Shown piece after piece: positions 1 to 64,000 of a stretch of 64,000 bases of DNA. Source of the stretch: Deltaproteobacteria bacterium. Its GTDB lineage: Bacteria > Myxococcota_A > UBA9160 > UBA6930. The number at the start of each line of letters is the position of its first letter. Position 1 is the first letter of the stretch. A program made the position numbers and the translations under genes. The DNA lies in contig VGRF01000009.1 in the NCBI GenBank assembly GCA_016875395.1, positions 62,001 to 126,000 on the forward strand, read 5' to 3'. The notes under the pieces were generated by a model. That model was not told the origin of the DNA. It ran no database searches and saw nothing but the letters and a program-made list of their open reading frames with translations.

Positions 1-201
1 CGCGGCGCGCTCGAGTGGTACGAGCACCCGAGCCTCGGCCGCATCGCGCTGCCGCAGAGCCCGCTCCGCCTCCACGGCGCGCCCGCTGTGCGCGGCGCGC
101 GCAACCCGAACCTCGGCGAGCACAACGCGCAGGTGTACGGGGAGTTGTTGGGGATGAGAGCGGAGGAGGTAAAGGCGCTGCGCGCCGAGGGCGCGATCTG
201 A
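1..201 (+). CDS. CaiB/BaiF family CoA-transferase, C-terminal end (5' truncated by window)
   Basis: Only the last 66 codons are present, open from base 1 to a TGA at 199-201. The tail carries the features of family III (CaiB/BaiF) CoA-transferases: an HPSLGRIALP stretch, a PLRLHGAP stretch, then GEHNAQVYGELLG and a closing LRAEGAI. These enzymes move CoA between acyl-CoA and a free acid. In soil and marine bacteria they often sit beside acyl-CoA dehydrogenases, as here, where two follow on the opposite strand. The substrate cannot be inferred. Confidence 0.8.
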   Translation, partial: RGALEWYEHPSLGRIALPQSPLRLHGAPAVRGARNPNLGEHNAQVYGELLGMRAEEVKALRAEGAI

Positions 202-218
202 GGCCAGCGCCCTTGAAT

Positions 219-1034
219 CTACGACGACGGCGAGCCGCGCCGTGGGACCCGACGCAGGAGGCACGGTGCGAGCGCGCTCGCTGCCAACGCCAGCAGGGAA
301 ACTGTGCTCGCCTCCGGCGTGGGAACGAGCGCAATCGTCGTCGAGATCGTGAAGTTGGACTGCGTGCGACGGCGCTCCGCGAAGAAGAGGTCGAAGTCGT
401 AAGAGTTTCCCGGCGTGATGCCGAGCAGCGCCTGCACGGCCGGATTGGAGAGGTCGATCGTCGCTGTGCGTGGCAGGTGAACGCCGCCGACATCGACCGC
501 CAGCACGCCGTTGATGAAGAGCCACAGATCGTCGTCACCGGTAAACGTGAAGACCTCGTCGCCCAGGAAGCCGAACGTCGTGTGGATCTCGTAGGTGAAG
601 TGGTAGTTGTGGGAGAACCCTTGATCGCCGAACAGCATCCCGTCGATCGGGAAGAAGAAGTTGTTGCTGTACACGAACACGCGCGGGTCGGAGGAGGAAG
701 AGTTGTCCAGCGTGATCGTGAGAGGCGCGCTCGTGTTGACGCCGGCAGTGTCCCGATACCACTGATCGAAGTTCGCCCGCCCCGACGTGGTCGGATTAGG
801 CAGGCTCCCGCCGACGTACACGGGCTTCCCGTCCGTGCCGAGGGTCGTCGCCACGATCCCGGGATCGAAGCCGGTCCACGACACCTCGAAGTCGGGATGC
901 GCGGAGCAAACGTTCGGAATCGCCGTCCAGCAGAAGTCTCGGATCGTCCCGGTGAGGGCGATCGTCGCAGCACCGGCCGGGGTACCCAGGAGTGCCAAGG
1001 CGGCGAACGCGGCCACGGGCCATCGCTGCGCCAT
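219..1034 (-). CDS. secreted fibro-slime domain protein with PEP-CTERM-like tail
   Basis: A 271-residue exported protein. It has an N-terminal signal peptide (hydrophobic AAFAALALLGTPAGA ending near residue 22). The central region carries the fibro-slime signature, including FTGDDDLWLFINGVLAVDVGG around residues 160-185. The end is a short Pro-Glu-Ala-Ser segment, a hydrophobic helix and an arginine-rich tip, which resembles a PEP-CTERM/exosortase sorting signal but is imperfect. The start at 1034 is supported by a purine-rich GGATCCTCCT just upstream. Fibro-slime domains are known from surface and extracellular matrix proteins of myxobacteria, Dictyostelium and Fibrobacter. A surface or matrix role is inferred; no ligand is evident. 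Confidence 0.75.
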   Translation of the reverse strand: MAQRWPVAAFAALALLGTPAGAATIALTGTIRDFCWTAIPNVCSAHPDFEVSWTGFDPGIVATTLGTDGKPVYVGGSLPNPTTSGRANFDQWYRDTAGVNTSAPLTITLDNSSSSDPRVFVYSNNFFFPIDGMLFGDQGFSHNYHFTYEIHTTFGFLGDEVFTFTGDDDLWLFINGVLAVDVGGVHLPRTATIDLSNPAVQALLGITPGNSYDFDLFFAERRRTQSNFTISTTIALVPTPEASTVSLLALAASALAPCLLRRVPRRGSPSS

Positions 1035-1111
1035 AGGAGGATCCTCCCTCCGTGTAGTGGTCGCAATCGAGGTTGCGTGTCACGGGTTGCTGCGATTCCG
1101 CCCGGCCCGTC

Positions 1112-1135
1112 CCAGTGGACCTCACGGACCACTGG
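1112..1135. repeat. short inverted repeat, possible hairpin
   Basis: Seven-base arms CCAGTGG and CCACTGG flank a 10-base loop in the gap between the fibro-slime gene and the acyl-CoA dehydrogenase. It could form a hairpin at the 3' end of the minus-strand acyl-CoA dehydrogenase transcript. There is no T-run, so a factor-independent terminator is not convincing. Confidence 0.3.
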
Positions 1136-1215
1136 CACAAGGGACCTTCTGCCTCGGAGCGCAGGTACCGCATCGCACGTGTTAGGGGCAGTTGCGCCAG
1201 TGCAGTCCGTTTGGG

Positions 1216-2448
1216 TCAGCGCGCTTTACTGCGGCTCGCCTTCACCTCGCGGAACGGAATCTCGCGGTCGATCTCCGGCTCCTTCGGCAGACCGAGCACG
1301 CGCTCGCCGATGATGTTGCGCTGGATCTGGTCCGTGCCGCCGCCGATCGACGTGAAGTATGCGTTCAGCGTGAGGAAGTTCGCGTCCTCCGCGCGCGGAT
1401 GCTGCGGGCCCTCGAACAGGCTGCGCGCGCCGAGAATCGCGGTGCGCACGCGCGCCTCTTCGTGAAGGATGCGGCTCATCGCGAGCTTGCCGAGGCTGAC
1501 GACGGGCGACGAGGTGCCCTGCGCGAGGTCCGCCTTGGCGCGTAGCGAGTTGAGCGCATTCAGCTTCTTGTACGCGATCGCCTGCGCGATCTGCTGGCGC
1601 AGCGCGGCGTCGCCGAGCACGCCGGCCTCGCGCGCGAGCGCGATCAGCGGCTCTTCCTTCGTCGCTTCGGGAACGCCGCTGCGCGGGCCGCGCGCGTCGT
1701 CACCCATTACGGAGCGCTCGTAGGCGAGGGCGGTCTGCAGCACGCCCCAGCCGTGGTTCAGCGGGCCGAGCAGGTTCTCTGCCGGGATTCGCGCGTTCGT
1801 GAGGAACACCTCGTTGAAGTGGCTCTCGTTCGTGATCTGCCGCAGCGGGCGCACTTCGACGCCCGGCTGCTTCATCGGGCAGAAGAAGAAGCTGATGCCG
1901 CGGTGCTTCGGCGCATCCCAGTCAGTGCGCGCGATCAGCATTCCGTAGTCCGCGGTCGCCGCGCCGGACGTCCACACTTTCTGGCCGTTCACGACGAAGT
2001 CGTCGCCGTCGCGATCGGCGCGCGTGCGAATGCCCGCAAGGTCGGAGCCGGCGCCGGGCTCGGAGTAGAGCAGGCACATCGCGACGCTGCTCTTCAGCAG
2101 CGCGGGCACGATCTTCTGCCGGAACGCGGGCGACGCGTGGGCGAGGGCGGTGTTCGCCCACAGGTTCGTGCGGTCTTGGCCCGTGCCGGGCGCGCCGACG
2201 GCGGCGAACTCGCGCTCGACGATGCGCGCCTGGTCGTCGCTGAGGCCGCGCCCGTACCACTCGGCCGACCAACGTGGCGCAGCCCAGCGCGCCTCGACCA
2301 CGAGCGAGAGCCACGCCTTGTGCTCGGGCGAAAGCGTCCAGTCGCCACTCGCCCCGCGCTGCGGCTTCGGCAGCCCCTTCCAATTCGCGGCGAGCCAAGC
2401 GCGCACTTCGTCGCGCAGGGCGGAGTCGGAGATCGCGGCGGTCGACAT
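1216..2448 (-). CDS. acyl-CoA dehydrogenase family protein
   Basis: A 410-residue flavin acyl-CoA dehydrogenase. Family hallmarks are visible: the CLLYSEPGAGSDLAGIRTRA stretch of the FAD/substrate region, a VNGQKVWTSG motif, and a C-terminal GGGTDQIQRNIIGERVLGLP segment. It would oxidise an acyl-CoA at the alpha-beta carbons and pass electrons to ETF. The start is taken at 2448 (MSTAAISD), two bases after the stop of the upstream acyl-CoA dehydrogenase, because the longer reading runs backwards through that gene. Adjacent pairs of a longer and a shorter acyl-CoA dehydrogenase are typical of heteromeric enzymes for sterol side chains or other bulky acyl-CoAs. That substrate class is inference. 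Confidence 0.88.
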   Translation of the reverse strand: MSTAAISDSALRDEVRAWLAANWKGLPKPQRGASGDWTLSPEHKAWLSLVVEARWAAPRWSAEWYGRGLSDDQARIVEREFAAVGAPGTGQDRTNLWANTALAHASPAFRQKIVPALLKSSVAMCLLYSEPGAGSDLAGIRTRADRDGDDFVVNGQKVWTSGAATADYGMLIARTDWDAPKHRGISFFFCPMKQPGVEVRPLRQITNESHFNEVFLTNARIPAENLLGPLNHGWGVLQTALAYERSVMGDDARGPRSGVPEATKEEPLIALAREAGVLGDAALRQQIAQAIAYKKLNALNSLRAKADLAQGTSSPVVSLGKLAMSRILHEEARVRTAILGARSLFEGPQHPRAEDANFLTLNAYFTSIGGGTDQIQRNIIGERVLGLPKEPEIDREIPFREVKASRSKAR

Positions 2449-2450
2449 GC

Positions 2451-3545
2451 TCAGGCTCCCAGCGCCGCGAGGTAGCGCTCTCGGTGGGCGGATGGGCTCC
2501 CGAAGAGCTGGGCGCCCGAGCGCGCGCGTCGTAAGTAGAGATGGGCGGGGTTCTCCCACGTGAACGCGATGCCGCCGTGCATCTGGATGCTCGTGGCGGC
2601 GACCTGCGTGAACGCGTCCGCGCACGCGAACGCCGCGAGCGGGACGGCGGCGCGCGCCTCAGCGGAACCGGCGGCGAGCTGCTCCGCAGCGGAGCGCGCG
2701 GCGGAAACCGCGCTCTCGGCTTCCAATAACAAGTCGGCGGCCATGTGCTTCACGGCCTGGAACGAGCCGATCGCGCGGCCGAATTGGAAGCGGTTCTTCG
2801 CGTACTCGACCGTGAGCTCGAGGCAGCGCCGCGAGCCGCCGGCCTGCTCGCCTGCGAGCGCCACCAGCGCGAGGTCGAGCGCGGCCTCGGCCGCGCGCCA
2901 GCCGTCGCCGGCGATCCTGCGGCCCGGCGCGCCGTCGAACGCGATGCGCGCGAGGCGCAGTGTGTGGTCGAACGTGGGCAGCGCCGCGATCGCGACGCCG
3001 CGCGCGCGTGGATCCACCTCGTAGATCGCGACGTCATCGCGCTCGCGCGCGAGCACCAGCAGCACGTCCGCGTTCTGCGCGTGCAGCACGTAGCTCGCGA
3101 CTCCGCTGAGCGCCTCGCCCGCGGCCGTCACCGAGACGCCGTCGCGCGTCCACGTCCCGGCATCGCCCGTCAGCGCGGCGGTCGCGATCGTCGCGCCGCT
3201 TGCGATGCCGGGCAGAAGGCGCGCCTGCGCGGCCTCGTCTCCCGAAGCGCGCAGCAGCTCGGCCGCGAGCACGCTCGATGCGAGCAGCGGTGCGCACAGC
3301 AGCGCAGCGCCCGCGAGCTCCATCACGGCTTCGAGCTCGACCGCGCCGGCGCCCGCGCCGCCGTGCGCCTCGTCGACCACGAGCCCGGCGACGCCCATGT
3401 CGGCGAGCTGTTTCCAGAGCGCGCGGTCGTAGCCCGCCGGCGTCGCCATGGTGCGCCGCACGCTCGCCTCGCTGCTCTCCGTCGCGAGCAAGCGGCTCAC
3501 GGCTTCGAGCAAGGCGGCTCGTTGATCGGCGGGCAAAGTCGTCAC
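2451..3545 (-). CDS. acyl-CoA dehydrogenase family protein (second subunit)
   Basis: A 364-residue acyl-CoA dehydrogenase paralogue, shorter and more divergent than its partner. The C-terminal half keeps recognisable family motifs: a RFQFGRAIGSFQAVKHMAAD segment (flavin and dimer contacts) and IQMHGGIAFTWENPAHLYLRR near the end. The middle domain is weakly conserved, as in the partner subunits of alpha2beta2 acyl-CoA dehydrogenases. It is immediately upstream of the other acyl-CoA dehydrogenase and 39 bases downstream of an LLM-class oxidoreductase, all on the minus strand, so the three probably form one operon. The start ATG at 3545 follows a GAGGAGAGCGACG ribosome-binding site. Confidence 0.85.
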   Translation of the reverse strand: MTTLPADQRAALLEAVSRLLATESSEASVRRTMATPAGYDRALWKQLADMGVAGLVVDEAHGGAGAGAVELEAVMELAGAALLCAPLLASSVLAAELLRASGDEAAQARLLPGIASGATIATAALTGDAGTWTRDGVSVTAAGEALSGVASYVLHAQNADVLLVLARERDDVAIYEVDPRARGVAIAALPTFDHTLRLARIAFDGAPGRRIAGDGWRAAEAALDLALVALAGEQAGGSRRCLELTVEYAKNRFQFGRAIGSFQAVKHMAADLLLEAESAVSAARSAAEQLAAGSAEARAAVPLAAFACADAFTQVAATSIQMHGGIAFTWENPAHLYLRRARSGAQLFGSPSAHRERYLAALGA

Positions 3546-3584
3546 GTCGCTCTCCTCGATTCGGGCCCGCGCATCGGTACCGCG

Positions 3585-4667
3585 TCAGCGGCGCGCCATC
3601 ACCTCGGTCGCGAACTCCCGTAACAACTCGCGTGCGTTCGCCATGGGCGGCAGCAGCGTTACCTCGCGCAGGCCGGCGGCCTCGTGTTGTTTCAGCATGG
3701 CGAGGATCTCGTCGGGGGAGCCGACCAGGCCGCCGCTCGCGCGGATCACCTCGGGCGTGATGAAGCGGCGCTCTTCGGGCACGAGGTAGGTGCAGTGGCC
3801 CTCGTGTACGCGCAGGTGCATGCGCGCGCGCGGGATGCCGAGGCCCTTCAGGTACGCGAGGTACTGGTCCCAGGTGTCGCGCGCCTCGTTCGGGATGAAG
3901 CGGTCGCTGCCCGATTGCTCCGCGAGCTCCCACCAGAAGTGCAGCGTCGCGCTCGCCATCGAGCCCACCGCGTCGATCACGCGCTCGCTCTTCAGCGTCT
4001 CGCCGGGGCGCAGCACGCACGAGAACGTGAGCGCGGCGGTGTGGAAGTCATTCGGAAGCGCGCGCCCGACCTTGGCGGCGCCATCCTTCATCGCACCGAG
4101 GCTGCGGCGCATGTGGTCGCTCGCCTCCGCGCCCGCGGAGATGCGGCCGTCGCCGTAAGCGCCCGCCGCGGCGAGCGCGAGCGGGCCATTCGCCGCGACC
4201 CAGATCGGAATCTCGTGCGCGACGTCGACGAAGCCGAGCTCGCGGTGCAGCAGCTTGATCGCGCGCGTCTCGCCGCCGTGCGTGTACTCCACCTCCTCGC
4301 CGCGCAGCAGGCCGCGCACGACGCGCAGGTAGTCGCGGAATTCGCGCGGCTTCACGGGATCGAAGCCCATCACGCGCATCGCGGTGTGGCCCGTCCCGAT
4401 GCCGAGGAACACGCGGCCCGGCGCGATGCGGTTGATCGAGGCGATCGAGTGCGCGGTGACCGGCGCGCTGCGCGTGCCCGCGACCGCGACGCCGGTGCCG
4501 AGCTTGATGCGCGAGGTGTGGTGCGCTGCGAGCGCGAGCACGGCATAACAATCGGACCAGATCATCTGCGAATCCGGCACCCAGCCGTGGTCGTAGCCGA
4601 GCTGCTCCGCGTACTGCAGCAGCTGCCAGTCGTCGATCTTGGTGGCGACCATCGCGCCGAATTTCAT
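3585..4667 (-). CDS. LLM class (F420-type) flavin-dependent oxidoreductase
   Basis: A 360-residue TIM-barrel oxidoreductase of the luciferase-like monooxygenase superfamily. It begins MKFGAMVATKIDDW, carries RIKLGTGVAVAGTRSA and a GRVFLGIGTGHTAMR motif near residues 85-100 typical of F420-dependent or FMN-dependent members, and contains IPIWVAANGPLALAAAG, the usual third-quarter motif. The start at 4667 is chosen over a much longer open frame because that extension overlaps the zinc-ribbon gene upstream, and a CAGGAGTCCCC ribosome-binding site sits directly before this ATG. Cofactor choice (F420 or FMN) cannot be decided from sequence alone. Confidence 0.85.
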   Translation of the reverse strand: MKFGAMVATKIDDWQLLQYAEQLGYDHGWVPDSQMIWSDCYAVLALAAHHTSRIKLGTGVAVAGTRSAPVTAHSIASINRIAPGRVFLGIGTGHTAMRVMGFDPVKPREFRDYLRVVRGLLRGEEVEYTHGGETRAIKLLHRELGFVDVAHEIPIWVAANGPLALAAAGAYGDGRISAGAEASDHMRRSLGAMKDGAAKVGRALPNDFHTAALTFSCVLRPGETLKSERVIDAVGSMASATLHFWWELAEQSGSDRFIPNEARDTWDQYLAYLKGLGIPRARMHLRVHEGHCTYLVPEERRFITPEVIRASGGLVGSPDEILAMLKQHEAAGLREVTLLPPMANARELLREFATEVMARR

Positions 4668-4678
4668 GGGGACTCCTG

Positions 4679-5452
4679 TTAGGGACTCTCCGGCAGCGCT
4701 GCCTGACACGACGAGCAGCGCCGCTCGGTGGCGGCAGCGTAGTCCGAGTTCGCGTAGGGCAGGTGGCACTGCGCGCAGGCGCCGTCGTACGCACGGCCGG
4801 GCGTGACGCGCTGCGCATACGCGATACGCCCCGGCAGGGCGTTGCCGCAGCTCGGGCACGCCGCAGCGCCGCTCGCGAACTGCGCGCCGCACTTCCAGCA
4901 AGCGAACACGTCGCGCGAGAAGATCGCGCGCACGCCGCCGATGCCGCGCAGCGAAAGCGAGAGCACGCCGAGCAGCGCGAGCACGAGCAGCGCGCCGAGG
5001 TTCGCGAGCGCGCGCAGAAAGCCGCGGTGCTCCGGCACGGCGCGCCAGCGCGTTCCACACGCTTCGCACGCGAGCCGGTGGCGCCCGATCGTGAACGGCA
5101 GCGGCACGGTGAGCATCGAGAACGCGCGCAGCCGGCGGTCGAGCTGATTCGCGGGAACGCCTTCGGCGCCGCACTTCGGGCAGCGCGCCGCCTCGTCGAG
5201 TGGTTCGGGCGAATCGCTCGCCTCGAACGCGGCGCTCTCCTCGGGCGGCGCAGCCAGCACGTCACGCGCGGCCGCGGCCTGCTCTGCCGCGACGAGCACC
5301 TTCACACCGCCGAGCGCGCTCGCCATCTGCCAATCGAGGCCGACGAGGTGCTGGTCCGCGACGTGCGCCTCGATGCCCGCAGACTCGAGCAGTGCGCGCG
5401 CGAGCTCGGCCTCATGCAGATAGGTGAAGCTCGCGACGCGTTCGAGCGGCAT
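4679..5452 (-). CDS. DUF2007-like signal-transducing domain plus zinc-ribbon membrane protein
   Basis: A 257-residue protein. Residues 1-70 look like the DUF2007 ferredoxin-like fold (MPLERVASFTYLHEAELARALLESAGIEA style start). Next comes a CPKCG pair with a partner CEACG, one hydrophobic segment around 145-170 (FLRALANLGALLVLALLGVLSL), then three more C-x2-C pairs (CWKCG, CPSCG, CAQCH/CSSC). The cysteine pairs suggest two or three structural zinc ribbons on the far side of a single membrane span. The stop TAA at 4679-4681 leaves 11 bases before the LLM gene, so the two are likely co-transcribed. Function unknown. Confidence 0.7.
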   Translation of the reverse strand: MPLERVASFTYLHEAELARALLESAGIEAHVADQHLVGLDWQMASALGGVKVLVAAEQAAAARDVLAAPPEESAAFEASDSPEPLDEAARCPKCGAEGVPANQLDRRLRAFSMLTVPLPFTIGRHRLACEACGTRWRAVPEHRGFLRALANLGALLVLALLGVLSLSLRGIGGVRAIFSRDVFACWKCGAQFASGAAACPSCGNALPGRIAYAQRVTPGRAYDGACAQCHLPYANSDYAAATERRCSSCQAALPESP

Positions 5453-5468
5453 CGTTCACCTCACGGGA

Positions 5469-6010
5469 TCAGCGCAGCACCTCGATCGCATCTCCGACCG
5501 CGATCTCGCCCGGCTCCACCACGCGCCAGTAGATGCCGCGCCAGTTGTTGTGGCGCGTCTCGGCGCGCTGCACGAAGCGCAGCGCGTCGTTGCCGAAGCG
5601 CGCGTTGAACTTGGCGCAGCCGTTGTGCGGGAACGGCGTCGTCTCGACCAGCGCGCTGCCGACGCGAATGCGCGTGCCGGTGGGCAGGTTCGCCGCGGAG
5701 AGATCGAGGTCGACGTAGAGATTGTCGCCGAAGGTCGTCAGCGGCTGGCCGGCGCCGAACGCGCGGCGACGTCGCGGTTCATCACGGCGAGCTGCATGTC
5801 GAGATCGCGCGGCGCGGGCAGGCGGCTCCACGAGTCGCCCGGCACGCCGAGCTCGCGGTCGAGCACGACGCGCTGCGGCGTCGTGCGCGCGCCGTCCGCG
5901 TGGCGTGAGAGGATCAGTGCGAGCGTGCCGCGATCTCGCGGCGCCGCGGGCAGCGCGCGGATGCCGGCGTCGAGCTCGGCGAGCGAGAGGTGGCGGACTC
6001 CAGCATTCAT
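5469..6010 (-). pseudogene. MOSC domain protein, interrupted by a frameshift
   Basis: Two overlapping minus-strand frames together make one MOSC protein of about 180 residues. The first frame (6010 to 5738) reads from MNAGVRHLSLAELD to LDMQLAVMNRDVAA. The second (ending at 5469) continues FGAGQPLTTFGDNLYVDLDLS and the conserved HNGCAKFNARFG with the MOSC cysteine, then RGIYWRVVEPG. The join falls near 5755-5765, where one base appears to be missing. MOSC proteins bind a sulfur-carrying or molybdenum cofactor-like ligand through that cysteine. It overlaps the downstream end of the phosphodiesterase gene by ATGA, so it was part of that operon. Real mutation and sequencing error cannot be separated here. 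Confidence 0.75.
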
Positions 6011-7611
6011 TCGACGTACCCCATGGCGCGCAGGCGTTCTAACAACTCTTCGTCCGGGATCGCAGGCGCAGCGGGCGGCGGCAGCCGCTTCAGCGTGCCC
6101 GCCTTCACGAAGCGCGGCGGGTGCTGCGCCAGCGCGCTCGGCTCGAGCCAGTGCGTCGCGAGCTTGCCGGGGAGATCGTCGGGAATCTGCGCGCGCGCGA
6201 GGTACGCGTAGAGCGGGGCGATGTCGAGCACCGAGAGCTCGCCGCGCCGTGCGTCGTGGCGCAGCGCGCCGCCTGCCGCCGCGAACACCGCGACGGGATC
6301 ATGCGTGCCGCTGAAGCCGTCCCCGAAGATCAACTCGCGCGCGTCGTGCAGCTTGCCGCCGATGCGCACGCGACCGTTCGGCCACGCACCATCGAGCGCA
6401 TCGCCGTTCGGCATCGCGACGATCCAGGCGTGCGCTGGCTGGTCGAACTCGAAGCCGCGCGTGAAGCGCGCGACCTGGCGGAACGCCCACTGTGCGAGTC
6501 GATCGCTGAAGCCGCGCTCGTGGCCCTCGGGGCGCTGGATGCCGTCGAGGCGCCACACCGAGAAGAGCGGCGCACCGGCTTCGGTCGTCGCGCCTTCGAG
6601 CAGCGCGACGAGCTTCTCGAGCAGCGCGTCTTGCTGCGCGAAGTCCCCGGGAACGACGCGAGCGGCCACGACCGCGAACTCGCCCATCTCGAACGTGTTA
6701 GGTCCCTCGTGCAGCGCCTCAGCCGCGAGCGCCTTGCGAAGCCGTAACGACCACACGCGCTGCCACTCAGGCGAGGCCTGGAAGCCGTGGTCGGAGGCGA
6801 CGATGACCGCGCACTCGGCTGGCAGCGCGGCCACGATCTCGCCGAGCGCGCGGTCGAATCCGACGTACGCGTCCTCGATCGCGCGCGCGTACCGCGCCTC
6901 GGGCGGTGGCGCGGAGCCCACCTCGAACTGCGCGGGAAACGAGTCGCCCCAGAAGCGGTGCGAGAGCGCGTCGATCGCGTAGAAGGAGACGGCCCCCGCG
7001 TCGAGCTCGAAGGCGCGCGCCAGCGCGTTCCAGCGCGAGGGGCGCGCGGCGAGCTCGCGGAACGAAGTGCGATGAAAGCCGTCGCGCGTGGTGATGCCCG
7101 CGTTCGAGTAGCGGTAGTCGCCGACGCCCGCGCGCGCGAACGCGTCGCTCGGCGAGATCGCGCCGTCGCGGCGGAGCCAGTCCGGAATCACGAAGCCGCC
7201 GGGCAGCGGGCGCGGCGGCCACGTCACGAGCCACTCGTACGTGCCGACGCGCAGCCCCTGCACCGCGAGGCGCTCGAAGATGGTGGGTGCCGCGATCTCG
7301 CGCGCGTCGCCGAAGAAGTCGCCGATGCCGTGCACGGCGGTCGGCTGGCCGGTCGCGATCGAGGTCCACACCACGGGCGAGATCACCGGCTCCACCGTCG
7401 CGAGGTTCGCGTGGACGCCGCGCTTCATCAGCGCCGCGAGATTCGGGAGCTTGCCCTGTGCGAGCAGCCGGTCGATGACGCTCCAGCTCGCGCCATCGAC
7501 GCCGACGATCACGACGCGCGGCGCCGCGTGTGCGGAGCTGGCGCCGAGCAGCGCGGCGAGCGCGAGCACGAATGCGGCGAGCGAGGGCGGCGGGCGAAGG
7601 GAGCGCGACAT
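6007..7611 (-). CDS. secreted alkaline phosphatase superfamily / type I phosphodiesterase-nucleotide pyrophosphatase
   Basis: A 534-residue protein starting MSRSLRPPPS with a signal peptide ending after AAPR (LAALLGASSAHAA). The metal-binding core of the alkaline phosphatase superfamily is present: VVIVGVDGASW near the N-terminus (first Asp ligand), a VEPVISPVVWTSIATGQ segment around the catalytic Thr/Ser, CAVIVASDHGFQ for the Asp-His pair, and GTHDPVAVF for the later His. It probably hydrolyses phosphodiester or phosphonate bonds outside the cytoplasm. The start at 7611 is preferred to 7710 because the signal peptide begins there. The ATGA overlap with the MOSC gene implies translational coupling. 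Confidence 0.82.
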   Translation of the reverse strand: MSRSLRPPPSLAAFVLALAALLGASSAHAAPRVVIVGVDGASWSVIDRLLAQGKLPNLAALMKRGVHANLATVEPVISPVVWTSIATGQPTAVHGIGDFFGDAREIAAPTIFERLAVQGLRVGTYEWLVTWPPRPLPGGFVIPDWLRRDGAISPSDAFARAGVGDYRYSNAGITTRDGFHRTSFRELAARPSRWNALARAFELDAGAVSFYAIDALSHRFWGDSFPAQFEVGSAPPPEARYARAIEDAYVGFDRALGEIVAALPAECAVIVASDHGFQASPEWQRVWSLRLRKALAAEALHEGPNTFEMGEFAVVAARVVPGDFAQQDALLEKLVALLEGATTEAGAPLFSVWRLDGIQRPEGHERGFSDRLAQWAFRQVARFTRGFEFDQPAHAWIVAMPNGDALDGAWPNGRVRIGGKLHDARELIFGDGFSGTHDPVAVFAAAGGALRHDARRGELSVLDIAPLYAYLARAQIPDDLPGKLATHWLEPSALAQHPPRFVKAGTLKRLPPPAAPAIPDEELLERLRAMGYVE

Positions 7612-7764
7612 CGAGGCTCCGCGGTGCGCGGTGAGATGCGACGCTAAGGGGCGCGCGCGAGCGGGGCCAATGCGGGCGCGAACGGGCACCAGACCAGGGA
7701 TGTTCCGCAACGAAGGCAGCTGAAAGTTGGAATCAGGGAGTGGCGCGATGCCGGCGCCGCGCGG

Positions 7765-9168
7765 TCATGCCGTCCGCTCCCGGAGCCACTTCCCCCGCGC
7801 GAGCCAGATCAGCATCAGCCCCGCGTTGATCACCGCGTACACGAGGTTCGCGATCCACATGCCCGTCGCGCCGTAGTCGAGCCGCGAGCTGAGGATGACC
7901 GCGAGCGGAATGCCGGCGCCGAACGCAGCGCCCACCGAGATGAACATCGGCGTGAGCATGTCGCCTGCCGCTTGCAGGGTGCGGAACGCGACGAAGTAGA
8001 GGCCGTAGAAGCTGAGCAGCACGGCGGTGTAGGCGAGGTATTCGGTCGCGTGCGCGGCCACGAGCGGATCGCTCGTGAACGTCGCGACGAAGCCCTCTCG
8101 CCATAACAACAGCGCGAGCGCGCACGGCCAGAGCGCGGCGCAGGTGGCGATGAAGCTCATGCGCACCGCCGGCCAAACGCGCTCGATGCGGCCCGCGCCG
8201 AGGTTCTGGCCGACCAGCGTGGCGCACGCGTTCGAGATCGGGAACGCGATCATGATCGCGACCATCTCGACGCGCACGCCGATGCCGTACGCCGCTACGA
8301 CCTCTGGGCCGAGCCGCGCGGCGAACACGGTGAAGAACATCAGGATGCCCGTGCGCGCGAGCATGTGGAGGCTCGGCTGCCACGACGAGCCGAGCAGGCG
8401 CTTCAGCGCGGGCAGGTCGGGGCGGAAGTGCTCGCGGCGCAGTCGCACGCGGCCCTCGCCCCCTAACAAGGCGACGACGATCATCGCGCCGCCGACGAGC
8501 GAGCCGATGCCGGCGCCGAGCGCGATGCCGCGCACGCCGAGCTCGGGCAGGCCGAAGGCGCCGAAGGCGAGCGCGTACTGCGCGACGAGCATCACCGCGG
8601 CGGAGACGAAGTTGGCGAGCATCGGCGTGGTGGCGTCGCCGGCGCCGGCGAGCACGGACGCGCCGAGCTGGATCGCGATCGGGCCGATCAGCAGCGCGAA
8701 CGTGATGTGCGCGAAGGCGGCGATGCCGGCGGCGACGTCGGCGTCGTTGGGCGACATCCAGCGCGCGAGCGGATCCACGAAGAAGAGGCTCGCGAGCGCC
8801 GCCACGACCCAGAACGTGCCGCCCGCGAGGAGCGACTGGCCCGCGACGTGCTCCGCTTGCCCGCGCTGCGCCGCGCCGACCATGCGCGCGATGAACATCT
8901 GCGTCGCGGTCTGCAGGCCCATCAGGAAGAGCATGGTCAGCTGGCGAAACGTCTGCGAGGCGCTGTTCACTGCGGCGAGCGCGCTCGTGCCGAGCTTGCC
9001 CGTGATCCACATCTCGCCGAGCTGCATCGCGCCCGCGCCCGCGAGTGACGCGACGATCGACGGCAGCGCCAGCGCGAGCACCGAAGTCATCAGGTCGCCG
9101 CGCGTGTGGTCGCGATCGCGGATGCGGGCGAACCACGATGCCTGCTTCGGTGCGGAGTCTTCGGCCAC
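7765..9168 (-). CDS. MATE family efflux transporter
   Basis: A 467-residue integral membrane protein with about twelve hydrophobic segments in two related halves, as in MATE (NorM/DinF-type) exporters. The first half starts LMTSVLALALPSIVASLAGA. Typical MATE motifs appear as SQTFRQLTMLFLMGLQTATQMFIARMVGA and, in the second half, NACATLVGQNLGAG. It would extrude cationic drugs or metabolites in exchange for protons or sodium. The start is uncertain: a GTG at 9168 gives a 25-residue cytosolic leader, and an ATG at 9090 begins right at the first helix. Neither has a strong ribosome-binding site. Transcription diverges from the DUF3604 gene. Confidence 0.87.
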   Translation of the reverse strand: MAEDSAPKQASWFARIRDRDHTRGDLMTSVLALALPSIVASLAGAGAMQLGEMWITGKLGTSALAAVNSASQTFRQLTMLFLMGLQTATQMFIARMVGAAQRGQAEHVAGQSLLAGGTFWVVAALASLFFVDPLARWMSPNDADVAAGIAAFAHITFALLIGPIAIQLGASVLAGAGDATTPMLANFVSAAVMLVAQYALAFGAFGLPELGVRGIALGAGIGSLVGGAMIVVALLGGEGRVRLRREHFRPDLPALKRLLGSSWQPSLHMLARTGILMFFTVFAARLGPEVVAAYGIGVRVEMVAIMIAFPISNACATLVGQNLGAGRIERVWPAVRMSFIATCAALWPCALALLLWREGFVATFTSDPLVAAHATEYLAYTAVLLSFYGLYFVAFRTLQAAGDMLTPMFISVGAAFGAGIPLAVILSSRLDYGATGMWIANLVYAVINAGLMLIWLARGKWLRERTA

Positions 9169-9239
9169 GCGGCCACGGTGGCACGAATCAGAGAATCGAG
9201 ACAAACAGTGGCGCGCGCCCTGCGCCTCGGAGGCTCCCC

Positions 9240-11524
9240 ATGCGCCGCGCTCTCGTGCTCGTCGCCGTTCTCCTCGTCGCCGTCGCCGCGTTCGTGCGCA
9301 TCGCCGGCTCCGGCGCACTGGGCGAGCGCTGGCACTCGGGCGACCCCGTGGCGCGGCCACGCGCTGCGGAGCGCGTGGCGGCGGAAGCGAGCGCGCAGTC
9401 GAGCGCGGCGGTGGCGGCAGGTGTCGCGGACGCGAAGCAGATCTTGTTCGGCGATCTGCACGTGCACACGACCTATTCGCCCGACGCGTTCATGATGGCG
9501 CTCTCGTCTTCGGGCGGTGACGGCGCGCATCCGGTCGACGACGCGTGCGACTTCGCCCGCTTCTGCTCGGCGCTCGACTTCTGGTCGATCAACGACCACG
9601 ACGTCGGCCTGACACCCTGGCAATGGGAGGAAACGATCGCGTCGATGCGCCAGTGCGATGCGGTGGGCGGCGGCGGCGGCGCACCGGACACCGTGGCGTT
9701 CCTCGGCTGGGAATGGACGCAGATCGGCAGCACGCCCGACAACCACTACGGCCACAAGAACGTGGTGATCCGCGGGCTCGGCGACGACGAGATTCCCGCG
9801 CGTCCCATCGCCGCGGCGCAGGTGCAGCTGCTCAGCGAGGACGAGGCCGATGCGGCGTTCAATCCGTGGGCGCTCGGCTTGTTAGGGCTGTTTCGGCCGG
9901 GCCAGGAGTCGTTCGACTTCATTCGCTTCTGGAACGAGCTGGACGTGGAGGCGTGCCCGGAGGGCGTGCCGGTGCGGGACTTGCCGAAGGACTGCCGCGA
10001 GTCGGTGAAGGACCCGGCGGGCCTGTTCGCGAAGCTCGACGAGTGGGGCTTCGACTCGATCGTGATCCCGCACGGCACGACCTGGGGCATGTACACGCCC
10101 TCGGGCTCGGCGTGGGACAAGCAGCGCGGCGCGCAGCACACCCGAAGCGCCAGACGCTGATCGAAGTGTTCTCGAGCCACGGCAACTCCGAGGAGTTCCG
10201 CGCCTTCCGCGAAGTCGAGATCGCGGCGGACGGCGCGAAGGCGTGCCCTGCGCCGGACGGCGCGTTCACGCCCTCGTGTTGGCGCGCGGGCGAGATCATC
10301 GCCGCGCGCTGCGCTGCCGCGGGCGAGAGCGCGGAGGAGTGTGCGAAGCGCGCCGAGGAGGCGCGCGCGAACTACGTCGCGGCGGATCTGACCGGCCACC
10401 TCACCGTTCCCGGCGCGAAGGTGGAGGACTGGCTCGACTCCGGGCAGTGCCCCGACTGCTTCCAGCCCGCGTTCAACTACCGCCCGCGCAGCTCGGTCCA
10501 GTACATCATGGCCCTGCGCGACTTCGAGAACCCCGCGCAGCCCGAGCGCTTCCACTTCGGCTTCATGGCGTCGAGCGACAACCACTCGGCGCGCCCCGGT
10601 ACGGGCTACAAGGAGATCGCGCGCAGCACGTTCACCGAGGCGCGCCTGCCGCTCGCCGCGAGCGAGCTGTTGGGTGGGGCGCGCAAGCCGGAAGATCCGA
10701 GCGCGCGCAGCGTTCCGTTCGACGCGACGAGCGGCGCGTACCAGTTCTTCGATCTGCGCGAGTCCGAGCGCTCGAGCTCGTTCTTCCTGAACGGCGGCCT
10801 GATCGCCGCGCACGCGAGCGGGCGCGACCGCGACGCGATCTGGGACTCGCTGCAGCGCCGCGAGGTCTACGGCACGAGCGGCCCGCGCATCTTGCTGTGG
10901 TTCGATCTCGTGAACGCGGGCGCCGAGGCTGCCGCGAGTGCGCCCATGGGCAGCTCGCTCGCGTTCGGCGCGGAGCCGCAGTTCCGCGTGCGCGCGGTCG
11001 GCTCGTTCGAGCAGAACCCGGGTTGCCCGGATGATTCGACCGAGGCATTAGGGACGGAGCAGCTCGCGCGCCTGTGCCGCGGCGAGTGTCATCACCCGAG
11101 CGAGAAGCGGCGGCGCATCACGCGCATCGAGGTCGTGCGCATCCGCCCGCAGAACGCTCCCGGCGAAGACGTCGCGCCGCTGATCGAGGATCCGTGGCGC
11201 GTGATCGCGTGCGAGCCGAGCGAGGCCGGCTGCGCCGCGACGTTTAGCGATCCCGAGTTCGTGGGCGCCGCGCGCGACACGCTCTACTACGTGCGCGCGA
11301 TCGAGGAGAAGAGTCTCGCCGTGAACGCCGACTTGCTGCGCTGCGAGCGCGACGGCTCGGGCAAGTGCGTGCGCGTGAAGCCGTGCATCGGCGTGAGCCC
11401 GGAGGACGAGTGCCTCGCCGAGACCGAAGAGCGCGCGTGGTCGTCGCCGATCTTCTTGGAGCACGCTCCGGCCGAAGGCGCAGCGGGCGGCGCGATCGCG
11501 CGCGCAGAAGGAGTCCAGCGATGA
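9240..11524 (+). pseudogene. DUF3604 domain protein, interrupted by a single-base frameshift
   Basis: The N-terminal frame (9240-10160) starts MRRALVLVAVLLVAVAAF, an uncleaved or cleaved signal anchor. It continues with GDLHVHTTYSPDA (PHP-like metal site of DUF3604), FWSINDHD, FLGWEWTQIG and IPHGTTWGMYTPSGSAWDKQ. The frame then fails near 10137-10142. The C-terminal part continues in the +2-shifted frame as KRQTLIEVFSSHGNSEEFR through SSDNHSARPGTGYKE to the stop at 11524. A missing G in the CAGCACACCCGAAG stretch would restore HDPKRQ. Full length would be about 760 residues, normal for DUF3604 proteins, which look like exported metal-dependent hydrolases of unknown substrate. The SnoaL gene overlaps its stop by ATGA. 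Confidence 0.8.
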
Positions 11525-11988
11525 ACGAGCGAAACCTACGCAACCTCGCGGATGAGCTGGAGATTCGCGCGCTCGTGGCGCGCTACGCCGACGCGGTGAA
11601 TCGCGTCGCCGCGGACGACTGGATCGCGACTTGGGCGGACGATGGCGAGTGGCGGCTGATGGGCCAGGTCGTGACGGGCCACGCGGCCCTCGTGCCGTTC
11701 TGGAAGAACGCGATGGGGATGTTTCGCTGGGTGATTCAGCTCGTGCACCAAGGCACGATCGCGCTGGACGGCGACCGCGCGACCGCGCGCTTCTACATCA
11801 GCGAAGTGGGCGAGCGCGCAGACGGCGCGCGCAGCTCGATGGTGGGCGTCTACAGCGACGAGTGCGTGCGCACGGCCGCGGGCTGGCGCTTCGCGCGCCG
11901 CAGCTTCGACGCGCTGTACTGGGGCACGCCCGATCTCGCGGGCAGCGTGTTCGGCTTCCCCGCGGACAAGAATCGTCCCACGCCCTGA
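11521..11988 (+). CDS. SnoaL-like / nuclear transport factor 2-fold protein
   Basis: A 155-residue protein with the SnoaL/NTF2 cone-shaped fold pattern: an N-terminal helix LADELEIRALVARYADAVNR, a DDWIATWADDGEW strand, and a C-terminal RTAAGWRFARRSF strand. Family members include polyketide cyclases, steroid isomerases and limonene hydrolases, and many act on small hydrophobic ligands. Its ATG overlaps the stop of the DUF3604 gene, so it is translationally coupled to it. The exact reaction is not predictable. Confidence 0.8.
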   Translation: MNERNLRNLADELEIRALVARYADAVNRVAADDWIATWADDGEWRLMGQVVTGHAALVPFWKNAMGMFRWVIQLVHQGTIALDGDRATARFYISEVGERADGARSSMVGVYSDECVRTAAGWRFARRSFDALYWGTPDLAGSVFGFPADKNRPTP

Positions 11989-11994
11989 GTCCCC

Positions 11995-12828
11995 TCAGCG
12001 GCGCGCGGCCCACTTCCGCGCGTCCTCGCTCGCGCTCCATTGCAGCGCGTTCGCGACGAGCGTGCGGAACGCGGGGTTCGCGTACGCGAGGGGCCCGTCG
12101 CCGAGTTCGATCGCGACCACCGGGCTCGCGCCGCACGCATTCGCCCACGCCACGAGATTGCTGCCGCGCGGGTGCGTCCAGCGCGCGCTCTCTTCGGGCG
12201 GCGCGAGCGGCGGCGACGTGAAGTTGCGCGCGTCGTAGTCGTAGTCGGCCCGTAACAACGGCGTGACGTCGCGCTCGAACGCGCTCGTCTTGAGATAGAT
12301 CTCGTCCGTGATCTCGAAGCCGGCGGCGTCGATGCCCGCGAGCACGGGATGCCCCGGCGTGGCGGGGCGCACGCGCACGGTCGCGTTGCGATCGGGCTCG
12401 CCCGCGCCGCCGCGGAAGCCGGAGCCCGGCACCTCCGCGTCGCCGAGCTTGCCCGCGCGCAGCATGAACGGCGTGCGCGAGAGCGCGCGCCAGAGCGGCC
12501 AGGCGGGCCACGCGACGAGCGCGTGGTTGAGCATCACCACGCCCGTGCCGCGCGCGACGAGCCGCTCGATCGCAGCGCGATACGACGCGCTCGGTTCCAC
12601 CCAATCGAGCGGTGCGCCTTCCATCGCGAGCCCCGGCAGCGCGATGCCCCACATGTCGTAGAAGAGCACCGCCGCGTAGCGAGCCGCTTCGTCGCTCGCG
12701 AGCACGATCTGCGCGGCGGGCTGCTCGACGAGGCACGCCTGCACGCCGGGCAGCGCCTCGACCATCGCCATGAAGGCGCTGCGGTCGTATGCGTGCCCGC
12801 CCGCGACGACGAGAACCGGAAGCGGCAT
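11995..12828 (-). CDS. ThuA-like (trehalose utilisation) domain protein
   Basis: A 277-residue protein with a class I glutamine amidotransferase-like fold of the ThuA type: an N-terminal VLVVAGGHAYDR, an AAVLFYDMWG strand, RGTGVVMLNHALVAWPAW (the position where related proteins hold the nucleophile elbow), and HPVLAGIDAAGFEITDEIY. ThuA proteins act in oxidation or uptake of trehalose and other sugars, but most members, including this one, have no assigned reaction. It converges on the SnoaL gene with only six bases between stops. Confidence 0.75.
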   Translation of the reverse strand: MPLPVLVVAGGHAYDRSAFMAMVEALPGVQACLVEQPAAQIVLASDEAARYAAVLFYDMWGIALPGLAMEGAPLDWVEPSASYRAAIERLVARGTGVVMLNHALVAWPAWPLWRALSRTPFMLRAGKLGDAEVPGSGFRGGAGEPDRNATVRVRPATPGHPVLAGIDAAGFEITDEIYLKTSAFERDVTPLLRADYDYDARNFTSPPLAPPEESARWTHPRGSNLVAWANACGASPVVAIELGDGPLAYANPAFRTLVANALQWSASEDARKWAARR

Positions 12829-12934
12829 TCGCGTGTCTCCTTGTTAGGGAGAGCGTGCCGCAGCGGCGCGGCGGTGCGCTCTCGCGCGCCTATGATGCGC
12901 GTTCTTCATCGCCGCGCGCATCCGAGGAGTCGCC

Positions 12935-13600
12935 GTGTCCGAGCTGCCGAGCCGCACCACTTCACCCGCCGAGTTCCTCGAGCAGTGGCTGCCGCGCGCG
13001 TTCGCAGAAGTAGGCCTCCCGCCCGGCAGCGAAGGCCTCGATGTCTCGCTCGGGCTCCTGCTCGAGGGCGAGGGCGGCGGCGAGTGGGTCGTGCGCATCG
13101 CCGGCGGCGCAGTCTCGGTGACGCACGGCTCGCGCGGCGAAACGCCGGTGACGTACGTGCAGCGCGTCGCGGATTGGCGCGCCGCAATCTGGGACGGTGC
13201 GGGCGGCGCGATCGGCGAGGGCGCCTCACGCTTCTTCCGCCCCGCGGCGCTGCGCGCGACACCCGAGACCGCGGCGCAGCAGATCGCGGCGGCGCCAACG
13301 CCGGCAGCGCTCGCCGAGCTCGCGAAGCTCGAGGGCGTGGTGCGCATGGAGGTGACCGGCGGCGCGAGTGGCGACTGGGCGGTCGCGTTCAAGCTCGGCC
13401 CCGGCGCGATTCCGAGCGAAGCTACCGCCACGCTGCGCATGACCGCGGACGACGCCGCCGAGCTCGCGAGTGGCGCGCTCGACCCGATGCAGGCGTTCCT
13501 CGGCGGCAAAGTCGAGGTGCTCGGCGACATGACGATCGTGCTGCAGATGCAGGCCGCGCAGATGATCGCCGCGGAGGCCGCCGCGGCGGCGCGAGGCTGA
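12935..13600 (+). CDS. SCP2 sterol-binding domain-like protein
   Basis: A 221-residue protein that begins at a GTG preceded by GAGGAGTCGCC. Residues about 120-215 fit the SCP-2 sterol-transfer fold. The helix-strand pattern ends with the hallmark LASGALDPMQAFLGGKVEVLGDMTIVLQMQ, where a Gly-Lys-hydrophobic motif follows the ADDAAELASG helix. The N-terminal half is a second, degenerate copy of similar size. SCP2 domains bind acyl-CoAs and sterols. With the acyl-CoA dehydrogenase pair nearby this would fit lipid or sterol metabolism, which is inference. Confidence 0.72.
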   Translation: MSELPSRTTSPAEFLEQWLPRAFAEVGLPPGSEGLDVSLGLLLEGEGGGEWVVRIAGGAVSVTHGSRGETPVTYVQRVADWRAAIWDGAGGAIGEGASRFFRPAALRATPETAAQQIAAAPTPAALAELAKLEGVVRMEVTGGASGDWAVAFKLGPGAIPSEATATLRMTADDAAELASGALDPMQAFLGGKVEVLGDMTIVLQMQAAQMIAAEAAAAARG

Positions 13601-13694
13601 CGGCGTGCGCGCGCACGCAGGCTGTCGCGACGTTATTTCGGCCGCGCGGGCCTAGCCCCACCGAGGGGCGGGCGCTAATCACTCGCGCCTCCGC

Positions 13695-13771
13695 GGGGTG
13701 GTAGTTCAATCGGTTAGAGCACCGGCCTGTCACGCCGGAAGTTGCGGGTTCGAGTCCCGTCCACCCCGCCA
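13695..13771 (+). tRNA. tRNA-Asp (anticodon GUC), CCA encoded
   Basis: A 77-nt cloverleaf. Acceptor arms GGGGTGG (13695-13701) and CCACCCC pair perfectly, followed by discriminator G and a genomically encoded CCA at 13769-13771. The anticodon stem is CCGGC/GCCGG around CT-GTC-AC, giving anticodon GTC. The T arm is GCGGG-TTCGAGT-CCCGT. All conserved positions are intact. Confidence 0.97.
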
Positions 13772-14254
13772 GCTCGCCCTGATGAATCGCCGCGTTGCAA
13801 AGGCGATGTCGCTCGGGGTCCAAACGGAGTCCGAGTCCGCTTGCGTCGCGATCTGCCCGCGCGATCGCGTCGATGCGGGTCTCGTTGCTGCGAACGCAGC
13901 ACGCCGGAACAGTTCCACCAACCGGTGTCACCTCGGCGAGCCGCGCGAGCGCCCCGTGCTCTTGCGATCGCGCTGGCCGAGCGCGCTGAACTCGCACGCG
14001 AACGCTCGCCCGCTGCGCGACGCGGTCGCACGCTTCGCGCAGCGGACTCGAGAGCCAGCGATTGGAGTCGCGTCGCCCGGTCGGGACGAAGAGCGGCGCA
14101 CCTGTTAGGGCGCTCGCGCTTCGCGGCCGCTCGCAGCGCGCCGGCAACTCTCCGGCACGCAACTCGCTGCGTTCGCTCGCTCCCGTGGGGCATTCCTCTA
14201 GTCGTGGATTTTGGTGACGAAGAGCACTGGGACTACGGCGCGGAAGCGCCCACT
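13772..14254. other. intergenic stretch without a supported gene
   Basis: About 480 bases after tRNA-Asp. Open frames here either run antisense through the tRNA or lack any ribosome-binding site and family resemblance. Composition is as high in G+C as in the genes. No promoter, terminator or repeat stands out except the tandem duplication at its end. Confidence 0.5.
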
Positions 14255-14286
14255 TAGGAGCTCACCATGCTAGGAGCTCACCATGC
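14255..14286 (+). repeat. tandem 16-bp duplication spanning a ribosome-binding site and start codon
   Basis: The 16-base unit TAGGAGCTCACCATGC occurs twice head to tail (14255-14270 and 14271-14286). Each copy contains an AGGAG-like Shine-Dalgarno and an ATG (14267 and 14283). Sixteen is not a multiple of three, so the two ATGs lie in different frames. The duplication sits directly before the broken PEP-CTERM-like gene. Confidence 0.9.
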
Positions 14287-15000
14287 GGTCCCGATTCGCT
14301 GCGCTCGGATTTGGCGTCCGAGCCCAGCTTCGCCGTCTCGATCGGGGCGTCCGCCTTCAGTGGCGCCCAGACCGTCGAGCACTTCGAGGGTCTCGTGGTC
14401 GGCCCGAACGTCGGCGCGACGGCGTTCGCGAACATCGTGTCGCCCGGCATCAGCGGCGCCTACGCGTTCGCCTCGGGCGCGATCCTGAATGGCGTGAACC
14501 CGGGTCTGTTCGCGAACGGCGCCTTCGTGCACAACACGGCGATCGCTGGCGCGGTGAACGCCTGGGGCGCGAACGGCAGCGTCAGCGCGGCGAGCCAGGT
14601 GCCCGACGCGTGGGGCATTCTTTCGAGCTCTTACCTCGGCGCCTTCGACAACGTCGGCGCCGGCAGTGCAATCCTCGACATCTCGTTCTCGCAGGACATG
14701 GCGCGCGTCGGCGCGTTCGTGGCGGGCGCGGCGGGCACCAGCATCACGCTCGAGGCGTACGACGCGGTCGGCACGCTGCTCGAGTCGATGACGATCGCGT
14801 CGCCGAGCGTCGCGGCCTGGGCGAACAGCTTCGTCGGCCTCGAGCGCAGCGAGGGCATCCGCCGCGTGGTGTTCCGTGGCGCCGACTTCGGCATCGACGG
14901 CCTCGCCTTCGAGGCCGCGCCGGCGGTGGACGAGCCCTCGGTGGCGCTGCTCGCCGGCGAGGGCGCGCTGGCCTCTGGACGATGGGCGGCCGCGAGCGCG
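14283..15000 (+). pseudogene. remnant of a secreted PEP-CTERM-like protein
   Basis: From the ATG at 14283 a signal-peptide-like start ([11 protein letters not shown]) runs only a few residues before the meaningful reading moves to another frame near 14311. There it continues as [26 protein letters not shown], then [18 protein letters not shown], and finally [18 protein letters not shown] and DEPSVALL. The order (cleaved start, beta-rich body, FGIDGL-type strand, Glu-Pro-Ser tail) matches many PEP-CTERM surface proteins. The hydrophobic helix and arginine tip of the sorting signal are missing or frame-shifted ([11 protein letters not shown]), and the signal peptide is truncated. It is probably a decaying gene. 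An unrecognised intact protein starting at the TTG at 14311 is less likely. Confidence 0.55.
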
Positions 15001-15143
15001 CGACCGCGCGCGCCCGCCGGTCGGCGTAGCGCTCAGCGCAGCGCGCGCGGACGGCGCGGTGATGCGAGGCCTCGCCGCGCCGCTCGATCTCACCGCGAGC
15101 GGCGCTGCTGCAGGTCACCGAGGCTCGCGCATCGGTCGCTCGC

Positions 15144-17491
<2,348 letters not shown>

Positions 17492-18424
17492 ATGAAGCTC
17501 GACGCTCACGCCTTCTCGCTGCGCCAGCTCCAGTACGCCGTCGCGGTGGCGGACGCGCTCTCGTTCCGGCGCGCCGCCGAGCGCTGCCACGTCTCGCAGC
17601 CCGCGCTCTCGGCGCAGCTCGCGCTGCTCGAGGGCGCGCTCGGCGTGCGCCTGTTCGAGCGCGACCGCCGGCACGTCGTGCTCACGCCGGCGGGCACGCT
17701 CGTGGTGGAACGCGCGCGGGCGCTGCTGCGCGACGCCGACGATCTCGTCGGTCTCGCCACGCGCGCCGGCGACCCCCTCGCCGGAACGTTGCGCGTCGGC
17801 GTGATCCCGACGCTCTCCCCGTACCTGCTGCCCGAGATCGCGCCCGCGCTGCGCGCGCGCTTCCCGCGCCTCACGTTGCTGTGGAGCGAGGACAAGACCG
17901 CGAGCCTCGTGGCCCAGCTCGATCGCGGCGACCTCGATGCGGCGCTGCTCGCGCGCGAGGCGGCGCTCGGCGACGTCGAGGGAGAGCCGATCGCGCGCGA
18001 TGCGTTCCTGCTCGCGCTGCCGCCGCGGCACCCGCTCGCGACCGCGCGGGAGCCGCTCACGCCGAAGGCGCTGCGCGACGAGCCGGTGCTGCTGCTAGAC
18101 GACGGCCACTGCTTCCGCGACCAGGCGCTCTCGTTCTGCGAGCGCGCGCGTGCGCAGGAGCTCGAGTTCCGCGCGACGAGCCTCTCGACCCTATCGCAGA
18201 TGGTGGCGAGCGGAGCGGGCGTGACGTTGCTGCCCGAAGTCGCTGCGCGCAGCGAGGCCGCGCGCGCCAAGCTGAAGCTGCGCCGCTTCGCCGCTCCCGA
18301 GCCGGGGCGCACCGTGGCGCTCGTGTGGCGCAAGCGTTCCGCGCTCGCGCCGTCGCTGCGCAAGGTCGCCGAAGTGCTACGCGCGGCGTATCCGGCGAAG
18401 GCGCTCGGCAAACGTCCGCGCTGA
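17492..18424 (+). CDS. oxyR: hydrogen peroxide-sensing LysR-type regulator OxyR
   Basis: A 310-residue LysR-family protein. The winged helix-turn-helix is at residues 8-67 (FRRAAERCHVSQPALSAQLA). The regulatory domain holds the peroxide-sensing pair Cys207 and Cys216 in LDDGHCFRDQALSFC, nine residues apart as in E. coli Cys199/Cys208. Oxidation to a disulfide switches the tetramer to an activator of katG and similar genes. It is transcribed away from katG. No Shine-Dalgarno is visible because the palindromic operator runs right up to the ATG, so translation may be leaderless or weak. The peroxide-sensor identity rests on the two cysteines and on the katG neighbour. Confidence 0.95.
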   Translation: MKLDAHAFSLRQLQYAVAVADALSFRRAAERCHVSQPALSAQLALLEGALGVRLFERDRRHVVLTPAGTLVVERARALLRDADDLVGLATRAGDPLAGTLRVGVIPTLSPYLLPEIAPALRARFPRLTLLWSEDKTASLVAQLDRGDLDAALLAREAALGDVEGEPIARDAFLLALPPRHPLATAREPLTPKALRDEPVLLLDDGHCFRDQALSFCERARAQELEFRATSLSTLSQMVASGAGVTLLPEVAARSEAARAKLKLRRFAAPEPGRTVALVWRKRSALAPSLRKVAEVLRAAYPAKALGKRPR

Positions 18425-18450
18425 AACGCTTCGGCCCCCGTCGCCGCGCG

Positions 18451-18885
18451 CTATCGGCCCTGCATGCGCTGAGAGAAGTCCCAGTGCGTCGCACGCACGG
18501 CCGTGAGTGCGAGCGCGACCTCCGGCTCGTCGCGCGAGAGCAGCCAGCGCGAGAACGGCGTCGGAGCTTCGCCGAGGTAGCGGGACGCGAGTCGCCCCAA
18601 CAACTCCTTGCCGCGCTCGGGCACGACCCGCGCGAGCGCGCGCCCGCGCACGCCGCGGTACGGCACTTCGTTCGTCGAGACCTCGAAGCCGCAGCGCGGC
18701 TCGCGCGCGAGCCACGCGGCCGCCTGCGCGCGTGCCGGCGTCGCGCACCACAGCGTGTCGCCCTCGCGCAGGAACCAGAGCGAGACGAGCGCGGGCCAGC
18801 CGGCGGCATCGGTGCACGCGATGCGCACCGGCACGCATGCGGCATCCAGTAACTCACGCGCCGCGGGTGAAAGCTGCTCGCTCAC
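18451..18885 (-). CDS. pyridoxamine 5'-phosphate oxidase-like FMN-binding split barrel protein
   Basis: A 144-residue protein starting at a GTG that overlaps the stop of the FAD oxidoreductase gene (GTGA). It begins SEQLSPAARELLDAACVPVRIACTDAAGWPALVSLWFL, the usual strand order of the PPOX/flavin-reductase split barrel, with a GDTLWCATPARAQAAAWL strand-helix after it. Such proteins bind FMN, F420 or haem. It ends an inferred three-gene minus-strand operon reading out of CarH-type site A. Substrate unknown. Confidence 0.72.
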   Translation of the reverse strand: MSEQLSPAARELLDAACVPVRIACTDAAGWPALVSLWFLREGDTLWCATPARAQAAAWLAREPRCGFEVSTNEVPYRGVRGRALARVVPERGKELLGRLASRYLGEAPTPFSRWLLSRDEPEVALALTAVRATHWDFSQRMQGR

Positions 18886-20174
18886 GGCGCGGCGCGCCGG
18901 CGCGGGAACAGCGCAGCGGGTTCGCGCGCGAGACCGAGCGCAGTGCAGACCGCCTCCGCCGCGCGCCGCCCCGAGCGGAGCGCCCCGTGCAGCGAACCCA
19001 TGTCGCGGTGATCGCCGCACGCGAACAGCCGCGGCCCGAAGCGCACCTCGCGCTCGACCGGCTGCAGCGCGCCCACGAGTTGTTGGGGGAGCGCATGTGC
19101 GATGCGGTCGACGCGCAACAGACGCCACGCATCCACTTCCACACCGAACCACCCGCGCAGCTGCGCGCACGCGTCGCGCGCGAGCTCCGCGTCGCTCGCG
19201 CTCGGCACGCCGATCACGCTCGCCGAGACGAGCGCGCTGCCCGCGGGCGCGTAGCTCGGCGCCACCGCGCTCGGCACGCACACGTGATTCACCGGGCCGC
19301 TGCCCTCGGCGTCGAGCACGAGCAGCGGCGCGCCCACGGGGTCGCGCTCCGCCGCGAACGAGAGGCACGTCGTCGCGTTGTGGCGCAGCGCGGGCAGGGT
19401 GGGCAGGAAGCTCCGCGCGCTCTCGCCGTCGGTGGCGATCACCACCGCGCTCGTCTCGAAGCGCTCGCCCGCGACGCGCACGCCGCCCGACTCGATCGAC
19501 TCGACCGGCGCGTTCACGCGAATCGCGCCATCGGGAAGCCGCGCCGCAAGCTGCCGCGGGATCGCCTCCATGCCCTCGGCGGGAAGCGTCGCTTCGCCGA
19601 GCGCGAAGTGGCGAAACGCGAACTCGAGAAAGCGGCTCGAGCTCGCGAGGTCGCGCTCGAGGAACACGCCCGCGAAGAACGGGCGGAAGAAGTGCTCGAT
19701 CGCGCGCTCCGAGAAGCCGCGCGCGCGCAGGCGCTGGAGCGCGCTCTGCTCGGGGCGCTCGTAAAGCGCTTCGAGCGAGCCGCGCGTCGTGTGCTGGCGG
19801 AGCGCGCCGACGCGCAGCTGGTCGGCGAGCGGCATCACGGGCGAGCCGAACAGGCGCGTCAGCTCGCGCGGGTGCCGCAGCGGATCGATCACGTCGGCGA
19901 ACGCGCCGCCGACTCTCACGCGCGCGCCCGGTAGAAACGCGCCGAGCTTCAGCGCAGGGAGATCGACCAGCGCCTGCACTTCGGGATAAGCGGTCGACAA
20001 CACCTGAAAGCCGCGATCGATCTGGAAGCCGTCGACGCGGTCCGTGCGCACGCGCCCGCCCACGCGATCGGACGCCTCGAACACGCGCACCGCCGCGCCG
20101 GCTTCGTACAGGTGCAGCGCGCACGCGAGCCCCGCCACGCCGCCGCCCACGATCGCCACCGGTGCGGCGTTCAT
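18882..20174 (-). CDS. FAD-dependent amine oxidase-type oxidoreductase
   Basis: A 430-residue flavoprotein of the amine oxidase/protoporphyrinogen oxidase/phytoene desaturase superfamily. The N-terminal dinucleotide fold GGGVAGLACALHLYEAG is followed by FEASDRVGGRVRTD, and a C-terminal FACGDHRDMGSLHGALRSGRRAA segment makes the final FAD contacts. It could act on a porphyrin, polyene or amine; the sequence does not tell. It overlaps the PPOX-like gene and follows the small membrane protein by 24 bases, so it belongs to the leftward operon of site A. Related FAD oxidases are known members of LitR light regulons. Confidence 0.82.
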   Translation of the reverse strand: MNAAPVAIVGGGVAGLACALHLYEAGAAVRVFEASDRVGGRVRTDRVDGFQIDRGFQVLSTAYPEVQALVDLPALKLGAFLPGARVRVGGAFADVIDPLRHPRELTRLFGSPVMPLADQLRVGALRQHTTRGSLEALYERPEQSALQRLRARGFSERAIEHFFRPFFAGVFLERDLASSSRFLEFAFRHFALGEATLPAEGMEAIPRQLAARLPDGAIRVNAPVESIESGGVRVAGERFETSAVVIATDGESARSFLPTLPALRHNATTCLSFAAERDPVGAPLLVLDAEGSGPVNHVCVPSAVAPSYAPAGSALVSASVIGVPSASDAELARDACAQLRGWFGVEVDAWRLLRVDRIAHALPQQLVGALQPVEREVRFGPRLFACGDHRDMGSLHGALRSGRRAAEAVCTALGLAREPAALFPRRRAAP

Positions 20175-20198
20175 CGCACGTCGTCAGTCATTGGGCCC

Positions 20199-20690
20199 TC
20201 ACTTCCAGAGCAGCGGCCACACGATCGCGTCGAGCAGCACCGTCTGCACGCTGAACGCCGCGGCGCCGAGCGGCGCAGCGATTCGCCACGCGCCCGGCAG
20301 CATCGCGCTGCGCGTGGTGGCGAGCAGCGCGAGCGAGCCCGCTGCGACGAGCCAGAGATCGAGCACCACGAGCGCGAACGGAATCGCGCCGTCGAGGTGC
20401 CACTTCGTGAGCGGCAACCACAGAATCGAGCCCGCGAGCACTGCCGCGAACATCGCGAGGAGGCGCGGCGCGCTCGCTGCGTGCAGGAAGAGCGCCGGCG
20501 CGAACACGAAGTAGCCCGCGGCCGCGACGAACATCCACGCCGTGTAGACACCCCGCAGCCCAGGCGGGACGCCGCCCCACATCGCGGCGACCGCATCTGG
20601 CCAGAACGCGAAGCCGTAGACGTAGGAGCCGAGCACGGCGGGGCCGAGCGCGAGCTGAAGCAGGAGGAAGCGGCGTTGGTCGCGGGACAT
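20199..20690 (-). CDS. small multi-pass membrane protein of unknown function
   Basis: A 163-residue hydrophobic protein with about five predicted membrane spans (for example FLLLQLALGPAVLGSYVYGF, VYTAWMFVAAAGYFVFAPALF and LLAMFAAVLAGSILWLPL). The start at 20690 gives MSRDQRRFLLLQ. An in-frame ATG seven codons upstream is also possible. It is the first gene of the leftward unit from CarH-type site A, 91 bases from the palindrome. No family is recognised. Confidence 0.65.
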   Translation of the reverse strand: MSRDQRRFLLLQLALGPAVLGSYVYGFAFWPDAVAAMWGGVPPGLRGVYTAWMFVAAAGYFVFAPALFLHAASAPRLLAMFAAVLAGSILWLPLTKWHLDGAIPFALVVLDLWLVAAGSLALLATTRSAMLPGAWRIAAPLGAAAFSVQTVLLDAIVWPLLWK

Positions 20691-20780
20691 CACGTGACTA
20701 TGCCCTGACAATTCGCGCTGCCTAGCTGCCGCGCGAGTGGTTTCGGGGAGCGCCAGATCACCCAGTTGAAGTCTCAGTTT

Positions 20781-20801
20781 TGTCTAGATTTAATCTTGAC
20801 A
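20781..20801. promoter_or_regulatory. candidate CarH/LitR operator A
   Basis: A 21-bp near-perfect palindrome with half-sites TGTCTAGAT (20781-20789) and ATCTTGACA (20793-20801) around TTA. It lies in the divergent gap between the leftward membrane-protein operon and the rightward DUF6134-photolyase operon, in an AT-rich patch unlike its surroundings. The rightward TTGACA (20796-20801) may double as a -35 element. It shares its layout with sites B, C and D. Confidence 0.75.
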
Positions 20802-20870
20802 TCCGTTGCGCTTCGAAGCAACCTCATTTTTCGGAAGGGACGAGCTCGTCCCCTCCTGGAGGTGCCCGCG

Positions 20871-21566
20871 GTGAGCTGGAAGCGCTGGATCCCGATCGCT
20901 GCCGTCCTGCTCTGCGCGCTCGCCGCGAGCGCGAGCGTCGAGGGCGCGCGACGGCTCACGTTCGACGTGTTTCTCGACGAACGGCCGATCGGCGTGCAGC
21001 GCTTCGGGCTCGAGACGACATCGAACGGGCTTCGCGTCGAGGTCGACGCGGCCTTCCAGCTCAGGGTGCTGCGCATCACCGCGTTCTCGTACGAGCACCG
21101 CAACGTCGAGCTGTGGCGCGACGGTTGTCTGCACTCGATCGAGTCGCGCACGAACTCGAACGGCACGCCCTATCGCGTGAAGGGAAGCGCCGCAGGCGAC
21201 GCGTTTCTCGTGTCGAACGGCGCGGGCGAGCAGCGGCTGGCCGAGTGCGTCGGGACCTTCGCCTATTGGGACAAGCGCGAGCTGCTCCAGCGCTCGAAGC
21301 TGCTCAACTCCCAGACTGGTGACTACGTGAACGTCGCGGCGCGCGCGCTCGGCCCCGGCAAGCTGAAGCTCGGGGACCGCGAGCTGCCGGTAGAGCGCTA
21401 CGAGCTGCGCGGCCGCGATCTCGCGATTCAGCTTGCCTACTCGGCCGAGACCGGGGAGTGGGTCGCCCTGGACAGCGAGGTCGCTGGCGGGCGCACGTTG
21501 CGTTACCGGCGCAGCGCCGGGGAGCTGCGGGAGTTCGATCGAGCGGGCCTGGTCGGGACTCGCTGA
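20871..21566 (+). CDS. exported DUF6134-like protein
   Basis: A 231-residue protein with an N-terminal signal peptide (WIPIAAVLLCALAASASVEG). The body is beta-rich: LTFDVFLDERPIGVQRFGLE, FSYEHRNVELWRDGCLHSIESRTNSNG and a tail RTLRYRRSAGELREF. The pattern matches DUF6134 periplasmic proteins of unknown role. The GTG at 20871 is preferred because GGAGG lies eight bases upstream and the signal peptide begins there. It is the first gene of the photolyase operon, 70 bases from CarH-type site A. Confidence 0.7.
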   Translation: MSWKRWIPIAAVLLCALAASASVEGARRLTFDVFLDERPIGVQRFGLETTSNGLRVEVDAAFQLRVLRITAFSYEHRNVELWRDGCLHSIESRTNSNGTPYRVKGSAAGDAFLVSNGAGEQRLAECVGTFAYWDKRELLQRSKLLNSQTGDYVNVAARALGPGKLKLGDRELPVERYELRGRDLAIQLAYSAETGEWVALDSEVAGGRTLRYRRSAGELREFDRAGLVGTR

Positions 21567-21654
21567 GGGCCCGGATGGAAAGACCGCAGGCCGCGATCTT
21601 CGCTCGCGTCCGCAGGCGAGTGGCAATCGAGATCGGCGCCTTCACACTGCGCGC

Positions 21655-23052
21655 GTGAACACCGTCCACTGGTTCCGCGCCGATCTACGCCTCGCCGACA
21701 ACACCGCGCTCTCGGAAGCCGCGGCGCGCAGCGAGCGCCTCGCCTGCTTGTTCGTGCTCGACGACGCGCTGCTCGCGAGCCCGCGCATGGGCGCGGCGCG
21801 CCTGCGCTTCCTGCGCGGCTGCCTCGAAGCGCTCGCCGCGGATCTCGCGAAGCGCGGCCATCGACTCGCGCTGCGCCGCGGCGATCCGCGCCGCGCCGTC
21901 GCCGCGTTCGCACGCGAGGTGGGCGCGCAGCGCGTGTTCTGGAATCGCGACACCACGCCGTACGCGCGCCGCCGCGACGCCGCGGTGGAGGCGTCGCTCG
22001 CGAAGGCGGGCATCAGCGCGCACGCGTGCAAGGACCGCGTCGTGTTCGAGGGCGCGGAGCTGCGCACCGGCGAAGGGCGGGGCTATCAGGTCTTCACGCC
22101 GTTCCGCAATCGCTGGCTCGCGCGCTTTCGCGAGGCCGCGCTTCCCGAGCCGAGGCCCCTGCGCCTCCCGGCGCCGCTCGCCGCGACCGAGCGCGCCGAG
22201 CTGTTAGGGGCGCTGGCGCGCTTCGACGAAGGCGTCCCGCTGCCACCCGCCGGAGAGGCCGCCGCGCGCCGCCGTCTCGCGCAGTTCTGCACTCGCGCGA
22301 TCGGTGCGTACGCCGAGGCGCGCGACATCCCCGGCATCGACGGCACCTCACGCCTCTCGCATCACCTGCGCTTCGGCACGCTCTCAGCACGCGCGTGCGT
22401 GCGCGCCGCACAGGACACGGCGCTCGAGCATCCGCAGCTGCGCGGCGGCGCGATGAAGTGGCAGGACGAGCTGATCTGGCGCGAGTTCTACGCCGCCGTG
22501 CTCGAAGAACATCCCCGCGTCCTCACGCGCGCGTTTCGCCCCGAGTACGACGCCGTGCGCTGGAACGAAGACCCGAGCGGCTTCGCCGCCTGGTGCGCCG
22601 GCCGCACGGGCTATCCCATCGTCGACGCCGGCATGCGTCAGCTCGTCGCGACCGGCTGGATGCACAATCGCGCGCGCATGATCGCCGCGAGCTTCCTCAC
22701 CAAGGACCTGCTCGTCGACTGGCGTCGCGGCGAGCACTTCTTCCTCCAGCACCTCGTCGACGGCGATCCCGCCAGCAACAACGGCGGCTGGCAATGGAGC
22801 GCGTCCACCGGCACCGACGCGCAGCCGTATTTCCGAATCTTCTCTCCCACCGCCCAAGGCGAACGCTTCGACCCCACCGGCGCCTTCGTCCGGCGCTGGA
22901 TCCCGGAGTTGCGCGACGTGCCTGACAAGCTCGTGCACCGCCCCTGGGAGGCCCCGATGCTCGCGCCGGAGTATCCGGCGCGTGTGGTGATGCACGAGGA
23001 GAGGAGGGTGGAAGCGGTGCGGAGGTTCGAGGCGGTGAGGAAGCGAGCGTGA
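21655..23052 (+). CDS. phrB: deoxyribodipyrimidine photolyase (cryptochrome/photolyase family)
   Basis: A 465-residue class I photolyase that uses blue light to reverse pyrimidine dimers. The N-terminal antenna domain starts NTVHWFRADLRLADNTAL. The C-terminal FAD domain has the family signatures MKWQDELIWREFYAAVL, GYPIVDAGMRQLVATGWMHNR and DGDPASNNGGWQWSASTGTD. Residues for FAD binding and the tryptophan electron chain are in place. The start is a GTG at 21655. Its stop overlaps the GTG of the next gene (GTGA). Control by CarH through site A fits other LitR regulons, where phr genes are light induced. Confidence 0.95.
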   Translation: MNTVHWFRADLRLADNTALSEAAARSERLACLFVLDDALLASPRMGAARLRFLRGCLEALAADLAKRGHRLALRRGDPRRAVAAFAREVGAQRVFWNRDTTPYARRRDAAVEASLAKAGISAHACKDRVVFEGAELRTGEGRGYQVFTPFRNRWLARFREAALPEPRPLRLPAPLAATERAELLGALARFDEGVPLPPAGEAAARRRLAQFCTRAIGAYAEARDIPGIDGTSRLSHHLRFGTLSARACVRAAQDTALEHPQLRGGAMKWQDELIWREFYAAVLEEHPRVLTRAFRPEYDAVRWNEDPSGFAAWCAGRTGYPIVDAGMRQLVATGWMHNRARMIAASFLTKDLLVDWRRGEHFFLQHLVDGDPASNNGGWQWSASTGTDAQPYFRIFSPTAQGERFDPTGAFVRRWIPELRDVPDKLVHRPWEAPMLAPEYPARVVMHEERRVEAVRRFEAVRKRA

Positions 23053-24020
23053 GTGGACGACCCGAGTCGGCTGAACGGCCCATCCGCGTCGGCATCTCCT
23101 CCTGCCTGCTCGGCAGCGAGGTGCGCTGGGACGGCGGGCACAAGCGCGAGCGCTTTCTCACCGACGTGCTCGCGCCGTTCGTCGAGTGGGTGCCGGTGTG
23201 CCCCGAGGTGGAGCTCGGGATGGGGATCCCGCGCGAGCCGGTGCACTTGTCGCGCGCCTCGGGCGAGCTGCGCATGCTCGGCACGCGCAGTGGCGAGGAC
23301 TGGACGCGGCGCATGGAGGCGCTCGCCGCACAGCGCACGCGCGCGCTCGAGAGTCTCGACCTGTGCGGCTACGTGCTGAAGAAAGACTCGCCGAGCTGCG
23401 GGATGGAGCGCGTGAAGGTGCGGCTCGAAGGCGGCCACGCGAGGCGCGACGGGAGCGGCATGTTCGCCGAGGAGTTGTTACGGCGCTTTCCCACGCTGCC
23501 GGTGGAGGAGGAAGGGCGCCTCAACGATGCGCCGCTGCGCGAGAACTGGATCGAGCGCGTCTTCGCCTACCACCGCCTGCGCGCGCTCTTCGCGGAGCGC
23601 TGGACGCTGGCGCAGCTCGTGGCGTTTCACGCCGCGCACAAGCTGCAGCTGCTCGCGCACTCGCCCGAGGCGTATCGCTCGCTCGGCCGACTCGTGGCCG
23701 CGGCGAAGTCGCACGGTCGCGCCGAGCTGCGGGACGCCTACGAGCGCGGCTTCATGGACGGCCTCGCCTCGCGCGCGACCCGCGGGCGCAACGTGAACGT
23801 GATGGAGCATTGCATCGGTTATCTGCGCGATCGCGTCGAGGCGCCGGTGCGCGCATCGATCGCGCACACGATCGCCGACTATCAGGCGGGCCTCACGCCG
23901 CTGATCGTGCCCGTGACGATGCTGCGCCACTACGTGCAGCAGCTCGGGATCGAGTACCTCGCGCAGCAGACCTACCTCGACCCGCATCCGAAGGAGCTGA
24001 TGCTGCGCAATCACGTGTGA
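23049..24020 (+). CDS. DUF523 (TudS-like desulfidase) and DUF1722 fusion protein
   Basis: A 323-residue two-domain protein. Residues 12-150 are DUF523, with three cysteines C19 (SSCLLG), C51 (VCPEVELGMG) and C117 (DSPSCGM) placed like the [4Fe-4S] ligands of TudS thiouracil desulfidase. Residues about 170-315 are DUF1722/YbgA, including FHAAHKLQLLAHSPEAYRSLG and TYLDPHPKELMLRNH. The pair is often encoded next to photolyase, suggesting nucleobase repair or salvage, which is inference. Its GTG overlaps the photolyase stop, so the two are coupled. Confidence 0.88.
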   Translation: MSGRPESAERPIRVGISSCLLGSEVRWDGGHKRERFLTDVLAPFVEWVPVCPEVELGMGIPREPVHLSRASGELRMLGTRSGEDWTRRMEALAAQRTRALESLDLCGYVLKKDSPSCGMERVKVRLEGGHARRDGSGMFAEELLRRFPTLPVEEEGRLNDAPLRENWIERVFAYHRLRALFAERWTLAQLVAFHAAHKLQLLAHSPEAYRSLGRLVAAAKSHGRAELRDAYERGFMDGLASRATRGRNVNVMEHCIGYLRDRVEAPVRASIAHTIADYQAGLTPLIVPVTMLRHYVQQLGIEYLAQQTYLDPHPKELMLRNHV

Positions 24021-24072
24021 GCTGCTCGCTCGGTCACTTCGCTCGCCCGCGGCTCGCTGCGCGCTTCGCTTG

Positions 24073-25362
24073 CTAGGCGAGCCCGAGCTCCGTGGCGCGG
24101 CTCTCGAGCCGCGCGAGCGCTTCCTTCTCGATCTGCCGCACGCGCTCGCGCGAGACTCCAAGCTCGTCCGCCAGCTCCTGCAGCGTGCGCTCCTCGCGGC
24201 CGCCCAGCCCGAAGCGCGCTTCGAGGATTTGCCGCTCGCGCGGAGGCGCTCCGTCGAGCAAGCGGTACACGCCCTCGCAGCGCGCGCGCTCCTCGACCCG
24301 CTGGTCTGCCGGGATCGCCTCGGCGTCGGCGAGGGTCTCGGCGAGCGAGCGCTCGATTTGCGCAGAGACGGGCGCATCCAGCGCGACGGCGCGGCGCGGG
24401 CTCGTCGCGGCGAGCGCGTAGCGCGCGGGGGAGACGCCGGCGGCGCGCCCTAGCTCCTCTCCGGTCGGCACCCTGCCGAGCCGCCGCGTGAGCTGCTCTT
24501 CGCGCTCGCGCAGCTTGCGCTGGTCGTTCAGCACGCCGTCGGGAAGCGAGATCAAGCTCAGCTCGCGTCGCGTACCGCGTTGCAACGCCTGCACGATCCA
24601 CCAGCCTGCGTAGGTCGAGAAGCGGAAGCCGCGCGTGTCGTCGAACTTCTCGACGGCGCGCAGCAGGGCGATGTTGCCTTCTTGAATCAGATCCGCGAAC
24701 GGCACGTCGCCGTGGCTGAAGTCCTTCGCGATGTGGATGACGAGGCGCAGGTTGTGCTTCGCGAAGGTTCCGCGCGCACTCAGGTAGGCCTCGCGCTGGA
24801 GCGCGGCCTCGCGCGCCCACGCGGCGGCCTCGCTGCGTGCGAGGCCGAAGCAGCGCGCCGGTGCGTCCGAAGCGAGCGCCTTGGCTTCGAGCGCTCGCGA
24901 CCACTCGATCAGGAGTGGCGTGCGCGGATCGAGCTTCTCGAAGAGCGCGGCGCTGCGCTCGCGCGCGCGTTCTCGCTCGCGCGTGTTCGCGCAGCGCAGC
25001 GTGAGCGGGAGCAGCTCGCCCAGCTCTCGCGCGATGCGTGCAAGCTCCGCGGGAATCGGCGCGCCTTGCTCGTAGCGCTCCGAGAGCAGCTCGGGCACCA
25101 GCGTCTTCGCTTCTCGCTCGCGCCACGCGCAGATCAGGCGCTTCACTACGCCCGGTACGTGCGCCAGCGCGGCGCGCAGGCCCTCGCGCCCGGCGCGCAT
25201 CGCACGCGCGAGCTCCACTTCCTGTCCGGCCGTGAGCACCGGCGTCGCGTGGATGTCTCGCAGGTAGTAGGCGAGCGCTTCGTCTCCGGCCCCGTGTGGC
25301 GGGAGCGCAGCCCCTCGTCGCGAGCGTCTTCCTCGCATGCGATTGCGGCTGATGGTCGGCAC
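24073..25362 (-). CDS. RpoD-like alternative sigma-70 factor
   Basis: About 430 residues without region 1.1. Region 1.2 starts DEALAYYLRDIHATPVLTAGQEVELA. Region 2 contains HNLRLVIHIAKDF, DLIQEGNIALLRAVEKFD and RGFRFSTYAGWWIVQAL. Region 3 has GRVPTGEELGRAAGVS, and region 4 ends LQELADELGVSRERVRQIEKEALARL. This is a group 2/3 primary-like sigma, not an ECF sigma. The start is uncertain: a GTG at 25362 has AGGA in front, an ATG at 25338 is the next choice. It begins 28 bases after folE2 on the same strand and should be co-transcribed with it from CarH-type site B, which would make it a downstream arm of the light response. Confidence 0.88.
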   Translation of the reverse strand: MPTISRNRMRGRRSRRGAALPPHGAGDEALAYYLRDIHATPVLTAGQEVELARAMRAGREGLRAALAHVPGVVKRLICAWREREAKTLVPELLSERYEQGAPIPAELARIARELGELLPLTLRCANTRERERARERSAALFEKLDPRTPLLIEWSRALEAKALASDAPARCFGLARSEAAAWAREAALQREAYLSARGTFAKHNLRLVIHIAKDFSHGDVPFADLIQEGNIALLRAVEKFDDTRGFRFSTYAGWWIVQALQRGTRRELSLISLPDGVLNDQRKLREREEQLTRRLGRVPTGEELGRAAGVSPARYALAATSPRRAVALDAPVSAQIERSLAETLADAEAIPADQRVEERARCEGVYRLLDGAPPRERQILEARFGLGGREERTLQELADELGVSRERVRQIEKEALARLESRATELGLA

Positions 25363-25390
25363 GGCGTTCCTCACGATGGGCGCGCGAGGT

Positions 25391-26317
25391 TCAATGGCTG
25401 GCGCGAAGGGTTCCTCCCGCAACGCGGCTCACCGCGTTGTGGGCGTGCAGGCTCTCCTGGTGCTCCACCACGACGGCGTGCCCGAGCACTCGTGGGTCGC
25501 TCCCCAACAGGTGGTGGATGCGGCGCGCGGCGTCTTCGCAGAACATCGGGTTCGCGCCGTTGCGCCGCGCGAACTCCTGCTCGTCCATGCGCTTCACGGC
25601 CGCCTGCACCGGTGTCTCGAGGCACGCTTCCAGGCGATCGATCAGCCCGGCGAGCGAGGGCGCGTGATCCGGCGCCACCTCGACGCGCACGTCGGCGTGG
25701 CTGCGCTGGCTGTGCGGCGTCGCGGTGATGCCGTCCGCGCTCTCGAGCCACGCGGCGATCTCGCCCGCCTCGAGGGGCGCGAGGTCGCCGAAGCGCTCGA
25801 GGAAGCGATCGCGCACGTGCTGCCGCGCGAGCGCCGCCGAGCACGGACACGTGCTCGAGTAGGTCACGCGCACGCGCAGCTCGCAGCGCACGCGACCGCG
25901 CTCGAGCGTCGCGCTCATCTCCGCGGGGTAGCTGCGCCAGCCGCGGAAGCCGCTCAGCAGGGCGGGGCGCTTCAGCAGGTACTCGAAGCGCGCGTTCACC
26001 TGCGCGCCGCGGCTGATGTCCGCGTGGGAAGCGACGAAGCCGCGCACCAGCGTTTCGAGCGTCGTGAGGGTGAGCAGTTCCTTCTCGAGAGTCTCCTGCG
26101 CGAGCAGGAACAGGCGCGACATGTGGATGCCCTTCGCGCGCGGGTCGTCGAGGCTCACGAAGGCGTCGACGCGCGCGGGCACGCGGCTCGCGACGCCGTC
26201 GGGCGTCGCGAGCCGCACCGGCAGCTCGATCTCGGTCATGCCGACGCGATCGAGGCGTCCGCCCACGGCGGCGTGGTGGTCGAGGGCGATGTCGATCAGC
26301 GCGGGGGCGGCTGCCAT
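25391..26317 (-). CDS. folE2: GTP cyclohydrolase FolE2
   Basis: A 308-residue FolE2/MptA (COG1469) enzyme that opens GTP to dihydroneopterin triphosphate, the first step of folate and pterin synthesis. The active-site Cys is in the conserved YSSTCPCSAALAR, with flanking family segments MSRLF near residue 66, VNARFEYLLKRPAL and a C-terminal RRNGANPMFCEDAARRI. FolE2 uses metals other than zinc. It is 31 bases from CarH-type site B. Photolyase antenna folates and tetrahydrobiopterin offer a reason for light control, which is inference; folE genes are known in LitR regulons. Confidence 0.94.
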   Translation of the reverse strand: MAAAPALIDIALDHHAAVGGRLDRVGMTEIELPVRLATPDGVASRVPARVDAFVSLDDPRAKGIHMSRLFLLAQETLEKELLTLTTLETLVRGFVASHADISRGAQVNARFEYLLKRPALLSGFRGWRSYPAEMSATLERGRVRCELRVRVTYSSTCPCSAALARQHVRDRFLERFGDLAPLEAGEIAAWLESADGITATPHSQRSHADVRVEVAPDHAPSLAGLIDRLEACLETPVQAAVKRMDEQEFARRNGANPMFCEDAARRIHHLLGSDPRVLGHAVVVEHQESLHAHNAVSRVAGGTLRASH

Positions 26318-26347
26318 GGCGTTCTCTTTCGGTTGGGGGTTGCGTTT

Positions 26348-26368
26348 TGTCTAGATAAAAACTAGACA
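26348..26368. promoter_or_regulatory. candidate CarH/LitR operator B
   Basis: A 21-bp palindrome with half-sites TGTCTAGAT (26348-26356) and AACTAGACA (26360-26368) around AAA. It sits between divergent folE2 (31 bases away) and the NAD(P)-binding protein gene (7 bases away). A TTGTCT (26347-26352) and a TATTCA (26371-26376) are 18 bases apart and could be a rightward -35/-10 pair covered by the repressor. Confidence 0.78.
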
Positions 26369-26375
26369 CGTATTC

Positions 26376-27824
26376 ATGCCCGAGCAAGCCCAATCTCGAT
26401 TGATTCTGCTGACCGGCGCCACCGGCTACGTCGGCGGGCGCCTGCTGCGCGTGCTCGCCGAGCGGGGCGACCGCGTGCGCTGCTTCACGCGGCGCCCCGC
26501 GGCGCTCGCGGGGCGCGTGCCGGCGGGCGTCGAGATCGAGGGCGGCGATTGTCTCGATGCCGCCGCGGTCGAGCGCGCCTGCCGCGGAGTGAGCGTGGCC
26601 TACTACATGGTCCACTCGATGGGCCTTGGCGCGGAGTTCGAGGCGCGCGACCGCGCCGCCGCCGAGGCGTTCGCCCGCGGTGCGCGCGCCGCCGGGGTGG
26701 GGAGGATCGTCTACCTCGGCGGCCTCGCGGACGAGAGCGCGCCGCTCTCGCCCCATCTGCGCAGCCGTCTCGAAGTGGGCCGCATCCTGCGCGAGAGCGG
26801 CGTGCCATGTGTGGAGCTGCGCGCTTCGATCGTGCTCGGCTCGGGCAGCCTCTCGTTCGAGCTCGTGCGCTCGCTCGTGGAGCGGCTGCCCGTGATGGTC
26901 ACGCCGCGCTGGGTCGAGACGCCGGCGCAGCCGATCGCGATCACGGACCTGCTCGAGATCCTCGTGCGCGCGCGCGACGTGGCGCCGGGCGTGTACGAGA
27001 TCGGCGGCGCGGAGCGCACGAGTTATCAGGGGCTGATGCGCGAATACGCGCGCCAGCGCGGCCTCTCGCGCTGGATGCTCCGCGTGCCGGTCCTCACGCC
27101 GGGGCTCTCTGCGCTGTGGCTCGGCCTGGTGACGCCGGTTTTCGCGCGCGTGGGACGCCACCTGATCGAGAGCATCCGCACCGCCACGGTCGTGAACCGC
27201 CCGTGCCAGGAAGTGTTCGGCATCGCGCCGCGCAGCGTCTCCGAGGCGATCGCCGAGGCGCTCGCAAACGAAGACAGCGAGCACGCGGAGACGCGCTGGA
27301 CGGATGCGCTCTCGTCTTCCGCGATCTCGCCCCGCCGGTTCGGTGGCGCCGACTTCGGCCGTCGGCTGATCGACGCGCGGGAGCTGTTCGTTCCGGCAGC
27401 GCCGGAGCAGGTGTTCGCTGCGGTCGAGCGCATCGGCGGTGCGGCGGGCTGGTACGCGTACGACTGGCTGTGGCGGCTGCGCGGCGCACTCGATCTGATC
27501 GCGGGCGGCGTCGGCCTGCGCCGCGGGCGCGCGCACCCCACGCGGCTGCACGTGGGCGACGTCGTCGACTGCTGGCGCGTGGAAGCGCTGGAGCCCGGTC
27601 GGCGCCTGCGCCTTCGCGCGGAGATGAAGCTGCCCGGCCGCGCTTGGCTCGATTTCGAGGTGGAGCCGGCGCCGAGCGGTGCGCGGCTGCGCCAGGTCGC
27701 GAGCTTCGACCCGCGCGGCGTCGCGGGCCTCGCGTACTGGTTCTCGATCTATCCCGCTCACGCCTTCGTGTTTCGCGACATGCTGCGCGGCGTCGCCGCG
27801 CATGCGCTCGCGAGCCGTAACTGA
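26376..27824 (+). CDS. NAD(P)-binding epimerase-type protein with C-terminal DUF2867
   Basis: Up to 482 residues. The N-terminal half is an extended/atypical SDR fold (LILLTGATGYVGGRLLRVLAERGD, YYMVHSMG, GRIVYLGGLADE). The C-terminal 150 residues match DUF2867, an SRPBCC-like ligand-binding domain (WYAYDWLWRLRGALDLIAGG). The role is unknown; similar genes recur in LitR regulons. The annotated ATG is only seven bases from operator B and has no ribosome-binding site. Either the mRNA is leaderless or translation starts later, for instance at the TTG at 26400, which would begin right at the nucleotide-binding strand. Confidence 0.82.
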   Translation: MPEQAQSRLILLTGATGYVGGRLLRVLAERGDRVRCFTRRPAALAGRVPAGVEIEGGDCLDAAAVERACRGVSVAYYMVHSMGLGAEFEARDRAAAEAFARGARAAGVGRIVYLGGLADESAPLSPHLRSRLEVGRILRESGVPCVELRASIVLGSGSLSFELVRSLVERLPVMVTPRWVETPAQPIAITDLLEILVRARDVAPGVYEIGGAERTSYQGLMREYARQRGLSRWMLRVPVLTPGLSALWLGLVTPVFARVGRHLIESIRTATVVNRPCQEVFGIAPRSVSEAIAEALANEDSEHAETRWTDALSSSAISPRRFGGADFGRRLIDARELFVPAAPEQVFAAVERIGGAAGWYAYDWLWRLRGALDLIAGGVGLRRGRAHPTRLHVGDVVDCWRVEALEPGRRLRLRAEMKLPGRAWLDFEVEPAPSGARLRQVASFDPRGVAGLAYWFSIYPAHAFVFRDMLRGVAAHALASRN

Positions 27825-27834
27825 GGAGACGCCC

Positions 27835-28362
27835 ATGGCCCGCTATCTCGCGACGATCGATCTGCCCCTCACGTGCGATGCCGCGTTCGACGCGCTCGCG
27901 GATTTCTCGACGACCGAGCGCTGGGATCCGAGCGTCGTGCGCGCGCGCCGCCTGACGCGCGGCGCCGTCGCCGAAGGCGCGCGCTTCGAGGTGGTGGTGC
28001 GCGTGCTCGGCGTCGAGAGCGCGCTCGAGTACGAGCTCGTCGTTGCGGAGCGCCCGCATCGCATCGTGCTGCGCGCGCAGCAAGGCGCGCTCACGTCGCT
28101 CGACGAGATCACGCTCGCACCGCGCGGCGAGGGCGTGCGCGTCACCTACGACGCGCGCATCGAGTTGTCCGGACTCGCTCGCGCGCTCGATCCGCTGCTC
28201 GATGCCTGGTTCCAGCGCAGCGGCGCGCGCTCCGTGGAGGGAATGCGGCGCGCGCTCTCGGCGCCGGCTCAGGCGCCGAGGGCGGCTTCCGCGAGGTTGC
28301 GCAGCGGAATGCGCGCACGCAGCCGGGCGCACAGCAAGAACGTCCCCGCGAACTTGCGCTGA
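27835..28362 (+). CDS. SRPBCC (polyketide cyclase/START-like) family protein
   Basis: A 175-residue protein preceded by GAGGAGACGCCC. The first 145 residues are a START/SRPBCC ligand-binding domain: ATIDLPLTCDAAFDALADFSTTERWDPSV, then a beta-sheet ending RVTYDARIELSG and the closing helix. The last 30 residues run into the 3' end of the convergent ABC1 gene (94-bp overlap) and are basic and low in pattern, so the true functional end is near residue 145. It lies ten bases after the DUF2867 gene in the rightward unit of site B. Confidence 0.78.
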   Translation: MARYLATIDLPLTCDAAFDALADFSTTERWDPSVVRARRLTRGAVAEGARFEVVVRVLGVESALEYELVVAERPHRIVLRAQQGALTSLDEITLAPRGEGVRVTYDARIELSGLARALDPLLDAWFQRSGARSVEGMRRALSAPAQAPRAASARLRSGMRARSRAHSKNVPANLR

Positions 28363-29600
28363 AGGAAGAGCGTCTCGGGCGGCGGCGGCCGCCGATGACC
28401 GGCGTCGAACGCGAGCGAGAGCGCGGCGTTGCGCAGGCGTTCGGCGAGCGACGAACGTCCGAAGTCGTAGACGCCGCGCGCCGCGAACGGCTCGCAGCTC
28501 GCTTCGAGAAGGTCGACCACCGCCTCGAGCCGACGCTCGCCGTCGCCATCTGCGACGAAGCCGAGACTCGTCGCGAAGTGGCGCATGCCCTCGCGGTCGC
28601 CGCGCATCGCCGAGCGCAGCAGGAGCGCGTAGCCGTCCGCGAGGCGCTTCGAGACGGGATGCGCCGCGCCGAGATCGATCAGGCCGAGGCGCTGCGACTC
28701 CGACAGCCACAAGTAGTTCGCGAAGTTCGGATCGCTCTGCACGAAGCGCAGCGAGAACACCTCGCGCAGTAACAAGCGGTAGAGCGCCGTGCCGACGGCG
28801 TCGCGTGCGGCCTGCGGTTGTTCTGGAGCGCACAGCTCCTCGAGCGGAGCTCCGGGCAAGTACTCCATCGCAAGCACACGGCGCGTGGTGAGCTCGGGAC
28901 GCGGGCGCGGCACCGCGAGCCTGGGCTCGTCCGCGAGCAGCTCCGCGTAGCGCGCGAGGTGTTTCGCTTCGAGGCGGTAGTCCGCCTCGCGGTGGAGCTG
29001 CCGCTTCGCCTCCGTGGCGAGCGCGGCGAGGTCGACGTCTCGCGGCAGCAGCTGCGACCAGCGCAGCGCGCGCACGAGCGCGTCGATGTCGCTGTCGATG
29101 CTGTCGGCCACGCCGGGAAACTGGATCTTCACGGCGAGCGCTGCGCCGTCGAGCGCCGTCGCGCGGTGAACCTGACCGATCGACGCGGCAGCCACGGGCT
29201 CGAGGTCGAACGACGCGACGCGCGTGCGCCACTCGCGTTTCCACTCTTTCTCGAGTACGCGCAGCAGCTGCGTCTCCGGCATCGCGTCGCCATCGGCGCG
29301 CAGCGCCGCGATCGCTTCCGCGAACTCGGGCGGCAGGAACTCGTCTCCTTCGAGCGAGAGCAGCTGCCCGAGCTTCATCGCCGCGCCGCGCAGGTGCGCG
29401 AGCCGCTCGGCGAGGCGCCGCCCGTTCGCCGGGGTGAGCAGTGCGCTCCACGCCGCGTTTTCGCGGCGGCCCACCAGCCGCCGCGCCTGTTCGAGCACGC
29501 CCCCGAGCGCGAGCTCGCCCGCGAGCACGCCGACGCGGCTCACGCGCTCGAGCGCGCTGCGCGGCACGCGCGAGCGCCGGCGGGGCGGAGCGGCGCTCAC
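28269..29600 (-). CDS. ABC1/UbiB (ADCK) family atypical kinase
   Basis: A 443-residue atypical kinase-like protein. The family KxGQ motif is in AMKLGQLLS, the Ala-rich nucleotide loop in VAAASIGQVHRA, the ATP lysine in LAVKIQFPGV, the catalytic DPNFANYL replaces a classic HRD-N segment, and the metal-binding DLGA is in LGLIDLGAAHP. UbiB/ADCK proteins act on isoprenoid lipids such as ubiquinone precursors. The start is a GTG at 29600 overlapping the stop of the peroxiredoxin-SDR gene (GTGA). It is the last gene of the unit read leftward from operator C, linking lipid or quinone metabolism to the light response (inference). Confidence 0.87.
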   Translation of the reverse strand: MSAAPPRRRSRVPRSALERVSRVGVLAGELALGGVLEQARRLVGRRENAAWSALLTPANGRRLAERLAHLRGAAMKLGQLLSLEGDEFLPPEFAEAIAALRADGDAMPETQLLRVLEKEWKREWRTRVASFDLEPVAAASIGQVHRATALDGAALAVKIQFPGVADSIDSDIDALVRALRWSQLLPRDVDLAALATEAKRQLHREADYRLEAKHLARYAELLADEPRLAVPRPRPELTTRRVLAMEYLPGAPLEELCAPEQPQAARDAVGTALYRLLLREVFSLRFVQSDPNFANYLWLSESQRLGLIDLGAAHPVSKRLADGYALLLRSAMRGDREGMRHFATSLGFVADGDGERRLEAVVDLLEASCEPFAARGVYDFGRSSLAERLRNAALSLAFDAGHRRPPPPETLFLQRKFAGTFLLCARLRARIPLRNLAEAALGA

Positions 29601-31144
29601 GCCGCGCGGTCCTCGGCGCCGCCCGCGATCGCCTTCTCCACGTAGCGCCACAGGGCTGCGCGCTCGCGCGCGCTCTCGCGCGTCCACGGCAAGAAGTGCT
29701 CGCTGCGGCGTTTGCGATCGAAGTAGAACGCGCCTTCTTCGAGCTTCTCGCGCGGCGCGGCGGCAAGCCAGACGATCGTGTCCGCACCCTCCGCGGGTGT
29801 TCGCAGCAGCGCCTCCGTCACGCGCCGGAAGCGCGGCAGCGAAGACGCGACCGCCGGCGTGTCCGCCCAGCCGGGGTGCATCGAGACGGAGCAGACGCTC
29901 GTCTTCGCGAGCTTGCGTGCCCACTGCTCCGCGAGCGCGACCTGCATGCGCTTGGTCTCCGCATACGCGAGCCCGCCGTCGTAGGCGCGCTTCGTCCACT
30001 GCGGATCGTTCAGGTCGAGCTTGCGCGTGTACATCCCGCCCGACGAAACCCAGATCAGCCGCGCGTCGTCCGAGCGCTCGAGCGCCGGCCGTAACAACTG
30101 GGTCAGCAGCTGCGGACCCGCGACGTGCGTCGCGAAGGTGAGCTCGAAGCCGTCGCGCGATTCGCCGCGCTCGTCGGGGAGCACGCCCGCGTTGTGGACG
30201 AGGATGTCGAGGCGCTGCGCCGCGAGGCGCGGCGCGACTGCGCGCACGGCGGCGAGGTCCGACACGTCGAGCACCTCGAGCGAGATCTTGCGGCTGCCCG
30301 TGCGTTCGCGGATGGCGTCGCGCGCGGCGATCCCGCGTTCCTCGTTGCGGCACGCGAGCACGACCTCCGCGCCGAGATCCGCGAGCGCGAGCGCCGTCTC
30401 GAAGCCGATGCCGGAGTTCGCGCCCGTGACTACGGCGCGCTTCCCGCTCAGGTCGCGGTCGAGGTCATCGGGATCGAAGCCGAGCGCGTGGCGCGCGAAG
30501 CCGGTGCGGTCGAACGAGAACAAGATCGTGGGATCGAGCACGCGCGAGAGCGCGTTCGCGGCACGAACCACGCGCGGCGAGGGTGAGCTTTCCTCTCGCA
30601 GCGCGGGCGCGTCGGGCGCGAGCGCGGCGAGGATGTCCTCCGTCGCTGCGTGGTCGCCCGCTTCGCGCGAAACGTGGCGCAGCGTGAGCGACCCATCCTG
30701 GCGCACTACCAGCACGCCTCCGAGCTGGAACGGGTCGCCCTGCACGGCGCCTTGCCGGTAGCCGCCGCGCAGCGCGCGCAACGCGTTCGTCGCGAGGCGC
30801 GGCGAGAGCAGCTCGCTGCGGCCGCGCCGCATGCCCGCCGCGCGATACGAGCGCAGCCCGGGGTCGACGAGCAGCACGACGTCGTCCGGCAAGCCGATGT
30901 CTTCGCGGAATGCGCGGGCAAATTCCGCGGTGCCATTGCCGATGATGGCGAGGTCGCCGCCTGCGGCGCGGATCTCGGGAAGCTTGTCGCGCAACTGCGC
31001 GACTTGTTCGCGGCAGAACATTCAACCGAAGTGGCGCACCCAGGCGATCACGACCTTGCGCTCCCGCCACAGCTCGGCGAGCGCGAGCTCGCCACCTTCT
31101 GCGCGCGCGAGCGAGAGGGCGGCGAGTCGAAGCGAAGTTCTCAT
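29597..31144 (-). CDS. putative selenoprotein: peroxiredoxin-like (AhpC-TSA_2) domain fused to a DHRS12-like short-chain dehydrogenase, Sec encoded by UGA at 31022-31024
   Basis: The start ATG at 31144 has an AGGAG site upstream. Forty codons end in AWVRHFG, then an in-frame TGA (31024-31022), then MFCREQVAQLRD and 474 more open codons. In the Prx-like2/AhpC-TSA_2 family this spot is the first Cys of a CxxC motif, so TGA is read as selenocysteine 41, giving U-x-x-C. The Prx-like domain covers about residues 1-180. The SDR domain follows, with TGANSGIG near 240, IWVSSGG and the YAETK catalytic pair near 394-398. A hairpin 18 bases after the TGA fits a bacterial SECIS. Reading only from the ATG after the TGA would remove the first beta strand and redox residue. 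A nonsense mutation or base error remains possible; no sel genes lie in the window. Confidence 0.78.
30986..31003 (-). promoter_or_regulatory. candidate bacterial SECIS hairpin
   Basis: On the minus strand the 18 bases GTCGCGCAGTTGCGCGAC fold perfectly: a 6-bp stem GTCGCG/CGCGAC with apical loop CAGTTG, or 8 bp with a GT loop. The stem starts 18 nt and the loop 24 nt after the UGA, inside the 16-37 nt window known for SelB-recognised bSECIS elements, and the loop contains GU. It lies within the coding sequence, as bacterial SECIS elements do. An overlapping upstream hairpin (CGCGA/TCGCG) is an alternative. Confidence 0.6.
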
Positions 31145-31197
31145 GGAATCTCCTGGGTGGGCGGAAGCTCGCGGGCGCGCGCGCTCCGCGGGTCGCG

Positions 31198-31359
31198 TCA
31201 GCGGGGTCTTGCGCTCGACGGAGCCTGTTCCGAAGTCTCGGCGGCCGTCTCAGCGCGCGGTGAGCCGTCGAGGAAGCGCTCACGCACGAACGTGTAGGCG
31301 CCGCCGAAGGCCATGAACAGAACTCCGCAGCCCCAAGCGAAGAGGTCCGAGTCAGTCAT
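31198..31359 (-). CDS. 53-residue single-span membrane protein
   Basis: A very short protein starting MTDSDLFAWGCGVLFMAFGGAYTFVRERF: one membrane helix followed by a polar tail rich in Ala, Glu and Ser. Its ATG (31359) overlaps the last eight bases of the 72-residue membrane protein gene, implying coupled translation. It sits between that gene and the peroxiredoxin-SDR gene in the unit of operator C. No family is recognised. Confidence 0.6.
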   Translation of the reverse strand: MTDSDLFAWGCGVLFMAFGGAYTFVRERFLDGSPRAETAAETSEQAPSSARPR

Positions 31360-31570
31360 TTCGGAGTCCTCCGAGCAGCAAGCTCCCCGCAGACAAGATC
31401 GACGGCACCCAGACGCCGACGAAGATCCCGCGATCGTGGTCACCGGTGAAGTAGAAGTAGACCGAGAGCAGGAAGGAAAGCCCTGCGGCGCCGAAGAACC
31501 ACGCCTTCGTCGTAACGAGGGTCTTGTCGACGGAGACCATCTCGTCTCCCCGAGCTCGCGAATTGGCCAT
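31352..31570 (-). CDS. 72-residue two-span membrane protein
   Basis: Starts MANSRARGDEMVSVDKTLVTTKAW after an AAGGA ribosome-binding site. It has two hydrophobic helices (FFGAAGLSFLLSVYFYF and GIFVGVWVPSILSAGSLLLGG) joined by the polar turn TGDHDRG. It is the first gene after operator C, 88 bases from the palindrome. No family is recognised. With the 53-residue partner it may form a small membrane complex or anchor for the redox enzyme encoded next (inference). Confidence 0.65.
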   Translation of the reverse strand: MANSRARGDEMVSVDKTLVTTKAWFFGAAGLSFLLSVYFYFTGDHDRGIFVGVWVPSILSAGSLLLGGLRND

Positions 31571-31883
31571 TGTTGTCGTCCTTTTTTGTCTCGAGCTCTC
31601 GGCCGCACGATGCGGTCGCTCCCGAGCTGTCCATATGGATAACGGAAGAACGGCTTGTTGTCTATATTTTTTATAGACAAAATTTGGGCTGCTCGACAGG
31701 CTCGGCAGGGGCCAGGGCCAGGCCAGAGGACCAAGTCGATCCCTTCACCAAGGGGGCTGGTTTGAGGCGAGCTTCGCGCCCAGTGCTTGCGCCAGACCGT
31801 CGATGGCCTGCAAACCACACGGGGCTTGCTCGGTGGCGACTGCTCGTTGCCTTTGAACGCAGAACGCGAGTCGCGCTGCGAGC
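31571..31883. other. intergenic region holding operator C; no gene
   Basis: This 313-base gap contains the leader and promoter region of the small membrane protein gene and operator C (31658-31680). From 31681 to the 3' end of dps nothing recognisable is seen: no credible start with a ribosome-binding site on either strand. Confidence 0.5.
31658..31680. promoter_or_regulatory. candidate CarH/LitR operator C
   Basis: A perfect palindrome: TTGTCTATA (31658-31666), five T, TATAGACAA (31672-31680). The inner 21 bases share the TGTC-N13-GACA layout of sites A, B and D. It sits 88 bases upstream of the minus-strand unit membrane protein/membrane protein/selenoprotein-SDR/ABC1 in an AT-rich patch of an otherwise GC-rich gap. 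Confidence 0.78.
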
Positions 31884-32360
31884 TCACTCCGTGAGCATCG
31901 CGCGCAAGAACCAGGCGTTCTTCTCCAGCTCGAGCACCGCGGCGGTGAGTAGGTCCGTGGTGTCGTCGTCGCCGAGCTCGAGGGTGACCCCGCGGGCGCT
32001 GCGCAGCCCCGCCGCGTGCTGCTCGAAGCGCTCGGCGAGCAGCTTCACGTGGACGAGATCGCGGCTCGCGGTGTGCGGGTACTCGGGCAGTCGAGAGGAG
32101 CGCGCGACGCAGCGCGCGGTGCCGTGGATCTGCGCGCCGAGTGCCACTGCCCGCTCGGCGAGCGCGTCGTTGTGCGCGGCGAGCCCGAGCGCGAACTGCT
32201 CGAACAGCGGATGGAGGGCCGCGAAGTGCGGACCCTTCACGTTCCAATGCGCGACCTTCAGCTGGCCGTGCAGGTCGAGGCCGTCGAGCACGCAGGCGTG
32301 TAATGCGGCAGCGACCTGCTCGCGGTCTTTCTCGGGAAACGGGATCGGGCTCTGGTACAT
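31884..32360 (-). CDS. dps: Dps-family ferritin-like DNA-protection protein
   Basis: A 158-residue Dps/ferritin-like protein. Ferroxidase residues of the dimer interface are recognisable in LKVAHWNVKGPHFAALHPLFEQFA (His and Asp/Glu positions) and AHNDALAERAVALGA. It stores iron and quenches peroxide-driven Fenton chemistry while coating DNA. The start at 32360 (MYQSPIPF) is supported by GAGGAGATCGTC. It lies 34 bases after the truncated FAD gene on the same strand, so it may be co-transcribed with the lipid methyltransferase from CarH-type site D. Confidence 0.93.
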   Translation of the reverse strand: MYQSPIPFPEKDREQVAAALHACVLDGLDLHGQLKVAHWNVKGPHFAALHPLFEQFALGLAAHNDALAERAVALGAQIHGTARCVARSSRLPEYPHTASRDLVHVKLLAERFEQHAAGLRSARGVTLELGDDDTTDLLTAAVLELEKNAWFLRAMLTE

Positions 32361-32394
32361 GACGATCTCCTCTTCGTTCGGGCGCAAGCCGTAA

Positions 32395-32583
32395 TCAGCG
32401 TGCTTCGACGCAGGGGCGCGAGCGGCGCGCGCGCGTCGCGCTCGAAGCGCACGATCTCGCGCACGTGCTCGCGTGACCCCCGAGCTGCCGCGCGGCCTCG
32501 AACAGCGTGACGTCGTGATGCGGGCCCAATCGGTGGGCGCACGCGAGCCCCGTGATCCCTGCGCCGACGATCGCGATCTTCAT
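32395..32583 (-). pseudogene. N-terminal remnant of an FAD-dependent oxidoreductase
   Basis: Only the dinucleotide-binding start survives: [19 protein letters not shown] and DVTLFEAARQLGGHA, about 38 residues. The reading then turns into an arginine-rich tail without pattern and stops at 32395. Intact homologues (about 400-450 residues, amine oxidase type) sit next to cyclopropane synthase-like genes in many bacteria. Most of the gene was deleted. Its ATG overlaps the stop of the methyltransferase gene (ATGA), so the operon junction is preserved. Confidence 0.75.
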
Positions 32584-33620
32584 CGCGTCGCCTCGCGCGG
32601 GCCCATCAGCACGTGGGATACCCACCACTCCTGGCCGTCGCGGTAGCCGAACAGCTCCGAGCAGCCGAGGAAGAAGAGCCGCCAGCGCTGCAGCCAGAGC
32701 CGTTCGTTCCCCGCGCCGTACGTCTCGCGGAGGATCGGCAACGCCTTGCGGGCGTTGCGATCGAGCTCGGCGAGCCAGGCGTCGCTGGTCTTGCGGTAGT
32801 GCGTCCCGCTCACGCGCCAGCGCCGGCGCACCGCGAGGTCGTCCTGAAACGCGAGCAGCCAGTCGTCGGAAGGCATCATGCCGCCCGTGAAGAAGTGGCG
32901 GCCCATCCAGTTGGCTTCGCCCTCGGTCTCGTACGGATACGCGGCGCTGCGGTGGGCGAAGTGGTGGACGAAGAGCAGGCCGTCGGGTGCGAGCCAGCGC
33001 GCGATGCGGGCGAGCAGGGCGCCGTGGTTGCGCACGTGCTCGAACATCTCGATCGAGACGACGCGATCGAAGCGGCCCTCCGCCTCGAAGCGGTTCACGT
33101 CTTCGGTGACGACTTCGAGATTGCGCAGGCCTTCGCGGTCGGCGCGCCGCCGGATGAACTCCGCTTGGCCCTTCGAGTTCGACACGGCGAGCACGTGGGA
33201 GCCGCGGAAGTGGCTCGCGCACCAGAGCGCGAACGAGCCCCAGCCGCAGCCGAGGTCGAGCACGCGCTGCCCGTCGCGCAGCTGCGCGCGCTCGGCCGTG
33301 AGCGCGAGCATGGCGCGCTCGGCGTCTGCGAGATCCTGCGTGGTCTCGCCCCAATGTGCACAGCTGTACTTGAGGTGAGGGCCGAGCACGAGCTCGAAGA
33401 AGGCCGCGGGAACCTCGTAGTGCTGGCGGTTCGCCGCGTCCGTCGCGAGCGCGACCGGGGAACGGCGCGCGTCCGCGAGAAACGCCTGATGGCGCTCGCT
33501 CTCGCGCTCACAGTCGGCGGCTTCGATTTCGCGCAGGCGCTCGCGGAGCAGCGAACGGATGCCCGCGCGGACGACGAAGTCCGGAAGATGCCCGCGTTCG
33601 GCGAGCGATAAACCGAGCAT
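32580..33620 (-). CDS. cyclopropane-fatty-acyl-phospholipid synthase-like SAM methyltransferase (UfaM type)
   Basis: A 346-residue SAM-dependent methyltransferase of the CFA synthase family. It has [23 protein letters not shown], the SAM motif [30 protein letters not shown], and [13 protein letters not shown] near residue 240. Family members methylate or cyclopropanate unsaturated acyl chains in membrane phospholipids. The start ATG at 33620 follows GAGGA. It is divergent from carH with operator D between them. Such ufaM-like genes are established light-induced members of LitR regulons. The downstream FAD partner is truncated here, so the original two-step lipid modification may be altered. 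Confidence 0.88.
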
Positions 33621-33672
33621 GTTGTGGGGTCCTCGCGGAAACCAGTTGGACGTTTGCCGCCGCCTCGGATTC

Positions 33673-33693
33673 TGTCAATATTAAATCTAGACA
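33673..33693. promoter_or_regulatory. candidate CarH/LitR operator D (carH autoregulation)
   Basis: A 21-bp palindrome with half-sites TGTCAATAT (33673-33681) and ATCTAGACA (33685-33693) around TAA. It lies between the methyltransferase gene (52 bases) and carH (27 bases), so one bound repressor could cover both promoters. Its right half is the exact complement of the left half of sites A and B. Confidence 0.78.
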
Positions 33694-33720
33694 GTCTCTC
33701 GAGCCCAGAGAGGAGGCGAG

Positions 33721-34683
33721 ATGCCCGCGAGGAACGAAGCCACCTACGCCCTCGGTGCGGTCTGCCGCATCACCGGTCTCTCGCCGCACGTCGTTCGGGT
33801 TTGGGAGCGGCGCTACGGAGCAATCGCGCCGCTGCGCACGCCGAAGGGCACGCGGCGCTACCGGCCGGCGGACGTGGAGCGCCTTCAGCTGCTGCGCGCG
33901 GGCGTCGAGGCGGGCCACCGCATCGGCTCGCTCGTGAGCCTCGACGACCCGACGCTGGCCGCGCTCGCACGGGCGAGCGCCGCGACCCCCGCGCAGCCCG
34001 CAGAGCCGCTCGCGCGCGCCATCGCGGCGATCGAGGCCCTTGACGCTGGCCTCGCCGAGCGAGTCATCGCGGATCAGCTGCTCTCGCTCGGTCCGGTTCG
34101 CTTCGCGCGCGAGTTCGCGCTGCCGCTGCTCGGCGCAGTCGGCACACGCTGGTTCGAGGGCAAGCTGTGCGTCGCGGCCGAGCACATGGCGTCAGCCCAG
34201 CTGCGCTCGCTGTTGGGTGCGGCGCTGCGCCCGGCCCCGCGTGCGGCCGGCGCGCCACTCGTACTCTTCGCGACGCTGCCGAGTGAGCGTCACGAGCTGG
34301 GACTCCTGATCTCGGCGCTCGTCGCGATGGGCGAGGGTGCGAGCCCGTTGTATCTCGGAGTAGAGCTGCCGCCGACCGAGCTGGCGAAGGCGGCCGAGCT
34401 TGCGAGCGCGAGCGCGCTCGTCCTCGCCGTGACGCACGCGAGCAAGGCGACGGGGCGTGATCTCGCGGAGACGAGGTCCGCGATTCCACGCGCGACCGAG
34501 ATCTGGCTCGGTGGCGCGGCCGCATCGAATCTCGAGCTGCCGCCAGGGGTGACGCTGCTCGCGACCCTCGAAGATCTCGAGCGGCAGGTACGCCGCCTCC
34601 ACGAGCCACGCGCAGTTCGTGTCGTCCGCAAGGGCGCGCGCTCCGCCAAGGCCACGCGCAGCAAGCCCCCCCTGCGCGGCTAG
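33721..34683 (+). CDS. carH: CarH/LitR-type MerR-family B12-dependent photoreceptor repressor
   Basis: A 320-residue regulator. A MerR DNA-binding domain lies at residues 8-75 (YALGAVCRITGLSPHVVRVWERRY). A four-helix B12 cap has the Wx9EH signature (W144, E154, H155), and a Rossmann-like cobalamin domain has the ERHELG histidine (H191). These are the residues that hold adenosylcobalamin and sense its photolysis in Thermus CarH. In the dark AdoB12 drives tetramer formation and repression; light breaks the Co-C bond and releases DNA. GAGGAGGCGAG precedes the ATG. Operator D lies 27 bases upstream, implying autoregulation, and three matching sites lie within 13 kb. Confidence 0.95.
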   Translation: MPARNEATYALGAVCRITGLSPHVVRVWERRYGAIAPLRTPKGTRRYRPADVERLQLLRAGVEAGHRIGSLVSLDDPTLAALARASAATPAQPAEPLARAIAAIEALDAGLAERVIADQLLSLGPVRFAREFALPLLGAVGTRWFEGKLCVAAEHMASAQLRSLLGAALRPAPRAAGAPLVLFATLPSERHELGLLISALVAMGEGASPLYLGVELPPTELAKAAELASASALVLAVTHASKATGRDLAETRSAIPRATEIWLGGAAASNLELPPGVTLLATLEDLERQVRRLHEPRAVRVVRKGARSAKATRSKPPLRG

Positions 34684-34747
34684 TCGGCCGCGATGGCCGC
34701 GCCGCAGAGGCGGATCCAAACGAGGGTCGCGCTCACCACGCGCGTGT

Positions 34748-34765
34748 TTCGAGTCCCGTCCGCCA
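34748..34765 (+). repeat. tRNA T-arm-like fragment
   Basis: Fourteen bases TTCGAGTCCCGTCC (34748-34761) followed by GCCA are identical to the T-arm and 3' end of tRNA-Asp (13749-13762) except that five acceptor bases are missing. No cloverleaf can be built here. It may be a remnant of a tRNA 3' end, possibly an old attachment site, or chance. Confidence 0.3.
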
Positions 34766-34899
34766 CAAAGACGACCGACTTCGAGCGCCGAGCGTGGCGC
34801 CCGAGCCGCAGCACAGTGCCTTGGGCGAAGTTGCGGCGCATGTTGTGCCCCGGCGCGGTGCGCGATCACCGAGCCATCTCACTCGCTGCGGAGAACGCG

Positions 34900-35799
34900 A
34901 TGCAGTTCATGCTCCAGTACCCCGACTTCCATGGCGCGGGCGGCGACATGCTCGATGCGGGCAGCGTCGCCGAGATCGCAGTCGCCGCGGAGCGCGCGGG
35001 CTTCGGCGGCCTCGCGTTCACCGAGCATCCTGCGCCGGGTGCGCGGTGGCTCGCGGCTGGCGGGCACCAGGCTCTCGATCCGTTCGTCGCGCTCGGCGGC
35101 GCCGCCACGGTGACGACGCGCATTCGGCTCCTCACGTACCTGACGGTCGTCCCGTACCGAAACCCGCTGCTCCTCGCGAAGTCCGCGGCGACCGTCGATC
35201 GCCTCTCGAATGGGCGCTTCATCTTGGGCGCCGGCGCTGGCTACTTGAAGGGCGAGTTCGCCGCGCTCGGCGCCGACTTCGATGAGCGCAACGCCAGCTT
35301 CGACGAAGCGCTCGACATCCTGCCGCTCTCGTGGCGCGGCGAACCCTTCAGTTATCAGGGCAAGCGCTTCAGCGCGCGCGACGTGCAGGTGTTGCCGAAG
35401 CCCGCGCAGCAGCCGATTCCGATCTGGCTCGGCGGCAACTCGAAGGCGACGCTGCGCCGCGTCGCCGAGCGCTGCCAAGGCTGGATGCCGCTCGTCGGCC
35501 CCGCAGAGCTGTTCAAGACCGCGCGCACCGCTAACGCCGGATCGCACGGCGACATCGCGGCCACGATGCATGCGTTGCGAGGGGCCGCGGCGCAGCGCGG
35601 CGCCACGCTCGATCTGGCGCTCCCGTACAGCGTGGCCGATGTCGCGAAGTCTCTCGCCGATGGGGACCGCCACCGCGAAGCCTTCGCGCACCTCGCCGAG
35701 ATCGGCGCGACCTGGCTGATCGTCACGCTCCGCTCGGCGCCGCGCGAAGCCGTGCTCGACTTCATCGCCGCGTTCGGCGAGACGCATCTCGGCCGCTGA
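34900..35799 (+). CDS. LLM class flavin-dependent oxidoreductase
   Basis: A 299-residue luciferase-like TIM-barrel protein starting MQFMLQYPDFHGAG after GCGGAGAACGCG. It has FTEHPAPGARWL, RIRLLTYLTVVPYRNPLLLAKSAATVDRLSNGRFILGAGAGYL and PIPIWLGGNSKATLRRVAER, characteristic of F420- or FMN-dependent monooxygenase-like enzymes with TIGR03619-type organisation. It is a single gene between carH and modA with over 200 bases on each side, and is distinct from the paralogue at 3585-4667. Substrate unknown. Confidence 0.86.
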   Translation: MQFMLQYPDFHGAGGDMLDAGSVAEIAVAAERAGFGGLAFTEHPAPGARWLAAGGHQALDPFVALGGAATVTTRIRLLTYLTVVPYRNPLLLAKSAATVDRLSNGRFILGAGAGYLKGEFAALGADFDERNASFDEALDILPLSWRGEPFSYQGKRFSARDVQVLPKPAQQPIPIWLGGNSKATLRRVAERCQGWMPLVGPAELFKTARTANAGSHGDIAATMHALRGAAAQRGATLDLALPYSVADVAKSLADGDRHREAFAHLAEIGATWLIVTLRSAPREAVLDFIAAFGETHLGR

Positions 35800-36015
35800 G
35801 CGCGGTCCCGCTGTGACTCATCGCGAGCGGTGCTCCATGCGCTCCACCTCGCTGAAGGGCTCGCGCGCGTCGAGCACTGGTTTCGCGTCGAGCGGTGCAG
35901 ACGCGCGCGCGGATACCGCGGCGCCCGGTGCGCATCTTGCACGACTCCGGCGTCGTTCCGGGCGCGTGCGGCGGGCTGCCCCGCTTCTCCTCGGAGCGAG
36001 ACCCGAGGAGCCCCA

Positions 36016-36819
36016 ATGAGACGCATTTGGCTGGCCGCGCTGATCTCACTCTCGCTCTCCGCGTGCGGGGACGCGCGATCCGCTGGGGAGGCTCCGGCCG
36101 AGGCCGCGTCCGCACCTGACCTCGGCGCGCACCGCGTCGACGTGTGCGCGACCGCCTCGCTGCGGAGCGCATTCGAGGCGATCGCACGCGCGTACGAGGC
36201 GCAGCACGCGGGTGCGGAGGTGGCGCTGCGCTTCGCGGGCAGCGCCGAGCTGCTCGCCGCGCTGAATGCGGGCGAGCCGTGCGACGTGGTCGCGTTCGCG
36301 GACAGCTCCGCGATGTCGCGGGCGGTGGGCGCGGGGCAGATCGCGGTGGGCAGCCCCGCCGAGCTCGCGCGCAATCGCATCGCGATCGCCGTGGCACGGG
36401 GCAACCCGAAGGGCATCGCGCACGTCTCCGACCTCGCGCGCCCGGGCGTGCGCGTCGCGCTCGGCGCTAAGAGCGCGTCGATCGGGCACCACGCGCGCTG
36501 GGTGCTCTCGCGCGCCAAGGTGGCGGTGAAGCCCGTGGCGGAGGTCGCCACCGCGGACGAGGTCTATGCGCGCGTCGCGAGCGGCGAAGCGGATGCGGGC
36601 ATCGTCTACACGACGACCTTCCTCGGCGCAGAGCCCGCGCTGGAGCGCGTCGACCTCCCGGCGGAGGAGAACACGCCCGCGCTCTATTCGATCGCGGTCG
36701 TGCGCGAGCCGCGCGAGAAGCTCGGCGCCGAGGCGTTCCGCGCGTTTGCGCTCGCCGCCGAAGGGCAGCGCTTGTTAGGGGAGGCGGGCTTCCTGCCGAT
36801 CGGCGCGAAGCGGGACTAG
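36016..36819 (+). CDS. modA: ModA-like molybdate/tungstate-binding lipoprotein
   Basis: A 267-residue periplasmic solute-binding protein with a lipobox (LISLSLSACG, Cys17). It has the ModA pattern: VDVCATASLRSAFEAIARAYEAQH, a FAGSAELLAALNAGEPCDVVAFAD loop for oxyanion binding, and late DAGIVYTTTF. It would deliver molybdate to ModBC. No modB or modC adjoins; the next gene is convergent, so it is an orphan component here. GAGGAGCCCCA precedes the ATG. The 216 bases upstream show nothing recognisable. Specificity for molybdate rather than another oxyanion is not certain. Confidence 0.83.
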   Translation: MRRIWLAALISLSLSACGDARSAGEAPAEAASAPDLGAHRVDVCATASLRSAFEAIARAYEAQHAGAEVALRFAGSAELLAALNAGEPCDVVAFADSSAMSRAVGAGQIAVGSPAELARNRIAIAVARGNPKGIAHVSDLARPGVRVALGAKSASIGHHARWVLSRAKVAVKPVAEVATADEVYARVASGEADAGIVYTTTFLGAEPALERVDLPAEENTPALYSIAVVREPREKLGAEAFRAFALAAEGQRLLGEAGFLPIGAKRD

Positions 36820-37556
36820 AGCCCGGCGCCCGGGATCCCGACCATCTCCGTCCCGCTCGTGAACAGGAGCGACTTCTCGGCGTCGAGGAAGCGCTCGATC
36901 CCGTCGGGCTTCATCTCGCTCTGCGCCTTCGCGACCGCTTCCGCGCTCGGCATCCACAGCTCCGTGTGCGCGCCGAACTCCTCGTTCACGGGATCGACGC
37001 TGAACGCCACGACGTAGCGCGCGCAGCCCGCGCGCGTGAGCGCGCCCACGGAGCCAGGCGCGTGGACTTCGAGGTAGTGGCGCACGAACGCGTCGCGATC
37101 GGCGCCGGGCTTCGTCTTCAGCAGGTACGTGAGCTTGTGGAAGCCCGAGCGCGTGAACGGGAACGGCTCGTTCAGAGTGTTCGGGGTCACGGCGAGCGCG
37201 CCGTCGATCACGACGTGCTCGCGCACCATCCACGGCATGTACGGCATGGCCTTTTGCTGGAACGTGTCGGCCGGCTTCGTGCCGTGCGGCTCCTTCGGCT
37301 TCGGCAGATTGATCTTCCACCACAGCTGCGCGATGCCGTCCCACGCGGGCGCAGCTTGCGCCGGCGCGTCGAACAGCGTCGCGATGTAGCGATGCGCGTG
37401 CGGTTGCCCCGCGAGCGCGGCGCCGGCCATCGACTTCACGACGGCGGGCATGTGATTCGCGAACCAGTTCGCGACCAGCTCGTCGCGCGTGACGCCGGGG
37501 CGGCGCCGGATCAGCACGTTCATGCGATAGCCGGGCGTGGGTTCGAGAGCGCGCAT
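36816..37556 (-). CDS. EthD-domain protein (two dimeric alpha-beta barrel repeats)
   Basis: A 246-residue protein with two EthD-like ferredoxin folds. The first begins YRMNVLIRRRPGVTRDELVANWFANHMPAVV, the second FHKLTYLLKTKPGADRDAFVRHYLEVHAPGSV. The R-x-x-x-x-x-x-F-x-x-H-x-x layout of EthD is kept in both. EthD proteins accompany oxygenases in ether, sterol and polyketide degradation. GGAGG sits seven bases before the ATG at 37556. Its stop overlaps that of modA by four bases (convergent). Function unassigned. Confidence 0.78.
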   Translation of the reverse strand: MRALEPTPGYRMNVLIRRRPGVTRDELVANWFANHMPAVVKSMAGAALAGQPHAHRYIATLFDAPAQAAPAWDGIAQLWWKINLPKPKEPHGTKPADTFQQKAMPYMPWMVREHVVIDGALAVTPNTLNEPFPFTRSGFHKLTYLLKTKPGADRDAFVRHYLEVHAPGSVGALTRAGCARYVVAFSVDPVNEEFGAHTELWMPSAEAVAKAQSEMKPDGIERFLDAEKSLLFTSGTEMVGIPGAGL

Positions 37557-37665
37557 TCGGTCGCCTCCGCGTGGGAAGCGCACGCTAGATCGCGGGCGCG
37601 CAGCTCTGCACGCTCACACGCCCTCGGCGAGCGTGAGCGTCACCTCGCGGGTCGCTGAGCTCGTG

Positions 37666-39177
37666 TCACTCGCTTGCCGGAGCTGGCGGCTTCCCGCGCG
37701 CCGAATCGCCCGCGAGCTGCGTCTCGACCTCGGCGAGCAGCTTCCCGAGGTCGTCGTCCGACTCCAAGTGGCTCCACGCGATCAGGCGCTGAAGAATCGG
37801 CCGGGCTTTGGCGGGCTGCTTCGCGGCGACGTAGGCCTGCGCGAGGTGCTGCTGAATCGTCTTCTGCGAGGGCAGCAGCTGGTGCGCGATCTCGAGCGAA
37901 TCCACCGCCTTTTGCGGGTCGCTGTCTTCGAGCAGGTACGTGTACCCGTTCTGATGGAGCGTCTCCGGGTTGTCGGGATTCAGCTTGTAGCTCCGGAAGA
38001 AGTGCCGGCGCGCTTCTGTGATGAATGCCGCTCTCTTCGCAGCTTCCTTTTCTCGCACCGCACGGAACAGGAAGTACTCGCCGTAATCGAGCTCGTGATT
38101 CGCCTCATTCGGCTCGAGCGCGATCGCGCGTTCGTAGCCGCTCACAGCTTCGTCCCAGCGCGATTCGTCACGCGCGATGTCGTCCATCCCGACGAGCGCG
38201 AGCGCGTTGTTCGGGTTCAGCGCGAGGGCAGCGCCGAAGAGTTCGCGCGCGGTCTTGCGCTCGCCGCGAATGAGCGCTGTCAGCGCGATTCCGGCCGTGA
38301 CGGCATCAGGCTCCGCAGGCTTGATCGTCACGTTCGCTGGTGTAAGCGGTGTGTGAAGCGTCGTCGTCCAGTACTGCGCCTTCCTCGCGTAGCTCACGAG
38401 TGTGCGCGCCAGCGCCGACACCTTCAGCCCGAAGGCGCGCTCGAAGGCCTCCGCCGGCGGCGTGCCCGCTTCCGTGAGCTTCAGGTACTCCGTGATATGC
38501 GCCACGCTGTTCGCGCCGGGCCGCCCGATCATCAGGTAGTGGACCAGGAACCACGACTGCGCGTAGAACATGTGCATCCGGTCGCGCCCGAACTCGCGCT
38601 GATTTCGTGACTCGATGATCGCCCGAAACGGGAGCCACGCGGAGTTGTTGAGCGACGACGCGCGCCACTCGAGAGAGTTCCCGTACTCGAAGGACGTGCC
38701 GTCCGGGCTGACGGTCAAAGTCGAGAGCAGCTCTGCGAAGCCATCGTCGAGCCATGGCGGGAAGAGCTGCGCGCCCTGGTTGCGCAGCAAGAAGTGCAGA
38801 TACTCGTGCTTCAGCACTTCGTCGGTCTTCTTGCCTTGTGGGAGGAGCATCGCGTAGTTCGCGCGCATGCCCGGCAAGAACCAGCCCACCGCGCCTTGCT
38901 TGAAGCCGAGCGCGGGCATGGCTTTTGGGAGCACGTAGATCTTCGTCGGGATGCGCTCGTCGAAACGCCGGATGCTGGTGAGGCCGGGTACGACTTCGCG
39001 GAAGTGCTCGAGCGAGACGATCAACTCGCGGGTTTTGTCTTCGTCGAGTGCGCTCTGCACGATGAAGTGCTCGCTGCGCGCCTCGAGCCAAGGGTACTCC
39101 CACAACTCCTTGGCTTCCGCCGCCGCGGCGAGACACAGCGCGAGCCCGACCGACGCAAGCGGTGTTAGGTGACGCAT
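37666..39177 (-). CDS. exported peptidase-like (HExxH) protein with tetratricopeptide repeats
   Basis: A 503-residue protein with signal peptide (LTPLASVGLALCLAAAAEA). Residues about 40-280 resemble DUF1570-type gluzincin-like peptidases with an HEYLH zinc motif (VLKHEYLHFLL) and a downstream WLDDGFAELLS segment supplying the third ligand. Residues about 300-490 are four or more TPR units (for example ALALNPNNALALVGMDD, AIALEPNEANHELDYGE and SYKLNPDNPETLHQNGYTYL). It may be a periplasmic protease or a scaffold. No clear Shine-Dalgarno precedes the ATG at 39177. It is divergent from the PhyH gene. Confidence 0.78.
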   Translation of the reverse strand: MRHLTPLASVGLALCLAAAAEAKELWEYPWLEARSEHFIVQSALDEDKTRELIVSLEHFREVVPGLTSIRRFDERIPTKIYVLPKAMPALGFKQGAVGWFLPGMRANYAMLLPQGKKTDEVLKHEYLHFLLRNQGAQLFPPWLDDGFAELLSTLTVSPDGTSFEYGNSLEWRASSLNNSAWLPFRAIIESRNQREFGRDRMHMFYAQSWFLVHYLMIGRPGANSVAHITEYLKLTEAGTPPAEAFERAFGLKVSALARTLVSYARKAQYWTTTLHTPLTPANVTIKPAEPDAVTAGIALTALIRGERKTARELFGAALALNPNNALALVGMDDIARDESRWDEAVSGYERAIALEPNEANHELDYGEYFLFRAVREKEAAKRAAFITEARRHFFRSYKLNPDNPETLHQNGYTYLLEDSDPQKAVDSLEIAHQLLPSQKTIQQHLAQAYVAAKQPAKARPILQRLIAWSHLESDDDLGKLLAEVETQLAGDSARGKPPAPASE

Positions 39178-39240
39178 ACCGCCAGCATATTCCCACACGC
39201 GCGCCGCGGCAGCGTATCCTCGCGCGCCGAGGAGGCCCGC

Positions 39241-40449
39241 GTGCCGCTCGCAGGCTTTGCGCCGATCGACTTCGCCGCGTTTCACCGCGACGTCCTGCCC
39301 GCGCGGCTCGCGGGCTCCGCCCGCGCGGCGCACGCGGTCGCCGGCTTCGGCAGCCTCGCCCTGCGCACCCGCGATGGCGCCGTGTTCACGTACTCCGCGC
39401 GCGAGAGTGGACTCTGCGCGGTCGCGGGCGACGCGAGCGCCGACACCGTGATCGAGCTCGACGCCGAGGACTGGCAGGGCCTCGTTCACGACTACGAGGC
39501 CGCTGCTGGGCTGCTCTACGCTAACCGCGTGCGCTGTCTGCGCGGCGACGCGCTGAAGTTCGTGCTGTGGGAGCCCGCGCTGCGCAGCCTCTACACGGGC
39601 ATGGAGGTGTTCGACGCGAAAGCGCTCACGCTGCGCGACGAGCGCGGCGCAAAGCTCGACCCGGCGCGGTCGTTCCGCCTGGGCGACGACGCGGGCGCGA
39701 TGCGCCACTTCCTGCGCACGTGCGGGTACCTGCTCGTGCGCGGCGTGTTCACGCAGCGCGAGATCGACGGCTTCCTCGCAGAAGCGCGCGAGCTCGCGAG
39801 CGAGGCGCGGCCCGGCGACAAGCTCTCGTGGTGGTCGAAGGACGCCGCGGGGCGCGAGGTGCTGTGCCGCGTCACGCGCGCCGCCGCGAAGCCGCGCCTC
39901 GCATCGCTGCAACACGACGCGCGCGTGAGCGGCCTCGCAGCGCTCGCGCGCGAAGGGCTCGTCGCGCGCAAGGGCGAAGGCAACGGCGTCACGGTGATCT
40001 TCAAGAACCCCGGCATTCGCGAGGGCCTCTCCGATCTGCCCTGGCACCGCGACTGCGGCATGGGCGGCCACGCGCTGATGTGCCCCGCCGTGATCGTGTC
40101 CACGTACCTGACCCCTGCGAACGCCGACACCGGTGAGCTGCGCTTCCTGCCGGGCTCGCACGTGCGCGCATGCGGCGCGTTCATCGATCCCGCGGAGTCG
40201 GCTTCGCCGCGCGGCGTTTCGTTCGACGCTCGGCCCGGCGACGTGAGCGTTCACTTCGGCGACGTGATGCACGCCGCGCCGCCGCCGCGCCGCAGCGATC
40301 TCGCGGGCTACCGCGTCAGCGCGATCACGGGCTTCGGACCGCCCGAGTTCCGCGCGCACCGCGGCGAGAGCTACAACGCCGCACTTCACCGCCGCGACGA
40401 CGGACAGATCGAGAACTTGCTCGATGTCGCGAAGCAGACGAGCCGCTGA
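39241..40449 (+). CDS. phytanoyl-CoA dioxygenase (PhyH) family protein
   Basis: A 402-residue protein starting at a GTG after GAGGAGGCCCGC. The C-terminal half is a PhyH-type Fe(II)/2-oxoglutarate dioxygenase: the HxD pair in LPWHRDCGMGGH, RFLPGSH, and the distal His in VSVHFGDVMHAAPP with a following Arg in GYRVSAITGF. The N-terminal 140 residues are an SCP2-like domain (VIELDAEDWQGLVHDYEAA), an unusual fusion that may present a lipid substrate. It leads a three-gene operon with a VOC protein and a secreted protein, each spaced by nine or ten bases. Confidence 0.84.
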   Translation: MPLAGFAPIDFAAFHRDVLPARLAGSARAAHAVAGFGSLALRTRDGAVFTYSARESGLCAVAGDASADTVIELDAEDWQGLVHDYEAAAGLLYANRVRCLRGDALKFVLWEPALRSLYTGMEVFDAKALTLRDERGAKLDPARSFRLGDDAGAMRHFLRTCGYLLVRGVFTQREIDGFLAEARELASEARPGDKLSWWSKDAAGREVLCRVTRAAAKPRLASLQHDARVSGLAALAREGLVARKGEGNGVTVIFKNPGIREGLSDLPWHRDCGMGGHALMCPAVIVSTYLTPANADTGELRFLPGSHVRACGAFIDPAESASPRGVSFDARPGDVSVHFGDVMHAAPPPRRSDLAGYRVSAITGFGPPEFRAHRGESYNAALHRRDDGQIENLLDVAKQTSR

Positions 40450-40458
40450 GGAGACGAG

Positions 40459-41055
40459 ATGGCCGACCGCATTCCGCAGACCGCCCGCGAGCGCGGCAAG
40501 ATCGCGCCCGCGAAGGTCGCACACGTCGTGCTGCGCACGAATCAGTACGACGAGATGGTCGCGTGGTGGAAGACGTTCCTCGAGGCCGAGCCGCTGCACG
40601 CGAACCCGTTCATCACGTTCCTCACCTTCGACGAGGAGCACCACCGCCTCGCGATCGCGCGGGGGCCGAATCTCGCGCCCAAGGTCACGAACTCGGTCGG
40701 CGTCGATCACTTCGCGTTCGCGCATGCCAGCGTCGGCGACCTGCTCTCGACCTACGTGCGCCTCGCGGAGCAGGGCATTCGCCCGAGCACGTCGATCCAT
40801 CACGGCATCTCGCTCTCGTTCTACTACCTCGATCACGACCGCAACGAGGTGGAGCTGCAGGTCGACGCGTTCCCGAGCGTGGAGGCGACGAACGCGTACC
40901 TCGCGGACGGCCCCTTCGCGCGCAATCCGATCGGCGTGCTGTTCGACGCCGACGCGCTCGTGAAGCGCTGGCGCGAAGGCGCGAGCGACGCGGAGTTGTT
41001 ACGGCCGCTGGCGGGTGGGCCCCCGGACATGAGCACGGCGTTCGCCGAGCACTGA
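40459..41055 (+). CDS. VOC (glyoxalase/extradiol dioxygenase) family protein
   Basis: A 198-residue vicinal oxygen chelate protein with paired beta-alpha-beta3 units. The metal-site residues fit: His in KVAHVVLRTNQYDEMVAWW, His in VGVDHFAFAHASV and Glu in DHDRNEVELQVD. This resembles single-domain extradiol-type or biphenyl-diol dioxygenase relatives. GAGGAGACGAG precedes the ATG. It sits between the PhyH dioxygenase and a secreted protein in one operon, suggesting ring or lipid oxidation. The reaction is unknown. Confidence 0.83.
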   Translation: MADRIPQTARERGKIAPAKVAHVVLRTNQYDEMVAWWKTFLEAEPLHANPFITFLTFDEEHHRLAIARGPNLAPKVTNSVGVDHFAFAHASVGDLLSTYVRLAEQGIRPSTSIHHGISLSFYYLDHDRNEVELQVDAFPSVEATNAYLADGPFARNPIGVLFDADALVKRWREGASDAELLRPLAGGPPDMSTAFAEH

Positions 41056-41065
41056 GGAGACGAGC

Positions 41066-41623
41066 ATGCGGAGCCTCACGGGCCTTTCGATGGCGCTCGC
41101 GCTCGGGCTCGCGACGCCGGGCGCCGCGCACGAAGGTCACGATGTCGAAGCGGGTGCGGGCATGGAGGCGCCCGCGCCGCCGCCGCACGCGTTCGACCGC
41201 TTGCAGGCGCTCGCGGGCGAGTGGATCGCGGCGGAGGACACGCCGAGCTTCAAGCAGGGTGAGCTCGTCGCGCGCTACACGCTGACGGGCGGCGGCAGCG
41301 CGCTCGTCGACGTGCTCTTCCCAGGCAAGCCGTACGAGATGACGACCGTCTACCACCGCGACGGCGCCGACCTCGCGCTCACGCATTACTGCGCCGGCGG
41401 CAATCAGCCGCGCATGCGCGCGACGGCGCCGGCAGCGGACGCGAGCGTGTTCGAGTTCGCGTTCGACGGCGGCACGAACCTCGACGCGAGCCGCGATTCC
41501 CACATGCACAGCGCGCGCATTCAGCTCGTGAACGCGGACGAGCTGATCGGCGAGTGGCAAGGCTGGAATGGCGGCAAGCCCGACGGGCCGCCGATGCGCT
41601 TTCACTTGTTGCGGAAGAAGTAG
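41066..41623 (+). CDS. secreted DUF1579-like protein
   Basis: A 185-residue exported protein with signal peptide MRSLTGLSMALALGLATPGAAHEG. The mature part resembles lipocalin-like DUF1579/heme-binding relatives: FDRLQALAGEWIAAE, TGGGSALVDVLFPGKPYEMTTVYH, LALTHYCAGGNQPRM, and FEFAFDGGTNLD. GAGGAGACGAGC precedes the ATG. It is the last gene of the PhyH-VOC operon and converges on rarA with seven bases between. Ligand unknown. Confidence 0.75.
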   Translation: MRSLTGLSMALALGLATPGAAHEGHDVEAGAGMEAPAPPPHAFDRLQALAGEWIAAEDTPSFKQGELVARYTLTGGGSALVDVLFPGKPYEMTTVYHRDGADLALTHYCAGGNQPRMRATAPAADASVFEFAFDGGTNLDASRDSHMHSARIQLVNADELIGEWQGWNGGKPDGPPMRFHLLRKK

Positions 41624-41630
41624 AGCGCCC

Positions 41631-43052
41631 TCAGCGCGGTTCGCTCTCGCGCTCGGCCTTTCGCCTCGCACGCAGCGCGTCGAGGCGCGCCTTGATGTCG
41701 CGCTCCGCCCCGAGCTCGGTCGGCTGATAGAACGGATCGCCGCTCACCGCGCTCGGCAGGTTGCGCGCGGCGACGAACGCGTCGGGAGCGTCGTGCGCGT
41801 ACTGGTAGCCGGCGCCGTAGCCCTCGCGCTTCATCAGCGCGCTGACCGCGTTGCGTAGATGCATGGGCACCGGCGCGCTGCCGAACTTCGCGACGGCTTC
41901 GCTCGCGCGTCCGAGCGCGAGGTACGAGGCGTTGCTCTTGGGCGCGCACGCGAGATACGCGGCGCACTGCGCGAGGGGGATGCGCGCCTCGGGCATGCCG
42001 AGGCGGTCGACGGCCTGGAAGCATGCGACGGCCAGCGGCAGCGCGTGGGGATCCGCGTTCGAGACGTCCTCGCTCGCGAAGATCATCATGCGGCGCGCGG
42101 CGAAGAGCGGGTCGTCGCCGGAGTCGAGGATGCGCGCGAGGTAGTAGAGCGCCGCGTCGGGATCGCTCGCGCGCAGGCTCTTGATGAACGCCGATGCGAC
42201 GTTGTAGTGCTCCTCGCGATCGCGGTCGTGCAGCAGCGTGCGCTCGCCGATCGCACGCTTCGCGACATCGAGCGTGAGCGTGGGAGTTGTTACGGCCTCC
42301 GCGTCCGTGCGCGTGCGCAGGAACGCGACGCTCGTCTCGAGCATGCCGAGCGCGCGGCGCGCGTCGCCGTCCGCGGCGTCCGCGATCGCGGCGAGCGCGT
42401 CGGCGTTCGCGGCGACCGTGCCGCCGTAGCCGCGCTCCGCGTCCGCGAGGGCGCGTTCAAGCAGCGCAAGCAGGTCGCTCGCAGCGAGCGAGCGCAGCGT
42501 GAACACGCGGCAGCGCGAGAGCAGCGGGCCGACCACCTCGAACGATGGGTTCTCGGTGGTCGCGCCGATCAGCGTGATCACGCCCGACTCGACGTGGGGG
42601 AGCAGGGCGTCCTGCTGAGCCCGGTTGAAGCGATGGATCTCGTCGAGGAACAGGACGGTGCGCTCGCCGCCGCGCCGCGTGCGCTCCGCCTCGGCGATCA
42701 CCTCGCGCACTTCCTTCACACCCGCGGTCACTGCGGACAGCGCGACGAAGCGCGCCGCGCGGCCGGGTGCCGCCTGCGCGACGAGGCGCGCGAGCGTGGT
42801 CTTGCCGCAGCCGGGCGGGCCCCACAGCAGGAGTGACGGCAGCGTGCCCGCGCCGATCAGCGCGCGCAGCGGCGCGCCGGGCGCGACCAGATGCGGTTGC
42901 CCCGCGATCTCGTCGAGCGCGCGCGGGCGCATGCGCTCCGCGAGCGGCGCGCCGGCGCGCGAGAGCGCGGATGCGCCCGCCAGCGCGGAGCCAGCGGCGC
43001 GCGGTGCGGGCGCGTCGTGCGCGAAGAGGTCGGGCGTGTCGTCGCGCGGCAT
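41631..43052 (-). CDS. rarA: replication-associated recombination protein A (RarA/MgsA AAA+ ATPase)
   Basis: A 473-residue clamp-loader-like AAA+ ATPase acting at stalled replication forks. It has Walker [16 protein letters not shown], Walker [21 protein letters not shown], sensor 1 [13 protein letters not shown], sensor 2 [11 protein letters not shown], and the C-terminal tetramerisation domain with [26 protein letters not shown]. Length and motif order are normal. The gap to nadK contains a GGCCGGGCC-based palindrome. Confidence 0.96.
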
Positions 43053-43079
43053 CTGGGCACGATACCGGCGCGCGCGGGG

Positions 43080-43139
43080 CGATCATTCCGGCCGGGCCAA
43101 AATGACCGGGCGGACAAAACGGCCCGGCCGAAACGATCG
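43080..43139. repeat. GGCCGGGCC palindromic intergenic element, copy 1
   Basis: A 60-base imperfect inverted repeat with 25-base arms at 43080-43104 and 43115-43139. Each arm has a CGATC end and a GGCCGGGCC or GGCCCGGCC core. It lies in the divergent gap of rarA and nadK, 27 bases from rarA. It shares the stretch CATTCCGGCCGGGCC with the element at 61181-61242. It may be a REP-like mobile palindrome or a binding site. Confidence 0.7.
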
Positions 43140-43189
43140 GCCGCGCGCGCCGCTTGCGGCGCCCGCGCGCTGCGGCCACGCTGCGCAGC

Positions 43190-44050
43190 ATGTCGTCGCT
43201 GCGTTCGCCGGTGCATCGCGTGGGCTTGTGCTCGAAGCCGCGCTCGGCGCCGGCGCAGGCCGCGGCGCGCGAGTTGGCGCAGTGGCTCGCGGCGCGCGGC
43301 GTCGAGGTGATGCTCGCGGACTCGCTCGGCGCGGGCGGGCAGGCGCTCGGCGCTCTCGCGGAGAAGGCGGACCTACTCGTCGTGCTCGGCGGCGACGGCA
43401 CGCTGCTCTCCGTCGCGCGCGAGGTCGGCGCGCGCACAGTGCCGATCCTCGGCGTGAATCTCGGCACGCTCGGATTTCTCGCCGAGTTCGCGCCGAGCGA
43501 AGAGCGCGAGATCCTCGAGCGCGTGCTGCGCGGCGATTACACCACCGTGGAGCGCATGCGCCTCGAGGTGCGCGCGCTGCGCGGCGAGCGCGAGCTGTTC
43601 CGCTCGCACGCGCTCAACGACGCGGTCATCGCGCGCACCGATCTCTCGCGCATGATCGACCTCGAAGTCGCGGCCGATGCGGTGCCGGTCACGCGCTACC
43701 ACGGCGATGGCCTGATCGTCGCGACGCCCACCGGCTCCACCGCCTACACGCTCTCTGCGGGCGGTCCCATCCTGATGCCCGGCGCGCGCGTGTTCGTGCT
43801 CACGCCGATCTGTCCGCACGCGCTCGCGCAGCGGCCGCTCGTGCTGCCGGACTCGACGCACCTGACGATTCGCGTGCATCCGCGCGAAGGCGCCGCGCAC
43901 CTCACGGTCGACGGACAGCTCGGCCTCGCGCTGCACGACGGCGATCGAATCGAGATCGCGGCCTCCTCGCATCCCGCGCACTTCGTCGCGTCGCCGTTCC
44001 GCTCGCGCTTCGACGTGCTGCGCACCAAGCTCGGCTGGGGCGCCGCGTGA
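43190..44050 (+). CDS. nadK: NAD kinase
   Basis: A 286-residue ATP-NAD kinase that makes NADP. The GGDGT signature is in LLVVLGGDGTLLSVARE, followed by ILGVNLGTLGFLAEFAP, the HALNDAVIARTD segment and GDGLIVATPTGSTAYTLSAGGPI. Length and order are standard. The start at 43190 (MSSLRSPVHRVGL) is more likely than one 12 codons upstream. Its stop TGA overlaps the GTG of recN, so the two are coupled. Confidence 0.95.
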   Translation: MSSLRSPVHRVGLCSKPRSAPAQAAARELAQWLAARGVEVMLADSLGAGGQALGALAEKADLLVVLGGDGTLLSVAREVGARTVPILGVNLGTLGFLAEFAPSEEREILERVLRGDYTTVERMRLEVRALRGERELFRSHALNDAVIARTDLSRMIDLEVAADAVPVTRYHGDGLIVATPTGSTAYTLSAGGPILMPGARVFVLTPICPHALAQRPLVLPDSTHLTIRVHPREGAAHLTVDGQLGLALHDGDRIEIAASSHPAHFVASPFRSRFDVLRTKLGWGAA

Positions 44051-45738
44051 TCGAGCGGCTGCGCATCTCGTCGCTCGCGCTGGTGGACGAGCTCGAGATC
44101 GAGCTCGGCGCGGGGCTCAACGTGCTCACGGGCGAGACGGGCGCGGGCAAGTCGATCGTGCTCTCGGCGCTCGCGCTGCTCGCTGGCGCGCGCCCGAAGC
44201 CGGGCAGCGTGCGCGATGGCGCCGAGAACGCCGCGGTCGAGGCGGTGTTCCGCACGAGCTCGCTGCCCGCACTCGCGGCAGCGATCGAAGCGCGCGGACT
44301 CGAAGCCGAGGGCGGCGAGCTGATCGTGCGGCGCACGCTTACGCCGGACGGTCGCAGCCGCGCGTGGGTGGGCGGCGCGCTCGTGCCGATTGGCACGCTC
44401 GCGGAGCTGTTCGGCGAGCAGATCGAGATCTCGAGCCAGCACGCCTCGCAGGCGCTGCTGCGCAGCGAGGCGCAGGGGCTCCTGTTGGACGCGTTCGGCG
44501 AGCTGCAAGAGCTGCGCGCGCAGGTCGAACGCGGCGTGCGCGAGCTGCGCGAGCGCGATGCGGAGATCGCGCGCCTGCAAGCCGAGGCCGACGAGCGCGC
44601 GCGCCGCGCGGACTACCTCGCGTTCCAAGTGCGGGAGATCGACGAGGTGGGGGTCGATCCCGAGAAGGTCGCCGCGCTCGAGCGCGACCACGCGCGGCTC
44701 GTGCACGCCGAGCGCCTGCGCGAAGACGCCGCGCGCGCAGCGGCAGCCCTGACCGGTGACCCCGCGCAGAGCGATGCCGCCGCAGCGGTGGACCTCGCGA
44801 GCGAGGCGGAGCGCGCGATCACGTCGCTCGCGAAGCTCGACGCGACGCTGGCGCCGCTCGCGGAGCGCCTGCTCGCGCTGCGCACGGAAGCGCAGGAGAT
44901 CGCGCGCGAGCTCGAGCACTACGCGTCGGGCATCGACGTCGATCCGGCGCAGCTCGCCGAGACCGAGGAGCGCATTCGCGCGCTCGAGAAGCTGCGGCGC
45001 AAGTACGGGCGCAGCGCGGAGGAGATCGTCGCGCACCGCGAGCGTGCGGCGGCGGAGCTTGCCGCACTCGCGACGAGCGACGACCGCATGCGCAAGCTCG
45101 CGGGCGAGCGAGCGGCAGCGAACACCGCACTCGTGCGCGAAGTCGCGAAGCTGAGCGCCGGGCGCGTGAAGGCCGCGAAATCGCTCGCCGCGGAAGCGCA
45201 GCGCGCGATGCGCGAGCTCGCGCTGCCGGCTGCGCGCTTCGAGGTGCAGCTCGCGCCGGTCGCGGAAGGCTTCGGCGCGAGCGGCGCGGAGACGACCGAG
45301 TTCCTGTTCAGCGCGAACGCCGGTGAAGCGCTGCGCCCGCTGCGCGCGGTCGCCTCCGGCGGCGAGCTTTCGCGCGTGTTCCTCGCGCTGAAGAACACGC
45401 TGCGGCGCGCGGGCGCGGGCATGGTGCTCGTGTTCGACGAGGTCGACGCTGGCGTGGGCGGCGCGGTCGCCGAGCGCGTGGGTGCAACGCTCGGCTCGCT
45501 CGCCGAGCACCATCAGGTCCTCTGCATCACGCACTTGCCGCAGATCGCGGCACACGCGGCCGCGCACTTTGCGGTGCGCAAGCGCGAGGTGAAGGGGCGC
45601 ACGGTCACCGAGGTCGTGCGCCTCGGTGCAGCGGAGCGCGTCGACGAAGTCTCGCGCATGGCGGGCGGCGAGAAGGTCACGGACGCAACGCGCAAGCACG
45701 CGCGGGCGCTGCTCCAGAGCGCGCGGCCGCCCCGCTAG
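44047..45738 (+). CDS. recN: DNA repair protein RecN
   Basis: A 563-residue SMC-like ATPase for double-strand break repair. Walker A is in VLTGETGAGKSIVLSALALL near the N-terminus. A long coiled coil spans about residues 150-350. The C-terminal lobe has the signature AVASGGELSRVFLALK and Walker B MVLVFDEVDAGVGG, then CITHLPQIAAHA. The start is the GTG at 44047 (IERLRISSLALVDELEIELG), overlapping the nadK stop. Confidence 0.96.
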   Translation: MIERLRISSLALVDELEIELGAGLNVLTGETGAGKSIVLSALALLAGARPKPGSVRDGAENAAVEAVFRTSSLPALAAAIEARGLEAEGGELIVRRTLTPDGRSRAWVGGALVPIGTLAELFGEQIEISSQHASQALLRSEAQGLLLDAFGELQELRAQVERGVRELRERDAEIARLQAEADERARRADYLAFQVREIDEVGVDPEKVAALERDHARLVHAERLREDAARAAAALTGDPAQSDAAAAVDLASEAERAITSLAKLDATLAPLAERLLALRTEAQEIARELEHYASGIDVDPAQLAETEERIRALEKLRRKYGRSAEEIVAHRERAAAELAALATSDDRMRKLAGERAAANTALVREVAKLSAGRVKAAKSLAAEAQRAMRELALPAARFEVQLAPVAEGFGASGAETTEFLFSANAGEALRPLRAVASGGELSRVFLALKNTLRRAGAGMVLVFDEVDAGVGGAVAERVGATLGSLAEHHQVLCITHLPQIAAHAAAHFAVRKREVKGRTVTEVVRLGAAERVDEVSRMAGGEKVTDATRKHARALLQSARPPR

Positions 45739-45796
45739 CGCGCCCATCCTTATGGGCCCCCTGCCGCCGATGCATTGAGGCGAAGCGGGGGAAGTC

Positions 45797-46147
45797 ATGG
45801 CAGGCGAGGCGACCGTCAAGCCGTCCGCGCCGGTGCCGTCGGGCGCCGCGATCGAAGTGCTGCGCGGCTTCTATGAAGGGCTCGAGCTGCCGATCGATCG
45901 CGACTGGTTCGTGATCGGCCGCGGCCGCGGGGCCGACGCGGTGCTCGCCGAAGCCACGATCAGCCGGGCGCACGCCGCGATCGGCTTCGACACGGCACAG
46001 GGCTTCTTCGTCCAGGACCTCGGCAGCACGAACGGCACGCTGCTCAACGGCGAGAAGCAGAAGCACAGCGTGCTGCAGAGCGGGGATCAGATTCAGATCG
46101 GGAAGTTGTTACTGCGCGTGACGCTCCCGGCGCAGGTGGCGCGATGA
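45797..46147 (+). CDS. FHA domain protein
   Basis: A 116-residue stand-alone forkhead-associated domain. Phosphothreonine-binding loops are visible: VIGRGRGADAVLAEATISRAHAAI (GR and SRxH) and DLGSTNGTLLNG (the second loop, NG). It starts after GGGGGAAGTC at 45797. Its stop overlaps the ATG of the M23 peptidase gene by ATGA, so it may tie a Ser/Thr kinase signal to cell-wall remodelling (inference). Confidence 0.88.
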   Translation: MAGEATVKPSAPVPSGAAIEVLRGFYEGLELPIDRDWFVIGRGRGADAVLAEATISRAHAAIGFDTAQGFFVQDLGSTNGTLLNGEKQKHSVLQSGDQIQIGKLLLRVTLPAQVAR

Positions 46148-47115
46148 GCGACAAGCGCGACCTCACGCTGCTCGTGATGGCGGGAGAAACCGCGCCGGTG
46201 CGGCGGCTGCGCGTCAAGCGCGCGTGGTTCAAGCAGGCGGCGATCGCGGGCGGTCTGCTCGTCGTCGCGCTCGGCGGTGTGGGCATCGACTACGTGCGGC
46301 TGCGCCGCGATGCGATCGACGTGGAAGAGATGCGCGCGGACACGACGCGCCGGCGCGAGGAGCTCGACGCGCTGAAGGCGGAGATCGGCGGGCTCTCGCA
46401 GCAGTTCGAGGGGATGCGCGAGCTCGAGCGCAAGGTTCGCGTGATCGCGAATCTGCCCGACGCCGTGCAGGAGGCGCGCGTTCCGAGCGACGCCGGGCAG
46501 GGCGGCGCGGAGGACACCGACGGCGCGAACGACGCGGAGCCCGCGATCGACGCGCAGCCCTCCAGCGCGGAGCATCACGAGGACTCGAGCGCGGCTGCGA
46601 GCCCCGAAGCGGAGCTCCGCGCTGCGCTGGATCGCATCGAGACGCGCGCGCGCAGGCTGAGCACGCTCTTCCCCGAGCAGCGCGCGAGCCTGGAAGCGCT
46701 CGTCGCGGGGCTCGAAGATCGCCGCGAGCAGCTCGCCGCGACGCCGTCGATCTGGCCGACGAACGGATACGTCACCTCGGGCTACGGCTTCCGCACCTCG
46801 CCGTTCACGGGCCGCAAGCAGTTCCACGCGGGCATCGACATCGCGGCCGACTACGGCACGCGCATCATCTCCCCGGCGAGCGGTCGCGTCGTGTTCGCCG
46901 GCCGCCGCGGCGCCTTCGGGCGCGTGGTCGAGATCGATCACGGCTTCGGGGTGCGCACGATCTACGGTCACACCGAGGACATCTACGTGCGCGTCGGCGA
47001 GCGCGTCGAGCGCGGCACGAGGATCGCGAGCGTCGGCAGCACGGGGCCGCACCTTCATTATCAGGTGAAGGCGCAGGGGAAGACCGTGAATCCGAGCGAC
47101 TACATCTTCGAGTAG
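46144..47115 (+). CDS. membrane-anchored M23 (LytM/peptidoglycan endopeptidase) family protein
   Basis: A 323-residue protein. It has a short cytosolic N-terminus, one membrane helix (QAAIAGGLLVVALGGVGID), a coiled coil at about 58-105, an acidic linker, and an M23 domain at about 200-320. Zinc and catalytic residues are in FHAGIDIAADYGT (His, Asp) and GPHLHYQV (HxH). All metal ligands are kept, so it could cut peptidoglycan cross-links itself, unlike EnvC-type degenerate activators. Coupled by ATGA to the FHA gene. Confidence 0.9.
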   Translation: MSDKRDLTLLVMAGETAPVRRLRVKRAWFKQAAIAGGLLVVALGGVGIDYVRLRRDAIDVEEMRADTTRRREELDALKAEIGGLSQQFEGMRELERKVRVIANLPDAVQEARVPSDAGQGGAEDTDGANDAEPAIDAQPSSAEHHEDSSAAASPEAELRAALDRIETRARRLSTLFPEQRASLEALVAGLEDRREQLAATPSIWPTNGYVTSGYGFRTSPFTGRKQFHAGIDIAADYGTRIISPASGRVVFAGRRGAFGRVVEIDHGFGVRTIYGHTEDIYVRVGERVERGTRIASVGSTGPHLHYQVKAQGKTVNPSDYIFE

Positions 47116-47398
47116 GGCGGGGCGGGTCGGCTTAGTCGCGGCATTGAGCCCGCGCCTTTTCTCCTTGTTTACTTCGCAAAGCGCTCCGAGGACTCCGCGC
47201 TTTGCTGCGCGCTTCGCTTGCGGCCTCGGCCGACCAGCTTGGGTGGAGCGTTCGACGGCTTGCTCGTGTAGGGCACGGTGGCGCTTCGGGTCGGTTTGGC
47301 GGCTGGAAGTCGTTGCGGGTGGCTCAACTTCGCGGCGAGTTGCTCCGTTATGGTCCGCGGTCTCTACCCCCGACCCGGACTGAAGGACGCAGCGCGCG

Positions 47399-50152
<2,754 letters not shown>

Positions 50153-50342
50153 GAGCGGGGCGAGCTCTCGAGCTCGTCGCTTCGCGTCGACGCGCTCGCT
50201 CGCGCGGGCAGATCGCTCGGCGGATGCAGCGGGCGGAGCTTCGCTCCGCCGCTGATCCGCTCTGCGCGAGCTTCGCGGCCGAGGTCGCTCTTGCGCTCGT
50301 TCGCGCGCGCTGATTCTCTGCGCGCGCGCAGGGAGGCGCGCG

Positions 50343-51539
50343 ATGAGCGAGCGAGCGGTGCGAGTGACGGGCTTTCGCTGGGCGGGCGTGCGCTGCGGGA
50401 TCAAGACGCGCGGCGCCGATTTGATGCTGCTCGCGAGCGATCGCCCTGCGAACGCGGCGGGCGTGCTCACGCGCAACGTCGTGGCGAGCGCGCCGGTGCA
50501 GGTGACCCGCGCGCACTTGAGGCGCGGCGTCGCGCGCGCGGTCGTCGCGAACAGCGGCTGCTCGAACGTGGCGATGGGCGCGCAGGGGATGCGCGACGCG
50601 CGCACGATGGCGGCGCTCGCGGCGCTCGCGATCGGTGCCGCGCCGCGCGACGTGCTCGTGGCATCGACGGGCGTGATCGGCGAGCCGCTGCCGATGGCGA
50701 AGATCGCGAGCGGCATCGCGAAGGCGGCGCCCGCGCTCGCGAACGACGGCATCGCCGCCGCGGCGCGCGCGATCATGACCACGGATACGGTGCCGAAGAT
50801 CGCGGGCGCCACGTTCCGCGTGGGCGCGACGCGCTGCACGGTGGCGGGCATCGCGAAGGGCTCGGGGATGATCGAGCCCAACATGGCCACAATGCTCTCG
50901 TTCCTCGCGACCGACGCGGCCGTAACGACTCGCGTGCTGCGCGCGATCTGGCGCGAGGTCGCGGACCAGACCTACAACCGCGTCACGGTCGACGGCGAGA
51001 CCAGCACGAGCGACACCGCCGTGGTGCTCGCGAACGGCGCGAGCGGCGCCGCGAACCTCTCGAGCGCGCGCAGCAGCGGCGGCGCGAAGCTCGCGGGCGC
51101 GCTGCTCGAAGTGGCGACCGCGCTCGCGAAGATGCTCGCGCGCGATGGCGAGGGCGCGACCAAGCTCGTGACGATCGAGGTGACTGGGGCGAAGAACGAC
51201 GCGCAGGCCGCCGCCGCGGGCCGCCGCATCGCGAACTCGCTGCTCGTGAAGACGGCGCTGTTCGGTGGCGACCCGAATTGGGGGCGAATCCTGCAAACGG
51301 TCGGCGCAGAGCGCGTCGCACTCGATCTCGCGAAGACCGAGGTGGAGCTGTGTGGCGTCCCGGTCTTCGCGCGCGGCGCGAGCAGCGGCCCGGCGGCCCG
51401 CAAAGCCGCCGGTAAGCGCATGCGGGGCAACGAGATTTCCATCGCCGTCGCGCTCGGCGCAGGCAAAGGCAGCGCGCGCCTGTGGACGTGCGATCTCTCC
51501 TACGACTACGTGAAGGTGAACGCGGACTACACCACCTGA
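50343..51539 (+). CDS. argJ: bifunctional ornithine acetyltransferase / N-acetylglutamate synthase ArgJ
   Basis: A 398-residue ArgJ that transfers acetyl from N-acetylornithine to glutamate in arginine synthesis. The self-cleavage site is Ala182-Thr183 in MIEPNMATMLSF, where Thr becomes the new N-terminal nucleophile. Other motifs are DTVPKIAG, NRVTVDGETSTSDT, and FGGDPNWGRIL. The usual NSGNANA is NSGCSNVA here. GGGAGGCGCGCG precedes the ATG. The 190-base gap after secA shows nothing recognisable. Confidence 0.95.
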   Translation: MSERAVRVTGFRWAGVRCGIKTRGADLMLLASDRPANAAGVLTRNVVASAPVQVTRAHLRRGVARAVVANSGCSNVAMGAQGMRDARTMAALAALAIGAAPRDVLVASTGVIGEPLPMAKIASGIAKAAPALANDGIAAAARAIMTTDTVPKIAGATFRVGATRCTVAGIAKGSGMIEPNMATMLSFLATDAAVTTRVLRAIWREVADQTYNRVTVDGETSTSDTAVVLANGASGAANLSSARSSGGAKLAGALLEVATALAKMLARDGEGATKLVTIEVTGAKNDAQAAAAGRRIANSLLVKTALFGGDPNWGRILQTVGAERVALDLAKTEVELCGVPVFARGASSGPAARKAAGKRMRGNEISIAVALGAGKGSARLWTCDLSYDYVKVNADYTT

Positions 51540-51646
51540 GTCGTCGCGCGCGTGGGAATGCGAACGCGCCCCCGCGCGAATCGGATTGCCTCCTGGGAGC
51601 CTCTACACCTAGGCTCGTTCGCTGTTGGGGGCCTTGGAGGCTCGAG

Positions 51647-53137
51647 ATGCGTCTCGCGATCGTTGCAGCTGCTGCGCTCCTCGCTGCTTCCTCGGCCGAA
51701 GCGCGCGTCTACACGTTCGTGAATCTGCTCGACTCGACGCAGCAGACGATCTCGACGAACGCGCAGTGCCTCGCGCCTTCGATCAACAGCCTCGGGGAGG
51801 TGGCGCTGCTCGCAGGGTCTGGTGCAACGCGCGGCATCTACAAGGCGTCGGGCGGCTCACTCACGCTTCTCGCGGGCGCGAGCTTCGGCGGAGCGCCGCG
51901 GATCTTCGACGAAGTCGGCTGCCGCGGCCCTTCGATCAACGATCAAGGGCGCGTCGCGTTCTGGGCCGAGACCCAGGGCGCGGGCGCGGACGGCATCTAC
52001 ATCGCGGACGCCACGGGGGTCTACACCGTCGCGGATTCGACCGGGCCGTTCGGGCGTTTCGATGACGCGTGCTGCCCGCCCTACGTGATGCTCAACGAGA
52101 ACGGCCTGGTCGCGTTCGTCGCGCGCTTCGACGCGCCCGGACCGGAGGCGATCTACGTCGGCAATGACGCCGGGGTGCTCCCCGTCTACAGCTCGGCCAA
52201 CACCTCGTTCGAGAGGTACGAGCATGGGCCCGCGATCAACGACGCGGGGAAGCTCGCCTTCTTCGCGTCCAACGCAGACGAGTCGGACCGGGGCCTGTTC
52301 GTCGGCAACGGCGGCGCGCTGTCGAAACGACTCGACTACTACGACGCTTGCTCGCTCAGCCTCGAGACGAACATCGACAACACGGACCGCGCGAGCTTCG
52401 CGGGCGACATCGGGAGCACTTGCCCCAGCGTCACCGAGATCTACCTCACGACCGCGACGACGATCGTGCCCGCCGCGCTGCCTCCCGTGATCTCGTTCTG
52501 GTTCGATCCGCCGTCCTTCGCGAACAACGGCGAGTACGCGTTCAACGGGATGAGCGGCGGCCTGCTCGGCGTCTACGTCGGAGGCACGACCAGCACGCCC
52601 GTGATTCGCGTGGGCGACCCGCTGTTCGGCTCGACGGTCGCGAGCGCTCAAATCGGGCGACAGGGCGCCAACGCCCAGGGGCAGGTCGTCTTCTGGTACA
52701 GCCTCGCGAACGGCGTCACCGGCTACGCGCGGGCTGATGCGACCCCGGACTGCGCCAACGGCATCGACGACGACGCCGATGGGAAGACTGATCTGCTGGA
52801 TGCCGGCTGCTCGGGCGCGAGCGACCTGTCCGAACGCACGACCCTCTACTCGTGCGACGACGGCCTCGACAACGACGCCGACGGCCTGATCGACTATCCG
52901 AGCGACATCGGCTGCGCGAACGCGAAGGGCAAGAAAGAGAATCCCCAGTGCAGCGACGGGATCGACAACGACGGCGACACCTTCATCGACTACCCCGCTG
53001 ACACGGTCTGCACGAGCCCGACCGGCTCGAACGAGAACCCGCCGCCGCCGTCCAACGGGTGCGGCATCGGCCCGGAGCTGGCGGCGGCGATTCCGCTGCT
53101 CGCGTGGCTGCGACGGCGTAGGCGCGGCGCCGCATAG
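51647..53137 (+). CDS. secreted surface protein with Ca-binding-like Asp repeats and MYXO-CTERM-like tail
   Basis: A 496-residue exported protein with signal peptide (LAIVAAAALLAASSAEA). The body (about 20-360) is a beta-propeller-like series of strands with recurring INxxGxVAF phrases. Three cysteine-bracketed Asp-rich repeats follow at about 365-465: CANGIDDDADGKTDLLDAGC, CDDGLDNDADGLIDYP and CSDGIDNDGDTFIDYP, similar to thrombospondin type 3 or dockerin calcium loops. The end NGCGIGPELAAAIPLLAWLRRRRRG (Gly-Cys, hydrophobic helix, arginines) matches the MYXO-CTERM/related Cys-type sorting plan. GGAGG lies just upstream of the ATG. Surface anchoring is likely; ligand unknown. Confidence 0.8.
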   Translation: MRLAIVAAAALLAASSAEARVYTFVNLLDSTQQTISTNAQCLAPSINSLGEVALLAGSGATRGIYKASGGSLTLLAGASFGGAPRIFDEVGCRGPSINDQGRVAFWAETQGAGADGIYIADATGVYTVADSTGPFGRFDDACCPPYVMLNENGLVAFVARFDAPGPEAIYVGNDAGVLPVYSSANTSFERYEHGPAINDAGKLAFFASNADESDRGLFVGNGGALSKRLDYYDACSLSLETNIDNTDRASFAGDIGSTCPSVTEIYLTTATTIVPAALPPVISFWFDPPSFANNGEYAFNGMSGGLLGVYVGGTTSTPVIRVGDPLFGSTVASAQIGRQGANAQGQVVFWYSLANGVTGYARADATPDCANGIDDDADGKTDLLDAGCSGASDLSERTTLYSCDDGLDNDADGLIDYPSDIGCANAKGKKENPQCSDGIDNDGDTFIDYPADTVCTSPTGSNENPPPPSNGCGIGPELAAAIPLLAWLRRRRRGAA

Positions 53138-53346
53138 CCGGCGCCCCTCCGTTCGCCGAAAGCCCAGCAAATTCGCGGCTCCGCGCCTATCGCGCGCGCG
53201 GTGTGTCTGCTAATTCCGCCGCCACTTCACACGCATCCGGACCGCCCCAGCGGTCCCGCGACCCCCAGGCGGCGAGGGCCTCTGGAATCTGGCGCGGGTT
53301 GGGGAATCGCGGCCGGGGCGGACGCACAACCGCGAAGGGAAGCTCC

Positions 53347-54300
53347 ATGTCCGAAGGCCAGGGCCAGACGCCCGCCGCACCCGCCACCATGACGACCGCG
53401 ATGTCCGCGCGGCGTCGCCCCGATGTCCGCAGCCTGCTCGACGCGGGCGCCCACTTCGGCCACCAGACGCGGCGCTGGAATCCGCGCATGCGCAACTTCA
53501 TCTTCGGCGAGCGCGACGGCATCCACATCCTCGACCTCGACCAGACCGTGCCGCGGCTCGACGCTGCGCTCGAGTTCCTGCGCGAGACGGTCGCGAGCGG
53601 CGGCAAAGTGCTGTTCGTCGCCACGAAGCGGCAGGCGCAGGATCTCGTGAAGGCCGAAGCCGAGCGCTCGGGTCAGTTCTACGTGAACAACCGCTGGCTC
53701 GGCGGAATGCTCACCAACTGGCGCACGGTTCGGAAGTCGCTCGAGATGTTCAAGGGGTCGCTCGAGATCCTCGGCGACGAAGAGCAGCAGAAGCTGCGCT
53801 CGAAGAAGGAGCTTTCGCGCATCACCCGCGAGGTGGAGAAGTACAAGAAGTCGCTCGACGGCATCCGCGAGATGCAAAAGCTGCCCGACGCGCTGTTCGT
53901 CGTCGACGTGGCGAAGGAGCACATCGCGATCAGCGAAGCGCGCCGGCTCGGCATCCCGATCGTCGCGATCGTCGACTCGAACTGCGACCCCGATGGCATC
54001 GACTTCGTGGTGCCCGGCAACGACGACGCGATTCGCGCGCTCGAGCTGTACTTCGCACTCGCGGCCGACGCGTGCATCGACGGCGCGAGCGTTCACAACG
54101 AGCGCGTCGTCCAGGGCGGCGGTGAGCCGCGCAGCGCGGAGGGCGAGACGACCGCCGCAGGTCGCCGCGTGATCGAGATCAAGCAGCCGCCGCGGCGCGG
54201 TCGCGGCGCGACCGGCACTCACGGCGGTGGCGGCGGCGGACGCGGCCGGCGCGCGCCGGGCGGTGCGCACAGCGAAGGCGGCGACACCGAGGCGGAGTAA
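53347..54300 (+). CDS. rpsB: 30S ribosomal protein S2 with N- and C-terminal extensions
   Basis: A 317-residue S2, longer than the usual 240-260. The core is canonical: SLLDAGAHFGHQTRRWNPRM, FIFGERDGIHILDLDQT, RWLGGMLTNWRTVRKS, and LGIPIVAIVDSNCDPD. The first 24 residues (SEGQGQTPAAPATMTTAMS) and the last 60 or so, a Gly-Arg-rich tail (RRGRGATGTHGGGGGGRGRR), are extra. GAAGGGAAG precedes the ATG; earlier in-frame starts are less likely. First gene of rpsB-tsf-pyrH-frr. The upstream 209-base leader may hold autoregulatory signals but none is evident. Confidence 0.96.
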   Translation: MSEGQGQTPAAPATMTTAMSARRRPDVRSLLDAGAHFGHQTRRWNPRMRNFIFGERDGIHILDLDQTVPRLDAALEFLRETVASGGKVLFVATKRQAQDLVKAEAERSGQFYVNNRWLGGMLTNWRTVRKSLEMFKGSLEILGDEEQQKLRSKKELSRITREVEKYKKSLDGIREMQKLPDALFVVDVAKEHIAISEARRLGIPIVAIVDSNCDPDGIDFVVPGNDDAIRALELYFALAADACIDGASVHNERVVQGGGEPRSAEGETTAAGRRVIEIKQPPRRGRGATGTHGGGGGGRGRRAPGGAHSEGGDTEAE

Positions 54301-54343
54301 CTCCGCCCAAGGCAATTGAATCGTCAGGGATCGGAGATAGAAC

Positions 54344-55213
54344 GTGGCTGAGATTTCCGCAGCGGTGGTGAAGGATCTGCGCGACAAGACCGGCGCGCCG
54401 ATGATGGACTGCAAGAAGGCCCTCACCGACGCGAACGGCGACCAAGCGCGCGCCTTCGAGCTGCTGCGCGAGCGCGGCCTCGCGAAGGCCGCCAAGCGCG
54501 CGGGCAAGGACACCACCGAGGGCACGATCGCGCTCGCGACGGGCGACGGCGTGGCCGCGTTGATCGAGCTCGGCTGCGAGACCGACTTCGTCGCGAAGAC
54601 GCCCGACTTCCAGGCGCTCGCGACGTCGCTCGCGAAGGCGGCGGTGGACGCGAACGCGTCGACGGCGGACGGCGTGCTCGGCGCGAGCGTCGGCGGAACG
54701 AAGGGTTCGGACGTGATCGCGAGTGCGATCGGGCGCATCGGCGAGAACATCCAGCTGAAGCGCGTCGAGAAGCTCGCGTCGCCGGGCGGCGTCGCGGGGG
54801 GCTACATCCACGCGGGCGGCAAGCTCGGCGTCGTGGTCGCGCTCGCGACGACGGCGCGCGGCGACGGCGTGAGTGGGCTCGCCAAGGACGTCGCGATGCA
54901 CGTGGCGGCGGCCGACCCCAGCCCCGTCGCGATCGACCGCGACGGCGTGCCGAAGGAGCTGCTCGATCGCGAGGCAGAGATCTTTCGAATTCAGGCGCTG
55001 AAGGAAGGCAAGCCCGAGAAGATCGTCGAGCGCATCGTCGAGGGCCGCATCAAGAAGTACTACAGCGAGGTGTGCCTGCTCGAGCAGCCGTTCGTGAAGG
55101 ACCCTGACAAGTCCGTCTCGAAGCTGCTCGCCGAAGCCGGAGCGAAGCTCGGCGCGCCGATTCAGGTCGTCGCGTTCAAGCGCTTCCGGCTCGGCGAGAC
55201 GAGCGGGGAGTAA
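54344..55213 (+). CDS. tsf: elongation factor Ts
   Basis: A 289-residue EF-Ts that recycles EF-Tu-GDP. It starts at a GTG (54344) after TCGGAGATAGAAC. The N-terminal UBA-like region has [20 protein letters not shown], followed by the [17 protein letters not shown] and [15 protein letters not shown] motifs that touch EF-Tu, a core with [16 protein letters not shown], and the C-terminal [11 protein letters not shown] segment. Placed directly after rpsB, as in most bacteria. Confidence 0.97.
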
Positions 55214-55248
55214 TCACAGCCGCGGTGCCTGCGGCGAAGAGGGGAGCG

Positions 55249-55959
55249 ATGCCGAGATACCGGCGCGTGCTGCTGAAGCTCTCAGGCGAAGTGCTCGCCG
55301 GCGACGCGCGTTTCGGCATTCAGCCCAGCGTGCTGCGCGCGATCGCGGAGGAAGTCCGCGACGTGAAGCAGGACGGCGCCGAGCTCGGCATCGTGATCGG
55401 CGGCGGCAACATCATTCGCGGCGTCAGCGCTGCGAACGAAGGCATGGACCGCGCGACCGCCGACTACATGGGCATGATGGCCAGCGTGATGAACGCCGTC
55501 GCCATGCAGGACGCGCTCGAGAAGCTCGGCATGATCTCGCGCGTGCTTTCCGCGCTCGACATCCGCGAAGTCGCCGAGCCGTACATCCGCCGCCGCGCGA
55601 CGCGCCACCTCGAGAAGGGCCGCATCGTGATCTTCGCCGGCGGCACGGGGAACCCGTACTTCACGACCGACACTGCCGCCGCGCTACGCGCCGCCGAGAT
55701 CGAGGCCGACGTCGTGCTCAAGGCCACGAAGGTCGACGGCGTGTACAGCGCTGATCCCGCGAAGGTGGCGAGCGCGTCGCGCTACGAGCGGCTCACCTAC
55801 GACGACGTGGTGAAGCAAGGTCTCGGCTTCATGGACCAGGCCGCGATCGCGCTGTGCCGCGAGAACGGTTTGCCGATCGTCGTGTTCGACATGACCGTCG
55901 CGGGGAACATCCGCAAAGTGGTCGCCGGCGAGTCGATCGGCACCGTGATTTCGGACTAG
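55249..55959 (+). CDS. pyrH: uridylate kinase (UMP kinase)
   Basis: A 236-residue bacterial UMP kinase converting UMP to UDP. Motifs: [16 protein letters not shown] at the start, [45 protein letters not shown] and [14 protein letters not shown]. The start at 55249 has AGAGGGGAGCG in front; an in-frame GTG at 55225 would add eight residues. Lies between tsf and frr in the classic translation cluster. Confidence 0.96.
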
Positions 55960-55975
55960 CGCGAGGGGGACTCAG

Positions 55976-56545
55976 ATGGCGGGGGATGACGTCGCGATCG
56001 TGCTCGGCGAGGCGAAGGACGAGATGGAGAAGTCGCTGCGCAGCCTGCGCATCGAGCTCCAGAAAGTGCGCACCGGCCGTGCGAACCCGGCGCTGCTCGA
56101 GAACGTGAACGTCGATTACTACGGCACGCCAACGCCACTGCGGCAGCTCGCGAACCTGTCGGCGCCCGATCCGCGCCTGATCGTGGTCTCCCCGTACGAC
56201 CGCGGCGCGATCGGCGACCTCGAGCGCGCGATCAAGGCCGCGAACCTCGGCTTCACCCCCAACAACGACGGCAAGATCATCCGCATCCCGATCCCGCCGC
56301 TCACCGAAGAGCGCCGCAAGGACCTGGTGAAGCAGGTCAAGAAGATGGCCGAAGAGCACAAGATCGGCGTGCGGGACGCGCGCCGCGGCGCGATGGAGAT
56401 GGTCAAGGAGCTCGAGGACGACGGCACGATCTCGACCGACGACAAACGCCGCGTCGAGAAGCAGGTGCAGGATCTGACGGACGATCACGTCAAGAAGATC
56501 GACGAGATGATCGCGCACAAGGAAAAGGAAGTGCTGGAGGTTTGA
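55976..56545 (+). CDS. frr: ribosome recycling factor
   Basis: A 189-residue RRF that splits post-termination ribosomes together with EF-G. The long three-helix bundle and inserted beta domain are evident: MEKSLRSLRIELQKVRTGRANPALLENVNVDYYG, then TPNNDGKIIRIPIPPLTEERRKDLVKQ and VRDARRGAMEMVK. The ATG at 55976 follows GAGGGGGACTCAG. Closes the rpsB-tsf-pyrH-frr series. Confidence 0.97.
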   Translation: MAGDDVAIVLGEAKDEMEKSLRSLRIELQKVRTGRANPALLENVNVDYYGTPTPLRQLANLSAPDPRLIVVSPYDRGAIGDLERAIKAANLGFTPNNDGKIIRIPIPPLTEERRKDLVKQVKKMAEEHKIGVRDARRGAMEMVKELEDDGTISTDDKRRVEKQVQDLTDDHVKKIDEMIAHKEKEVLEV

Positions 56546-56632
56546 GGGGGATGCAGCGCGCCGCGCAGCACGCGCCGAGAAGCGCTCGCGAGCTTCGCTC
56601 GCGAGACGCCGCACGCGCGGCACACGCTCCGC

Positions 56633-56727
56633 GCGCGCGAGTCCGCGACGCGCGCCCCCCGCGCGCGAGTCATCGCAGCGCGCCCCACTTCCCGCGCGCG
56701 AGTCTTCGACGCGCGCGCCCACCACTC
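56633..56727. repeat. three imperfect tandem repeats of about 28-33 bp in a GC-rich spacer
   Basis: GCGCGCGAGTC begins each of three units at about 56633, 56661 and 56696, each ending in GCGCGCCC or similar. They lie in the 343-base gap between frr and uppS (56546-56888), which otherwise shows no gene, terminator or promoter that I can support. Neighbouring sequence is also CG-alternating low complexity. Confidence 0.55.
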
Positions 56728-56888
56728 GCTCCCCGCCCCCATCCCGCCCGCCCCCTCCTCACCACGCCGGTTGACGCCCACCACGCAGCGGCCTGCGCGA
56801 CGCCGAATCAGCGGCGGCGCCAGCCGCCCGCTGCATTCGGCGAGCGCAGCCGCGCACACCGCGCAGCCCCTAACAAGCGAGCCGCGTC

Positions 56889-57650
56889 GTGAACGAACCG
56901 CGCCCCGCCAAGATCCCGACCCACGTCGCCGTGATCATGGACGGCAACGGCCGCTGGGCAGAGTCGCGCGGCCTCGTGCGCACGGACGGCCATCGCGCGG
57001 GCATGGAGACGGTGCGCACGATCGTGCGCGCGGCGCGCGAGCTCGGCGTTCGCTGGCTCACGCTCTACGCGTTCTCCTCCGAGAACTGGAATCGCCCGAA
57101 GAGCGAAGTCGACTACCTGATGCGCCTGCCCGAGGAGTTCTTCGAGAAAGAGCTTCCGGAGGTGATCGAGAAGAACGTGCGCATCCTCGCGATCGGCAAG
57201 CGCGACCGCCTGCCGCTCGGCGTGCGGCGCTCGCTCGAGAACGCGATCGCGCGCACCGCGCACAACACGGGCATGCGGCTCGTGTTCGCGCTCAGCTACG
57301 GCGGGCGGGGCGAGCTGGTGGAGGCTGCGCGCCGCATGCTGCGCGACGCGGATCTCGGGCGGCTCACGCCGGAGGCGCTCAGCGAGAAAACTTTCGCGCA
57401 GTACCTCGACGAGCCGGACATGCCCGACGTCGACCTGCTGATTCGCACCGGCGGCGAGTACCGCGTCTCGAACTTCCTGCTCTGGCAGATCGCGTACGCG
57501 GAGATCATCACCAGCGACGCGATGTGGCCCGACTTCGGTCGCGAGCGCCTCGAAGCCGCGATCGCCGAGTACCAGCGCCGCGAGCGCCGCTTCGGCCTGA
57601 CGAGCGCGCAGGTGCGAGGCGGGCGGGGCGAGCCCCAGGGCGGCGCGTGA
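56889..57650 (+). CDS. uppS: isoprenyl transferase (undecaprenyl diphosphate synthase)
   Basis: A 253-residue cis-prenyltransferase making the C55 lipid carrier for cell wall synthesis. Signatures: HVAVIMDGNGRWAESRG with the catalytic Asp, GHRAGMETVR, LTLYAFSSENWNRP and the C-terminal LLIRTGGEYRVSNFLLWQIAYAE. It starts at a GTG (56889) with only a weak ribosome-binding site. Its stop overlaps the GTG of dxr (GTGA). Confidence 0.96.
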   Translation: MNEPRPAKIPTHVAVIMDGNGRWAESRGLVRTDGHRAGMETVRTIVRAARELGVRWLTLYAFSSENWNRPKSEVDYLMRLPEEFFEKELPEVIEKNVRILAIGKRDRLPLGVRRSLENAIARTAHNTGMRLVFALSYGGRGELVEAARRMLRDADLGRLTPEALSEKTFAQYLDEPDMPDVDLLIRTGGEYRVSNFLLWQIAYAEIITSDAMWPDFGRERLEAAIAEYQRRERRFGLTSAQVRGGRGEPQGGA

Positions 57651-58813
57651 AGCGAATCGCGCTCCTCGGGAGCACCGGCTCGATCGGCGAGCAGACGCTC
57701 GCGGTCGTCGCCGAGTTTCCCGCGCGTTATCAGGTCACGGCGCTCGCCGCGGGCAAGCAGATCGAGAAGCTCGCCGCGCAGGTGAAGCGCTTCCGCCCGC
57801 AGCTCGTCGCGGTCGCGGACGAAGCGGGCGCGCGCGAGCTGCGCGCGCGGCTCGGCGCCGACGCGCCCGCGATCGAGATCGGCGCGCGCGGACTCATCGC
57901 CGTTGCCGAGGCGCCCGCAGATTGCGTCGTGTCCGGCCTCGTCGGCGCGATCGGTCTCGCGCCGACGCTCGCCGCGGTTCGTGCGCGCCGCGATGTCGCG
58001 CTCGCCAACAAGGAAGTGCTCGTGATGGCGGGCGCGCTCGTGCGCCGCGAGCTCGAGCGAAGCGGCGCGACGCTGCTGCCCGTCGACTCCGAGCACAGCG
58101 GCGCGTTCCAGGCACTCGCCGGGCACCGCCGCGAGGACGTGCACAAGCTCACGCTCACTGCGTCTGGCGGGCCGTTCCGCACGTGGAGCGCGGAGCAGAT
58201 GGAGCGCGCCACGGTCGCCGAGGCGCTGAAGCACCCGAACTGGGCGATGGGCCCGAAGATCACGATCGACTCGGCGACGCTCGCGAACAAGGCGCTCGAG
58301 GTGATCGAGGCGCGCTGGCTGTTCGACCTGCCCGCGGAGAAGGTGGCCGTCGTGGTGCATCCGCAGTCGATCGTGCACGCGCTCGTCGAGTACGTGGACG
58401 GCTCGGTGCTCGCGCAGCTCGGCATGCCGGACATGCGCGTCCCGATCTCGCTCGCGCTGGCGTGGCCCGAGCGCCTGCCGCTCGCGCTGCCGCGCCTCGA
58501 TCTCGCGCAGCAAAAGCGCCTCGACTTCGAGCCGCCCGACCCGAAACGCTTTCCGTGCCTCGAGCTCGCCTGGGCCGCGCTCGCCGGGGGCGAAGCGGCC
58601 CCGGCGGTGTTCAACGCGGCGAACGAAGTCGCGGTCGCCGCGTTCCTCGCCGGCGAGATCGCGTTCCCCGCGATCGCACGCACGAACGCGCGCGTGCTCG
58701 AAGCGCACCTTGCGGCGGGCGGTGCGGCGCTCACTAGTCTCGAAGACATCCTCGCGATCGACGCCGACGCCCGGCGGCGCGCGCGCGAGTGCGTGGAGGA
58801 GCTGCGCGCGTGA
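57647..58813 (+). CDS. dxr: 1-deoxy-D-xylulose 5-phosphate reductoisomerase
   Basis: A 388-residue DXR of the MEP isoprenoid pathway. NADPH site [15 protein letters not shown]. Metal and substrate region [12 protein letters not shown] and [13 protein letters not shown], then [44 protein letters not shown] and the flap-proximal [17 protein letters not shown]. The start is the GTG at 57647 overlapping uppS; the stop overlaps the GTG of rseP. Supplies precursors used by UppS. Confidence 0.96.
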
Positions 58814-60465
58814 ACGCACTACTGGAACTTCCGAGCACGTTCGGCGTGTTCGTGCTCGTGCTCGGCGTGCTCGTGACGGTGCACGAGCTCGGGCATTTTC
58901 TCGCGGCGCGCGCGTGCGGCGTGCGCGTGCTGAAGTTCTCGATCGGCTTCGGCAACCCGATCGGCTTCGGCCGCTGGCGAGCGCGCTGGGAGCGCGGCGG
59001 CACCGAGTACGTCGTCGCGTGGATCCCGCTCGGCGGCTTCGTGAAGATGCTCGGCGAGAACCCGGGCGAGGAGGACTCGCCGCAAGCGCGCGCCGATCGC
59101 GCCCACGCACTGCCGAGCCAGCCGCTCTGGAAGAAGCTCACGATCACACTTGCGGGCCCACTCGTGAACTTGTTGTTGCCGATCTTTGTTTTCATTGGCG
59201 CGCTCTGGATCGGTCTCGATCGCCCCGCACCCGTCGTCGGCACGGTCGAGCGCTCGTCTCCCGCGGAGGCGGCTGGCGTGCTCCCGGGCGATCGAGTTCT
59301 CGCAGTCGACGGCGACTCGGTGAGCGATTGGAGCGCCGTCGAAAGCGCGATCCGCGACCGCGCGGGCGCGGGAATCGCGCTCACGATCGAGCGCGCGGGT
59401 GCGACGCAGGAGCTCGCGATTACGGCGCAGCAGCGCAGCGGCATCGACATGACCGGCATCGCGACCGAGGTGGGCTGGATCGGCGTGCATCACGAGCGGC
59501 AGCTCGCACTGCTCGCGATTCCGGATCCCGCGAGCCCCGCGGCGCAGGCGGGCCTCGAGTCGGGCGACCGCGTCGTCGCGCTGAACGGCACGAAGCTCGA
59601 GGCGTGGCACGAGCTCGCTGCGGCGTACGCGACCGCACGCGGCGAGGTGACGCTGCGCGTCGCGCGCGGCGAGAAGAACGAGGAGCGCGACGTGCGGGCG
59701 CCCGCGCTCGGCTCGCTCGAGGCGCTCGGCGTGACGACCGCGGTGATCGTGAACGAAGTCTCTGCGGGCAGCCCTGCCGCCAAGGCGGGGCTCGCGCCCG
59801 GCGACTTGTTGGTGGCGGTGAACGGTCATCCGATCGGAACGTTCCAAACCTTTGCCGAAGCGGTCCGCGCCAGCGAAGGCGCGGCGCTGGCGGTCGACTT
59901 CGTGCGGGGCGGCGAGACCAAGGCCGTGTCGATCGCGCCCGAGAAGATGCGCACGGAGATCGCTCCGGGTGTGTTCGAGAACGTGTATCGGGTCGGAATC
60001 GCGGGCGCGGCGGGGCTCGCGGCCGGCGCGTTCGACGTGCAGCGCATCCGCAATCCACTCGTCGCGATCCCGCGCGCGATCGAGATGACCGGCGCGATGA
60101 CCGCGCAGTTCCTCAAGGGCCTCGGGCACATCTTCGCGGGCCGCGTCTCGCGCGACGCGATCGGCGGCCCGATCGAGATCGCGCGTCAGGCCAAGATCGC
60201 GTGGGACTTCGGCTGGGAGTCGTTCCTCCGCATGCTCGTCCTGATCAGCATCAACCTCGGCATCCTGAACCTGCTGCCGATTCCCGTGCTCGATGGCGGT
60301 CAGGCGATCATGTACACGCTCGAGGCCGCGCTGAAGGATCGCTTCACGCTGCGTGCGCGAGAGATCGCGCAAACCGTGGGCTTCGCGCTGCTTCTCACGC
60401 TGATGATGTTCGCGCTCTACAACGACTTCACGAAGCACGTGATCGGCTTCTTCCGCGATCTCTGA
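58810..60465 (+). CDS. rseP: RIP site-2 metalloprotease RseP-like, with three PDZ domains
   Basis: A 551-residue intramembrane protease. Zinc motif HELGH is at about residues 25-29 in the first membrane helix; the third ligand is in [12 protein letters not shown] near residue 490. Between the helices lie three consecutive PDZ domains, each with an xSPAxxAGLxxGDxxxAVxG core (about 140-200, 235-290 and 320-375), one more than the two of E. coli RseP. It would cleave anti-sigma factors or signal peptides in the membrane. The GTG at 58810 overlaps the dxr stop. Confidence 0.94.
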
Positions 60466-60474
60466 GCGAAGCAG

Positions 60475-61182
60475 TTGTCGGCGCCGCTGCTGCTCGCGAT
60501 CGAGACCGCCACGCGCGTGTGCTCCGTTGCGCTGGCGCGCGGCGGCGACGTGATCGCGCTGCGCGAGAACGCCGACGCGCGCCTCCACAGCGAGCGCCTG
60601 CTGCCGCTGATCGACGCGCTGCTCGGCGGCGCCGGCGTGAAGCTCGGCGAGGTCGAAGCCTTCGCGATCTCGATCGGCCCCGGCTCGTTCACCGGGTTGC
60701 GCATCGGCCTCGCCACGCTGAAGGCGTTCGCGCTGGACGATGCGCGCCCGGCCGCGCCCGTCTCGACGCTCGCCGCGCTGTGCGCGAGCGCGGGCGAAGG
60801 CGAGGGCGCGGTCGCCGCGCTGCTCGACGCGCGCCGCGGTGCCTACTACGCGGCGTGCGTCTCGCGCGCGGGCCTCGCGCGCGCGGACGTGCTCGCCGAC
60901 TGCGTGCTCACGCCGCCCGAGCTGGCCGCGAAGCTGCCGCAACGCGCGCGCGTGGTGGTGGGCGAGGGCGCGCGCGCGGGTGCCGACGCGCTCGCCGCGC
61001 TGCGCCCCGACCTCGCGCTGCTGGAGCTCCCGAACGCCGGGGCGAGCGCGGCCAGCATCGCGCGCCTCGCCGCGCAGCTGCTCGCCGAAGGCGCCGGGCG
61101 CGCGTCCTCGGAGCTCGCGCCGGCCTACCTGCGGCGCGCGGAGGCGGAGGCGCGCAGGACGGGGCGCGCGTTCGAGGAGTGA
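60475..61182 (+). CDS. tsaB: tRNA N6-threonylcarbamoyladenosine biosynthesis protein TsaB
   Basis: A 235-residue TsaB/YeaZ, the scaffold partner of TsaD in t6A modification of ANN-decoding tRNAs. ASKHA-fold motifs: [33 protein letters not shown], and [25 protein letters not shown]. The start is a TTG at 60475, ten bases after rseP, with a weak AGCGAAGC upstream. The tail after residue 190 is Ala/Arg rich. Followed by a long perfect hairpin. Confidence 0.9.
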
Positions 61183-61242
61183 GACGATCCGGCCGGGCCG
61201 AAGTGTCTCAGGTGAGACACTTCGGCCCGGCCGGAATGTCTC
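61181..61242. repeat. GGCCGGGCC palindromic intergenic element, copy 2 (perfect long hairpin)
   Basis: Two 29-base units, each framed by GAGAC and GTCTC, lie in inverted order with AGGT between (61181-61209 and 61214-61242). The central 46 bases (61189-61234) are a perfect hairpin with 22-bp arms and a two-base loop. Each arm holds CCGGCCGGGCCGAAGTGTCT. It sits at the tsaB stop, 87 bases before ilvC. No T-run follows, so it is not a standard terminator, although it may slow polymerase. Confidence 0.85.
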
Positions 61243-61328
61243 GCTTCCGTCGACACCGCTCCGGCGTTTCCTTAGGCTGCGCTCTTTCCCAAGCAAAACC
61301 GCGCGTTTGCGGCACGAGGGCGAAACCG

Positions 61329-62351
61329 ATGGCGCTGAACATCTACTACGACAAGGACGCCGACCTCGCGCGGCTCGAAGGCAAGACGGTCGCGATCGTC
61401 GGCTACGGCTCGCAGGGCCACGCGCACGCGCTGAACCTGCACCGCAGCGGCGCGAACGTGATCGTGGGCCTGCAGAAGGACTCGAAGTCGTGGCCCAAGG
61501 CGGAGGGCGCGGGCCTGCGCGTCGTCACCCCGAGTGAGGCCGCGCGCATCGCGGACATCGTGATGCTGACCGTGCCCGACGAGACGGCGGCCGATCTCTT
61601 CAAGAGCGAAATCGCGCCCGGCCTGCGCCCCGGCAAGTACCTCGCGGTGGCGCACGGCTTCAACATCCACTTCCAGGCGATCCAGCCCGATCCGGGCATC
61701 AACGTGTTCATGGTCGCGCCCAAGGGTCCCGGTCACACCGTGCGCTCGAACTACGAGCAGGGCCGCGGCGTGCCCTCGCTGATCGCGGTGCACCAGGATC
61801 CGAGCGGCGACACCAAGGCGATCGCGCTCGCGTACGCGAAGGGCATCGGCGCCGGCCGCGCGGGAATCATCGAGACGAACTTCCGCGAAGAGACGGAGAC
61901 GGACCTGTTCGGCGAGCAGACCGTGCTGTGCGGCGGCCTCGTCGCGCTCATGACCGCCGGCTACGAGACGCTGATCGAGGCGGGCTACGCGCCCGAGATG
62001 GCGTACTTCGAGACGATCCACGAGGTGAAGCTGATCGTGGATCTGATCTACGAAGGCGGCGTCGCGAACATGCGCTACTCGGTCTCGAACACCGCCGAGT
62101 ACGGCGACTTCACGCGCGGCCCGCGCATCGTCGATGCCGCGACCAAGGCGCGCATGAAGGAGATTCTCGGCGAGATCCAGCGCGGCGAGTTCGCGCGCGA
62201 GTTCATCCTCGAGAACAAGTCCGGCAAGGTCGCCTTCAATGCGATGCGTCGCCGCGCGGCGGAGCACCCGATGGAAGAAGTCGGCGCACGCCTGCGCAGC
62301 CTGATGCCGTGGCTGAAGGACAACCGCCTCGTCGATCGCAGCAAGAACTGA
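61329..62351 (+). CDS. ilvC: ketol-acid reductoisomerase (class I)
   Basis: A 340-residue KARI of branched-chain amino acid synthesis that isomerises and reduces acetolactate. NADP site [28 protein letters not shown], the catalytic [17 protein letters not shown] and VSNTAEYGD for magnesium. This is the short class I form. With leuA at the window end it marks a valine/leucine cluster, with two phospholipid genes in between. Confidence 0.97.
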
Positions 62352-62359
62352 GGCAGGCG

Positions 62360-63028
62360 ATGCAAGGGGCGCAGCCGCCGAAGTTCGAGGAGCGCCTCAC
62401 CGGGCTGCTCGCGCCCGACGCCTACGTGTTCGCGATCCCGCTCGCGCTGGTGGGCGGCATCTGTTGGGGCGCCGGCTACACGATCGCGGCCGTGTCGTCC
62501 TGGGCGCTGACGGCGTTCGTCGTCTCGTTCTTCCGCAATCCCGAGCGCGAGATTCCTCCCGGTGACGGCGTCGTCGCCTCACCCGCCGATGGCCGCATCA
62601 TCGACGTCGCCGAGATCGAGGTCGCGCCCGGCGAGAAGAAGCTGCGCATCGCGATCTTTCTGAGCGTGTTCAACGTGCACGTAAATCGCGCGCCGCTCGC
62701 GGGCCGCGTCGTCGCGATCGAACGCACCGGCACGAAGTTCCTCGCGGCGTTCAATCCCGACGCCGAGGGGCTGAACGTGCGCCTCGACGTCACGCTCGAG
62801 ACAGCGAGCGGCGTGCGCGTCCGCTTCGCGCAGATCACGGGCCTGATCGCGCGCCGCATCATCTGCCACACGCGGGTGGGCGACTGGCTCGACAAGGGCG
62901 CGCGCTACGGGCTGATTCGGTTCGGCTCGCGCTGCGACGTGGTGCTGCCGCTCGGCTCGGTCCCGCGCGTCGCGAAGGGCGAGCGCGTGCGAGGCGGGAG
63001 CAGCGTGCTGGCCGAGCTGCCGCGATGA
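62360..63028 (+). CDS. psd: phosphatidylserine decarboxylase (short, proenzyme)
   Basis: A 222-residue PSD of the short type. One N-terminal hydrophobic region ([22 protein letters not shown]), then [38 protein letters not shown] and the C-terminal self-cleavage site in [11 protein letters not shown], where Ser becomes the pyruvoyl group. It makes phosphatidylethanolamine from phosphatidylserine. Its stop overlaps the ATG of pssA, pairing the two steps. Confidence 0.95.
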
Positions 63029-63882
63029 CCGAGCAGGCGCCGCCGCCCGCGGAGCCCCGGCCGCGCTTCGGCTGGCGAACGCGGCGCCGGCGCCGGCGGC
63101 GCACGCGCGCGGAGCAGCGCCGCAGCTTCATCGCGATCACGCCGAGTCTGCTCACCGCGGGAAATCTCGCCGCGGGCTTCTGGTCGATCACGCTCTCGAT
63201 GCATCAGGATCTCGAGCGCGCCGCGCTCGCGATCATGCTCGGCGGCGTGTTCGACTTGCTCGACGGCCGCGTGGCGCGCATGGCGAACGCGACGAGCCGC
63301 TTCGGCGCGCAGTTCGACTCGATCTCCGACACCGTCTCCTTCGGCGTCGCGCCCGCGATGCTCGCCTACAGCGCCGCCTCGCTCCCGCAGCTCGGCTGGG
63401 CGGGCTGGGTGATGGCGTGCATGTACACCGTGTGCGCGGGCCTGCGCCTCGCGCGCTTCAACGTCTCGCCGGGGCGCTTCCCCGGCCGCTTCGACGGACT
63501 CAGCTCGCCCGCGGCGGCGGGCATGATGCTTTCGTCGGTGCTGTTCGGCGGCTGGCTGCGCGAGCAGGGCTACCCGGTGAACATGCCGCCGATGCTCGCA
63601 GGCGCGGGCGTGATCGCGGTCGCGCTGCTGATGGTCAGCCAGATCCCGTATCACAGCTTCAAGAACGTGAAGTTCAAGCGCCCGTTCCGCGCGCTCGTGC
63701 TCGCCGTGATCGCGGCGTTCGTCATCCTGCTCGAGTACCGCCTGACACTCTTCTGTGTCGGCATCGTCTACTGCGCCTCGGGGCCGGTCGAGTGGCTGTG
63801 GCGCAAGCAGACGGGCCGCGAGCTCGCGATGACGACACCGTCTCCCGAACCGGCCGAGAGCGGCGCCGGAGGCAAGCCATGA
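63025..63882 (+). CDS. pssA: CDP-diacylglycerol-serine O-phosphatidyltransferase
   Basis: A 285-residue CDP-alcohol phosphatidyltransferase with about seven membrane helices after a basic cytosolic start ([16 protein letters not shown]). The family motif D-x2-D-G-x2-A-R-x8-G-x3-D-x3-D is complete in [27 protein letters not shown]. It forms phosphatidylserine for Psd. ATGA overlaps join it to psd and to leuA. Confidence 0.95.
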
Positions 63883-64000
63883 GCGACGACAAGCGCATCA
63901 AGATCTTCGACACCACGCTGCGCGACGGCGAGCAGTCGCCGGGCTGCAGCATGAACCTGCCCGAGAAGCTCGCGATGGCGCGTCAGCTCGCGAAGCTGAA
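63879..64000 (+). CDS. leuA: 2-isopropylmalate synthase, N-terminal start (cut by window end)
   Basis: The first 40 codons of a DRE-TIM synthase: [18 protein letters not shown] with the metal/substrate Arg-Asp pair, then [17 protein letters not shown]. This fits LeuA, which starts leucine synthesis from 2-oxoisovalerate; homocitrate or citramalate synthases share the motif and cannot be excluded from so short a piece. The ATG overlaps the pssA stop. ilvC lies upstream in the same cluster. Confidence 0.88.

Follow-up and report, generated by a model that had tools for sequence, protein, structure and literature searches.

A predicted selenocysteine-containing fusion of a Prx-like2 domain and a short-chain dehydrogenase in the Myxococcota

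Described relatives and the fused gene

SelL proteins of aquatic animals are stand-alone selenoproteins of the Prx-like2 type which carry a UxxU motif and have a eukaryotic SECIS element in the 3'UTR, and prostaglandin F synthase is known as an endoperoxide reductase. SelL has been described as a Prx-like protein and, in the same GOS study, fusions were reported for the Prx-like 2 (pfam04592) and Prx-like 3 selenoproteins, with distant Secretin_N or unknown domains as partners (PMC2398784). An inventory from 2026, covering 119 prokaryotic selenoprotein families, includes Prx-like proteins with UxxC or UxxU motifs and cd02970 proteins with UxxS (PMC13188914), and this UxxS selenoprotein, of the peroxiredoxin-like family cd02970/pfam13911, also features in PMC9312934.

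The gene considered here lies at positions 29597–31144, on the minus strand, of the window, by which we mean the whole 64,000-nucleotide stretch of deltaproteobacterial DNA that was analysed. It is predicted to encode 515 residues, including a selenocysteine (Sec, U41), followed by a TGA stop codon, and its product combines an N-terminal Prx-like2 (AhpC-TSA_2/SelL-related) domain with a UxxC active site (residues 1–185; 30590–31144, minus strand), a largely helical linker (30461–30589, minus strand) and a classical short-chain dehydrogenase (SDR) domain (residues 229–515; 29600–30460, minus strand). Residues 50–160 match AhpC-TSA_2 (PF13911) with 49.6 bits, against a gathering cut-off of 27. 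In an AlphaFold model, built with 24 homologues and with a mean pLDDT of 87.8, U41 is located between a strand (30–36) and a helix (42–53), which is the redox position of the thioredoxin fold. Among proteins of solved structure, the best match by sequence is prostamide/prostaglandin F synthase (PRXL2B, PDB 9us9; E 3.6e-12, residues 6–179), in which a Cys of a CxxC motif aligns with U41; its domain is homologous but it is a stand-alone Cys enzyme.

The domain and its UxxC/CxxC position are shared with the families NF040769 (SelL-related) and PF13911, where TGA occurs at this position in relatives from many phyla. However, the solo members that we found are of about 175–200 aa whereas the window protein is fused to an SDR, and its domain scores 113.5 against NF040769, just below the curated cut-off of 120, which the fused relative L018 passes with 145.1. 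The original prediction had invoked kinship with the SelL family; this holds at the level of the Prx-like2/SelL-related group, but the window domain is a bacterial UxxC form (U-M-F-C) and not a eukaryotic UxxU SelL. The cd02970/pfam13911 selenoprotein belongs to the same Prx-like2 superfamily and also carries Sec, but as UxxS, and no SDR is mentioned for it. The GOS fusions likewise join a selenoprotein to a second domain, but their partners are not SDRs. The SDR fusion was absent from the 2026 inventory of 119 families (PMC13188914), from the GOS study (PMC2398784) and from open-access text, although it may have been annotated before. While the Sec-containing Prx-like2 domain is already known, the SDR-fused architecture appears to be undescribed and would add a new two-domain arrangement to the prokaryotic selenoproteome.

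The in-frame TGA and the SECIS-type hairpin

The reading frame begins with an ATG at 31144, preceded by CCCAGGAGATTCC with a Shine-Dalgarno-like AGGAG, and its sole interruption is a TGA at 31022–31024 (minus strand), in the context HFG-TGA-MFCREQ, after which 474 codons extend to a second TGA at 29599–29597, as was originally predicted. The internal TGA had also been proposed to replace the first Cys of the motif HFG-C-x-x-C-REQ, and Cys homologues do read HFGCxxC there. Since the TGA is followed at once by an ATG codon (TGAATG), a standard ORF caller loses residue 41 and yields a product of 474 aa beginning MFCREQ, so that the anticipated loss of the active site in automatic annotation was borne out.

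This arrangement could also be read as a true stop that ends a 40-residue peptide, with the ribosome reinitiating at TGAATG to produce an SDR whose Prx-like N-terminal part is shortened; the ATG directly 3' of the TGA in the window would be well placed for this. Among 26 fused genes, however, the codon following the TGA is CTG or CTC in 23 and ATC in one, not ATG. Moreover, the codons upstream of the TGA show conservation at the protein level and can be aligned with the Cys homologues, a comparison that the original prediction had suggested. Per-site divergence at codon positions 1, 2 and 3 is 0.24, 0.21 and 0.45 over the 20 codons that precede the TGA, and 0.26, 0.21 and 0.54 downstream, a resemblance which indicates that the upstream stretch is constrained as coding sequence in this frame. 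Given also a conserved and covarying downstream hairpin with no obvious role in reinitiation, a true stop was rejected as very improbable.

In all 26 fused genes the same codon is TGA, within the context R[HQ]FG-TGA-[LMI]FCREQ, while Cys occurs in none, and the motif is UxxC throughout. Neither another stop nor a deletion was seen at that codon among the relatives. The assembly is fragmented (96 contigs), which might raise the suspicion that the codon was TGC or TGT and that the TGA reflects an error of sequencing or assembly, or the decay of a pseudogene. Against this, 26 separate genomes share the TGA, which is also present in 96 stretches from named genomes matching the DNA pattern of the context (a pattern itself written with TGA), and outside this codon the gene is conserved and intact; the explanation was rejected and its probability is negligible.

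The genome that carries the window (4.5 Mb, 96 contigs, 96% complete) contains selA, selB, selC and selD, the four genes for which a search had been suggested, all above their curated cut-offs: selA (515 bits against 268), SelB as a 676-codon open frame (282 bits against 242), selD (262 bits against 125) and tRNA-Sec (selC; 71 bits against 47 in a search with RF01852). ARAGORN also calls a tRNA-Sec, with the anticodon TCA. Across the order, selA was detected in 75 of 80 genomes and one of the five lacking it, the 85%-complete bin G006, carries the fusion, so that co-occurrence is compatible with Sec insertion but uninformative.

A perfect inverted repeat of 18 nt, GTCGCGCAGTTGCGCGAC, lies at 30986–31003 (minus strand), exactly 18 nt past the TGA as had been noted earlier, and it constitutes a putative bacterial SECIS-type hairpin with a stem of 7 bp and the loop AGUU. 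Published bSECIS rules specify a loop of 3–9 nt, a stem of 4–16 bp, a G in the first two loop positions, a distance of 16–37 nt from the UGA and an MFE of -7.5 or lower (PMC13188914), and the window hairpin conforms to them (loop AGUU, 7 bp, 25 nt to the loop, -12.1 kcal/mol). Taken alone it is unremarkable in a GC-rich gene, with single-sequence folding of the 76-nt region of the window being no better than for shuffles and 8% of synonymous recodings of the window sequence yielding an equally stable hairpin; the case for a SECIS element rests, therefore, on comparison. The rules are obeyed by 25 of the 26 fused genes, against 11.6% of synonymous recodings, and by 54 of 65 solo genes, against 6.2%. 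Over the fused genes the stem is 98.9% paired (slid controls, 10–57%), with compensatory changes on both sides in two stem pairs, and for 95 distinct fused and solo sequences several pairs swap among CG, GC, TA and AT, 84% being paired against 22–52% when slid. All 26 fused genes have TTG as the Leu codon spanning the 3' side of the loop, compared with 6.6% outside this position in these genes, and a GTC codon at the hairpin is likewise present in all 26, against a background of 50%.

Judged from these sequence comparisons, the window gene almost certainly encodes a genuine selenoprotein, in which the UGA at 31024–31022 would be decoded as selenocysteine by SelA, SelB, SelC and SelD under the direction of the hairpin, and the analyses run yielded no evidence contradicting this reading.

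Distribution and origin of the fusion

The read-through search extended over 98 genomes, comprising the window's own and those of relatives, and the 26 fused genes, counting that of the window, came from 26 separate genomes. Two of them are cut by contig ends, and the relatives are 55–68% identical to the window's gene. Within the class, the fusion occurs in roughly 29 of 91 genomes. No Cys-coded fusion was found in the order (80 genomes) or the class (91 genomes), which suggests that Sec matters for function. About 28 of the 96 stretches matching the TGA-containing pattern run on into an SDR and are mostly labelled Myxococcota or Deltaproteobacteria; nearly all of the others end after about 130–160 codons and derive from Myxococcota, Acidobacteriota, Actinomycetota, Planctomycetota, Armatimonadota, Gemmatimonadota and others. 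Farther relatives carry Cys at the site, as HFGCxxC or HFACxxC. A search of plasmids produced partial matches only, mostly to the SDR, none of which covers 80% of the query.

In a quick ML tree of the N-terminal domain, all 37 fused rows fell inside one clade of 42 rows, and of the remaining five rows two are cut by the edge of a contig and the other three are solo. This is consistent with a single fusion event and a handful of subsequent separations or copies that are not fused and, on this tree, the fused forms are one clade, mostly from Myxococcota. Genes of the clade are likely to be mis-annotated as SDRs beginning after the stop.

Residues 235–434 of the window protein match adh_short with 82.2 bits, against a cut-off of 26.6. 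The domain carries the motifs TGANSGIG, ACRNEER, HNAG, VSSGG and YAETK, and the classical SDR motifs TGxxxGxG, NAG, S and YxxxK show little or no variation among 24 fused proteins, the invariant residues being G241, G245, G247, N318, A319, G320, S368, Y394 and K398. R266, which follows the second strand, would fit a preference for NADP(H). The nearest folds of the SDR half are NADPH protochlorophyllide reductases (LPOR-type) and 3rd5. Alignments with SDR-only relatives, of 333–363 aa, start at about query residues 176–195 and, since part of the linker thus already precedes the SDR in stand-alone proteins, the simplest history would be that a Sec-containing Prx-like2 gene became joined to the front of an existing SDR gene.

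Some stand-alone Sec Prx-like2 genes of the Myxococcaceae/Archangiaceae (L061, L070, L100, L109, L126 and L131) show another SECIS-like stem at about the same place, most being of the type GTGGCC/GGTCAC, and they provide rich material for studying SECIS covariation. A second, distant Prx-like2 gene in genome G000 (L183, G000:C1:297500-302500; gene at about C1:299560-300090) has an in-frame TGA within HFG-TGA-PICRQ and is likely to encode another stand-alone selenoprotein. A Sec Prx-like2 gene was also seen on a contig titled as a Klebsiella pneumoniae MAG (L095), a bin which is probably misnamed or contaminated.

Possible activities and gene neighbourhood

The 515-residue chain would unite a thioredoxin-fold Prx-like2 domain, with U41 and C44 at the redox position, and an NADP(H)-type SDR with intact catalytic motifs. 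We propose that the Sec domain acts as a reductase of organic (hydro/endo)peroxides, of lipids or otherwise, such that U41 would attack the peroxide or endoperoxide, C44 would resolve the intermediate as a selenenyl sulfide, and a cellular dithiol would recharge the U41–C44 selenenyl sulfide, while the SDR would use NADPH to reduce the resulting carbonyl compound or a related lipid. This pairing of peroxide reduction via a U41–C44 cycle with NADPH-dependent carbonyl reduction is advanced tentatively, as quite possible.

A serious alternative, with an appreciable though minority probability, is that the Sec domain has no peroxidase activity and acts as a thiol-disulfide or regulatory redox domain through which the SDR, or some other partner, would be controlled. 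The UxxC motif is characteristic of thiol-disulfide oxidoreductases (table in PMC13188914) and both domains are kept in one chain; on the other hand, the closest solved relative by sequence is an endoperoxide reductase, prostaglandin F synthase, and the neighbouring genes point to lipid and photo-oxidative stress (see below), neither point being decisive. The fusion might also do no more than link two enzymes that work independently in one stress response, with neither channelling nor interplay between the domains. The three solo Sec proteins nested in the fused clade, and the solo SDRs of the same family, indicate that the parts can live apart, but retention of the fusion in roughly 29 of 91 class genomes, at 55–68% identity, renders this reading unlikely.

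The putative operon is preceded by a palindrome, TTGTCTATAAAAAATATAGACAA, at 31658–31680 (minus strand), a putative operator of a MerR/B12 (CarH/LitR-like) regulator. Downstream from it follow genes for two small membrane-type proteins, the first of 72 aa (31352–31570, minus strand) and the second, which overlaps it, of 53 aa (31198–31359, minus strand), then the fusion and a gene for an ABC1/UbiB-type atypical kinase (28269–29600, minus strand; PF03109, 185 bits), the GTG start of which overlaps the fusion stop by 4 bp (GTGA). A MerR-family regulator with a B12-binding_2 domain (CarH/LitR-like) is encoded at 33721–34683 on the plus strand. A search for TGTCTA-N9-TAGACA that tolerated two mismatches gave four copies in the window (20781, 26348, 31659 and 33673), none with more than one mismatch, where 0.1 would be expected. 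The MerR/B12-binding regulator and a CFA-synthase-like gene flank one of them, FolE2 and a DUF2867 protein flank another, and several occupy promoter-like gaps adjoining light/stress-type genes. The four palindromes are a candidate operator set for the regulator.

Neighbours of the fusion in relatives include, in varying order, photolyase, CMAS, amine oxidase, SRPBCC, UbiB, DUF2867 and MerR genes. The original prediction had placed the fusion under a CarH operator, and in the window's genome this putative operator would belong to an apparent MerR/B12 regulon, but the palindrome is directly upstream of the fusion in only a few relatives. Light control through such sites is, therefore, not general and the operator does not define the fusion; a CarH operator was rejected as a general feature.

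LitR clusters of Pseudomonas hold an SDR, photolyase, FAD oxidoreductase and UfaM and, in Pseudomonas mendocina, the SDR of the PmlR1 region (PME6630) lies amid these genes and a MerR/B12-type regulator (PMC9758184). No Prx-like or Sec domain is reported for PME6630, and its likeness to the window SDR lies in the gene setting. Together with the light-type neighbours here and in relatives, these clusters lead us to infer a likely light or photo-oxidative role for the fusion. In the window's genome it is, on balance, probably co-induced with genes of the CFA synthase and FolE2 types in a response to light or photo-oxidative stress. The fusion would link selenium use to this apparent stress gene set and, if it is indeed light-controlled, it would be the first selenoprotein known to us that is tied to a B12-type light regulator.

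The whole account, of a selenoprotein with a two-domain mechanism in a light/stress context, we consider quite probable. The most specific version, a bifunctional light-controlled selenoenzyme in which a Sec-dependent lipid (hydro/endo)peroxide reductase is covalently coupled to an NADPH-dependent SDR acting on its carbonyl product, seems somewhat unlikely; if true, it would represent a bacterial counterpart to the reaction of prostaglandin F synthase, directed against photo-oxidised membrane lipids. The fusion offers a concrete enzyme for asking whether a Sec Prx-like2 domain reduces lipid peroxides and whether the SDR acts on the product.

Two minor features of the locus were also observed. 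The first of the two small membrane-type genes at 31570–31198 (minus strand) has counterparts near some fused relatives. The CFA-synthase-like gene is followed immediately, at 32583–32395 (minus strand), by a flavin amine-oxidase-like N-terminus in which similarity is lost after about 40 residues and a stop occurs after about 60; this looks like a decayed remnant, and the relative L142 carries an intact amine oxidase of 428 aa (854–2137) after its CFA-type gene.
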